Made by a program: the position numbers and the translations under genes
Shown here: one piece after another, positions 1-64,000 of the stretch
Layout: each line of letters opens with the position of its first letter
How positions within the stretch are numbered: the first letter of the stretch is position 1
Notes under the pieces: model-generated
The model's input: only the letters and a program-made list of their open reading frames with translations
Told to the model about the DNA's origin: nothing
Database searches by the model: none
DNA from: Gavia stellata
Taxonomy: Eukaryota; Chordata; Aves; Gaviiformes; Gaviidae
Length of the DNA stretch: 64,000 bases
Direction: 5' to 3'
Assembly (NCBI RefSeq): GCF_030936135.1
Contig: NC_082595.1
Span: 112,608,334-112,672,333, forward strand

Positions 1-3000
1 CAAGACAAAGTATTTTCTGTCTGACATCTAAGACTGGCCTTGATGTTAAATGTTACCCCCTGAGGGAGCCGGTCCTGCAGGAGACACCCCACCAAGGACC
101 AGGACACCCTTGCTCTTGGTTGCTCCATGAGTCCCGGTCAGGAGACCGTCACTGCAGGGCCAGTATATTTGGGGATGTCCAGCGAGAGGTGGAACAGTTC
201 TCACAGCTATCCCCACCACATCCTCCCAAGGATCTTCTGCCCTGATCTCAAGAAGGCACTGATCTGATATGACAAGGGGTAATTACCAAATTCGGAGGAA
301 TGGGGTGGAAGGGGAGAGCCATCGGGACCCGGCAGCCTCTTCCCGGCTGTTGGAGCCCGCTTGCCAGGAACAGCTGAGCCGCAGGGGTTGCAACACCACG
401 CCGCAGATGCATGCCCTCCAGATCTCGCCATGGGGAGGGGAAAAGTGAATCACAAGCGAGTTGTGCAACAGTATTTAAGTTTGGGGAGGTTTGCTTGAGG
501 AGAGCGGTGACATACTAGGCTTGCTGGTTACTCAAATCCTCTCACAAAGCAGGGCCCAGCCCTTGGTGTGCGCAGGGATGGGAGAGATCTTTGTCATCCA
601 GGAGGCATCAGCAGCCCCACCGCCGCAGCGAACGAGCAGCTTTGTTTTCTCCAACTCCTTCCCCAGCCAAGGCAGGGACAGGGGCTCTGCTCCTCGGCCA
701 CAGGCACAGGTCGGGCCACCTGAGGAGGGTCTGGTCCCACCATTTCTGCTTCCTCACCTTGAGGGATGAGCTCCCATGGAGCCCTCCAGCACAGACCCTC
801 CCAGCCCTCAGTCACCTCCGGCTCCCACCGCTTCAGGAACAGCTGGAACCCAAAACTTGTGTAAGGACAGGAGCCCCGACGGAGCTGGTGGTGACAGCCC
901 CAGTGCTCAGCACGCTGTCTGAGGAGGAACGGAAAAGGGGCTGTAGTTGCTCCACCTGCTGCCCTGTGACACCGTTCCTCTTAGCGGTGACGACAGCGTG
1001 GTCCGTGCTGCGAGTACCCTGGGCGCCAGACCAGGAGCTCTGAACTCCAGCCACCCCTTCGGCTGTAGGCACATGCAGCGCCAAGCTGCCTTTTTGATTT
1101 CGCTGTTGTCGTCAAGGCAGGGAACTCAAAATAAATAAAAACCAAACTATACCTGGGAGCTGGGTGAATTTTTGGAGACACCCCTGGAGAAACCAGCAAG
1201 CTTCGTCAGATGAATTCCTGAGGAGGGGAAGTAAAAGCGATGTAAGGAGGGTCCCCCGCACTGCTTTTCTCTTTTGCAGATACTTGCATACATGGTGTTG
1301 GGTCTCACCAGGCTTCCCAGCCACCCTCCTGCCTCCAGCTGATCTGCACAGCCAGGCCGAGCAGCTTCCAAAAAAGCCACAGGCCAGTGTTTGGAGCGGC
1401 TCCTACCACCGCTGCCGGCGGGGTCGGGCTTTCACCACCTTGGATTGCACGTCCCTGCCTCTTACCCCGTCTGTCTCCCAGGCAGGGCTGTAGTGGACAG
1501 CCAGAGAATAAGAGGAACAAGAAGGGCAGCTCCATGTCCCTGAAACGGGGACCCTCTCCCCTGTTTTCTGTTCCAGGTGGCACCACCCTGTCAAGAGCAG
1601 AAGGACTTGGTCAGCACTTCCAGGCGGCAGGGAGGATGCAAAGGACACACAGAGCCCAGCGTGCCTTTGGCAGAGGGTTCGGTGTGCCGGGCATGTCTCT
1701 TATTTCTGCACAGTCACCTCGGCTTGGCTTCTGGCAAGGCACTGCCAGCACGGGCGGCTCAGTGGGGCTCTGCCCAGCGGTGGGCAGCACGCTTGGGCAC
1801 CTCCGAGGAGCTTTCTGCCCTCGCCGCTGCCCGGTCTGTCTCTGCGCAATGCGATGGGGCAGACCTCGGCCATGCGCTCGCGGGGGCTCCTTCCCCAGGT
1901 TTAATGCTTAAGCACCTTGGTCTTCCCGTGCCTCTGCCCCCCCCAGGACAGCTGCCCCCCTCCAAGACGTTCAGCCCCTCCGTCTGCTGCCAAAAGTTTC
2001 TGCCCTGCGCTTGCAGCACCACTTGCTTATGGTAATGCTGGGTCATGATCCCACGCTGCTGGCGAGCAGGGGAAGAAGCTCCGCATTGTTGTCGTCAGTG
2101 CTTTGCAGAGCCAGTCACTGCCTTGTTTTCTAAGGTTTTTCACCAGGGAGTGGAGCAGCGATTAGAACAAGGGACTGAGAAGCAGCGATTGCCGGCTCGC
2201 CGCCGCTGCTGAATGACGCTTTGACCTCCGGCAAGCAGCAGCACCGCTTCCCCCCCAGTGCCCGGGGACTCGCCGCGTACCTGGCGCAGAGGCAGCGGCG
2301 CCTCCGATTCCTTATTCTTTGTGGAGCAACCTGAGATCACCGAATGAAGGGCTCTTTAGAAGCACGTTAATGATAAATAAGTGGTTACCTACAAAGGAAG
2401 ATGAAGCGTTAGTCCCTGGATCCCTGTGGAAAAGCCCTGCCCCGCATGCACTGGGGATTTATTCTGCTTACGGGAGGGTTTGGAGGGATCTCGGGGGGAG
2501 CGTGGGAACACCCCAGTGCATTTGTTGAGCGCTGTACAACCAGAGCTCTGCCTCTTTCAATTACATCTTGCCAGCAGATTATTAAATCCTTTAATCTCTC
2601 AGCAATGATGCTGATCTAGTTGCCTTACAGACATTGCTCACACCACATCTGTTGAAAACCCGGATCCAAGATAAAAGCCTGGAGCCTCCCACGTGGTTGC
2701 CAGCCGTCCCTTTTATCCCCTCTCTCAGCTCCCGCGGGACAACAGCAGAGATGGGAAGAGGGACGGTGGAGCACAGCCCAGGGCTGCGGGACCTCAGAGG
2801 GCAGCTGCGGAGTTCCCCCAGGTGACGCAGGTGTCGGGGCAGAGCGGGGACGCAGCTCGGGGGCTGCAGACAAGGGGCATCGGGCACGTGTAGGCTCCCA
2901 GCCTGCAGCCCCCGAAGCCGGGCAGGGCTGCAGCTCCTTTCCAGCACCCTATTAGCGTGGCTAGTGATCGGCAAAGTGGCACGAGATACCACTAAGCCAT

Positions 3001-5950
3001 CCAGTCCCGCATGCCAACAGGATTTATCCTCTGGGGCCGCATCAGAGGGTCTTCTCCTCAAGGGCAGCCCCAAGGGCCTGCAGGACAGGCAGTACATTGT
3101 AGTAGCTTTTATTCCTCATCTCCCGTTCGTCAGGAGATGCAGCTCGTCGCTCACCCGGCTGTTTTAAGCATCCGGGGGTCATCTGGAAAAAGGGCAGTTT
3201 CCTTCAGCGACATGGCTGTGGGTGGGAAGGTGTTGGAGCTCTGCGCCCTGAGCTGGCTCCCATACCGCCGCTGCCATCTAATTATAGAGGAGTCAGCTGT
3301 CGGCAAACTGATCCATCCTAAATCCAGGCTTAGTATGAGCTGCGCTTGCCCCTCCAACTCGCCCCCCCTTTCGATATGGGGTGAACCTTGTACTGGAGCG
3401 ATTCCCTTGCTGCCTTCCCGGGTGGCTGTGGGAGCTCCCCTTTCCCTGCCCTCCCATGCCGTGTCCGGGCAGACTCTGCTGCTCTACGAATGCTCAGGTC
3501 ACAATCCAAAAAAGCCAGAAAACCTCTGATCTCAGCCCAAGGGGTGGCTGGAGCCTGAGGCTGTGGCCGGTCGTCACCAGGGATGCTCACGGCAGCCATT
3601 CGCAGTCCCCCTCAGCAGAGCTTACCTTCCCCCGGCTCCCCCAGCCCACCCTGCACCGGCCTCCGCTTGCGCTGCCTCTTTCCATAGGTGTGGTGGCTGG
3701 GAGAGGTGGAGGCAGCCTGGTCCTGCCCGCAGGGTCCGTGGGGGACAACCAGGAGCCATTTCTTCCTCCGAGCCCTGTGCAGGGAACCTGACTCGCTGGG
3801 TATGAGGTGTCTGTGGAGGGAATGAGGCGTTCGCAGCGCAGGTCGGGAGGATTTAGCAGCAGCTGGAGGCTCATTCCCAGATATCTTTTGCAGAAGCAGC
3901 ATGGTAGGACACATCTCTGAAGCCACAGAGAAACAGAAAGGTGTCCCATATTGAGAGGGGAGACATGCAGGGGGTGGCAGCAGGGGGACCCCGGAACGGG
4001 GTGGCCTTTGCTCTCAGAGAGGCTACGATGGGCAGCTGGAGCAGCTCCAGGTCCCGAGGAGAAGAGACCAGGCAAACATCAGCCGGTTCTCGCACCAGGC
4101 AACTCCTGGGCAACCGGACGAGCTCCCCCCAGCTCCAGCTGCTTGGCTGCGGAATGGGGCTCAGCTGGGGACGCTGGGAGGCAGCTCACCCAGGGATCTG
4201 GGACAAGCAGCTCCTTGGGCACCCTCCACGCTCCCTGGCAGTGCCGGGAAGAGAGGAGCAGCCAGAGAGACTCTGCTGCTTCACAAGCTCCCCCGCCAGT
4301 GTCCCGGCACGTCGAAACGGGGATGGCACAAGGGAAACCAGGAGCGCATGGCAGATGAGGAGTGACCAACACCAATACCAGTTAGTCAAACCTCAAGAAA
4401 AAGCCTAAGGAATGTCAACCCAATGCTGCCAGCATGGAGACCGTGTCCCTGATCCCAGCCCATGTCCCCACTCCCAACCTGTGAGCTCCTGTGTGTCCCC
4501 GCAGCAGCATCACAGAGGGCTGCGGTCCCCCCTAGGGACGGTGGTGCCCCCTGGGACCCCGCCGGCTGTAGCAGGACTCTGCCCAGAGGATGCTCCTTGA
4601 GCCCCAGCACCATTTTTCTGGCAGGTTTTGGCAGCCTGGGAGCGCTCCTGCTGCAGCCTCGGGCTGCCAAGGCCCGGGCAGGGGCAGCGAGCCACGCTGA
4701 ATGGCACCGGCACCTGGGAATGAGGGATCGTGTGGATGATGAGGAGCCTAGCGGGAGGAAGCAGAGGCCAAGTGCCATCAGCCCCGTTCTGCGTCCCAGC
4801 CCTGAGTTGAGGCTGCGGTCGGAGCAGTTTTGAGACAACCTCGGACAAGGGCTTGGGGAGGAGGGAGCCAGCGGCACTGGCCAGCCCCACGGCGGGTGCA
4901 GCGGGGGGCTGAGCACCGTCTGTCCATGGGGAAACGGGGCTGTCTGTGGCTTGGGGGAGCTACTGCACTGGGGCACGTGGGGCAGGTCGCAGCACGTCCC
5001 TGGCACCATTTCCTCTTGTGCAGGGCCGCGGCAGAGAGCCCAGGGTGGCCCAACTGCCCCAGGGACCACAGCGCTGAAGGAGATGGGATGGGGACCACAG
5101 GGTCCTGCAGGTGTCAGAGCATCACCGCCAGCACCGGCATTGGGCGTCCCTCCCCTCCCACGTCTGCCCAGCTCCGGCTGATGCTGCTGCCCAGGCCAGG
5201 CATCCAGGGAAACCCGAGAGGCTGGGGCAGATGGTGGGAAGGGCGTCGCAAGGTCTCCTGCCGCCCCGCTGCCAGCACCCGGCACTGGCAGGGCCCTGCT
5301 GCCCATCCATCCTTGCTGCCCCGCTGTCACTGTGCCATGGACGTTGAGCTGGAGGGCTCTCCATCACAGCCACCCTCATCGGCACAGCCTCCGGCCTCAC
5401 TGCGAGTGACGCTGGCACGATTTGGCCAGAGCTGCTGCCGGAAACCTGCCTGGCTCGGCAGGGCTTCCCTCCCTCTCCCCTTGAATTCCTGAATGACTCC
5501 AGCCCACGGCTTTGCCAAGTCTGGGCAGCCCCGGACACCCCCATCCCCAGGAGATGCCTTGTCCTGGTGGGCTGCCCCGGGATGGAGGGTGCTGGGTGTC
5601 CCAATGGTGGGGGGGATACAGGACCACAGCCCCCCCAGCTCCCCCCGGCCACCCGCGAGGGCTAGGAATTGGCTCATTTGGCATTTTCCAGCATTTTTTC
5701 CAGCGCAGAGCATCTCCCCAGAGTGGAGCTTGGCTGTGTTTCCATGGGAGCGTGGGGGGTTCCGGGGGCTGTAGCCCCTTCCCATCCCACCCCGGGATGG
5801 GGCGGCACTGGGGACCCAGCACAGGCAGGGCCGGGGGGGACCCGGGAAGCAGTGGGGTGGGAAGAAACCCAAGGGGAAACTGCCCCCAGTGCCCTCTGCC
5901 TAGCACCCCGGGGGGCCGGGGACCACCGGCGGCCAGGACGGGGCAGAGCA
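1..5950. other. GC-rich upstream DNA, no supported gene
   Basis: Unique, GC-rich sequence with many short chance open frames on both strands. None shows a recognisable domain, a splice pattern or a protein-like composition that persists. An AATAAATAAA at 1130 has no coding exon near it. A lower-GC block at about 2320-2660 and a short one at 3270-3330 stand out from the background and are listed separately. In mammals RAB10 lies on this side of KIF3C, divergently transcribed; I looked for its P-loop exon on the minus strand and did not see it, so it probably lies outside the window. Confidence 0.6.
2320..2660. other. AT-rich island in GC-rich flank, possible conserved noncoding element
   Basis: This block is clearly lower in GC than its surroundings and contains TAAT/ATTA-type cores, for example ATTATTAAATCC and TTTAATCTC near 2578-2600. 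It has no open frame of note and no CR1 similarity. Within otherwise 60-70% GC, repeat-prone DNA such a block could be a constrained regulatory element, but that is inference from composition alone. Confidence 0.25.
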
Positions 5951-5954
5951 AGGG

Positions 5955-6440
5955 ATGGCCAGGGGTGGCACGGTGTCCCAGAGATGGTCGCAGTGTCCCA
6001 GGGGTGGCCACAGTGTCGCAGTGGTGCCAAGGTGTCCCAGAGATAGCTGTGGTGTCCCAGAGATGGCTGCAGTGTCCCAGAGATGGCCGCAGTGTCCCAG
6101 GGGTGGCCACAGTGTTTCAGTGGTGGCCGCAGTGTCCCAGAGGTGACTGTGCTGTCCCAGGGACAACCTTGGTGGCCCAGGGTTGACCACGGTGCTGGCA
6201 GTGGTGCCTCAGGGCTGGCCACAGTGTCCCAGGGACGGCTGCGATGTCCCAAGGATGGCTGCAGTGGCCTGGGGGTGACCACAGTGTCCCAGGGAGGGCA
6301 GTGGTGTCCCAGGGGTGGCCATGGTACCCAAAGCCAGCCAGATTTCCAAGGGATGGATATGACCTCTCAGGGGTGTCTGCGTTGTTCCGACAGCAGCCAT
6401 GATGCCTGAGGGATGGCTGCAATGTCCCCGGGTGGCCGTG
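5955..6440. repeat. Minisatellite, 20-bp unit
   Basis: Degenerate tandem array. Consecutive units are GTGTCCCAGAGATGGCTGCA, GTGTCCCAGAGATGGCCGCA and GTGTCCCAGGGGTGGCCACA. Between 5973 and 6191 there are about eleven units, almost all exactly 20 bp (one of 19). From 6192 to 6440 the units are more diverged. Because 20 is not a multiple of three, all frames stay open over parts of the array and give spurious repetitive peptides on both strands. Confidence 0.9.
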
Positions 6441-7370
6441 GGACATGGGGACACGGGACAGGGAGGAACGGGAAAGCTGAGGCTGCGGGAACTGGGACCC
6501 CCCCAGCCCCGCTGCAGCAGCACCAGCAATCTGTGGCTGACCCAGGCCCATCGTCAGGCCTCCAATGGCATCCCACCCCCGTGTGGCACCTGGACCGTGT
6601 CCCCCGTCCTGGCCAGCCCAGTGTCACCCCCTATGATGCTCGGCCCCACCTTGGCCATGGCACTGACACCGGTGCGGTACCTGCAGCGAACGAGGGAGGG
6701 GGCAGCATCCCTGGGGGGCCATAGAGACCCTCAAACCCTGGGGTCTGGGTGGGAGCGGGGCGGTGCCCCCCTCACCCCACACGGGGACCCGCTGGGGGGG
6801 CCAGGGGGGCCGTGAGTCACTGCGGGGCTCCCTCCGCCCCGGGACTCACCCTGCACCCCACCCCGTGACTCAGGACCCAGTGATCCGGCCCCACGGGCGC
6901 TTGGCCACCCACAGCCATCCCGCACCGCCAGCCACACCGGGACATCACCGGCCATGCCACCGGGACCCCTACCCGGCCAGGGCTGCCCCAGGGTCCCCAC
7001 ACCCCCTCCTCACACATGGATGGGATAAAGCTGGTGATGGGGGTCCCCTGGGGCCCACAGTGTGGCCCCATAGGCACTGTATTCCCCCATGGAACAAAGC
7101 GGGGGGAGCAGCGGGGGGTCAGGGCTCTGCCCCGGCTGCTTTGGGGGCTGCTGTGGGGTGGGTGACCCTGTGCCCCATAGTGCCCCTGCCCATGCACCCC
7201 GGGGCTGGCCCAGGAGGGGCACAATGAGGGTCCGCTGGCCCCCCAGCCCCACCACCGGGGGGGCAGCCCTGGGCTGCCCTAAAGGTCAGCCCCGAGGCCA
7301 GGCCAGAGGCCACCGGCCACCCGCAGCGTGCTCCGGTCTGGTGCTGACACCTGCGGGCGAGGGACTGTCC
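6441..7370. other. GC-rich unique spacer with two AP-1-like sites
   Basis: No gene is supported. Two AP-1 type heptamers, TGAGTCA (6813-6819) and TGACTCA (6866-6872), lie about 50 bp apart. The rest is GC-rich unique DNA between two minisatellites. Confidence 0.4.
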
Positions 7371-7590
7371 CTACATGGCACCCAGTCCTGCGTGGCACCC
7401 AGCCCTGCGTGGCACCCTGCCCTGCATGGCACTGTGTCCCTCCATGTCATTCTGCCCCTACATGTCACCGCATCCCTATGTCGCTGTGTCCCTACAGGTC
7501 ACCCCATCCTGACATGTCACTTTGTCCCTCTATGTCACTTTGCCCTTATGTCATGCCCTTCCTACGTGTCACCCCTACCCGTCACCGCAG
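7371..7590. repeat. Degenerate minisatellite, 17-18 bp unit
   Basis: Tandem, strongly diverged units of the type GCGTGGCACCCAGCCCT, then ATGTCACTTTGTCCCTCT. The unit is 17-18 bp, different from the 20-bp arrays elsewhere in the window. The GTCAC core recurs about every 18 bp through most of the block. Confidence 0.75.
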
Positions 7591-8220
7591 CACAGTCCTG
7601 CGGGGGATTTGGGGCAGGGGCACCGTGGCCGGGGGCTGCCGGGGGACCAGGGCTACGGCGCCCTTGAACCCATCCGCCTTGGGGACGCCGGGCCGGTGCC
7701 ACAGGCAGAGCTGGGCAGCACCAGGGTCCCTGCCCCACGGTACAGGGGCTTAGGAGGGAGCCAGGACGCAGGGGCTGCAGCAGGGACGGACCATCAGGCC
7801 TGTGCTGGCCCTGGGGGGGGCTGACCCCCTCCTAACAGCCATGCCCATGGCATGGGGCATCTGCAGGGGGGCAGACCCTTGGTCCTGTGGACGGACCCTT
7901 CCCTGGGACAGGGCAGGAGAGGGGAGGCGGCCCTGGTGCAGACTCCTGTGCTGCTCTGCGTCATCCCGGAGGCTGTGGCAGTGCCATGGGGCAGTGCCGG
8001 GTGCTGGCAGAGCCCGAGGCGAGGGGGAGCACGGAGCCAGGGGCACGGCTGCCCCGGGTGCCCGTGGGGAGAAGTGGCATCAGTCCCACCCACAGCCTGG
8101 TGGGACCCCCCCGGACGCACACATGGGGTCTGGTGCTGCCCGGCCCCACTCTGCAGCCTGGCGCGGGGTAAACCCCAGTCCTGCGGTGCCCTGTCCTCGT
8201 CCTCCAGCACTGGGCTCGGG

Positions 8221-8800
8221 GCAGCCCAGCAGTCACCCCCTCCATAGCCCCCACCATCCCCCATCATCCCCTCCTTCCACTCTACCCCCTCCCTCTCCCC
8301 ATCGCCCCCTTCATCCCTTCTCCATCCCCTCTCCATAGTGCCCCCATCCCCTCCATTGCCCTTCCATCCCTCCTCCACCCCCTCCACCCCCCTCTCCACC
8401 ACCCCTCCATCCCCCCATCACCCCCTCCATCCCTCCTCCACCCACTTCTATTGCCCCCTCGATTCCCCTCCACCCTCCCCATCATCTCCATCCCACCCCT
8501 GCCTCGGTCTCCATCCCCCCCCTGCATTGTCCCTCCCACCCCCCCTCCATCCCCCCCTCCATCGCTGCTGCATCCCCCCTTCCACCCCCCCCATCATGCC
8601 CTCCACTGAAGCTTCCATCCCCCTCCATCCCCTCTCCACCCCCCTCCACCCTCCCCATCATCTTCTCCAACCCCCCCTGCATCCTCCCTCCATTGTCCCC
8701 CCATCCCACTTCCATCTCCCCTCCATCCCTGCGGCATCCCCCTTCCACCCCCTCCATCATGCCCTCCATTGTCACCTCTGTCCCCCTCCATCGCTGGGGC
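8221..8800. repeat. Pyrimidine-rich CCATCCC low-complexity tract
   Basis: Nearly 600 bp made of C and T with an A about every five to ten bases, built on CCTCCATCCC and CCTCCACCCC words. The opposite strand is purine-rich with many GGG runs. No coding function is suggested: open frames here encode only Pro/Ser/His-rich or Gly/Arg/Met-rich low-complexity peptides. Confidence 0.85.
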
Positions 8801-8884
8801 TGTGCCACTGGGGAGGGGACCGTCCCCCGTCCCCCCCGCCCCGTCCCGCAAGAGGGCTTGGATTGCACCAGGCAGCCCTGCCTA

Positions 8885-9045
8885 TGGCAGCAAATACCCT
8901 AATTAATTAATTATGGGATAATCTCTGGTTCCGGGGAACGGGCGGCTGCTGAGACTCGATTAACCGCTAGAACGTTTAATCTCCCACCGAAGCCCCGGGC
9001 TGCCTCTCCCGTAAGGCGCCAGGATTATTCCCGCTGGGCCGCAAG
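8885..9045. promoter_or_regulatory. AT-rich island with homeodomain-type sites, candidate enhancer
   Basis: A short, complex, lower-GC block sits between a pyrimidine tract and the large minisatellite. It contains TAATTAATTAATTA (8900-8913), then GGGATAATC, GATTAACC, and GGATTA at 9022. TAAT and GGATTA cores are typical homeodomain and OTX-type sites. The position is about 2.3 kb upstream of the KIF3C start codon. Enhancer activity is inferred only from motif density and contrast with the surrounding repeats. Confidence 0.3.
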
Positions 9046-9228
9046 CGAGCCCATGCAGGGACGCGCCCGCCGTGCCGGGGCTGGCAGAGGGACAGGGCTG
9101 GGGACCGGGACCGGCAGGCCGGGGTTTGCTGCGGTGAGGGCACGCACAGCCTGGGGCAGCCCGGCGTCACCGAAACGCCGCAGGGGCGGCTGGCGAGGGC
9201 GACGCTGCCCTGGCCCCACAGGAGATGG

Positions 9229-10893
9229 GCATCCCACATCCCAGCCCTGCATCCCGCATCCCAGTCCTGCATCCTGCATCCCAATCCCACATCCTTCATC
9301 CCACATCCCAGTCCCGCATCCCAGCCCTGCATCCTGCATCCCAGTCCTGTATCCTACATCCCAGCTCTGCTTCCCAGCCCTGCATCCCGCACCCCAGCCC
9401 CGCATCCCTCATCCCAGCCCTGCCTCCTGTGTCCCTGCCCGAGGTGCCAGGCCCGAGGAAAGAGCTTTCTCCCTGCCGGCCTGCTGGGGCTGGGCACTTC
9501 CCCCTGCCCTCTCCTGCCTCTCCTATCCTCCATCCCGCACCCTGCGTCCCAGTCCTGCATCCCTTATCCCACATCATGTACCTTGCATCCCGCATCCCAG
9601 TCCTGCCTCCTGCAGCTCACATCCTGCACCCTCCATCCCACATCCCAATCCTGCATCCCGCATCCCACTCATATAGCCTGCATCCTGCATCCCAATCCTG
9701 AACCCCTATCCCACGTCTTGTACCCTCCATTGCACATCCCAATCCTGCCTCCTGCATCCCACAAAATTACTCTGCATCCTGCATCCCAGTCCTGCATCCC
9801 ACATCATGTGTCCTGCCTGCATCCCGCACCCCAATCCTGAACCTGTATCCTACCTCCTGTACCCTCCCTCGGGCATCCCAGTCCTGCATCCTGTATCTCA
9901 CATCCTGCATGCTGCATTCTACATCCCAATCCTTTGTCCCAGTCCTGTATTCCACATCCCAATTCTGCATTCTGTATCCCAATCCTGCATCCCACGTCAT
10001 GCACTCTGCATCCCACATCCCAGCCCTGCATCCTGCATCCCAGTCCTCTATCTTGCACCCCAGTCCTGCATCCCTGCCCTGCATCCCGCACCCCAGCCCC
10101 ACATCCCTCATCCCAGCCCTGCCTCCTGCATCCCAGTCCTGCATCCTGTGTCCCAATCCTGCATCCCAGCTCTGCATCCCAGCCCTGCCTCCTGCATCCC
10201 TGCCCTGCATCCCGCATCCCAGTCCTGCATCCCACATCCTGCATCCCGCATCCTGCATCCCAGCCCTGCATCCCGCATCCCAGTCCTGCATCCTGTGTCC
10301 CAGTCCTGCATCCCAGCTCTGCATCCCAGCCCTGCATCCTGCATCTCAATCCTGCATCCCGCATCCCAATCCTGCATCCCAGCCCTGCCTCCTGCATCCC
10401 TGCCCTGCATCCCGCATCCTGCATCCCGCATCCCAGTCCTGCATCCCGCATCCCAATCCTGCATCCCAATCCTGCATCCCAGCCCTGCATCCCGCATCCC
10501 AGCCCTGCCTCCTGCATCCCTGCCCTGCATCCTGCATCCCGCATCCTGCATCCCGCATCCCAGCCCTGCATCCCGCATCCCAGCCCTGCATCCCGCATCC
10601 CAATCCTGCATCCCAGCTCTGCATCCCAGCCCTGCCTCCTGCATCCCTGCCCTGCATCCTGCATCCTGCATCCTGCATCCCTCATCCCAGTCCTGCATCC
10701 CTCATCCCAGTCCTGCATCCCGCATCCTGCATCCTGCATCCCAGCCCTGCATCCCGCATCCCACTCCTGCATCCCAGCCCTGCATCCCGCATCCCTGCCC
10801 TGCATCCTGCATCCTGCATCCCTCATCCCAGCCCTGCATCCCGCATCCCAGCCCTGCATCCCAATCCTGCATCCCAGCCCTGCCTCCCGCACC
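9229..10893. repeat. Large CATCCC minisatellite upstream of KIF3C
   Basis: About 1.7 kb of tandem repeats, interrupted by unique DNA at roughly 9435-9530. Two modules alternate irregularly: a 7-mer CATCCYG and a 13-mer CATCCCAGYCCTG; one of each gives a 20-bp unit. The marker phrase GCCCTGCCTCCTGCATCC recurs near 10118, 10188, 10379, 10503 and 10628, which points to a higher-order repeat of about 70-190 bp. The + strand is C-rich. The minus strand carries GGG runs separated by 2-5 bases, fitting the G-quadruplex rule many times. Long open frames with Ile-Pro-His-Pro or Gly-Met-Arg-Asp-Ala repeats are by-products of the array. It ends about 60 bp before the first promoter motif. Confidence 0.95.
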
Positions 10894-11700
10894 CCCGCCC
10901 CGCACTCCCGCCTCCCCCCCCCCCCCCGCCGCGGCGCAGCACAAAGGCGGGACTACAGCTCCCGGCCTGCCCGGGGGGGGCCGGTCCCGCCCCGCGCCGC
11001 CGCCCGCCCCCGCCCCCGCGCGGCCGCAGCCAATCAGCCGCGCCGCCCGCCCCCGCGGGCCCCGCCCCGCCCGCCCCGCCCGTCCCCGCGCGCGGGCGGG
11101 GCGCAGCGGCCGCGCTGCCATGAGCGAGCGCCCGGCGGGGCCGCCCCGCCGCCCCCCGCCCCGCCGCGCCCGCGGCCCCCGCCCGGCCCCGGCCCCGGGG
11201 ATGCCCCGGGGGCAGCGCGGCTGAGCCGCCCCGCCGCCCGCCACCGCCCGCCGCCGCCGCCGCGCCCGGCCCCGCCCGCCGCCGCCATGGCCGGTAAGTC
11301 CCGCAGCGGCTGCGAGGCGCTGAAGGTGGTGGCCCGGTGCCGGCCCATGAGCAGGAAGGAGGAGGCGGCGGGCTACGAGCGCGTCCTGGAGCTGGACGTC
11401 AAGCTGGGGCAGGTGAGCATCCGGAACCCCCGCGCCGCCCCGGGCGAGCTGCCCAAGACCTTCACCTTCGACGCCGTCTACGACGCCAGCTCCAAGCAGG
11501 CGGACCTCTACGACGAGACGGTCCGGCCGCTGATAGACTCGGTGCTGCAGGGCTTCAACGGCACCATCTTCGCCTACGGCCAGACCGGCACCGGCAAGAC
11601 CTACACCATGCAGGGGGCCTGGGCGGAGCCGGAGAAGCGGGGCATCATCCCCATCTCCTTCGAGCACATCTTCACCCACATCTCCCGCTCGCAGAACCAG
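10890..11700 (+). promoter_or_regulatory. KIF3C: KIF3C CpG-island promoter and 5' UTR
   Basis: A very GC- and CpG-rich segment runs into coding exon 1. Visible elements are ACTACAGCTCCCG (10952-10964), matching the ACTAYRNNNCCCR promoter motif linked to ZNF143; a CCAAT box on the + strand (CCAAT at 11030-11034); and repeated GC boxes (CCGCCC and GGGCGGGGC, about 10995-11105). No TATA box is seen. The transcription start is probably between about 10960 and 11110, inferred from motif positions. The start codon at 11287 has a strong Kozak context (GCCGCCATGG). Confidence 0.75.
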
Positions 11701-12699
11701 CAGTACCTGGTGAGGGCCTCGTACCTGGAGATCTACCAGGAGGAGATCAGGGACCTCCTCGCCAAGGACCAGAGCAAGAAGCTGGAGCTGAAGGAGAACC
11801 CCGAGACGGGGGTGTACATCAAGGACCTCTCCTCCTTCGTGACCAAGAACGTCAAGGAGATCGAGCACGTGATGAACCTGGGGAGCCAGACGCGGTCGGT
11901 GGGCAGCACCAACATGAACGAGCACAGCTCCCGCTCCCACGCCATATTCCTCATCACCATCGAGTGCAGCGAGACGGGGCCGGACGGCGAGGAGCACATC
12001 CGCGTGGGCAAGCTCAACCTGGTGGACCTGGCCGGCAGCGAGCGCCAGAGCAAAATGGGGGCCCACGGAGAGCGCCCCAAGGAAGCGTCCAAGATCAACC
12101 TCTCCCTCTCCGCCTTGGGGAACGTCATCTCCGCCCTCGTGGACGGCAAGAGCACCCACATCCCCTACCGGGACTCCAAGCTGACCCGCCTGCTGCAGGA
12201 CTCCCTCGGGGGCAACGCCAAGACCATCATGGTGGCCACCTTGGGCCCGGCCTCTCACAGCTACGACGAGAGCCTCTCCACCCTCAGGTTCGCCAACAGG
12301 GCCAAGAACATCAAGAACAAGCCCCGGGTGAACGAGGACCCCAAGGACACCTTGCTGCGGGAGTTCCAGGAGGAGATTGTCCGCCTGAAAGCCCAGCTGG
12401 AGAAACGCGGCATGCTGGGGAAGAAGAGGAGAAGGAGCAGCCGGAGGAAGAAAGTGGTGGATGGAGAAAGCGCCACGGAGAACGAAGGGGAGGACGACAA
12501 CGAGGACGGCCTGGAGAAGAACATGGAGAATTACTTGAAGGAGCAGAAGGAGAGGCTGGAAGAGGAGAAGGCGGCCATCCAGGATGACCACAGCCTGGTC
12601 AGTGAGGAGAAGCAGAAGCTGCTGCAGGAGAAGGAGAAGATGATAGAGGATCTGCGGAAGGAGCAGGAGGCCACGGAGCTGCTGGCCACCAAGTACAAG
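11287..12699 (+). CDS. KIF3C: KIF3C coding exon 1 (whole motor domain)
   Basis: This exon holds residues 1-471: the entire motor domain, the basic-acidic linker and the first part of the coiled coil. The donor is AAG|GTACGT at 12700, phase 0. The reading frame is also open upstream into the minisatellite (from 9934), but similarity to KIF3C begins at the ATG in strong Kozak context at 11287 (MAGKSRSG, then [11 protein letters not shown]). Codon third positions are almost all G or C. Loop L11 (residues 253-266) lacks the long Gly/Ser insert of mammalian KIF3C. Confidence 0.96.
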
Positions 12700-15600
12700 G
12701 TACGTGTCGCCACGCGCCCTCGCGAGCGATGCTGGGGGAAGCCCTGCTTTGCCTCCAGCCCCTCGTGGGGTGCGTGAAGGGGTCCCAAGCAGGGTGCCCG
12801 AGCAAGGTCCCCGAGCAGGATGTCCGAGCAAGGTGCCCAAGGGCAGCCCCGTGCTCCCGTGTAGCGGTGGGCTGGGGTCGCCCTCAGACGCGGACCTGCC
12901 TGGGGACCTTGTGCGGGAGCTCCTGCGGGTGGGAAGGGCCGTGAGGGAGTGGATCGTTGGTGGCATGAGTTTGCTGTGCTCAGCTCTCGTCCCTCCTCGG
13001 CACAACAAAGCATCTTGCAGCGGGGTGGGGGGGGGAGTGATGCTGCAGATTCGTCCCCCGTGGCCCCGGGAACACGCCCAGGGCTGGGGCTGGGGACGCG
13101 GCACCGCCTGCCCCCCCGGTTCTGCCCCCCGGTTCTGGCCGACCCCACGGCTCCCACGAGCCCGCAGGGCTCCGCTGGGAACGGGCAGGGCTGCGAGCCC
13201 GCAGGCAGGGCCTGGCAGCTCTGCAGGGACCCCTGTCCCCCTTCCCCGCCTCAAATCCTTCCTGGCACCCCCGAGCCGGAGCGGGGCGGGTGGGGGCACG
13301 TTACTGGCACCCTCCAGGTGTTGCACGCCACCGGCTCAGGGGTGCTGGGGAACGCGGGGCTGAGCACGAGCGGGGTCGCGGCAGCCCCAGCCCAGCCCCA
13401 GGCAACCGTGCTGCGGGTCCGGGGCCGCATCACTGTCCCCCCCACCCCAGCCCTGTCCCCGGTGAGGCTGGGGGGTCCCGACCCACTCCCACCCACCCGC
13501 AGCTGCTGCGGGGCCGGCGTGAGCGCAGGGCTGGGACGACGGTCACGGCAGTGGGGAAGGAGCCCCAGCACCCTGACCTGCCGCGTCACACTCCGGCACA
13601 GCCCCTCCGTCACCGTGGTGGCCCGGATGCGGTGGCCGGGCTGGAGACCTGGCACGGAGCCCTCCAGGCGGAGACGTGCCCGGGGTGTCGGTCCCTGCCT
13701 GGGAGTTCAGGGGCTGAGCAGGGGGATGCTCTCGTGCTCTCCTCCATGGCCAGAGCCGTGTTTGGTGCAGCCCCAGGGATGCGTGGCCGTGCCCAGGGAT
13801 GCGTGGCCGTGCCCAGGGATGCATGATCATTCCCAGGGATGCGTGGCCATGCCTGGATGCCTGCACAGAGACCCGCAGGCTCACGCTGGGACATGCCGCC
13901 GGAGCGAAGCCGTGGGAGCGACACCGTTCGCTGGCTGGCATGACGGATGTCCCGTGATGGGTGTCCCGGTGGAGCAGGATGCTTGGCGCAGAGGTGGGCT
14001 CCCCGCAGCCGTTTCCCCCACCACTGCGGTGGAGTGCAGGTTGTCGCTGGCAGCCGTCCCGCGCGGTCTCCTCGTCCGGCACGGCGCAGCGGGGCTGGCT
14101 CGGGGCCACTGCGTGTCCTGTAACTGCTGAGTAACGAGGCAGGACCGGAGGCGAGATGACGCCGCATCCCTTTTGGTGGCCTTTGGAGCCGCTCCCCACG
14201 CTGGGACCCTCCAGGCACGGGGGTATGGTACAGTCACACCAGCGAGGTATCGCCCCAGGGGGCAAAAATCCCCCCTGTGCCAGCGATGGAGGGGCAGATC
14301 CTGCCATGACGCTCACCCCTCTGGGCACTGCCAGGGGCCTGCGTGGGGGGACGTTGTGGGGGGCACTGGGTGGCTTCCCGGTGCCCGCGGGCGTCTCCGC
14401 CACGCAGCGGGACCAGGCAAGGAGCCCCCGGCATGAAAAGAGCCGTGTCCTGCTCATGCGTTTTAACGGCTCCATAGTGACCACGGCAAAGGCAGCCGTA
14501 GTGACTGGTGGGACACGGGGTGCCCCACACACACGCGGGTGACGCGCGCTGGACCCCGTCTCCCCGTCGTGCTCATGGACGTCAGCTCTGCCTCTGCCGC
14601 CTGGCACAGCTGGGGCCCGGCCCCACCGACCAGCTGGGACGTGGCAGCAGCATCGAGCTCGGAGAGGCGGGGGCCAGCCCGCCCCGGCAGATGTGCACCT
14701 TGGCACCCAGATGTGCACCTTGGCGCCCAGATGTGCACCTTGGCGGAGGGGCTGTGCTGCAGCAGCAGGCTGCGGGGGAGCCCCTGCCCCGGCTTGCCCA
14801 GGGTGCTGGGTGCGGCTGCTCCGGACCCCTCGCCCGGCGGCTCTGCCTGGTGCCGAGGCCGGGGTCAGCGGGCGGGAAAGTGCCGGGGAAGTTATTTGGG
14901 TGCCGGAAATGAGTTGCCATGAGAGGCTTAGCATTCAATCTGTCCCACGCGCTAAAGAAGATTGGGAGTTGTCTTCGTTAAAGGGAATAAATACTTTGGC
15001 GGGGAGAAAACATCAGCGCTAAGAAGCCCCTTAATCCCCCGGCGAAGGCGGTAGCTGGCGGTGAACCGTGCGGGGAGGGCTGGCAGCACCGTGCCCTGGC
15101 CAAGCATCGTCCCAGCACCTGCCCGGTCCCCCCCGGTCCCCTCCCTGCTCCCACCTGGTACCGCTGGGGCAGGATGCGCCCCAGCAGGGCCCAGGGGCCA
15201 CGGGCCAGCACGGCGTGCAACTGGGACCAGCCAAGAACCAGCTTTGGAGGAGGAGGTGTGAGGGGCGGGGGGCCCCTAGAGCCCCAGTGCCCCCAGTCCG
15301 GCTGCCCCGGGCATGGCATGGGGCTGGGCAGGGGGGGCTGCCCTTGGGGGTCTCAGCCCGGTGGCTTCCCGGCAAAACGCCCTGCCAGTGGCACCCAACG
15401 CAAGGTGGTGGGGCCAGGAGGAAGGATGAATCCCCGGTGTCGGGGGGCGGGAGGGTGCAGCAGAGTCGGGGGGGCTGTGTGCCCCACAGCAGTGAACGGC
15501 TGTGAGGGTCTCAGGGGGGCGGGGGAAGGTGGGAAGTGGTGGTATGTGGTGGTATGGTGGGATGTGGCGGTTGTCCCACGGGTGCTGGGGGGGCGCTTGC

Positions 15601-18600
15601 ACACCCCTAAAACCCCACCCTGCGCACTCCCGCAGCCGTCCCGCCGGGAGTGGGGCCGGGAAGGGGAGAAAATGGGAAAAACGGGAATGGAGTATGGCCC
15701 CAGCTAGCTGTCGGTGCGAACGGCGCTCTGCGGTTTGCCTGAGCACCCACCTCTGTGCCCAGGACGGTGCTGGGGTGCGGCCAGGGGACACAGCACCCCC
15801 AGAAGAGCCCTGCCCAGGGGTGGCATCGATGAATGCCACGTGTGCCCCCCCCCCCAGCGCCAGCGTCCCCCTTGGCGTGGTGTCACGGCCCTCCTGCCTG
15901 GGAGGGCCTTGGCGATGGCAGCGGGGGGGGGGGGCCCAGGTGCGGCGGGGAGCAGGGACGGAGCTCCGCATTCGGGGCTCTCAATTCAGGGGGTGCAGGG
16001 GGACCCCAGGCATGCATGCCTGTGGGTGAGGGCAGTCACGTGCTGGTGCGGTAGCGGTCAGCGGCTGGCAGGGACACCCTGGGGACGGCGGCGGGCGGTG
16101 CTGCCGCTGGCGCTGTCTGGGAGATTAATTTTTAAAGCCGTGTGTGGTGGCGTTGGGATGTCTGGATCCATCCCCACTCACGCCCCTGAGACGCAGCCGT
16201 GGGGGGCAGAGGGTGCCCCCCCGCAGTGCCAGCCACACTGTCCCGCTGACACGGTGACGCGGCTACGGGTGTGCATGCACGCTGTGCACGGGTGCACACG
16301 CATCTGTGTAGCAGGCTCACATCATGCATGGGTGCGCACAGACACCCGGCGTTTGTACACGCACCGGCACGCGTGTACACGCGTATCCGGCATGTGTGCA
16401 CAGAGCCGGCACGTGTGTGCGCACCGCTGTGCCTGTGCACACACATGGGCATGCATGCGTGTGCGCCCATGAGCGTACTGATGTGCGTGTGCATGGGGTA
16501 GAGGGGAGTGTGCCTGTCTGTGAGCGTAAACATCTGCACGCTTGGGCGTGTGTGTAGAAATGTGCATGTGCATGCGTACGAGTGCGTGTGTGTGCAGGGG
16601 TGTGACTGCGCACAGGCACGTGCATACGTGTGTGCACGTACACGTATGTGCGTGCGGGAGGGCAGCCATGGGACAGGGGAGCCCCTTTCCCCAGGGAGGC
16701 AAAGGGAAACGCAGCTGGGGTGGGATGGAATGGGTGGGATGGGACAGGGTGGGATGAGGGGGTCGGGCAGAGCCCCTCCGCCCAGCTCTGCACGGCTCGG
16801 CACGGCTTGGCACGGATCAGCATGGCTTGGCCACGGGTGGGCATCCGGGGCCGGGGCCCCGCTGCCAGCAGCTGCTGCACATCCGCGGCGTCCCGCGGGC
16901 TCGCAGCTGTGCGGAAGGAAGCGGGACCCGAAACAGCCTGGGCTCGGCGCCAGCAGCCCCACGCCACGTCCCTGCGGAGGGGGCACGGCACGCGCAGCCC
17001 CCGCTCCAGCCCCCGCCGCTGCGCCCGGCGGCGCTGAGCCGGCCCCAAGCTCGTTGGCATCCATGCGCAGCCCCCTCCCCATTAGCTGGGGATCGAAGCG
17101 TGTGTCGCACCGAAAGCTCCCACCTCCCTGAAACCAGGGTGAGGACAGGGTGCCCAGGACGGGGACCAGGGACGGGGTGACCACCTGGTGAGGATGGCCT
17201 GGGGCAAACCCCGTGGGGCCGTGCTGTGACCCCCCACCCCGCTCTGTCCCTCCCAGGCGATGGAGAGCAAGCTGCTCATCGGTGGCAGGACCATCGTGGA
17301 CCACACGAACGAGCAGCAGAAGATGCTGGAGCTGAAGCGGCAGGAGATAGCCGAGCAGGTAACGGCACGGGGGCCTGACCCGGCTTCGGCGGGCGACAGG
17401 GGCGTCCCGGGGGGCCGGTTCCCCCTCCCGGCTCTGAGAGTTTCCCCCTGCGCTGCAGAAACGCCGGGAGCGGGAGATGCAGCAGGAGATGTTGCTGCGG
17501 GATGAGGAGACCATGGAGCTGCGGGAGACGTACACCTCCCTGCAGCAGGAGGTGGAGATCAAAACCAAGAAGCTGAAGAAGGTGAGAGCGTGGCAGGCGG
17601 CGACGACCGTCCCTCCGGCCGCCGGAGCCCCGGGGCTGACCGCAGCCCCCGAGGCGCGGGGCTGAGGGGCTGCTCCTCTCCCCCAGCTGTACGCCAAGCT
17701 GCAGGCCGTGAAGGCGGAGATCCAGGACCAGCACGACGAGTACATCCGCGTGCGCCAGGACCTGGAGGAGGCGCAGAACGAGCAGACGCGGGAGCTGAAG
17801 CTCAAGTAGGTGGTCGTGCGTCCCCCGCGCCTGGGCACAGCTGTGAGGGGTGTGCAGGGCAGAACTGGGGTGCACACAGCAGAGCTGGGTGCTCAGAGCA
17901 GAGCTGGGGTGCTCAGAGCAGAGCTGGGGTGCACGGAGCAAAGCTGGGGTGTGCAGCTGGAGGGAGCGATACGTCTGCTGACAGGGACAACTGAGCGCTT
18001 CCTACCCCGTCAGCGGTGGCAGAAGGTGTAAAACATATTTAACTCTCTTGCGCTGGGTGAGTCGCATGCAAGAGTATTAAAAAGTTGCTGAGAAAGGTGA
18101 AAAACCAGAAAATACACAAGGAGAAACGGCAGCAGAGCAGCAGTGTGGGCTACGGCTGAGCTACGGGACGTGGCGGTGGTGGCTGGAGGTAAGCGTCCCC
18201 CGAGGGCACCCGGAGACCTGCTCCGGCCCCAGCGCGGTCCTCGGAGGGAGAGCAGCTTCGGGGGGACGCGGGGTGAGCCCCGGCCCCGCGGGGGCTCCCG
18301 GCACGACAGTGGCAGCCGGCAAAGCCGGGCAGCGTTTTCCCTCCAGGAACCTCCCAGCAGGAGATGCAGCTGCTGGTCCACCGCCTTTCGTGGGTTTGTT
18401 TCCACTTCAAACAATCTTATTCAGTATCTTTAAAAAACCCCACCTATGTATATATATATATTTTAGCATTTTCAAGATAACATATTTATACTTTTACTAG
18501 GAACTAAATTGCGTTTCAAATTTTGCCACCTTTCCCTTCGAACATGACTCAAACTTTTTAAAAGCCGGCAACTCAATGAAGCAACTCAGCGACTCGAAAC

Positions 18601-21573
18601 AATTTTCTGCAGCTGCTCAATTTGCCCCAAAAAAATGGGGAAAAAAAGATTCCCTTTGGGGTCCGTTTTGCATCATTGAGCTTCCCTTTATTTCCTTTAT
18701 TTCCTGGTTGGGCAGCTGGGGGAGCGGACGGGTGCGGAGAGGAGACGGGGGTCCCTGCCTGGAGGAAGTGTCCTTGCTTGGAGAGTGTCCTTGCTCCTCT
18801 CTGATGACCGTCTTCCTCTGCGCTCCCTCTCCTGCCTCTCTCGCCTCTCTGTCGGCTGGATCTATTGCTTCAACCTCTCCATTTCCGTCGTGTTTCCATC
18901 TTCTGGATGTTTTCCCATTTCCTTGTGTCTCCCTCTCTTCCTGACGTCCCTTTCCGACCTGTTTTCTGGCACTTGTCACATTAACTCCTTCTTCTCCTGC
19001 TCCTTCCCACCCCCTTGCTCCCGCCCCGTCTCTCTCTTGGCCGGTCACTCGCTCAGGTACTTGATCATCGAGAACTTCATCCCACCGGAAGAGAAGAACA
19101 AGATCATGAACCGCCTGTACTTCGACGGTGAGGAGGACCAGTGGAAGTTCCAGCCGCTGGTGCCCACCGGAGGGTACGTCCCGGGCCCCGACCCACCCTC
19201 TGCCCCAGCGCTGCCGACCTGCAGGCACGAAGCCTCTGCCTGTGGGGCAGGGATGTCCCCGGGGCTGGGCGGGCATCGGGGACCCCGGGATGCTTGCAGG
19301 TGTCTACGGGTGGAAATCCTCTCCAAGCCAAGCCCCACCAGCAAGGGCCACCCTTCACTCCCTGTCGATGAGCTCCATTCGTCACTGTTTGGATGCGTTT
19401 TGAGCAGGAATTTATGTTCTCCAATAAATGTTCCTCTCTTAATGTATTTTTTAGAAACAGCAACCAAATGAAGAAGCGGCCTACCTCTGCGGTGGGGTAC
19501 AAGAGACCCATCAGCCAGTACGCCCGCGTGGCCATGGCCATGGGATCTCATCCTCGGTACCGGGTAAGTGAGAGGGCGCTGGTGCGTGCCGGCGGGACAA
19601 GAAGTCATTGGATAAATGGGATGGATAAATGGGATGGAGGGAGGGAGGGAGGGAGGGAGGGAGGGATGGATGGATGGGTGGGTGGGGGGTGGGAGGGTGG
19701 GTGGATGGATGGTTGGATGGTTGGATGGATGGGTGGGTGGATGGATAGAGGGTTGGATGGATGGATGGATGGTTGGATGGATGGATGGTTGGATGGATGG
19801 GTGGTGGGTCGGTGGGTGGGTGGATGGATGGATAGATGGTTGGATGGATAGATGGTTGGATGGATAGATGGTTGATGGATGGATGGTTGGATGGATCGAT
19901 GGTTGGATGGATGGGTGGTGGGTCGGTGGGTGGGTGGATGGATGGATAGATGGTTGGATGGATAGATGGTTGATGGATGGATGGATGAACAGTGGGAGAG
20001 AAGATGGAGTAAACAACCTCACGATGATTTGAGATAGGTCAGATCAAGCTCCCAGCTTTATCCTCCCACTTGGCAGGATCAGTGGCCGTGCTCTCAGCCG
20101 GTCCTTGAGCTGCTGGCTCACTGGCGCTGGCAGCTCCTGCCATTTGAAAGGACAGGGACATTCAGCTTTGCATGCTGACTCAGCCCCAGGCAAGACCAGA
20201 AGAGCCTGAGCAGGGCAGGGAGCCTCCGCTCCAGTTTGGAGTTTGCCCTGAGGCTGCGGCAGCCAGAGAACGGTCCCACTCCCCGGTGTGCCAGTCAGCT
20301 TCTCTCCGCAGTGTGGACTTGCCGGAGCTGGTGCCGTGTTTTGCCACGTGGTGACTCCCCGTGTTGGCCTTCTCTTTGCCCTGTCCTGCTGCAGGCTGAG
20401 AACATCATGTTCTTGGAGCTGGACCTCTCCCCTCCGGCCATCTTCGAGTTTGAGCGGAGCAGGGACCCGGCAGAGCAGGACCCCCGGGCTCTCCACCTGG
20501 AGAGGCTGATGCACCTGGACAGCCTCCTGGAGCGGCCGGCGGCCTCCCGGGTGAGGAAGTCCCGCTCCTGGTGAGTGCTGGCGGCGGGGGGGATGCGGGG
20601 GGCTGCGGCGTGGCTGGAATGCTGTGTGTGGGGCAGCACATGGGCTTGGAGCGGGCGGAGGAGTCACGGCGGAGCTGTAAGCCCCCTTTTGGGGTTGAAA
20701 CTGGCCATGAGTTGTTGGGGTGCGATCAGATTTTAAAATACGGCTGACATTGCTTTGGTAATGGTTGTCGGATGCGTATTAAAACCAAGGTGATGATGTC
20801 ATATATCATCATATACATCTCAGCACAGGGAAGACATGGACCTGTTGGAGCGGGTCCAGAGGAGGCCACGGAGATGGTCAGAGGGCTGGAACAGCTCTGC
20901 TGTGAGGACAGGCTGGGAGAGATGGGGTTGTTCCGCCTGGAGAAGAGAAGGCTCTGGGGAGACCTTCCTGCGGCCTTTCAGTACTTAAAGGGGGCTTGTA
21001 GGAAAGATGGGGAGAAACTTTTTGGTAGGGCCTGTAGCAACAGGACAAGGGGGAATGGTTTTAAGCTAAAAGAGGGGAGATTCAGACCAGATCTAAGGAA
21101 GAAATTCTTTACAATAAGGGTGGTGAAACCCTGGCCCAGGTTGCCCAGAGAGGTGGTAGATGCCCCATCCCTGGAAACATTCCAGGTCAGGTTGGACGGG
21201 GCTCTGAGCAACCTGGTCTGGTTGGAGATGTCCCTGCTCATGGCAGGGGGCTGGACTAGATGGCCTGGAAAGGTCCCTTCCCACCCAATCCATCCTGCGA
21301 TTCGATGATATATCCCACATGGTAAGACACACGGTATCGTCCTGCCCGACACTGGGTGTCCTTTTGTGCTGCCCGCGTAGCAAATGACTGAGAAAATGTC
21401 TGGATTTTGGGGAGAGCGGGAGGCAGGGGAAGGGGAAGGAGAAGGAAATCAGGTTTTCTCTGTTCGTCTCCCCATCCAGGTGCCAGACGCCGCGGTCGCT
21501 GCCATCCTCAACCACGCATGTCTCCCTCACCTCCAGCTCCCCGTGCACCGCCACGATGCCAGCTCAGGAGTGA
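11287..21573 (+). CDS. KIF3C: Kinesin-like protein KIF3C (kinesin-2 motor subunit), 8 coding exons
   Basis: Joining 11287-12699, 17257-17358, 17459-17581, 17687-17805, 19057-19173, 19455-19563, 20395-20570 and 21480-21573 gives 750 codons plus TGA. All introns are GT-AG and all frames agree. Motor domain, residues about 10-345: P-loop GQTGTGKT (98-105), switch I NEHSSRSH (211-218), switch II DLAGSE (247-252). A basic patch [12 protein letters not shown] (378-389) and an acidic stretch (393-409) precede a coiled coil (about 410-590). The rest is the C-terminal tail. KIF3C dimerises with KIF3A, or with itself, and moves cargo toward microtubule plus ends, mainly in neurons. Identity rests on family-specific stretches recalled from the mammalian protein, such as [21 protein letters not shown] and [20 protein letters not shown], and on a matching C terminus. 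The human protein is about 790 residues; the difference lies mainly in loop L11 and the acidic linker, both shorter here. Confidence 0.96.
13771..13856. repeat. Minisatellite in KIF3C intron 1, 20-bp unit
   Basis: Four full units and a partial one, in exact 20-bp register: CCCCAGGGATGCGTGGCCGT, GCCCAGGGATGCGTGGCCGT, GCCCAGGGATGCATGATCAT and TCCCAGGGATGCGTGGCCAT. The CCCAGGGATG core resembles the unit of the array at 5955-6440. Confidence 0.9.
14689..14748. repeat. Three-copy 20-bp repeat in KIF3C intron 1
   Basis: Three adjacent units of AGATGTGCACCTTGGCACCC, with the second and third differing at one or a few positions. The near identity suggests recent duplication. Confidence 0.9.
14880..15045. 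other. Lower-GC island in KIF3C intron 1, possible conserved element
   Basis: A non-repetitive block with mixed composition, including GTTATTTGGGTGCCGG, AAAGGGAATAAATACTTT and CCTTAATCCCC, stands out in a GC-rich intron. It has no splice-flanked open frame. It may be an intronic regulatory element; this rests on composition only. Confidence 0.25.
16258..16665. repeat. CA/GT/GC alternating purine-pyrimidine tract
   Basis: About 400 bp dominated by CACG, GTGT, CATG and CGTG words, with many short palindromes such as TGCATGCA, ACGCGT and GTGCAC. Long runs alternate strictly between purine and pyrimidine, the pattern that favours left-handed Z-DNA. Open frames through it encode Cys/His/Thr/Val-rich low-complexity peptides and are not credible proteins. 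Confidence 0.85.
17257..17358 (+). CDS. KIF3C: KIF3C coding exon 2
   Basis: Thirty-four codons, residues 472-505, starting [11 protein letters not shown] and including [19 protein letters not shown] of the coiled coil. Acceptor CAG|GCG, donor CAG|GTAACG, both phase 0. Confidence 0.96.
17359..17458 (+). other. KIF3C: KIF3C intron 2 (100 bp)
   Basis: A very short, GC-rich intron with donor GTAACG and acceptor TGCAG. It and intron 3 (105 bp) are close to the practical minimum for vertebrate introns. Confidence 0.93.
17459..17581 (+). CDS. KIF3C: KIF3C coding exon 3
   Basis: Forty-one codons, residues 506-546, from [11 protein letters not shown] to IKTKKLKK. This is coiled-coil sequence rich in Glu, Gln and Lys. 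Acceptor CTGCAG|AAA, donor AAG|GTGAGA, both phase 0. Confidence 0.96.
17687..17805 (+). CDS. KIF3C: KIF3C coding exon 4
   Basis: Residues 547-586, from [19 protein letters not shown] to RELKLK, the end of the coiled coil. The donor must be AA|GTAGGT at 17806, phase 2: the next GT, at 17810, would place an in-frame TAG before the splice. The split Lys codon is completed by the G that opens exon 5. Confidence 0.94.
17852..17958. repeat. Minisatellite in KIF3C intron 4, 20-bp unit
   Basis: About five units of the type GCTCAGAGCAGAGCTGGGGT. Two adjacent copies (17891-17930) are identical; the flanking ones differ at a few positions and one is 19 bp. The array begins only about 45 bp after the exon 4 donor. 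Confidence 0.9.
19057..19173 (+). CDS. KIF3C: KIF3C coding exon 5
   Basis: Residues 587-624 plus the first two bases of codon 625: [19 protein letters not shown], then a less conserved [19 protein letters not shown]. It marks the junction between coiled coil and tail. Acceptor CTCAG|G, donor GG|GTACGT, phase 2. Confidence 0.95.
19455..19563 (+). CDS. KIF3C: KIF3C coding exon 6
   Basis: Completes codon 625 and encodes residues 626-661: [18 protein letters not shown], then [18 protein letters not shown]. This segment is strongly conserved in KIF3B and KIF3C tails. Acceptor TTTTTTAG|A, donor CGG|GTAAGT, phase 0. Confidence 0.95.
19606..19990. repeat. GGGA/GGAT microsatellite in KIF3C intron 6
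   Basis: It opens with a pure (GGGA)n run (about 19637-19666), then GGAT, GGTT and GGGT tetramers up to about 19990. A segment of roughly 70 bp starting at 19787 recurs at 19901, giving a 114-bp higher-order duplication. The open frame on the opposite strand that reads Ile-His-Pro-Ser repeats is produced by the tetramer and is not a gene. Confidence 0.93.
20395..20570 (+). CDS. KIF3C: KIF3C coding exon 7
   Basis: Residues 662-719 plus two bases of the Trp codon 720: [14 protein letters not shown] through [20 protein letters not shown] to VRKSRSW. This is the KIF3C-type tail; KIF3B diverges after ENI.LLELD. Acceptor CTGCAG|GCT, donor CTG|GTGAGT, phase 2. Confidence 0.95.
20823..21315 (+). mobile_element. 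CR1 LINE 3' fragment in KIF3C intron 7
   Basis: A 5'-truncated CR1 in sense orientation. Typical phrases are GGCTCTGGGGAGACCTTCC, GTACTTAAAGGGGGCTTGTA, AGAAATTCTTTACAATAAGG and AACCTGGTCTGGTTGGAGA, ending in CCCAATCCATCCTGCGATTCGATGAT, a decayed form of the ATTCTATGAT tail. Identity to the usual avian CR1 3' region is high by eye. Confidence 0.93.
21480..21573 (+). CDS. KIF3C: KIF3C coding exon 8 and stop
   Basis: Completes Trp720 and encodes residues 721-750, [20 protein letters not shown] then [10 protein letters not shown], then TGA. The Ser/Thr/Pro-rich end matches the mammalian KIF3C terminus, which has WCQSPQ and a Ser-Thr-Thr-His block. The acceptor is CCATCCAG|G. Confidence 0.92.
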
Positions 21574-21806
21574 CATCCCGGACCCCCTCGTGCCCCGCAC
21601 TGCCTCGCAGTGAGGACTGTGCCCCACCGACGGCCGAGGAAGGGGCCCCAACCGGCAGCATCTCCACCGGTCCCAGTTCGTCTTTGTCTTCAGCTACTTT
21701 GTGTGCGCGTGTGTTTGTGTGAGACACTCACGAACAGCCCCCGGGGCGAGGGGAGATACCCCCTCCTTCCTTCTGCCCCCCCTCCCCGATCTGGATCTGT
21801 CACTTT

Positions 21807-21828
21807 ATTTATTTAACATATTTATTTA
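21807..21828 (+). promoter_or_regulatory. AU-rich element, two ATTTATTTA nonamers
   Basis: ATTTATTTA at 21807-21815 and again at 21820-21828, four bases apart, about 230 bp after the KIF3C stop codon. Overlapping AUUUA pentamers of this kind bind ARE-binding proteins (the TTP and HuR families) and control mRNA stability. Function here is inferred from the motif and its position. Confidence 0.55.
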
Positions 21829-22620
21829 TGGAGTGGTTGATGCGCAGAGTCAGGAGGCGCGTTTGGACTGGAGGACATCCAAGGCTGGCAGTGGGCACCA
21901 CGCCGACCGCTCCTCGGGTACGGTCAGCTCCCAGCTCTCCCCACGCCACCGGTGCCGCAGCCCCCCCGCAGGGCTGGGGCACGGGGACACCGCTGGGGTG
22001 GGCACCACCGGCGTACTGGTCACCGTCGTGCTCCGCAGAGCAGGCAGGAGAGAGCACACGCCCTTCTCTGGTGGCTTTGGCAGAAGGTGAGGCAGCCCTG
22101 GACTCTGGTGCCACGTTTGCTTTGCTGGGTGCCAGGGAATTTGGCGATCTCTACAAGGATTCGGGGACTTCGTGGTGACAGCACCTTGCGCTGGGCTTGT
22201 CAGAGGGCCAGAGGGACTTTCCAGCCTACGTCAACACTGGTGGCAGCAATGACATCTCATTGACTTCTGGGCATGGCTGTCACTCCAGGAATGCCACCTC
22301 CATCCACACAGAGGGCTTGCAGATTAACCAAACCAAGTCAGGCCCGGTGGCGCCGGGACTTTGTTCGCCTGTGCCACACTCTGGAGACGGCTGGCCCTGT
22401 CCCGTTCCGTTGCCGGACCCCCCGCTTGCTCCCATCCCTAAGCGGGTGTTTAACTCCTTACAGCAAGAACAGGAGATGGAAATCTCCGTCCCCTTCCACC
22501 CACCCCTCCCAAAGGCGCACGTAGTCTGGGGAGCAACGCTACCTAAGTGAAACCAGAGGTGAGAGTCATCACCGTCCTGGCAACTGAAGGCAATGAAGAA
22601 AAGCAGGGCGAGATGGTCAT

Positions 22621-22688
22621 GCCCGGAGGGGTGACGTCAACATCGCTCTCCTCCGGGCTGGCTAATACCACGTGGTTGGGTGGTATTA
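22621..22688 (+). promoter_or_regulatory. Tandem stem-loops in KIF3C 3' UTR, with a full CRE
   Basis: Stem 1 is GCCCGGAG (22621-22628) with CTCCGGGC (22651-22658), loop 22 nt. Stem 2 is TAATACCAC (22663-22671) with GTGGTATTA (22680-22688), loop 8 nt. Both stems pair perfectly and lie four bases apart. The first loop contains the palindromic CRE TGACGTCA (22632-22639). This could be an RNA structure in the 3' UTR or a DNA element; the sequence does not decide. Confidence 0.4.
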
Positions 22689-24957
22689 CCACCTCGTAGT
22701 TGGGAGAAATTTCCTGGTGATCGCGTGGGTCATGGAGGGATGGATGTGAAGCGGGTAGTGGATAAGAGGGGGCAAGCGATGAGGCCACTCTGGCGATCTG
22801 AAACCTGTCCCAGGCAGCAGCACACGTAGGTGCCAGGACATCCCTCGGTGTCCCTGAGAGATTCGGCTTTCAGCAATTCGACTGAGGGAAGGTGGGTCCT
22901 TGTTGAAGACCATCCCTGGCAGTGCCAGGCCAGCAGCTGTGGTTTCCCTGGGACGGCTTCCGGATGTGCAGAGGTGGGGAGATCCGTTTGTTTGACAAGA
23001 TCCTAATGAATGAGGGAGCAACCCCCAGGTTCACGTGGGAGGATACGGGTCTTCAGTCGGATGTATGCTGAGGCCAGTCCCTGGGAAGGCAGGTCTGAGA
23101 AGACTGCAAGGTAGGAACTGTGTCTTGTGGCGATGAAGAGAGTTTCTTCCACTGGAGGACTGGTCACCGCTCGCCCCGGTGACTCCTGCATGCAGGACCC
23201 GGGCTGAGGGAGGGAGAGGGAACGAGGCACGGACACGGAGCAGAAACATCAGTTGCGTCTACTTCAGAGCAGTGCAAGTCCCACCCAACAGGAGTGTCCC
23301 ATCGGCATGGTCCATGTGGCCGGGCTGGGGCGTCCACGGAGCTTCCCACCCATCTCCTGACACATCCCCTGCTCTGCCGCGCGGTGTCTTCTCCCCATCC
23401 CTGTAACGTTGTCCTGCCTCGTGTTCTTGATTGTTGCCCTCCGCCACCATCTTCCCTTCCCCACCTGTGCTCTGTAACATCTTCTGCCTTCTCTGAGATC
23501 TTTGTCCCCTTCTCCCCCGCCCCAGCAGCTGGCTTGTTTCAGGAGTGAGAGATGGGTCCCTTCCACGGCTTGGGATGAGGTACCGCCGGCAGCCAAGGCG
23601 TTGTCCGTGTGCATCCCCCGCAGCAAGCTGGCTCTGGCCCCGTGAAACCCAGTGGAGGAGAGACCCGGTTCTTTATTTCATTTTCAGGATAGCGTCTGGG
23701 CATCGGGGTCAGGAAGCACAGGCCTCAGAAAGGGGAGAAGCTGTCTGCAGGGAGGTCGGCAGGAATGTATTTTCCTCCCTTCCTTGTTTTCTAGTTGCCC
23801 CAAGTTCATCTTCAGCTGGATCAGCAGCTTGTGGAGCCCTGAGGTGGTGAACCAGTGACAGTCTCTTTTACCTCCGTTCTCTACCCAGGGCATGGGAAAC
23901 AAAGCTCAAGAGCTGATGGTGTCCTCTCCTTCCCCCTGGCTCGCCCCAGGCGATGGAGCATCGTGTCGAAGGGTGGATGTGCCCCACGGTCTCCACGGTT
24001 TGGTCCTCATCTGTGTCACGGCGAAGGACAGGTCGAGGTCCAGCAGGACTGTGGTCACGGTGGGATCCGTGTGGAAGCCCTTCCAGCAGAGCACAGGACG
24101 GGCGGGCGAGCAGCCGGAGCAGGGGACGGGCTGAGCCGCTTGCAACATCCAAGTGCCGCTTGTATCGCATCTATCATGTGCGTGGGTCCGGCAATCTCCC
24201 GTGCACGCGCTCCGTCTCTCTCCACCGCTGCCGACGACCTCCCAACGTCCTTAGCACAAACCCCGAGGAAGGTTGTAAGCAGATGCTGGTGATTTGAGCC
24301 GAGACCGGGCGAGCTCACGGTGGCGTTTTCCCCTCCGCCTCGGGTGGCTCCGCAGCCTCTCTGCGTCGCTGCAGCAACCTCAGATGTATATTTGTAATGT
24401 TCTTTGGTCTTTGTATGTTGGTGCGTGTGTATTTACATAGGAGTGTGTGTAGGTGTGTGTGGATGCGCGCGCGCGTGTAGCCAAGGGATCTATTTACCGT
24501 CAATGTGAGTGACTGTACAGGGGGCAAATCCCGGAGGGGGGGACGGGGCTGGGCTGGGGCTTTTTTTTTTATTGTTTAATTGTTTGTTTAGTTATTTTGG
24601 GTTTCAGGTTTGGGCATATTTTTTTTGCGAGGGGGGTGGTTCGGGTCTGTTTCGGATTGATTGACAAGGTGAGGGCTTGATTAGGACCAAATTTTCGTGC
24701 CTGTTGCTCTGGTGATTTGTTTAGAAATCAAAAGTTTACTGTATGGTGGCCCATCCTTGTCACTCTATACATAGGAATATACAGGTCATATTATAAATAT
24801 ATATATATTATACATACTGTATGGAGAGAGGTCATTAATCTCACACTCCCTCTGGCTTTGGATGGACACCTCTTCAATATGCTGTAACGTAGCTTTGACC
24901 CAGTGCTGGGAACGAGCAGAAAGCGCCAGCACCCTTCGGAAAACTGGCACTGACACC

Positions 24958-24963
24958 AATAAA
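24958..24963 (+). terminator. KIF3C: Candidate KIF3C poly(A) signal AATAAA
   Basis: A canonical AATAAA lies in CACCAATAAAGGAATG. It is the last clear signal before a GC-rich non-genic block and sits close to the base-composition change at about 25 kb. Confidence 0.55.
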
Positions 24964-24985
24964 GGAATGAGCATCATTGCAAAGG

Positions 24986-25869
24986 GCGTCCGCAGCCTCG
25001 TTCATCCGCAGCGCCGGCCGGCTGGAACCCGCCGGCACGGCGGTGCCGCAGCCGATGCGTTAATCTAAGCGCAGCTCCGCATCGCGTCCCCTGCTCAGGG
25101 GCACCTCACGGGCTGCGTGTGTTTAGAGACAAGGATTTGGGATTTGGGCTCCTGCTGCCGTGCGAGCTGGGGCACCAACGCCTGCCCGCATGGATTTCTC
25201 CATGTATTATTTCTGCTGTTTCACGACACCGGGAACGGGCCCCGGCGCAGTCGGGTTTATCCGCGTCGATGCGGCGAGGTCTGCAGCCTGCGCTGGGCGC
25301 AGCACGGGAGGCTGGCAAAGGGGGAGGCCGGAGCCGGGCGGGAGGGCTGGCCAGGAGCACCCGCAGGTCACGCGCGTGGGGAGGGTGCGTCTTGCAGAGG
25401 AAGGAGTGAAGAGCTTGGGGGTAAAAGCAAAGTGAGGGAAGCGAGGTTAAACCCACGGGGAAAGCGAGGGAGGACCCACGGACGTTCAAGAGACTCAAAG
25501 CTGGTGGTGAAACAGGAGTTTGGGGCTTCACTGTTTCAGGAGCAGCAATACCGAGCAGGGAAGAGACTGGTCATCTCCCAAGTGCCGCGGCATTTTTCCC
25601 GTGGCACTGGAAAATGGGGAAATTCCCATGTCTTAAGCACTAAAGCAGCTCTTGCTAAGAAAACACTGCAAAGGCACTGAATTCCCATGCTTCGAGATTG
25701 TCCTCGGCAGTCTGACCTGTCCTGGCACCCGCAAGGCATGCAGAAGCGCAGGCAGGCGATGCTGGGTGTCGCTCGCGGCCGCCGTCACGGCTCCCTCTGC
25801 TCCCCAGCCTGTGTTAACACCGGCCTTGCCTCGTGATCTGCCTCCGTGGGCACAGGGGCGAGGACGTGG
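24986..25869. other. GC-rich intergenic block, no gene recognised
   Basis: A GC-rich patch (about 25000-25450) lies just beyond the inferred KIF3C end. A plus-strand open frame (25117-25680) has no recognisable domain, a biased Arg/Gly composition and no splice or promoter support, so it is not called as a gene. Confidence 0.4.
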
Positions 25870-27181
25870 ACAAAGTTAGGGACAAGACACACGATGAGAA
25901 GGAAAAGGAAAGGGAACAAGAAGGCAATCCATAGCTGCATCAGTAGTAAGAGAAAAATGAAAGAAGGATGCTTCATTATGCAGCGGGGAATGAATGATAG
26001 TATCAGAGGAAAAAACTAAGCATGCAAGCATTTTTTTTGCTTCACCTTTCATTTAAAAGGTCAGCTATGATCAGATGGCTAACAATAAATGTCAGCGAAA
26101 AAGGGCTGAGGACTCAGGCTAAAATAAGAAAACGTTAGGTTAAAGCTTTCTTACACGCACTGGATGTTTCCAAATCGGCCGGGTCTGATTTAATTCATAC
26201 CGATGTACGTCGGGAGGTTGGTAAAGCAATCTCGGATCTGCAAGTGAGGGGTTTTAGGAACTCGTAAAGAAGAGGCAAGGTGTCCGAACAGGAACGGGAC
26301 AAACGTAAAGAGTATCTTTAAAATGGGGGAAAGGAGGACTCAAGGAATGATATACTCAACCTAATCTAACTCCTGAAAAGACATTGAATGGGTCAACAAA
26401 ATCCATCTGTATCGACAGGAGAACAAGGGGAAAAGTAACAGCCAACGTGGTTTGGTCCAAAGCAAATCACATCAAACCAACCTAATTTTCTGCTAAGAGT
26501 AAGAGACCTTGCCGAGACGGAGGAGGCAGGAACTATGACATATTGAGAGACTTTGGTGAAAATCTTTGACACGCTCACTGACGGGAGGCTGAAGTGGAGT
26601 TAACGATGGCAGATTTTTCCAAAAGGAACAACAGGTCGTAGGGAAGCAGAGACAGAAATGTGATTTGTTCTACTCCAGCCCAGCACTTCCACGGGTGAGC
26701 CACGCCGGGCACCGCTTTTCAACCAAGAACGGGACCACTTGGAAAGATTTTGCAAGAAATCAGTGGGAATGATGTGAAAACATGAAAGATTGAAAGAAAC
26801 CGGGTGGTTTCCGCCCGGGGCTAGAAGACTGCGAAGAGAGGTAATCATGATCTTCAAACACTGAAGACAACTGCTGCAAAAGGAGGGGATGATCCTGTTT
26901 CAGCTACCGAAAGGAGATGGGACAAGAATTCCTGGTCTTAAAACACAGCGAGAAAGCTTTAGATATTAGAATTTAGGAAAACTGTTGTAAGGCCCCAAGG
27001 ATAACACAGCACTAGAATAGTTTACACATGTATGACTCAGAACTGCTTCCACTGGAGGTTTTTAAGAGCAGATTAGACTGACAGCTGTCAAGAACCGTTT
27101 ATGAGGCAGTTAATCACGCTGGAGGGCAAAGGGTGACAGGATAACCCCTGACCATCTCTTCCGATCCTATTTTCTGAGATT
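25870..27181 (+). mobile_element. Old, decayed CR1-type LINE copy
   Basis: An ancient CR1/L3-like element in + orientation with many frame breaks. Recognisable parts are the reverse transcriptase-region phrase around 26434-26500 (CCAACGTGGTTTGGTCCAAA then CAAACCAACCTAATTTTCTG) and a 3' end at about 27040-27181 (CTTCCACTGGAGGTTTTTAA, then GACCATCTCTTCCGATCCTA and TTCTGAGATTCTGG). The 5' limit is uncertain: 25870-26040 fits weakly. No intact protein remains. Confidence 0.65.
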
Positions 27182-30100
27182 CTGGGATTTGAAATTACTG
27201 CAAGGTACAGTCTGGGCGCCTGGGAGGACAGCCGCACCCAGGGCAGAGCTGGAAGAAACGGAGAGGGATGAGATAAGGAAGGGAGAACGTCGGGTTTTGC
27301 CATGTTCAATTTATCTCTCCGCTGCCACCCAAGGCGGCCTGCAAGCAGATCAGAGAGCAAGGTCCCTAGGCAGCACAGAGAGAATAAAAGGGGGAAAATA
27401 TCAAATAATAAGCCTCGCCATGCAGTCAGGAGCTCTACTTCCTCCAAAGGAGTTCAGAAATCATGCATGAAAGGTGCAGAGAAGGGCCAAGGATTTTTCC
27501 ACGCCAAGCGTAACTGCCAAACCATTCTGAACTGGCAGCTTTGGCAATGCATGTGGTATGTCCCACGGGACAAGAAGGTGACTTCAGGTAGGAAAAAATG
27601 CTCCAGCCACCATCCTTGCAAATTCCGCAGTGTCTGGTTAATGCTGTTACAGTCTTGGGGCCGTTGGGTTTTCCCCGCACCAGTGGCAGAGCGTCAGCCA
27701 GGAGAGCAGCTGCTGGTTTGGCTTCCCGAACAGGAACATTTCCTCCGTCTTTGCCTCTCCCTCCTGTCCCGCGCACAGGCAATGGCAAGAGGGCACGAGC
27801 GCCTGGAGAGGGTGCACGAGGTTTGTGCAGCGCTTGGGTGCCCCCAGCTCCTGCATTTCATGGATGTTGATGATCCAAGTTCATAACATTTGCAATGCAG
27901 AAAATACCCAGGAGCGTCTATGTTTTCCAGCTTAGCTTGCTTTTGTTTTGTGATTTCTTGCCTTGTTCTCGGGGGGTTGGTTTGTCTTTTTACAAATGTC
28001 TGCTGCAATATCTTTGATAACAACGTTCAGTGGCTTTAGCAGAGAGGAGAATCTTTTCTCAGACTCAAGATCGCTCTGCTTCCCTGGAACAACCGTCCCT
28101 TACAGGATGACACAGAACCCTGCAGTTCTTACGAGAATATGGAACCAGGTTATAGAAACATGACTTTGAAGAGCTATGTCCCACCTACTGACAGCTCAAA
28201 ACAGATTATAATGTTTAATTGAAATCTGTAAAATATAGGGTAAATTCACTATAACAATTTTGGTTTCTTTCTTACTACAATTCATAGGACTTTTTCTGTC
28301 ATAAATCTAAAATTTATTCCTAAGATTTGTATGGTTCTATATGCCAATATTCACATTTTCAATGATGGACATAAGTGAAAATTTTAAAGGGGCCAAACAT
28401 CTACACCCCACCTTTGAAGAAAAATGCCCACGGAGGCTCGTTGCCCCTCCGTGACTGCCGTGTCCAGGTACAACGAAGGAAAGTACAAGTGTGAGGGGCC
28501 CAAGAGGCACAAGCGTGGTACAAACCAAAGGATCAAGAGAGGGAGAAGCTGAACTAGCAAAGACGTAACATATGCCATATACACTCGGGTGGGCAGTTTG
28601 TTGTGGTGAAGATCAGGGGCCCACAGAGGTAGAGTAGCTACTTATAACTTAAATAAATCCCGACATAACCCCCAATGTTCAGATTCTCTTGGAGATGGAA
28701 ATCCCTCCGAAGACATGTGTTGAAAGAGCTTCAGAAGAACCAGCAAGAAGCTTCTGTGACTCTAACAGAGGGTGAGTATGATGGGATGAAGGCAGATGGC
28801 TACCGAGGCAAGGTCCACAGCCTACAAGTAATTACATCTCCCTGAAGAACATCCAGCTCTGCTTTCAAACTGCTAGAAGATGGTTTTAGTGGGCCCAGAC
28901 CCGCTGGGCAGGGGTAATTAATTGCAGAGCCATAGCTGCTCCCTGCGGTGTAAGACATGGGCGAGAGGTTTGGAGTGGAGAGCTCTGCAAGAAACGTGTT
29001 GGGTTGCCCCACGGCCAGTGACTGCTGTCACTGCCCGGCTGCAGAGCAGTTTCCAGCAATGTTGGTCTCTGGACCAGATTCACTCTTAGAGCAACGACAT
29101 TCACATGATCAGTGATGTGAATTGAGGACTCAGTGTCTGAAGTGGAACTGGGTGCTAGAGCCAGGGTCATCAAAATTACATCTGTGCTGGGAAGGGAGGG
29201 GGGGTTGACATGGCCACCCCTCAGTCTCCCATGCCAAGGACAGAAGGACGTGTCCAGGGAAATTTATACAGCTCCTGGTTCCTCTTCTTCTTGCTCTCCA
29301 CTTGTGTGTGAAGAATGAGCCACCCAGACAGCGACTTGTCTCCGAAACGTGGAGGTGTGGATAAGTTACGCAAAGGTAGCTCAAAGCAAGGTTTACCAAA
29401 CGCTTCATATTTGTCTCATTCAAGAAAACCGGTAATATTTGCTGTCGCTGAGCCCTGCTCCTCTTTCAGTCCTACCCTGCCACTCGTGATGGTGGTGGTA
29501 GAGGTTCTGCTGCTCTCGCACGCCTGTCCCAGGAGCACGTACAGAGGGGACACAAAGACCATCAGGACTCCCGGCTCTCCGGGGAGCCCGTCTCTCCTCC
29601 TGACCCCGTTCCTGAGTCATGATGAGCAAGCTACTCTGAATCCCCATCTTCCTATCGCTAAAGCAGTGCTAAAGCTTATTATCATCTTTGTAAAGTACTT
29701 TGAGATTCACGTGTTATAAAAAGTTGCAAAAGAGCGAAATGTTTTTACTGTTGAGTAGATTTTAAAGTATTTCAGCACAAAGGTGACTACAGCCACTATA
29801 AATATTTTGCATGGACTTCCCAAGACAAAAGCTGCGCAGGAAGCCTTTATTCCAGCAAGGTTTTTTTGGGTTTGTTTGGTGAGTTTTTTTGCTGTTCCTT
29901 GATGCTCTGATGACACCCTGTGGACTTTTCCCTGTACTACTGTAGCTGTGCAAAGACCCAAGCATTTCGTTCTTTTTCTCCCCAACGGCTCTCCTACTCC
30001 GTTTCCCCACATTTTTCTCTAGTGTCTTGTTTTCTTCAGGCTGTTACCTCAGTCGTCAATGGCTTTTAGCAAGGCAGCCGTGTCACTAAGAGTATTTGGC

Positions 30101-33100
30101 GTACGCTGTTCTGTGCATTGCTGTCTTGCTAACATTTGTTGTTTTGCAATTAGGTGGTGGAGAGACCTAGACCTCTCCGTGACCAAGCAAGCTCCTCGGC
30201 ACACCTTGCCATGCAGCAGCAGGTTTCAGGTGTTCCAAGCGATCTGTCCACTGGGACCCTGGTGATTTGAGACCTCCTCCACAATGAATTTCCCCAGATT
30301 TAGACTCTGTCTGGAAGAATATACTTGTGCTTTGTCCTCTTGGTCCCAACTTCTGTGCCAGGAGAAGGATATATTAATTATTTGTAGCTGTTCTGCCTTA
30401 AAATGTGTTGCCTATATGCTTACTCACATTGTGGGTATACTCACGGTCAAGCGCTGACCCTTGAAGAGCAACGTTGGTGGGGACACCCAGCAGCTCCTGG
30501 CTTCCCACGCCGTTCCACCCTTGTCTGTACTCGGGAAGTACTTTCCCTTGTAGTTTCCCTCAGTCTCAAAGCAATATTAAAGGACGGGAAGAAGTAGGAA
30601 TTAAACTTTCCTTCTCCTGTGAGTGCTCATCTCCATTTGAATGCAAGCAGAACCACCCAAACCCCACCAAATAGCTGGAAGAGAGCATCAGAGTTTTCAG
30701 TGGCAAAATATTAGGACGAGAGCATCTGAGTTTTCAGAGGACCATCCTTCCAACAACAGGAACATACCTGGAGACCTCATGAATGGTATTAGGCTCAGCT
30801 AACGTGGACAGGGTTTGAGGTGGCCATGCTACAGAACAGAGACATCCGCATCACATATGGGGAAAACACCAGACCTAGGTGTACGCGGTTTGGGGGAAAA
30901 GACTAGTCAGCATACTGACAAGGTGAGATTCAGACTAAACCTCGGATGAAAACTTGGCTTGAATTTTATCAGTAATATTGTCCCAAGTGGTAGCAACAGA
31001 AGAATAGTCAATCTCACAGATTTTAATCATCCCCTTCAGCTTGTCGGTGGTGATAGCCACCAAAAAGTCTGTCTTTATTCAAAGATGAAGACAGCGGATA
31101 GCCAAAGGCTTGCATGACAGCTCCGCTGAGGAAATGAGACTGGGCTCAAACGCTGCCAAGGAATTTTACATATAACGAGGGAAAACCTTTGAAGGAATAT
31201 CAAACTTGTAAACATGGAAAAAAGAGAGAAATGTTCCTGCTGGGGATGGGAGCAGATACAGCCACTAAATGTATGACAAGAGGCTAGTGAAGATCCCAGA
31301 GTATTTCAGCCCCAGCAGTAATGTAAAACGTTAGGTGGAATAAATTGAATGGAGGCCGCTGGGGTGGGTGCTCATCAGGAAGGAACTCCAGCCCCTTTGG
31401 TTAGATGTCCACTGGAATGTTTTCCGCTCAGAAAAGCATGCGGCACCCCGCTGTGAGCTGTCGGAAGATGTAGCTGAACCGAGAGTGATGAGATGAGATG
31501 AGCAGCCAGTCAGCAGAGTTCCTGGTACAGCGACGATGTCAGACCATCAGAGACCAAAACGGTTAGTCACATCGCTCCCGCCTTACCCTTCAGCTGAGTT
31601 TGGAACAGAAGAGAAAAGCAGTACATCAACTTCCCCTACAAAGGGAGAAACAATACCCCTGGGAGGCCCGTGGAGCCCGGCTCGGGAGGCTGCCCTTCCT
31701 CTTTCTGCGCACGGCGAAGGCGGACAGGAAAACTCCAGCTGCAGAAGACAGGTCCCGTAACCCAGCTGCACGAAACAACCCATCCGCTAACACGTTCCAG
31801 ACTCCAGACTGCGGAAAGTTGCACCTGGTGCTTAGTGCATCACTTCCCAAGGAAAGGGAAATGAAGTTTGCATCCTTTTTGTGGAAATAGAACAAAGTGA
31901 TCTTGTTGTTTGTTATCGTATATGACAATCTTGTGGGCATGAGTGAAACGACAGACCTGCTCTCCTCGCTCCCTGATTTCGAGGATGCTGATGCATCTTG
32001 TATGACAGGTGAGATCACCAGCTCTGAGCTTTTACACGGTTGGAAATGATCTCACACCCAAGTGTCAAGGCACATTCCACTGTCATTTTGGATCGTGGAA
32101 GCACGCTGGAAGTCGTTCTGTTGCGTGCCTTGTTCTAGAATTGCGCTCAGCAGAGACAGTTGTGATTGTCTGAAAGAACACATGGTTACTAAATGATATT
32201 TAGGCAATTACACTAAACAGAGTGAAACTTGTGGAGATCAGGTAAAGTCTCTCAGGAGGAATCATATGGTTACAGGCGGTTCAATGACTCAGGACTCCCC
32301 AGCCAGCTTTTCCACCTATAGCCTGTCAGAGCCCAACACTCTCTGAACAGGATCTTACAGATATTCCACGCATGGAGGGTTTCACGTTTAATACCAAATC
32401 TACTTGTTTGAAGATATTTGACGTTACAAGTGATTTTGATTAAGCAGAGTGGCACAGCAATGAACTGAAATCACAATACAAGTCGATATGACAGTTAGCA
32501 GAAAACAGCAATTGCAGTACACTGTTGAATCACAACACAAACGTGATTCCCATTACCAGTCTCCGTAATATGCTCCCCATCATGACCCCGAGCATCCCTA
32601 GTCCCTGCAAAGGAATATGTAGGTTGAGACCAGCTCAGGCCCATTGCTCTCTTCAGAGCTCTTGTGGCTTCTCATCCAGATTTTATACTCTCTGTGGGGC
32701 TGAGCCACGGATGCGCTCCCCTATTGCTGGTCTGGCTAACTCAGGAAGGCGTTCACGCCCTTTCGATTATCTCAGGGACAAACATTTACACAACCACTTG
32801 ATCCGCTCAGCTGATAGAGCCAGTTGATCTATAACAAAGGCTACCCTCCAGTTCCCTTTGTGTTGAGATCAGTTCAGGTTTATTTGCCACAGCTGTGGTG
32901 AGTCACTCCTCCTTTTCTTCCCTGGGCTCCCTGAGCCCTTGCCCTCCTCCCCTGAGCCTTCTTCCGTTGTAGGGGTTTATTGATCGGTCCCATCGCTAGG
33001 TGCGCGCCTGACTGAGTCATGATTTCAAACAAGCATAGAACAACTTCTGCAGTAGCAAAATCCTGTCCAAGGATAAATCCAGGATAGCAACTAGAAACAC

Positions 33101-35549
33101 TTATTTGAGGGAAGAAATTGGAATTTCCGCATGTTCACCCAGAACACCACCACGTTCAGAAGATCTAGAGTGAGTCCCAAAGTGTCCGTGAGTCAGTCTA
33201 GGGAGGGTGTTTTGTTAATCTATTGTCTTGCCTGATGGGAATCATCAGTTGCCCTTTCTTAGTTAGGTCACAGTCAATTCCATGACTTCTGTGAAAATCC
33301 GTGACCCTGCGAATAGACAAAAATCACAGGATGTTGTATCAGCCACACACTGAAGGGAAGATAAATCCCTACAGAGGGAGCAAACGTCTCGCAGGTCAAT
33401 AGGTTGTCATGGGCAAAACGGTCTCAACTCAGGGAATTTCACTTTGTTTAATTTATTGTCAACTAACATAAGCTTTTCATTACTGGTTTAGGTATTGAGA
33501 AAAACCAGAAGACAAGCAATTCAACAAAGACTTAGGGAAATTCTGTTTCTCCCCCTGCCCAGGCTGAAGTTCAGTCCAACAGCTTTTCTCCCTGCTAATC
33601 TCAGCTCCCCATCTTTTCACCGCACACTGCCCTCACTCTCTTTGGGGAGGCAATGGGCAATGCAGGAGGTTGGGGTCAGTGCTTAATGGTTTCTGTCTAC
33701 CACTCCTTGCTTCTTACTCTTTTCTTCTGCTGCTCCTTGCTTCTTGCACCTCCCCTGCTCTGGTGTGGGAGCTGCAGTCCCTTTGGGGGTGTCCCTGCTC
33801 CGGTGTGGCTTATCCACACGCCACGGACCTGTCAGAGGTACCTCCTTTGGCACAAAGTGCCACCTTCCAAGAGCGTGTCTCCAGCTATGTCCCCAGCAAT
33901 ATTGCTTTCCATGTGTTTTCTTTGCTTCCTCCTTTTGCATTTCTTCTCGTATGTCTCCTCCTGTGCCCCAGGTTGTGTCACCACTCTGTCCTTGAATTTC
34001 TGAGCAAGGAAGCTCAGCCTTCCTAAGGCCGGAATCAATCTCCAACTGCTATTCACTGCTGTATCAGGACATGGCCTGTAATAAGACTCTTTTCTCCTGA
34101 AATAAAGAGATAATAATTGTGTAACGTCTTGGGATCAAATGACTTTTCACCTGAAATAGGCATTGCGGGAAGAGTCCCTGGAAGAAGTTGAAGAGGGGTT
34201 TGGAATGGGAGGACTTGTAGGATTTGATGCTGTACCCTCAGGCTGGGGAGTCCTGGTACCCAACTGTTCGAGGTAGCAGCTTGCCAGGACAGTTCATCAT
34301 CTGAAACTTTTTTTCTGAATAACTGGGCATAGGTGATGGTGGGTAGGAGGGCTGATCCTCATTCCCACCCTTGGTGTAACTTCAGACTGTTGCTCCAGAG
34401 GAGTGAGGTACTAAAGGAATGGGGCCATTAGTCATCACACCACTAGTCAATGGTACGATGTCTTTAGGAGCTCCTGGTGCATGCTGAGAGGCAGGGAGAG
34501 GTACAGAGAGTTTTGTGAACAATGGAGATACGCTAAGATGTCTGCAAGGTAAAGGGAGGAGCCCAGAAGATCGTAAGATAGCTTGCAAGTTCAAAGCTGA
34601 GTTAAAAAACTCTCCCTTATCAGCACTAACCAAAGTCTTTCCTTCAAAGGGAACGCTCTCCTTTTCTTTGTATGTCTCTTCAGGAACCCATGAGGACTGA
34701 AGCCCAGAAAAGCCTCTAACTGCCGTATAAGGCTGTTAATAGCGTGACGAGACCCTCCGTAGGCACTCATCGGGGAGACAGAGAGTGCCTCTCTGTATGT
34801 CTGCTGAGGTAGAAGAACTGATGGAAAATGAAAGGCCTCTGTTCCTGCCTTTATATTTCTTTTTCCTGATGACTCTGCCAGTAGTGCAAGTCTCAGGAGT
34901 GACGATACACTGAGGACACCAGAGCTTCCCCAGCGTGTCACCTCACAGCAAAGGAGGGGAATCTATTGGAAAGAAGTGGCAAAGGAGCCTTAAGAGATAC
35001 TGCCGGGTGACTGGGACCTACAAAAGTCTCACTGGACTGAGTGTGGGCGCTAAAGGGGGATGCTCTGAAGGCAGCACCAGGGCAGTCATACATGCCAACA
35101 CGATAATCTGGGATTCGCTGAGCAAACGGAATGTGGTGAGGAAGGTCCAGGCTTCAGGATCTTGTCTTTTTCCTCACCCTGGTACAGACGGCATATGGGC
35201 TGTGCCCATAGCAGTATTTCAGAGCTCTGATGAGCCTCTCTTGAAGTGGCTTACGACCATGCCTGTGGCTAGGGCCGCTGGAAAGACTAAGGACTTCATC
35301 TTCCCCCCCACTTGCAGACTGCAGTTCTTGACAGAGGAACATTAGCTTTCTCAAGCAAGACGTACGGTTTTGCTGAAACAGTTGTGTCTGGAGGCACACC
35401 TCATGTCTCTAAGAAGTCATCCTCACTCTCGTCACTGACCAGCAGAGAAACGCTGCCAGGAATCTTTCATTGAGCCTAGGAAGAACAATCAGCGCTTCAC
35501 CATCAGAAGCAGTGGAAGGTAAAGATACGAATAGTGAAAAATTCAAAGT
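27182..35549. other. Intergenic AT-rich DNA, nothing coding recognised
   Basis: About 8.4 kb of moderate to low GC DNA. Open frames are short, scattered over both strands and without recognisable domains. A 20-bp direct repeat (GAGAGCATCAGAGTTTTCAG at 30681, one mismatch at 30718) is present. The parts at about 32480-33010 and 33560-34130 have the pyrimidine-rich look of decayed LTR sequence, the second with AATAAAG near 34100, but I could not identify a family or paired ends. Confidence 0.5.
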
Positions 35550-35668
35550 AGAATCATAGAATCGTTTAGGTTGGAAAAGACCTTTAAGATGATCGAGTCC
35601 CACCATTAACCTAACACTGCCAAGTCCACCACTAAACCATGTCCCCAAGTGCCACATCTACATATGTA
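35550..35668 (-). mobile_element. CR1 LINE 3' fragment, minus strand
   Basis: Starts GAATCATAGAATCGTTTAGG, then TTGGAAAAGACCTTTAAGAT and CACTAAACCATGTCCCCAAG, the reverse complement of a CR1 3' end. Similarity fades after about 35668, so this is a short, heavily 5'-truncated insertion. Confidence 0.9.
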
Positions 35669-38600
35669 AGTAATACAGCTGTTACTTCTCCTGCAGCCAA
35701 ACTGGCTCCTAAATACTCGGCTTGATTGCCACTGCACCATATTCCCTACTACTTCATTTTTCAGAAAATATAAAGTGTCAGCCCAAGTCCAGAAGCAGTA
35801 CATTGATTGAAGCAATGTGGTTCATCCAATCACACTTATATCAGATTTAATAACACAACTGTTGAGGAGCGTGCTGGTTCTGCAACAGGCCTGCTTGGAT
35901 TTGATGGGGATAATGCTTTGCTGGACCTGAGCCGGCTCTGCATAACCCCAGGTCAGGTATCTGCATTCCCAACAACCCAGACATCCTGCCAATGGGCAAC
36001 AACAGTCAAGAAGACGATACACGACTCTGTTGTGAAGTGTCCATGTTGTATTTCTTGTTTGCATTCAAGGTTGCATTCATTGATTTGCACAAAGATTTGG
36101 GTTCCTGGTTTTTGTATCACTTTCAGAACTTAAAATAATTACTGTGAAGTTGTAGCCCCATAACCCTCCCCCACGAGAAAGGCCATCTGCTCATTGTTTT
36201 AGCTCAGCAATCTGACATTTGCATGTTCTTTTTCCTGGCTGGAAGTATCAACCCGCAACCAGCTCACTGCCTGCTTTAGATCTGAGTTTGGAAATAGGAT
36301 TTAAACAGACGTACCAATTCTGCTTTAGCATTAATTCCTGTTTAATAAATATGAATTATTTAAGCTTAAAGCAAAATGATCGTAATAACCTCGCTCCTGA
36401 TTTTTACAAAGTGGGATAGCGCTGGGTTCATATATAATAAGGTCAGTCCTTCCTTTTACCATCAGGGATGAACCGGTCCTCTTACAATGAACTATGCTTC
36501 ACTTCCTCCTATACAGCTTGAAGAGATAAAATTAGATCTGAGGGGACGGACCCCTGAGAGCAGCTGGCTGACCGAGCCACTCGTTCTCTAATAAGCTGTA
36601 ATTTGTACTGCAGCCATTATACTTTCGGCGCACTGAGAGCTAGATAAATGATGAATTGGAAGAGGATTGAGGAATATTTTTTGAAATAAATAACAACAGT
36701 TCAGTTCTGTGGCTTGCACAGCTGCTTTTGGAAGACAGACCTGTCCAGAGCATGGGTCCTTGGGGGTGCCAGCGTGCAGGGTAGCATGTCCTCTCCAGAA
36801 GCACCTGGTTGCGTGTAGTTCCTGCTTGGCTTGTAGGGCTTTGCTCCATTTCCTGACATGCCAGGACTAGAGAACAGTCCTTGCACTGGACAGACAAATC
36901 TCCGGGCTGGGCATTCAGCACTATCCGCCATGTAGGGACTCCTCTGCGTGGGCTCTCCAGGTACAGGAAGAATACGGGGCGATAATATTGGAAACAGCGC
37001 AAAGAAACCTGCTTTTCTCGGGTAAGGAGCTCCTCAGGTCTCTGAGAGGCTTTCAGATAGGTCTCTAGTGCACAAAGAGACGTGGTGCAGCGTTCCCTGA
37101 GCTCACAGTTGCTGCGTCAGGTTTGGAACCGGACAGCCTTGTCAGCACAGCACCGCACCTGAGCTGCCAGTGCTGCCGGCGCAGCGATTTTGGGTTCGCC
37201 TCTAACTTCTGCTAAGCGCCCGGTCCCTTTGGGAAGGTGCAGAACAGGGCTGCCCTGGGCAGGACAGCTTTACTGTCAATCTCATTTTGTCCCTACAGGG
37301 GAAAGTAAGCAAATATCTTCAAAAACATACCCAATGTCTTCTGAACTTTGAATCACCACCACCACATTATTGCTTCAGCGGGAATAATCACATGGCAGGG
37401 AAGTAAGGGCAATACGCTAGCGACTCTGTAGGCTCTCCAGTAGGTAAGCAGAAGCAAGGAAAAACGGATAAGGAGCAAAAAAGATTCTTTATTTCCACTG
37501 CCTTTTGTTAGTACTTGTGAAAAAGTGACCTCGAAAAATTAAAGTTAATTTGCTAACCAGAAACTGATTCTAAGTGTTAGAACATTCAGATATACTCTTT
37601 TAAAACCCATGATCATGAAGAATAAGACTGGATAATAATTTGAGCTTTAATATTTTAATTTCTGTTATGAAAATAATTTTGAAATATTAGAAACAAAATA
37701 ATTTGAAATAACAGAATTTTTGAAATAATAGAAACAAAGTTGAAAAATGCCCAAAGCACATCTTAAAACTTCACAAACGATAAATTTTAGCCTTGTTTCA
37801 TTTTTAGCAGGCTGCTGGGTTTTTTGCCTGTTGTTGTTAGTTTTTTGCAGACAACGCTGCTGCTATATCATCCATCTCTAAAAAGGCAAAACCTTCATTG
37901 GGTAGTGTTTTACACTCAGCTTGGCACAGGTGCAAATCCAGGACAAGTCAAACTTTCAGATGAGAGCATTGTATGCAAAGTTACTAATGATTGCCGTCGG
38001 AGTGGGCTTTGGTAACAGCTAGAGCTAAAGTCACCCGTGTGCGTGTCATTAAAAGCAGGTGGAAGTCAAATGACATATTAGAAGAAAAGCAAGTCGGGTG
38101 AATAGTGTGGCGGTTCCTGGAAGGGTCTGTGGGTGCAGCTATACCGCAGAAGGCACACCAGCGAAGCTGCGGAGTGCAGGCATTCTAGGTAAAAGAAGCC
38201 AAAATAACTTGTACCAGTTCTCTGAAATGCAGTATCAAACTAGGCTTCCTGCCAGCCTATACGCATTGCCTAACGCTGTAATAAACCATCAGGGAAACGT
38301 GACGCTGATCTTTGGGTAGGAGCAAAGAGAAGCAAGATTACTTGGAACAGAATTTGTTAGACTGGCAGATTTGGGGTTTCTGAGCATCTTTGGGGCACTA
38401 GACTAAAGCAAAGGCAGTTTTCAGCTGGCTGAAAATGATGATCTCCTCCCAACTGCGGCTGTGGCGCCCGGTGCCCAACTCCCGTCCATCTCTTACCGGG
38501 TTGGATAAGGTCATGCCCTAAACAGGTTTTCTTGCACGGGATAAAAATGGTGGTTTTTACCGCACCCTTACAGCAAATTATTAACGGGGTACAAAAGAGA

Positions 38601-41600
38601 AGAGGAATGGTGAATGCTGGAATGTGTTGTCCTGTTGACTGAAGCCATAAGGAGATGGTAAATATCATGCCCCCCCCAAATACCTTAGGGGACAGAATTT
38701 TACCTAACAGGCTCCAAGTTGAATCAATGCACTGTTTCTTCTAGCCCTCTTGTTTGGGTTTTTTTCTGTATAAGTCCTTGCGTTAATCTCTTCTGAGCGG
38801 GAAGAGTGAGAGGGAAGTCTTCACTGTAAAGAAAGCCTGTGGAGCAAATTATTTTCCGCAGGTTTCCCAGGAAAGGCTCGGGTAGTTTTATTCAGTCCCC
38901 GGCGGAAGCATTTGAAAAGCAGACCCATTTTGCTACCGGCAGCACTTGGTATCAGCTGTGAGCTGGCACTTACGCGCGCAGAGCGGAGCAGGAGTTCCTC
39001 TGTGCAGCTGTAGATGCTCCCCGGGGAGCGCCGGGCGCGCTTCTGCCTGCTGACGGCAGGGAGTTCGCTCTTCGCTTGCCGGCCAGGAGGTTGGTTTGGG
39101 TTTTTTTCTTTTTTTTCTTTTTTTTACTTTACCTCCTCATAACAGCTGCTGGCTTTACTTCTAAAACCAGCTTTATGTGCCTTGGCTTTATGTTCTTTAT
39201 ATGCTCCTCTGAATAAGGAAACTGTGGTACACTAGATGCAGCACTACTACTACTACGAATAAAATATATGCCTTGGTGAGTCATGCCTGTTTATGTTTTA
39301 TTTTTACTTTGGAAGATGAGCTTTCAGGCTCCGGAGCGCAACACAGACCATGGCTGCTTGAGTTTTACAGTGGCTTCTCTTCCTGGAGATGCATTCCCAA
39401 CTCAGATACAAGGCTGAAGAATCACGTTAAATCCTAGCTTTGCTTCGTCTCGTATGCATCACCAGGTGCCAGCGTGGGGGCTGTAAACAGGGCAGTACAC
39501 AAACTTACCCTTGATTTTATACTTTAAAAGGAATGATGTGGGGAATGCGGTAGACAACAGCTGTGGGAGTTGTGCTTTTATGACTTAAGAGCAGAAACAG
39601 AGTCTTCTGAAAGGAATTTTGATGCCTAGTAATGCCTGTCCCAGTGTCTGAAAAATGTAGATTCGTTCCATCGCAGGAACTGATTAGGACGAAAGGAAGA
39701 TCATGTCAACTTCATGGACCCGCTTTGGAACTAGAAGTGCAGGAGAAAGTTGCTGAAGTCTTGGCTCAGCCATGTCCAGCTTATAGCTGACTGAAAAGTG
39801 GGAGAGGAATATGCTGGATACGGCAACTCCGTGCTGTAAGAAACATGAACTAAGGGCTGGCTTTCTAATGCTCGATCTCAAATGATAAGTATTTGCTACT
39901 CCCACTGTAGAATTCAGAGCTCTTGGTTGTAGAGCAGAATTGCCCTGTGACCTTGGAAATACAGCACGCGTGCAGGGGCAACAACTGTCTAAGCATAAAG
40001 GAAGAGACAACGGATAGCTACAGGAGGCAGAGGTAACATTTTAAGGCATAGAAATGTGCTGGTTTGAAAATCAATCAAGCGGACAGTGGAGGCTGGCATC
40101 ACCAGCTGAGTGGGTTTGGGCACGTAGTTGAATGCTAGCCGGTAAGTAGGGTAGGATGTGAAAGCTTTTGAAAAGGAAGAGAGGGATCTTATTTTTAACA
40201 CGATAAGAGCCAGCGAAGAGCTCCATGGGGAAGAGTAATTCTGGATTAGAAAATGGTGAAATGAAAATGGATGGATATAATGAGGGCACGACTGCATTGG
40301 AGAGGGATTTTGCAGGAACTGAGGTACGGTATGTGACAGCCTGGATGAGATTTCTATTTGATCGAGAGGAAAGCTGCTATATTAGATATTTTTACACACC
40401 CGCTACCATCCTTCCTGACGAAGGTGGTATGTTCCATGGTATAGTTCTGCCATGCCTAGAACCTGCTGATGTAAGGTCTCTGCATCAGTGGGTCCTTACA
40501 TCAAAGGTGCAAATTAAACTCTGACCTGCTCAGAAGCCATTTTTGAACTTGTAAATGGTCACCCTGAGCGGGGTTCAAATGAGGAGGGGAGAATTCAGGC
40601 CACATGTTCCAGTACGACGTATAGATTCAACCGGTTCAGAGAATGGCTGTACTGGCTCATGCACTTTACTTGAAGAACTTGAGAGCGTAGGGGGACCAGT
40701 TCCCCAGAAATACTGAATTCAATGACACAGTAAGTTGCAAAGGACACTTTGTCGCTAGACCTAATTTCTCCAGCGTTTTTAGCCAGACAGGGAATTCTTG
40801 CCCAAGACTGTTGAATAATGTTCTGAATGGCTGCAGCTGAGTGGAGTCTAGCACAAACCTCACTATGGATTGGAAACATTAGGGGTACTTTGAAAAGACA
40901 AGAGTTACAATTAATTTTGTGTTGAGCTTTTGAAGCATGCACATGTGATGTGCACAATTTTTTTGTGTGTATTTAACTAACTGGTTGTTTAAGTTAAATA
41001 AACCAATGACATATGCCAACTATACGTAAGTAAATGAATTACCATTTGTCCGATTTGTTTGTAAAGAGTAAATATTTCTGTAAATATGAACTCAGTATTT
41101 GTTTCTGTGCACTGACCACATATCTCATGTTGTATCTTTGGTCTATTTTCAAGGGATAGGAGGATAGGACAGATAATAGGAGGCCGACTTGCAGCAGACA
41201 CTGGACCAGAATCCACTATACTTAAAGATCTTGTCTAGGTCAAGGACACGTGGAGAAGAGGCTGCACTTAACTTACATCCATTAATTGAACAGAGAAAGC
41301 CCTAAATGGGCCTGTGATTAAGCTCTCAGTTTTTGAAAGGCATTTTGGTACCCGAACCTCGCTTGTATGCTCTAACTGCCAGGTGGTTTGCTACAGAATT
41401 TAAGGATCTGCAAGAATTTTTGTCATTGATCCACAGCAAAAGAGGGCAGAACATCTAAAACTGACAAAGATAACCTCCACTCCTTGCTGACAGCTCCCAG
41501 CTACTGATTTGTGGAAAGAGTGTAACTGCCATAACATAAAATCTCTTAGATAAAGATTTTTAAGTTCTGTTTACACATCTGGGGTAAGTGGCCCCCTCAC

Positions 41601-42160
41601 CTATCCTCTTAAAAACTTCATATTTGGTGTATAATTTTGCAGAAAATGCTTATATTCCTACTCTGTCCTTTCCTGCAGTCAGTTGCTATCAGATAGGGTT
41701 GCTTGCTGCTGCGGCCGTGTCATTTATCAATCAGCCAGTGACTAATATCTTCCAGCTTGTCCTCCAGTTTGGAAATTAAATGACCTTCAGACGGTAACTG
41801 AAGACTCAGAACTCCAGGTTTAATGTAAATCTACAGTGGAATAACTGTGGACAGGCGTGGAATAACATGATGGCTCATATCCTTAAGATGAATCAATTAA
41901 TAGGTGATTATCTTACTCCACAAATGTTTCCTTAGCTCACTGGATGAATGATCTGGTTTTACTTTATCCAAAATGTGCACTTTTTCTTTCTTAGAACCCT
42001 GGAAGCTAGAGTGAAGTACAGACAGACAGCAGAATGCACACTAACACAGTCCCCTTTCTAACTCATGTCCCTGGCAAGTTCGCAGTTACGGATAACAATG
42101 CTAAGCCACAAGAGACGATGAAGGCATCTCACCAGGTGCACGGGGACACGAGGAGCCCAG
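35669..42160. other. Intergenic AT-rich DNA, nothing coding recognised
   Basis: No gene, RNA gene or clear mobile element is recognised. An AT-rich imperfect repeat with the word TTTGAAATAA occurs at about 37676-37745, and a T/C tract (TTTTTTTCTTTTTTTTCTTT) at about 39100-39130. The longest open frames (around 100 codons, at 39684-40524) have no domain signature. Confidence 0.5.
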
Positions 42161-42540
42161 AGAAAAAGGTCAGATGGTTGAGCATGAGCTGACAGTGCGA
42201 CCTCACCACAAATCGGACAAGTGGCATGCTGGTTATGGGAAGAAAAATTACCATTCCCCCCGTACTGAAACGGGGGACAGGACAAGAGGAAATGGCCTCA
42301 AGTTGCACCAGGGGAGGTTCAGGCTGGATATTAGGAAAAATTTCTTTACTGACAGAGTGGTGAGACACTGGAATAAGCTGCCCAGGGAGGTGGTGGAGTC
42401 ACCATCACTGGAGGTGTTCAAGGAACGTGTGGACATGGCACTGCAGCACATGGTTTAATGGACATGGTGGTGTTGGGTTGATGGTTGGACTTGATGATCT
42501 TACAGGTCTTTTCCAACCTTTGTGATTCTGTGATTCTGGG
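42161..42540 (+). mobile_element. CR1 LINE 3' fragment with internal deletion
   Basis: The 5' part (42165-42240, GAGCATGAGCTGACAGTGCG) matches the CR1 ORF2-end stretch. After a short gap it continues GGGGACAGGACAAGAGGAAA, TGGATATTAGGAAAAATTTC and CAGGGAGGTGGTGGAGTC, ending TTGTGATTCTGTGATTCTG. The join suggests a deletion near 42245-42270. It belongs by eye to the same subfamily as the minus-strand copies at 56.8 and 57.5 kb. Confidence 0.92.
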
Positions 42541-42549
42541 GGCACCTAG

Positions 42550-42863
42550 GAGCAGCCCACTGCTACCTAAAGGACGGCTGTGAAGCCACACTGCTCACGG
42601 TGCTGGGGTGTAACGAGGGGCAGTGGCTCAACCCGCAGTTTGGAGGTTCAGGTTGGAAGGCAGGAAAAACTCCTCCCGAAGGCGTAGGTGAGCACAGGTT
42701 ACCCGGGCAGGTGGGGGAATCTCCAGGCTTGGGTGATTTCAGGACGTGGCCAGACAAAGCCGCAGTTCACCCAACCTAATGCTGCTGGCAGTGCTGCTTT
42801 AGGTGGGACTGAACTAGAGACCTCCTGATGTCTCTTCCAGCCAACGCCTCTGCGAGTTTATGA
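42550..42863 (+). mobile_element. Older CR1 LINE 3' fragment, adjacent copy
   Basis: A second, more diverged CR1 end starts directly after the first. Recognisable phrases are GGTTCAGGTTGGAAGGCAGG, AGGTGGGGGAATCTCCAGGC and a degraded 3' end around 42806-42863 (GACTGAACTAGAGACCTCCT, then TCTCTTCCAGCCAACGCCTC). Same orientation as its neighbour. Confidence 0.75.
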
Positions 42864-43640
42864 CTCACAACGTAAATGCCGAGGGCTGCTCTAACATCAC
42901 GGGTTAGAGCATGTACCATATTACATTTCAGAAAAAGAAGCAAGCTATAATTCTGGGAGTCAGATTGAGACACACTTAGGAGGTGGAGAAGTGGTCTTTA
43001 ATCTTAGATCCCGGATTGGCTTACCTCTTTCACAGCCTCAGTAAGTGATTTTTCTTCAAAGACTGCTTCATAATGAGAACTTGCTCCTCTCCCTTGATGC
43101 TCAGTTCAACATTGTCTTGTACGACCATTTATGCCATACATTTATGCCCATTACTCTGTTTTGGCTTCGTTGTCTAACCATTGTACACAAGCTTGCAACC
43201 TACTGAAGGTGCTGTGAGAATTAAGGTGTACAAATGCTTTTAAGGACGCGGGCCTTAACTTTCTTTTGTCCCTGGCACGGTATTCACTGACGGTGGCTTT
43301 CCCACACAGGCACATACTACGATTTTCCACATTCTCTTCCCATAGAAACAGGAACATATGATGCTGCACACTGTGAGAAGCTGCTCATTTTTCTATGAAA
43401 CCACGATACGGAAAGAGCAACCATTTGAGATGCTGCATAGACGTACGTCCTTTGCAGGTAGGCAGCAAGGGCTGGCTTTCCAATAGCGTGATAACTAGTT
43501 TTTCTATCCGGTCAGTGACATCCCTCCTTTAACAGGAGGGAAGATGGAAATAAAATCCTAAGTCTGGATGGGGTGGGAGCGTCACCTGGAGCTCCTGGGG
43601 CTTCCAAGGGCAGAAGTAGCTCTCGGTTGAGAGAAGATGG
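42864..43640. other. Intergenic spacer before the ASXL2 CpG island
   Basis: AT-rich unique DNA with nothing recognised. GC content begins to rise near 43560-43650. Confidence 0.5.
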
Positions 43641-44652
43641 GAGTGGATTGCAAGTCTGGAGGATGAGGCGGGATGGGGGGACAGCTGTGCTGAAAAGGCG
43701 ACCGGGAGCCTACGGAGCGGCATCGCAGGAGGAGCACGGCCGGCGGCTGGGCCGGCCTGTCGTGGCAGCGCGTGGAGGGGAGCAGGTAATAGTGTTGGCG
43801 AGGGAGAAGGTGGGCAATGGTGGGCAGCGGACTGCGTGAGGGAGCGAAGGGAGCTGCAGCTCAGGGCAGCGGCCGCGTGCGGGGTGGAGGTGCCAACAGG
43901 GAAGATGGCGGCTGGGGCGCTGGTTACCCGCCACTGCGCGAGGGAGCTTGATGCCAGAGGGAGGGGACAGTAGCTCTGACTGCAGGTGCCGGTGTCGGGG
44001 CGGGGAGGCGGCTGGCTGCGAGGTGCCTGGTTGATCGGGGCACGCCGGTAGCACCGGAGGGAAGGGGGTGCAGGGCTGGGTGGCGGCCGGGGAAGGGGGC
44101 CGAGGAGGCCACGGCCGGTGAGGGGCCGAGCCTGGCGGCCCTGGGGGTACGGGGCGGCCGGCGTGAGCAGCGGCGGTGAGGGGGCACGGGGTGAGGGGGC
44201 TGGCGGCCGCCGCACGGCGACTGCTGACTGCGGGCACCGGGGCGAGGCGGGCAGCTGGCGGCGGGCAGGGCCGGCGGGGCGGGCGGAGGCCGTTGGTGGC
44301 CGTTGGTGGCGGCGGGGGGTGGGGAGGGGAGGCGGTGGCAGTTGGTGGCGGCGGGGAGGCCGCCGTGCCCCCGGGGGAGGGCGGGGCGGCCCTGAGGGGA
44401 CCCCACCGCCGCCACCCGCCCCTCAGGCGCCGCCGCCGCGCGCAGCGGGGAGAGGCGGGACGGCGGCGGGCGGGGGGGGGGGGGGTGGCGGCCGCGCCCT
44501 TTGGCAGCCGCCGCGGGGCGGGGAGCGCGCATGCGCGGGGCTAGGGGGCGGGGCTCTCCGCCCAGCGGCTCCGCCCCGCCGCGGCCCGTACAGTAGGTGG
44601 AGTCACGCGGGCGGGGTCACATGACCGGGGCCCTTTACAGTAGGATCCCAAT

Positions 44653-44706
44653 ATGGCAGCGGCGGCGGGCGCAGGGGCCGTCGCGCTCGGGGCCGCCCGC
44701 TCTTAG
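44653..44706 (+). other. Upstream open reading frame in the ASXL2 leader
   Basis: ATG at 44653, then 16 more codons (MAAAAGAGAVALGAARS) and TAG at 44704-44706, ending about 100 bp before the ASXL2 start. A second upstream ATG at 44621 opens a frame that overlaps the ASXL2 start out of frame. Both matter only if transcription starts upstream of them. Confidence 0.4.
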
Positions 44707-44807
44707 GGCCGCCGCCCGCTCCGGCTCCGGCTTCCCCCGCGTCCCCCTCCCGGGCGGAAGGAGCCCCCAGGGTACCTCGGAGTTAGCTGCGCCCCGCCGC
44801 GTCCGAC

Positions 44808-44864
44808 ATGAGGGAGAAGGGCCGCAGGAAGAAGGGCAGGACCTGGGCAGAGGCCGCCCGGACG
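44808..44864 (+). CDS. ASXL2: ASXL2 first coding exon (partial gene)
   Basis: Encodes MREKGRRKKGRTWAEAART, 19 codons, then donor ACG|GTACGC in phase 0. The sequence matches the N terminus of vertebrate ASXL2 except for Arg in place of Lys at the penultimate residue (recalled from the mammalian protein). ASXL proteins carry an N-terminal HARE-HTH domain, which begins here, then the BAP1-activating DEUBAD domain and a C-terminal PHD finger. They act in the nucleus as cofactors of the BAP1 H2A deubiquitinase. The remaining exons lie beyond the window. Same strand as KIF3C, as in mammals, with about 20 kb between them. Confidence 0.93.
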
Positions 44865-47800
44865 GTACGCGGGGCCTGCGGCGGGGGGGGGCGGCTGGAG
44901 GCCGCTGGGGCGGGTCAGAGCCCTCCCGGCCGCTCCGGGTCATGCGGGCTCCCTCCTGCGGGGACGGCCGCTCCCCTCGCGCCTGGCCCCGCTCAGAGCC
45001 CGGCGCGGCCGGCAGCCCCGGTGGCGGCGGGGGGGGGGGGGGGGCCTCGGCGCGGCCTCGGCCCGCGGCTGCCCGCGGTGGGGTGCGGAGCGGTGAGGCG
45101 CCGCACGGCCTGGGCGAGCTGCTGGCCTGGCTCTGCCGGCGAGCCTGTCCCGGCGCCGTGCGCTTGCTGAGGCAGGTTTCTTCTTCTGACCTGTTCTCCG
45201 GTTGCTTAATGGTTCTGGGCGCAAATTTGTGTGGAGAGCTTTGTGGGGGAGGGATTACCGCTTCTTATTTGCAAAATGCCGTGATTAACGAGGGCGTAAA
45301 TAATATTAGCGAACAAGTGACATGCACGCTGGTTCTCCTCAGTACCCTCGGTCTTTCATGCAGCAGAACTTGTTGCAGTAGGAGCTACTGAACCGCCTCA
45401 GGTCAGGTAGTGAGTTGTGAACCCCAAGAGGAGAATTTTTATCTTCCAATTCCCACTCTGACAGTCTTTGCTACCGTACTGTTTTCAGGATGGACTTACC
45501 GTAGTTTCTGTGTGGGGCAGGCACGTTAGAGGGTGGGTAAAAGAAAAGGGAAGTTGAGGGGTGGGACAAGGCTGAGAGAGAGGAAAGTAAACAAGCGCGA
45601 GCTGCAGGAGCTGAGCAGAAGTGTTGAAGTGTGAGAGTGCAGCAGATGCTGCCGAGAGCTCTGTCTTTGCAGCGAGATCTGTCCTTGCAACGGGGACTCA
45701 GATCTGCCTAATGGAGAGGGGGAGGCGTTGGCTTCTCTCGTAACCATTCTGAAAGAGGTATCTGTTAAAACAGGACTTGAAAAGTCTGGCTGGAAAGCAA
45801 ATGTAAATAGGCATCTGCGGCTGAGGCTTGCAAGCGCTATTTTAATAAATAGTAATTTATTTGGACCTTGTATTTACAGTTTGAAAGGCATCAAGATAGC
45901 TGTTCCTTTTTCAAGAAATAGGAAGCAGTTAACTATTTTAAGAATATAAGATACTGTCCCACAGGTGAACACTTTGGTACTTCTCTGTATATGCTTTTGT
46001 GTATTTTCTTTAACAATTTCTTTTGAAGAAAGAGTGGAAGAATCTCCAGTGTAGGGTGTAAGTGTGGCCAGATCTTTTTCAGCCTATGTGCACTGCTGTT
46101 CATCCACTGATCTCTTCCAGAATCCACTTAAAGGCTAAAACACGTATTTAGAAAAGCTGCACTGAAAACTGTCAAAACTGAAGGTTACATGTTACCCTGG
46201 GTTGTATACCTAGATTCATGGCAGAGGCAGCCAAAACTAGGAAAAGATGAGTAAATGCTTGCCAAAACCGCAGGTTTGGCAAAGATTTCTATTTGTGTCT
46301 TCAGTGGGAATGTTAAAATATTCTGGTCAAACTCCAACTCCAATCTTCAAAAAGTTTCCCTGCGTTTTTGGTTTGAAATAATGTCTTTTGATTCTTGTCC
46401 TAGCTTGTGTACTCGTATTGGCTCCTCAGCTGCCGGTGGTTGGAGTTCGTAGGGTATATTATAAAACCGCGTTAAGAAATGCGGCAGCTCTCAGGTACCC
46501 TATTCTCCTGCTCCTGAAAGGTAACGTAAGACTCTCCTCAAGCTTGAGAAACCTTCCATTTTGTTTGCAGCGTAGTGTTGCGCCTCTGTGCTTTTTTATG
46601 GAGTGAGCTCTCCGCTCGCTGAGCTCTCTAAGCTGGCTCGCCGTGGGGTGCGGTGAGCCCCGACAGTCACAGGCCAGCATGGAGCTGCAGGGGAAGGGGC
46701 TTGGGGTCGCGGGTTTTGGCGGCAGCTGGCTGTAGACCTGCTTGTCCTGGCAAACTGCCCCGCGGTGGTCCCCGAAGAGCAGCCTGAGGTCATCGCAGCT
46801 GATGTTTCTGTAGTGATTCTGTCCCCTGTCTGCTTCCTCGCTCTCTCTGTCACCTCACCGCTGGTGCTCGTAGTTCAGGGAGCTAAACCAGCAAAAAAAC
46901 ATCGTCCTTATGGTGCTGATCTGGCTTTGTGCCGGCTTAGTTTTCCTAACCAGCTATTTGGGATCAGGGTCCTCCAGTGCAAGGGAGGTGATGGGAGTGT
47001 GGGGAGGGGAGAGGACCAAGGTAATATTCACTTGAACGAGCTTAATCTGTTGTAATAGTTCAGTATTAGCTGGAAACAAGGCGGTAAGTGACACAAGCGT
47101 GGCCTTTCTGTTGGATGGAAGGACCTCGGGTGGGTATATGGATAAAGTGGGTTCAGTGGGATTCAAATTACGCTTGTTCTTAGATGTATAGGAGTATTAA
47201 GTGGAGCGGAATTGCAGTGTGAAGTAAGGAAAGGGTGCCCCGTGCGGGCAGTGCATTCAGGGAGGAAGTTACTGTTGATAAACAACCTTTTTCTTATTTC
47301 CTGGCTCATTCAGTAAACTTGCAGCTGCAGATGACTGTTAACTTGTGACTTTTCTTGGGACAATGGCTGGGTGTCCCTGCAGTTAAAGTTAAAAGCATTA
47401 TTAAGGTAAGAAGCTGATGCTTTATAGTAGACAAGTTTAAGATAATAGTACACAAGTTTAAGATGAATAAAATACGCTGTGTATGTCTCTAACCTGGAGT
47501 ATACTCTTCAGATGCAGTTTGGTTGCTCCACCACAGGACTGTAAAGACACACCGATGGGACAGTGCATATAAAGAAAAGAGATGATTTGTCTGTTCTGCT
47601 GAAAACTAGAACAGGCAGATTACACCTGTACTGGTAAACTCGAGTTTTGGGGCTTGTTTTCTGGCCCCAAGGCCACCTCGCAGAATCTATGTGTATCCGT
47701 ACCGCTGAGCCTCTGTCCTCTGAACTAGATGACCACGTTCACACTGCCTTTGGTGGGCCGTCCTGTGCTAATTCTTGAACTGTGCCGTAAACTGGTGTCC

Positions 47801-50800
47801 GATTTGCAATCTCGCAGGCAGATCTATGCCAGGGACCTTGTACTAACCTAATGGTGCAGACAGCCGGGCTGGTGCCTTTGCAGAGCCCTGCTGTGGCTGA
47901 GCTTAACCGTGTGGCTGCGGCAGGCCGGTGGTCAGTATCAGAAAACTGTAGCTGATGCCTGTTAAGCTGGGGCAGGCGGATGAGAACAAATACTCAGTAG
48001 TACTTGGTTTAGTCGGATTCGGGTAAGCATTATTGTTGCAGCGCTGAACTGATGTTCACAGTGGCTGTGGTTGAAGGGGGTGGGCGCCGTGTTGCGTGTG
48101 GCAATGGGACTTTGGTTGTGCAGCAGAGAAGTTCTGTGCTTTGTTTTGACTGCTCAGGTCTCAGAGTTGTTGCTATTGCTCTTGCTTGTGTTTAACACGG
48201 TCCTCGTGACGCAGCTTTCCGAAACAGGGAGGGACCAGAGCGCAGCCGAATGCTCCGTGCATCTTCCTTCTGCTGTGTGATGGAGCGCTGGGGCGAACGG
48301 GCTGTTGTGGTGTGTTAGTGGCCTGTTTAGATCCAGACGAGAAGTCCCGTTGCTGGAGAGAAGCCACAAACAGGCTGTCTTTGTGCTTTGTTTGCGTGGA
48401 GGGAAGCGTACGCTGTCGTGCGCCAAGTTTGAAGAAATTTGGTGTTTGTTTTTCATGGCAAGTCCCCGTGTGTGATCTGACAAGACAGTTTTCTGCTGTA
48501 CAGCCTCTGAGTACCGAGGCGTAGGGGCGGTGTGAATGTGGGCTGGAGATGGTCTCTGTAAATGCTCCTTGGCCGGCTCCTCGAGGAACACAAAATGCAG
48601 CCTTTTATGTACCTGTTTGTGAGAGGGAACTGCTGCAGCCGTGTTTTTTCCTGCGTGCTGATTTCCTGTTGGGTCAAACTGACTTTGTTGGCTTTGGAGG
48701 GTGGAAATCCAGCGCGAGAATGCCCTTGGGAAAGCAGACAGAGCCCAAACGTGTTGCGGTGGACATCTCTGAAGGCGTAGATGTCGAAGTATGAGTCCTG
48801 TCATGATGCTGGCAGTTACTGTGCAGCTCTTGGGAGGTGAACTCAGCTTCTCTCTTGCTGTAGGGGTTTGTTTGCATCACTTGTGTCAACTGAAGAATTA
48901 AAATGAAAAGACAGGCCATCCCTGAAACGGATAGCGCAGAACATGCGATCTGATCTGGTGTTCGCGGGCCCATCTGCTGTGTCAAACAGAAGGTAACATA
49001 GCGAGGTCAAAAGGCGAAATCAAGTAGAAAGCTTGTTTGTTCGAGGAACAAACGGCATGCTTTTGCAAGTTGACTTTATTAAGGCTGTCCTTTTCATTAA
49101 GGCGCAATTTTCTGCGGGGTGACGGAGTAAGGTGTCTGAGGGATGCTGTTTTTCCCTGCTTTCTCTTAAAAGATGTGTGCAGAAGAGCAGGTGGAAGGAT
49201 CCAAGTTGTAGAAGTTGCCCACTTGTAGACAAGTACCTGAGTCCGTTTGCTCACCCATATACACAAACTGGAAAATCTGCAGAGGTTCCAGGACTGCTGC
49301 AAAAATATACAGAGCTTCGGAGGCTTTTGTAAAACGTTTACTTGAGGGACTGATCAGCCTGGTAGATGATGCTGTTACTGTTTGCTACTTCATATTTCAA
49401 GTGCCTGGCTCCCACTTCTCAATGTGTAGGTCGGCAGAGCTGAACTGTGCTTGCAGATCGGGGGCAGTTTTGAGAGAAAAGTAGAACTAGGTTTAACTGG
49501 GTACAAAATGCACGTGATATCTGAGACCGATTTCTTCGTTTCACCAGTCCTTCGGAGGTCTGATCACTCAATCGGAAAAAATCTGGAGGATGGTTTGGAG
49601 CACAGCAGGCCCTTCCTGGGGAATCTGAGAACTGGCTTTTCGCTTTTAGCGAGGTAGCACTATAGAAGGTTAAATGATTAATCAGAGCTTGTGAAATGAA
49701 CTGATAGTTGAAGCTGGTAAGGCTTCTTGGTTTCTTTTTTTGAGGGGGCTGTTTGTTGCTGTGTGTTAGGTTTTTTGGTGGAGTTTTTGTTTTTTTAATC
49801 CCCTAAGTATTATCACAGCTTCCTTCCCTGTTCTCAGTCTGTGTCCAGGTACAGGACCTGTTTCCACCAAGGACAAGAAGCGGTGGCTAAGGTCGGTCTG
49901 TTATATCTTTTAAATGCTTTTGCAGAGACTTCTGCGGGACAGGCATCATGTGGAGGGTAGCCACTGCTCTGGTGACCAAGCCATTGTACGGCGTTTTTCT
50001 GCCCCGTGACGTATCTACGTGTCTGCTAGCCAGGAAAATACCTTGGCAGTGTTTCTAGAGAAATAGACTCGTGGCTGCACAAGACTGAAGAAAAGTTGGC
50101 GCAAGCTTTGTCACATGTTAATAGAGAACTGCAGTTTTCGCTACTTACTCATACGCATCTCTTATTGACCACAGCACTTGGATGTATTTTTCCTGCTTTT
50201 TTTTTCAAGATTTTTTTTAAGGACTGTAAAAGTCAGCAATTGCTCTTGCAAATGTGACCTCTGTTTTGGCCCAGCGTAGGTTGCATCCACTGGTATCTGC
50301 TCTTCTGGATGCTAGAACTTCTAGTGAACTGAAAGTTGCCTTAAATCCCTCTTGGGAATCTGTAGAGACAAATGGAGGCCTCCTCAATGGAGGCTTAAAA
50401 AATTTGTTCTGATATGGCAATAGAATTTGGAAAGGGCGAGGTGGAGGAATAATCCACTTCAATTGCTGTAGCAAACAGTCAGACTGCAGAATCTGCCCTT
50501 CTTCCAATCACACTAATCCAGTTACTTGCCTGCCATTTTAAAAACTAATTTCCAAGCCCTAGCCCGTGTTCCTGCTAGGAGCTTTAACCTCTTAAAGGCG
50601 TCAAAATCCCTCTGAGTTGTTACACACATGCCGACCTGCTGCTTTGGATGTGTGGTTGTGCTTGCCCTGGCTGGAGTCGAGCAAGCTCGTTTGCCAGCTT
50701 CGTAGCTGATCCGCAGGGTTGACGATGCAATGCTGTGCTAAGGTGTGGCTAATTTTATTATTAGCAGTACAACTTTTAAAAAAGGATACCTGAGGGGGCT

Positions 50801-52984
50801 GGCTCTTGGCTTGAGGGTAGTGGGGTCCGTCTGTCCCAAAGCGTCAATGCACTGGGTGAAATCTGGGAGCGTTATTTCCCCCCTGCAAAGCAGGGTGGGG
50901 GCAGATGTGGGAGCACCCAGCTCAGCAGCGCGGCACGGAAGAGGGAAGGGAGAGCAGCGGTGCCACGCGGGGAATCCCCACCAGCCGCAGAGCATCGCAG
51001 CCCTGCCCGCCAGTGCCTCTCACAGCAAGCTCGGCGTCCGAGGTTTGGGTGACTGTTCACCTTGTCCTGTGCTCCTGCAGGGAACTTCAGTGGTACTGAA
51101 GGATCTTGAACGCGTTTTCTTTATTTCTATTGTTATTTAAAACAATAAATGCAGTTTAGATATTAATTTTAATACGGACCTCAGATGCACTTTTGCTCAG
51201 TCTCTCGTTAACTTTGTTTTAGCATGGAAGGATTTAAAGAGACCATGCAGACTTCCTGGAGCGAGCTCGTCTCTAAAACTGCAAGAGCATCGAAATGGCT
51301 TTTCTGCAAAAGTTGTGGTCTCCTTCTGAACCAGCTGAGAAATGTAGACGTGCAAGCATGTCTCTAGCATTTTTTTGTGCAAGGCTTTTCCAAGTGAGAA
51401 TGTTTGAGAACAAAAGCCAGTTTTGTTTCCCGGATATGGTCTTTGCAGCATCTGCAGAAGGTGGTTAGAATGAACCTAACCATTGTGTAGTAACCAGCAC
51501 GTTGTCTCGTGTCCTAAAGAAATGGAAGAATCATCTTTTACTGAGGTGTAGTTGAATTCTGGGTGTCGTGCAAGCTTTTTCTATTAAAAAGAGGGACATT
51601 CAAATACTTTGTGTTTAAAACCTGTGATTCACAGCCTGCAGTTTTGTGCGCCAAGTGCTATTCGCATTAGCAAGAAGCATGGAGTGATAAAATCGCCCTG
51701 CGAGGGGAATCGGTGGCGAGGAGGAGTCGATATCAGTGCTCTGCCTGCTGCAGGGTTTTGCATCGGGGTGGCTCTGGTCTGACCCACAGGGCTGAACTTT
51801 TGCTACTGCCTGTCACATATGGATGTGCTCTGAACTGAAAGGTGCTCCTCTGGCTTCATCCGGAGGGAATCCGTTGCCTTCTCCACCAGCTGCTCCGGAA
51901 AGTGGGCTGGAGCACGGTAAGTGGAGGCAATTGAGAGCCAGCATCGTGAGTGCTCTCCCGATCAGAGCTGTAAAACTAGAATAATGTAGATGTGATGGGT
52001 AGGTGTTACTGCCCAAACACGCCAATGCTGAAGATCATCCTGTGGCTTTTTGGTTCAATTGTGCGTGTGCGTCTGTTGCCTACAATGAGTGTTAAAACAC
52101 ACCGGAAGCGGATGCTTGATATGTCTAGTTTTTTTCTATGATTGTCAGATTTTCTGCTTATGTGGTTAGCTTAACCTGTTCGGAGGAGTAAAAATAGAGG
52201 GCCAAGAACAGCCAAGACATTTGGTCTAATTCTTCCTGTATCTCTAAAACATCTCTGCTGTAACCAGCTGCGGGATCTCCTCAGAGGGCTGATCTGAGTT
52301 CATGTCCCGAGTGAGGCAGCTTCAGTAGGACATACTGAAAATACTTTCACTGTTATTGAACAGCTTTCAAATAAAATGTGAGAAATTGGATAATCACGGC
52401 TGTCGCTTATGTTCTGCAGATGCTACAAAACTCTGCTTTACGGAGAAGTAGAGCAGCATGACTGTTGTGGAGTTGAGCAGAGACGAAAATTTGGAGGACT
52501 AAGCACGTGAGCTTATAACTTGATAGTTGTGGCAGTAAGATTATGCAAATTTTTTTTTAAAGAGAACCCCTCCAATGATGCAGCGTTCACTCTGTTTCAG
52601 TGCAGAAGCCAAGGGGTGGCAAGTGCTGTGTGCCAGCCCCGTGTGCGGAGAGCGTGGGAGGAGATGGAAGCTGCGGAACTTCCTTTTGCAGGACGTTGTG
52701 GATGCTAAAGGCTTGCACGGACTTGTGGAAATCTGTTGCAGGTTACTAAATACCTGGAAACTCCTCTTATTTTGGAAGTCCCGAGCAGCGTGGAGAATAG
52801 GAGAGCAGCCTCCTGGGACATTGGGATGCTAGATAGTCACACAGACGGTCCATCGAGATCTGCTGTCGCCATGTATGGATTGGTGTTCAAGTGTTTAGTT
52901 CAACCTCAGGCCACGAGAATGGTTTCCTGCTTTTCTGTGTAAATGGAAGATTTCCCTGGTGTGCTGAAGGAACTGGCCAGCGTG

Positions 52985-53520
52985 ATTGCAAGTTGATTCT
53001 TTATTGTCCTTAAAGGGCTGTGGTGACTGGGGAAAGCTCCTCGTGAGTTTAGTGGAAGAGGAAAAATGTCACACATCTTCAAAAGGGCGAGGAGGAGGAT
53101 GTGGGGAAATAGGCCTGGTCATCCTTACTTGGGTCCTGGGGGAGGCAGCGAACAAATACTCCTGGAAGCTGCTTTCTTGTGTGTGTAGGAGAGGAATGGT
53201 TTTTAGGGGACAGCCAGTGTGGATTTACCAAAGGTAAGCTGTTGCTGCACGAGGTGGTGAGATGGGTGGCTCTGTGGCGGAGGACAAAGCAGTGGATGGC
53301 GTTTACCTTGCCTTTAACATAGCTTCTGATGTGGTTTTTCCCGTAGTATCCTTATGACCAAGCCGGTGAGACACAGGCTGGATAAGGAGGTGACGAGGTT
53401 GATGCTGAACTGACTGGACAGCCAGGCACCAAGGTCTGAACAGCCCCGCGGAGCTCCACTGCCTACCGCGCATCAGTGGTGGTCCTTGGGTTCTGGTACA
53501 GAGGCTGATAATGCTGAGCT
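52985..53520 (+). mobile_element. CR1 LINE ORF2 fragment (reverse transcriptase region)
   Basis: An internal CR1 piece, not a 3' end. Phrases such as GACAGCCAGTGTGGATTTAC then CAAAGG, CAGTGGATGGCGTTTACCTT and TAGTATCCTTATGACCAAGC follow the CR1 reverse transcriptase coding order. Frames are broken and no tail is present, so it is a dead, truncated copy. Confidence 0.8.
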
Positions 53521-56500
53521 GATGCCTTGTGTTGGCGTTGGGATGTGTACCAAGGGTTCCTGTGGTGACGGCTAGAACCCTAATACGTCGATCGTCAGGG
53601 CTTGGGGACTTAGGGAACTGTCTGTGGGTGGTCAAGTTTATCATCCTTCCTCTGCTTTTAGAGCAAACCAGGAAAGTAGAACGTCCTCTGTTGCTAAGCG
53701 TGGTTTGGATTGCTGTTCTGCAGACGCATTTCGGGGTTGTCTGTTGTAGCCATAGTGTAACCTGTTTAAATGCTTATGATGCGGCTGTGAATTTATCGTA
53801 TTCCCTTTTAGGGGAAATGACAGCCCTGCTAAGGCAGTTGGTTTGGAGCTGGGTATCTTTTAGATACTGAAATGTAGTCTGATTTGTAATAGTTAACTGT
53901 TGACTCTTCTTTAGAAGTGTACGGTGTGATGATAAATGTGCACGATAAACTTCCTGATTCTTCTCAAATTAGCGTAAATTTATTTGCCTGGTTGAAACCA
54001 GATATATACCTATAGACTTTGCGGCTTCAGGAAGTGGGCATGGAATTATTCAGACAGATGGGTGACGTACTTAATGAGTTTTCTTTAAATTAAAAGAATT
54101 TGCTTTTTTTCCCACTGAGTTTGTATATATATATTAAAAAAAAAAAAGTAGCAACAGGATTAGGGCCTGTTTGCCAGCTCTCCGATAGGTTCAATATGCT
54201 TTTATCTTCAGGTGAATTTAACTGAAAACTTGAGAGCCTGAGAGAGCTCAGTCAATCTAAGGCCAACAGCTGTTGGTAATGCTTTGATGTGAGCATGAAC
54301 TCTGCCTCAACGTATTATAGACAATATTTTGGTTGTATGTGGTTCTGTAGTAGTATAAGAACATCCAAAGGAATCCTTGCTTGAATGCGTTTTTGTTCAC
54401 TCTGGGCCAAACTGATGTGACGACGGTGACTTTGACCAGGCAGCCCTGCCCATGTCATTGCAGTGATGCAACTTCGGGGCAGGAAATTCTGAACTTCTCT
54501 CTTCGGGACAGATTAAAACTTTATTTTTAAGAGCATGAAATAGTGCAGTGCCATTGCTGGTAACTGTATGTTCTCCTAAAACTGTCTTCAGTGGCTTTAT
54601 AGATATTGGACACTGTCTTTCCTTCTGGTAACTGCGCTGGCTCTGCTGGAGTCTGAGTGCACTTACTAGTGTTTTACTGGATTCGGAATTCAAGATTGAT
54701 TTGATAAAATCACTTCGTAAAAATGTCCCTATTCTTCTGGCAAGTCATGCAATTTGTGTTCCACTGGGAAGAATTCTTTCTTCCCCGCTTTCCACGCGGG
54801 GAAACTTGAATTTGCTCTTAAACCTCTTAGAAGACGCAGCAGTAAACATTATCTCTTACAGCTTGCAGTTTTGCTGTTCAGAAGCCTTTTCTGAGCTCAG
54901 TCTGCACTCTGTCCCAATACAGCGTCCCCCCGAGATCAACAAAACCCACTCACTCCTCTTTTCCCCTGTGCTTTCCGGCACGCGATGCACAAATGGAGCG
55001 TGTTGGGGGATTTGTGGCCGCTGAGAAGCTGCGGCAGGCTGGTCTTCCTGGCAGCGGCGGCTTGTGCAATCGAAAAAGACTTCGGCAAGTAAATGGTCAG
55101 TAATACTCGCAGAGCACTGCCTGCGCTGATGCTGTTTCCCTCTGGCAGGTGGTGGATGCTTCAGCAGGATCATATTGGAAAATGACGGTCACTTCTTCAT
55201 TAAAAAGCGTTTTAAACATGAAGCTTTTGGCAAACCTGGCAGGTGATGCTTCAGACAGATGGAGTCTGTGTGCTGTAGCTGGGAGCACGAGTGGGGCTTC
55301 TGCCCCGTTCCCGAGGTGTCCGTCCAGCGGTATATGGGGTCCCCATACACCTGAGGGCTTTGCTCCGCCGTCACGTGGGACATGAGCTCTAGAGCCCGGG
55401 AATCGCGAGCTGTGCTTGGAACAAGCCCGCCTGGATTTGGGCATTGCCACAACTCCTTCTTATAACTCCTTCCAGTAAATTCTGCAGAAATAATTCGCAG
55501 AGCAAGGTGAAAATGGCTAATCACTGTTGTCTTGAGAGCCCCAGGCTTTTAAGCAGGATTCCTCCAGAGTCGGCTCCAGCCAAGTACTTAGTGCATGGCA
55601 CAAGTGCTCTGAAAGGGACCGCAGTTAGTATTTGGTCTGCTTTAGCTGCCAGTGTTTAACTTGCATCTGTCTTCAGCATTCCTTCTTTCTTACCAACCCA
55701 GCGGGGGACTAAGTGGGCGTTGAGAGGGGCTCCTGTAGCAGTCCTTCTTTAAAAGCACGTGCGGTATAAATGTAGTTCTGCTTTCTCCTATACAGTCTTA
55801 TTAAATATCAGTGTACTTCTGCAAGTACGGAATTTGACGTTTACTTTGTCTTTATGTAATGTGAACATAACTCTTCTCATGGCAGAGGCTCAGTGAATAA
55901 CTTCTTGTGCACCTTGTAGTGGAAATTAAATGGCACAATCCGGTCTCTCTCCCAAGTGTGCCAGTCGCTACATCAGCCAGAATGAATTCGGCTCTCCTTA
56001 ACCCCCGTTGAAGGTTAGATCCCATCCTTCCTGCCGTGAAAAAGTCAGCGTTTGTTTCATGGTACTGTCATAACATCCCTTAAACTATCTTTCAGCAGCC
56101 AGTGGGTAGGAAAAGATGAAACTGTTTTGGTGTGGGTTGTGCGAACGACTATCTGCCATTTGAATGGTAAGGTTTAAGGGTTTCAAGCAAGATTACAGTC
56201 TCACTGAGCTAGATAATCTCTGTTTTAAAGTATTAACACACCCCCATCACTTGAAAAGTCTGCTTCTCTCTCATGTAAAATCTTTAAAAGGCAGCTACAG
56301 GTCTTCAGGGTCTCTGCTCACCTCCTTGCGGCTGTTTCCATCTGCACTTGCAGATCTGGGTTCTTGTTGGAAGCTTGAACACCGGAGTTGCTCACAAAAT
56401 GGCAAAGAGAATTGTCTTCTGTCAGCAGTGTTGTTGTGATAATGGGTTTATCCTTAATCAGGAAGATTTTTTTTCATTCATGCCTGAACTCGGATGGGTT

Positions 56501-56808
56501 TTCTTCCACTGAATAAATACCTGTTTTGGAAAGGCAGCTATAGTAAATAACACCCCCATCTTTGCATTCGACGTTCTCGCTTTGGGACATAGTGTGAATT
56601 AACCTGAAAACCACTTGCAGCCCTGGTTATTATCAGTGGCTGTCTTAAATCTTGGAGTGCCACTTGAAACATGCTTAAAATGTTGTTTTTCCTTACTTCC
56701 CTTATGCTGAAAGTGTTTGCAGGGGGTTACCTTACCTTACTTCTGCTGGAGGCTTTCAACTCTTTGCTGCGCAAATATAAATTCTGGAAAAAAAAGAAGT
56801 TGTTTTTT

Positions 56809-56866
56809 CACAGAATCGCTAAGGTTGGAAAAGACCTGTAAGATCATCAAGTCCAACCATTTTCTG
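56809..56866 (-). mobile_element. Very short CR1 3' end, minus strand
   Basis: CAGAATCGCTAAGGTTGGAA followed by AAGACCTGTAAGATCATCAA and GTCCAACCAT, then similarity stops. At under 60 bp this is an extreme 5' truncation. Confidence 0.88.
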
Positions 56867-57534
56867 ACAAAGCTTTTGAGTTGTACATGAGCGCTTAACT
56901 CCAGTAACAAACTGTTGTTATTTACACGGTTCTCTACAAATAGCGTACTTTCCTTAACCAAGTAGCTGATGTACTTCCAATGCCTTTTATTTTGATGCTT
57001 CAGGCCGCTGCGGCTTCCTGTCTATCTTTGACCTGATGTCTCCTCTAGAGCTGTATGCAGCGAAATGTTTTCCAGTCTTAAAAGGAAAGAATGAGTGTTA
57101 AGGTTTCCTCCCTGCTCTAGGGGAGGGAATGTGGAAAACCAATATCCTCCAAAAGAGACGCCTTGGTTCGAGTTATCTACCCCTGTCTTACATGGTTGCT
57201 TGAACGTGAAAATCCGATGGCTCCAGTTAGCCCTGACTTTCCAGGTCATCTCTATCTTCTCATTTTGTGGGTGTTTCAAAAGCTGGAGCTGCAGCGACCT
57301 TGCTGTCTTCTGCTATAACTGCATGGAAGTGAGCGATGGCCCCATGTCTTCTGCATCTCCTCCTGCCTTCTGTCCCTGCGAGCTTCCCACCCCTTGGCCT
57401 TCACAGTGAAGTCTTGCGAGATACTGGTGTCTTGTACGTAATCTGCTTATCCCTCTGTTTCTTTCACCCAGAAACCTCTTGTACATGCTGTGTTGGGTTT
57501 TCTCTGTGTTTCTGCCACTATTCTGAAGGAGTAT

Positions 57535-57790
57535 CGCAGAATCACTAAGGTTGGAAAAGACCTGTAAGATCATCAAGTCCAACCATCAACCCAACCCCAC
57601 CATGCCCACTAAACCATGTCCCGCAGTGCCACGGCCACACGTTCCTTGAACACCACCAGTGATGGTGACTCTACCACCTCCCTGGGCAGCTTATTCCAGT
57701 GTCTCACCACTCTCAGCAAAGACATTTTTCCTAATATCCAGCCTGAACCTCCCCTGGTGCAACTTGAGGCCGTTTCCTCTTGTCCTGAGG
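57535..57790 (-). mobile_element. CR1 LINE 3' fragment, minus strand
   Basis: Reads as the reverse complement of the 42.3 kb copy: CAGAATCACTAAGGTTGGAA at the 3' end, then ACCATGCCCACTAAACCATG, GTGATGGTGACTCTACCACC and CCTAATATCCAGCCTGAACC, ending at TTTCCTCTTGTCCTG. Similarity to the 42.3 kb copy is high by eye. Confidence 0.93.
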
Positions 57791-60700
57791 TGAAGCCTTG
57801 CAATCCAAATAATGCCTTGTAGTTGTCTGGTTTTCTGCTGGTGCTGCCCTAAACCACAAGTGGATCTGAAAAGGAATCATGGGGTCCTGGGTGGTCTGCT
57901 AGTTCTGCACCAAGTGGGGGGGAGTTAAGGCTGTGAGAGATTTGTCTTGTGCCAGCACGCGTGGAGAGCATCGGTGTTTATATGCTACTCATGCAGGGAT
58001 ACAGAAGAATGGAAGGGTGGGAGAGATGCAACACCTTGGCGTAAAACATATCGCTTCATTTGGAAGTTGTGACTAGTGACTTACAAAAACACTATGTTCA
58101 CGGCTCATTGGAACTGGGAGTTATCGAACGGGGAAGAAGCCAGCTCCTGTGCCGACAGATTTGGAAGTTTGCTGCTACCTGCTGTACACCTACTTTTTTT
58201 TTTTTTAAGCTGTATTTAAACCTCCAACCTGTTTCAGAGAGTGCTCCCCAGGGCTGACACATAGGATTTGGTGGAAAGCATTTCTGCTGTGTGCCTTCTC
58301 TACCAGTGGCGAAACGGATGAAGTGAAATGCGGAGCCTTGGTTGCAGCGTTTAAAACAGAACAAAAAAAGCGAGTGTAGCTCAGCAGCCTGACCTCTCTC
58401 GTTGCTCTCCCAGCCAGATGGGAGGGTACACAGCAGCGGTTTTGGGGTAAGACAGACATGCCCGAGCACTGACTTCAGAGCAGCCGCTGAGGCTTTCTGC
58501 CAGGCGGCGTGAATATCTTGCCAACACTCAACAACTCTCTCTTAGGGTAACAAGAAAGACTTCTGCATTTCGAGGTCTATCAAACTGTGTTTGAATGAGA
58601 TTGTGAGGAGCTGTAGGAGCTTCTGTTCTGAGAGATCTCTCTTCAGACAAGAAGATTAGCTAAAGGAATAGCTTCATCATCAACTTCACATTCAGTTGAA
58701 GGTCCGTAGTGTTAGTTCTCAGGTCAGTAGGCAATGAATTTCCCACCGTGTCTCTGCTTCAGCTTTCTGACTAATGTGAAAGCTGAAATATGAGAGAGAA
58801 CCCTTTTTTCCAGCATGGGTAAAAACATAAAGGTGGTAACCGTTTTACTACAGGAAAAAAGGTTGATAATCCTATCCTGGCTCTCATTATTGGAGAACGG
58901 ATTTTACAAGTCGAAGTAGCATTGGTATTCTTCTAGTCATCTGATTTTTATTTTTTTAAACTCTTAATTCTTAGAATGAGGTGGAGTTCTCAAAGGATGT
59001 TTTAAATAAGGTTTTTCTCATCGTTTGTAACAAATATTACTCAATTGGTGCATGTTTTGGTGACTTCAGTTAAGCTGGTGCATTTAAACAACCTGAAGTA
59101 TTGTTAGTGTAATGATGTTCATGGCTAAAGACGCTTTTCAGCTGGAGATTTTGTAAATACCTGTGCAGCAGAACAACCTGTGATGTCTTTTTGTCAGTGT
59201 TGTTGTTAAAAGGCGTGTTATCTCACCTCTGGCAACCAGGAGTGCACAGCCAGTTGATCTTTCCAGATCATCCTTGACATGAACCTGTTGACTCCATGCA
59301 TCATAGCAGGAGCACCCCAGGTCTAATGCACAGGGTAAAAATAGCTGCAGTGGCTTTGGCTCGCAGGGTGCTGCTGGCGTTCGGAAAGCAGCCTGCAAAT
59401 GGGCGCCTGAGATGTTGAGTAGCGATCTTGCATTCAATCCTTATTGCATCAAATGGTAAAACCTAAAGAGAGGTAGAGTATTCTATGTAAAGGTTAACAA
59501 ATCCATAAAACTACTGTGGAACGTGATGATTCTGTCCGTACCACGTGCTGTCATGAGTGTTCGTTCCTTACGTTCCTTTTTGGACTCTCCTAGTAGAAGG
59601 ATGAACCTGGGCAGGATCCCAGGCTGGCACCCACAGGAGATGCAATTACCTTTTTCCTGCAGGTCCTGCGTGATATTTGCAAGTCAAAGGCTGGTTTACA
59701 AACCCTTCCAGCCGCTGTGGCTGCCTTGGGGAAGCGTGTGTCAGCTCTGCCCTCGCGCTGGCCTCTTTTTCTGGTGCCACAGGAGCGTCTGAAGCTGCTT
59801 GGCAAACTCAATCGTAAAACCGTTCTGTGTGGGTTGCTGTTTTTTTTTTTTTTTAAAGGTAAAATTTATTTTTAGCTCGGATTAGACCCCTGATCTTGTT
59901 TACCGCTTTGCCAGCGCACGTGGTATGCAGTCTGGAGGAAGGGAGGTGTGCCAAGGGTGCAGGAACGTCTTTCAGCACCAGCGTGGACGCTTCAGCTCGC
60001 CGAAGCTCGGCGTTTTAATAGGACGCTCAGTCATTTGAGACAAATGCGGTTTCTTTGGCAGTTAAGTAAAATAACTTGTCTAAGTTTAGCAGCTGGTCGT
60101 GTTGGTTTTAACATGCCCGTGCTTTCATGTACAAATACTGACAACTCTTCCTCTACCTGACTCAAGCAAGAGCTGCCTTCGGTTGGGCTCCTTGCCCCGC
60201 GCGGGGTGGCTGGCTGAGGGCTCTTGATTTCTGAGATTTCCCTGTTGGGCTGCTACGCACAGGTTCTGGGACTCTGACCTCTTGGGTGTTTGCTCTCCAA
60301 TGGCATTGCCATTAATTTTCTCGTTGGGAACAGGGGACCTGCACCAGACCTCCACCAGCTTTGCTGCCTGTCCCATGCTCTCCTTTTGCTAGCAAATGCA
60401 GGCATGACTACAGGGCTTAAACTCGAATATTAACCTTGTTTCCACAAATACTTATTGGGAGCTTAAGACCATTTACACTTGGAAGAAGTGTGTATGTGCA
60501 AAGACGACAACTTCATAGTATTTTGCATCCGAATCCTGAACTCTTGCGCTGTGCGGGGGAGCCAGAATGTACAGCCGGGAGCAGTTCAGCAAGTCTTGCT
60601 TAGTAGTTGTCTCTTGCTAATAATTGTGACCTCATGTCCCTTTTAGATTACTACTGTGTAACTCCTCAACCTTCTCAAACCTTGAGAGATAAGGCAGAGG

Positions 60701-63700
60701 GTTTTTTCTTTTTTTTTTTTTGGAAAAGGCCACTCTGTTAGTGCTCGCCAATATACTTCTGCCCCTCTCCCATCTCATACACAGGTTACTGCTGAAGGCA
60801 CGTTGTGCTCAAGCCTCACCTCAGAGGTGCTATTCCACCTCATTTGCTGTTCTCTAAATTCAGGGATGTAAGCTCCAAGTCCAGAAGCTTTGAGTTGTTT
60901 TGTAGGGATGGTCACTTTTGGTTATGCCCACAAAAAAATCTATCCTAGACCTCAAACTTCTCCCGGTCTCTGAGGTCGATATAATCCTGTCAAGCTTCTT
61001 TCAACCTGGTCTTCCTTCACTTAAAGCTGAGCTTATCAAGCATCTGAGTGGGAGTTGTGGAAGTTGGTGGGAGCATGGGGTAGTTTGCAGAATGGGCACG
61101 TTGTCTTTCCTTGGACAAGTTTTTCACAAATCCAGTAATCATTTATTTGAAGCAGTGCTTCAGTTTCCCCTTGGCTGTATCCTCAAAACGAAACATTCAC
61201 AAATACGGACAGTTTTGGAGCCGGGTTCCTGTCTCTGCCGAGTAGCGGTGTGCAACTTCTTAAACCTGTGTCCCTGTTCTGCCTCGCCTCTCCAGTTGTG
61301 CATCTTTGCAGAAACAAGCAGTGAGCTTCCACGGAGCTGCTGCGGCAGCGTAGCCTGGTGTCCTCCCGTGTCCTCCTCCAAGTTCAAGTTGAGCGCTGAG
61401 TTCTGCAGTTGCCTAACGGTGTCCTTGAGGTGAAACATGACTCTTGGATCTCGCCTCTTCACGCTACTGTTCAAACATGTTTGAAAATGGTGTGACACAC
61501 TACAGCCTCAAATGCTGCATAAAACGGTAACGTGCACTGGCATTTAATGGCACTTGGTTTCTAATAACAGGGAATTGTCCATTCCTTCTTGACCTCATTT
61601 CTGGTTAAAACCTTGAATAGCATTTGGCTAATTGGATGAGTAGAAAAGATACTGCAATCTAGGTCAAGTCCTTCAGCCCCCCTGCTCACTCCTCTCCTTA
61701 CTGCCGGAGCTGCAGTGGTATTTTGCGTGCTGCCTCTGCCCGGCACCGTTCTGTAGTGAGTGACTGAACCGGAATTTCACATACACTTTGTTTTTTATAG
61801 CTGACCCACTTCTCTGTAAAAGGTTTGCATTGCATAAAGATTATTTCTTGCTGAAAGAGTGTATGAGGAAATTTGCAGCTATTGCTGGCTTCTGTAGCTG
61901 CAGCTGGAGTTGTCCTCCTAGAAGGGGATGGCCAGGAGGTAGGAGATCCACGTTAGATAGGAGGTTGAGATGTAGCCTAATGAGCAGGTATTGCTGCCTG
62001 GCCCTCCAGAGCATGCGGGGGATTGAGCTAATACCTCTTCAAGTCGCTGTGGATTCATGGCTTCTATGATGTTTAAATTCTGTTTCCAGGAAGAAGCGCC
62101 AGTGTAAGTGATGATTATGTTTACAGCATTAGGTTGCCCAATTTTAATTCCCCCTTTATGTAAGGGAATAATCAATAGCAAGAATTCCAAAGGGCATTTT
62201 TACCAAAGCTTGCTGAAAACATTCATGGACTAAGGTGCTCTTTCATATCCAGCCTTGGAGGATCTCTTGCTTAAACCTTGATGGTCAGATTGTTGTGAGT
62301 AAAACAAAAAAAACCCTAAAACTTTGAACACAAGTTTCCATGAGGCTTTTATCCTATGTAATTTTGTGTACTGGCATGATACGCTGTCATAGTTACACGG
62401 GCAGAACTCACTCTGATCCCTTAGAGCCTTCCTAAATTGGAAAGTACGGCCAACTCTCGCTTCTGACAAAGGGTGAGCTATAAAAGAAATCTTAACAGTA
62501 TCACCCAGTAAGAGTCGTTTTGTGCTGGACAGGTCTGGGGGAGGGGAGGGATGTCTCTTTTCAATTCCCTTAGCCCTCCTGTATTCATGAATGATTCATT
62601 GCAGCCTTCTGAGGAGCTGCTTGCCTGTGGTGTAACTGCGTTTTAGTGAGGTGCATGCTAATTTGGTGCCCTGAGAATGCTCTGAAGCTATTAACTGGGC
62701 TTGACCCTTGGTACCCATGAAGACGTTGATTCATTGCATACGATAAATGGAGTGGGTTCCCTGTCACAATCGTCATCCTTCTTTGCCTAGTAATCAGCAG
62801 TAAACATACGTTTCCTGAAGACCTGGAACTGGAAGGAGCTCGTTCCTGATGTAATTTGCTGGAAAAGACGCAGCAGTGGAAGAGTTCAGAGCCTTGTTTC
62901 CAGCTTGTACTTCGTAACAGTATATTTTAGTTTTCTATTAGCTTTCTCATGTTGGTGTTTAAAGATGGAGAGATAGCGACGTAATGAAGGCACGCAGATA
63001 ACTTGGTGGTGTGGCATTTTTGGGGTGGGGGAAATGGTCATGTGGTGCTTCAGCAAAACTTAATATGGGTGTTGTTAGTACTTGTGAAACTTAACGTTTC
63101 TGTTTTGTCAGTAAAATACCAGACCATAACGAGAACTGTAGAAATTCTTCATACGGAAGAGTGTTGAAAGCTGAGCTGAATTGAGAAAATCTTATTCTTC
63201 CAACTCTCAAGAGCCACAAATAGCGAGGCAAGGCAGTGAGGATATTAAAAGGCAAGGGGGAAGACTTGCTGACAGACGAGATTGAAATGGCTTTGCCAGA
63301 ACTGCTTTTTTTGCTCCACTGTTCCTGCTAGTAAGATGGTCAGATTCCTGGATGCTGCGGTTTATTCTCGGTAAAATTTAGGGGCTTGCAATGTGAAACA
63401 AGTAACAGGTAATTAGGAACCGTAGATTGTTTCTGCATCAGGCTAAGCCTAATTACAGTCTGGTGGCTTTGGAGAGGAGTGAATGGGCAGTTGGCATCGG
63501 GAAGGCTTGACCTCTGGCAAGTTCCCCAGGCTTTGACAGTGAAGCAGCGGTGCTATGGCACTTCGCTGGAGCACGACGACTTAGGTGGAGTTGAGTGATA
63601 CAGATGAACTTTCTAAAAAAAGGTCACTTAACTGTTGGAAATACTACTAAGGACAGGGCATTGACATGGGAGTAGGGCTGCCTGACAGACTTTCTGCAAA

Positions 63701-64000
63701 TGATGCACTGCATCAGCTGAAACATTGGCTAATGCATCCTAAAGTGAAAGACGTCCCACATGGACATCCCTAAGGTACTCTCTGATTTTGTTGAGCTTTC
63801 CCTTACACAGGTAAGAGGTGACATGACTATAGGTAGGGTGTACCTAGAAACTGTATTTTCTGCCCTTTGATTCCCATCAGGCACACTGGTAGGATGAAAA
63901 ACAAATAGTATTGTATTACCTGCATTATGGTATGAAGTAAGCCACAAAATGTCGCGTGTGCCAGGCAAAGGAGCAGTAGAAGCTCCTTATCTTACGAAGG

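Follow-up and report, generated by a model that had tools for sequence, protein, structure and literature searches.

A KIF3C ortholog of Gavia stellata with a short, kinesin-2-type loop L11

Loop L11 of kinesin motors runs from switch II to helix α4 and links contact with the microtubule to the release of ADP. A long L11 is treated as a signature of KIF3C, and the KIF3C insert that lengthens this loop has been tied to microtubule binding. A motor gene of Gavia stellata raises the question of whether the long loop belongs to KIF3C as such or to some of its lineages. In this gene, the original prediction saw KIF3C with a short L11 in place of a mammalian insert put at 'about 25' residues. We analysed the gene in a window of 64,000 nucleotides (C2:112608334-112672333, contig NC_082595.1) that contains no N and comes from a genome of 1.32 Gb.

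The window contains an intact KIF3C gene of eight coding exons on the + strand (11287-21573), encoding a protein of 750 amino acids. The gene model was predicted from sequence, and exons 2-8 were located with a human KIF3C tail sequence. Coding exon 1 (11287-12699) begins with the ATG at 11287, and its frame spans the whole kinesin motor as far as the GT donor that follows 12699. This exon encodes residues 1-471, comprising the motor domain, the neck linker, the hinge and the start of the stalk. Coding exons 2 to 7 were placed at 17257-17358, 17459-17581, 17687-17805, 19057-19173, 19455-19563 and 20395-20570, respectively, and exon 8, together with the stop codon, at 21480-21573. All seven downstream exons have AG acceptors, the internal ones have GT donors, and the frame is kept throughout. 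Two types of tandem repeat were observed around these exons: C-rich minisatellite arrays with units near 20 bases, of the TCCCAATCCTGCATCCCACA type, at 9229-10888, ~0.4-2 kb upstream of the start codon; and a GGAT array of about 93 units at 19619-19987, in the intron between coding exons 6 and 7. A RAB10 sequence found no match within the window.

The identity of the gene was established from its motor and its tail. Among the best 60 of 152 PDB matches to the exon 1 frame, human KIF3C (3b6v) ranked first with an E value of 2.9e-204, and the second-closest solved chain was human KIF3B (3b6u). Over 353 motor positions, the protein is identical to human KIF3C at 313, to the KIF3B of its own genome at 288 and to human KIF3B at 284. 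A KIF3C-type stalk and tail are also present: exons 1-8 align with human KIF3C up to the C-terminus, and the two proteins are nearly collinear over this region. The earlier assignment of the remaining motor, linker and tail to KIF3C was therefore upheld by the 313/353 identity and by the close match of the stalk and tail to the human sequence. Unlike KIF3B, the protein has a 21-residue KIF3C-type stretch, the LRFANR motif and a KIF3C tail, although the KIF3B of this genome shares with it an acidic hinge. KIF3B is encoded elsewhere in the genome, by a motor exon on C20 (L001) whose frame is open, and this locus and KIF3C are the only two of the 133 genomic kinesin matches listed that cover the Pfam motor profile end to end. 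No second KIF3C was found among the 49 matches of a protein search with the L11-to-neck region, in which 150 of 179 candidates were scored. The gene is an ordinary KIF3C ortholog, in a state left out by mammal-based descriptions. We did not treat a long L11 as defining KIF3C, because the orthology rests on the remaining gene.

The short L11 is a real feature of this gene. Between SERQ and GERP, the loop reads SKMGAH, six residues as compared with 30 in human KIF3C (3b6v). The human loop is thus longer by 24 residues, close to the size that had been given for the mammalian insert, and the extended Gly/Ser-rich form seen in human KIF3C is absent here. An alignment with MAFFT set the 24-residue gap just past SERQSKM, at the codon border 12057/12058. 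The short region occupies residues 251-269 (12037-12093, + strand), of which the interval first reported, 12043-12084, is a 14-residue core. Exon 1 is a single uninterrupted frame, and no splice-like sites emerged when 12000-12130 was searched with a crude pattern. We also considered an assembly artefact, in which a 72-base GC-rich low-complexity insert was dropped. The exon is indeed GC-rich (63%, and 95% at third positions), and Gly-rich coding DNA is generally known to be hard to sequence in some cases. Such a drop would, however, need to have produced a loop of precisely the family length, in frame and with the family residues; moreover, the window is free of N and the minisatellite arrays at 9229-10888, ~0.4-2 kb upstream, were assembled. 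We consider an artefact highly improbable. A short-loop KIF3C exists in nature, and the long loop cannot define KIF3C.

To place the two loop forms in the family, we compared the length from DLAGSE to INxSL in other kinesins. This length is 17 residues in the KIF3C described here and 41 in human KIF3C. The same 17 residues were counted in loci of this genome that were named by sequence resemblance as KIF3B (L001), KIF17 (L005) and KIF3A (L013/L033), as well as in C. elegans OSM-3 and Giardia kinesin-2. A protist-like kinesin-2 in a public contig (L039) is also short-looped; here the pattern is broken by a stop, and the residues were counted by eye. Within the genome, 16 distinct kinesin loci including KIF3C fitted the pattern, a count that leaves out loci with an intron-split loop or with landmarks missed by the pattern, and 14 of the 16 have 17 residues as read. 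The exceptions were L012, with 16, and L025, with 48 through a short read-through intron and 17 when spliced by eye. Since the same short loop recurs across the other kinesins read, short is the usual state and the long loop of human KIF3C is the exception. In addition, the K, G, A and G at the L11 positions common to KIF3A, KIF3B, KIF17 and OSM-3 are all present in this KIF3C.

These comparisons bear on the two histories that had been put forward, a gain of the insert by mammals and a loss in birds. Gain is favoured, by outgroup length and residues, and loss is disfavoured, because the other kinesin-2 loops read share one length and a loss would have to restore that exact length together with K, G, A and G. 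An older insert, already carried by the last ancestor that mammals share with this animal and later deleted on the line of the latter, would draw on the ability of Gly-rich repeats to contract, which is general knowledge, and two KIF3C sequences alone cannot fix the branch of the change. Nevertheless, it would need the removal of exactly 24 codons without a remnant, leaving a loop of precise kinesin-2 length with the four residues of KIF3A, KIF3B, KIF17 and OSM-3, and we judge such a deletion improbable. This intact KIF3C ortholog has very probably retained L11 in its ancestral kinesin-2 form. As judged from outgroup kinesins and parsimony, with two KIF3C orthologs compared (this one and the human one), the likeliest history is a gain of the insert by the human line once it had split from the line of this animal. 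On the mammalian line, the Gly/Ser insert perhaps arose as a GC-rich repeat expanded within the large coding exon 1.

The 19 residues that follow the loop had been described as resembling KIF3B. The likeness is real, inasmuch as both the KIF3B of this genome and human KIF3B (3b6u) have the same L11 length and identical residues at these 19 positions, but it is not specific to KIF3B, as KIF3A and KIF17 of the same genome are similar. The stretch from INLSL through DSLGGN is likewise identical in protein sequence to the KIF3B of this genome, as would be expected had gene conversion by KIF3B overwritten the L11-L12 stretch in this lineage. At the DNA level, fourfold third bases in residues shared by the two genes agree at 3 of 15 sites across residues 251-310, no higher than the 25 of 84 over the whole motor, and a recent conversion is not supported. 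P264 and S268, which are common to human KIF3C and absent from KIF3B, have also been retained. A conversion so old that its trace at silent sites has been lost could still have occurred, yet we give conversion overall a very small chance. The KIF3B likeness of this protein stretch is best read as conservation.

We then asked whether human KIF3C departs from the family outside the loop. With human KIF3B and the KIF3B of this genome as outgroups, 19 private changes were assigned to human KIF3C and 6 to the Gavia protein over 353 ungapped columns (two-sided binomial p=0.015). Five of the 19 fall at residues 282-288 (12130-12150, + strand), where SALVDGK corresponds to AALAGNR in human KIF3C; these residues are presumably the end of helix α4 and the start of loop L12. 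A test for this cluster gave a P of about 0.001, post hoc and with all sites treated as equal. When the five clustered changes were removed, the counts were 14 and 6, which do not differ significantly (p about 0.12, by hand), so faster change across human KIF3C as a whole is weakly supported. The private-change counts therefore indicate that the departure of human KIF3C is clearest in L11 and the L12 end of α4. Compared across the family, ISALVDGK reads as the common kinesin-2 state and the human IAALAGNR as derived, and the substitutions at the end of α4 and in L12 may have accompanied the gain of the insert. The hinge differs as well: its acidic part in the Gavia protein comprises 18 residues (12457-12510, + strand), and the hinge of human KIF3C appears to be ~20 residues longer. 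A PDB search with the hinge returned a single match, a KIF3C-EB chimera that apparently ends before the hinge.

The position of L11 allows some expectations of how this motor would behave. Guzik-Lendrum et al. in 2015 reportedly shortened L11 of KIF3C in mouse KIF3AC and obtained longer runs and higher microtubule affinity, with velocity unchanged. Like that construct, the protein described here combines a KIF3C motor with a short L11; unlike it, the short loop is natural, whereas the engineered motor is reportedly otherwise mammalian in sequence. If these reported effects hold, the Gavia motor should act like the engineered one. Given the coupling role of L11, tighter microtubule binding and longer runs than those of mammalian KIF3AC would be expected when this motor is paired with KIF3A, bringing it nearer to KIF3AB. 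The kinetics of KIF3C were worked out on mammalian (mouse) motors, as described in PMC7948976. According to the same paper, the engineered mouse homodimer KIF3CC is slow: it moves at 7.5 nm/s, whereas KIF3AA reaches 293 and KIF3AC 186, and its association with microtubules is slower than that of both. In KIF3B, residue E250 lies at the C-terminal end of switch II, and a rigor mutation, E250Q, is known at this site (PMC11043552). In our reading, E250 is the Glu of SERQ, directly ahead of L11.

A comparison of long- and short-loop kinetics has reportedly already been made by engineering, and KIF3C predictions for many vertebrates are publicly available, such that aligning them would reveal the loop length of each. 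What this locus adds is a natural short-loop KIF3C, in which the insert is set apart from all other KIF3C features and which provides a native motor with which kinetics can be compared. Among the papers listed in a literature search conducted largely outside subscription papers, we recognised none on loop L11 of KIF3C or on its occurrence across vertebrates. The accessible parts of PMC7948976, PMC10522663, PMC6065180, PMC12527917, PMC11643619, PMC10715920 and PMC11043552 contained no mention of the KIF3C L11 insert.

The short loop may also bear on the division of labour between KIF3C and KIF3B. In zebrafish, kif3c is redundant with kif3b in the cilia of photoreceptors and hair cells (PMC3555730; PMC10715920), and an overlap of the two in cilia is also described in PMC11643619. 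By contrast, KIF3A/KIF3C is thought to work mainly in neurons (PMC11043552). A short-loop KIF3C may be relevant to this difference, and the zebrafish redundancy would fit a KIF3B-like ancestral KIF3C. Taken further, the L11 insert, the change of SALVDGK to AALAGNR and the longer hinge could be one coordinated remodelling on the mammalian line, from a KIF3B-like, cilia-competent motor to a slow neuronal one. We put this forward tentatively, as a rather unlikely scenario. If it were true, non-mammalian KIF3C could still replace KIF3B, as zebrafish kif3c reportedly does, and mammalian KIF3C could not.

Searches beyond the locus yielded several minor observations. In public viral contigs, KIF3C found no match. 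No further vertebrate KIF3C was recognisable in public genome contigs, which returned two loci, L039 and L040, the latter a weak match of 47 residues. L039 (JAQTXT010000095.1) is filed under a Rickettsiales metagenome-assembled genome. In-frame stops interrupt the kinesin-2 that it encodes, several of them at positions where Gln or Glu is expected; the contig is probably contamination from a ciliate or similar organism with a changed code. Finally, the genomic matches listed include dozens of copies of a partial kinesin motor that covers Pfam positions of about 56-168 (...GYNATLLAYGQTGSGKSYSM...) and occurs on contigs C116, C269, C286, C311, C314, C348, C767, C775, C971, C972, C980 and C993. 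Eight copies (L041-L048) are 98.2-99.7% identical over 0.74-1.2 kb, and the partial motor looks like a recently amplified unit.
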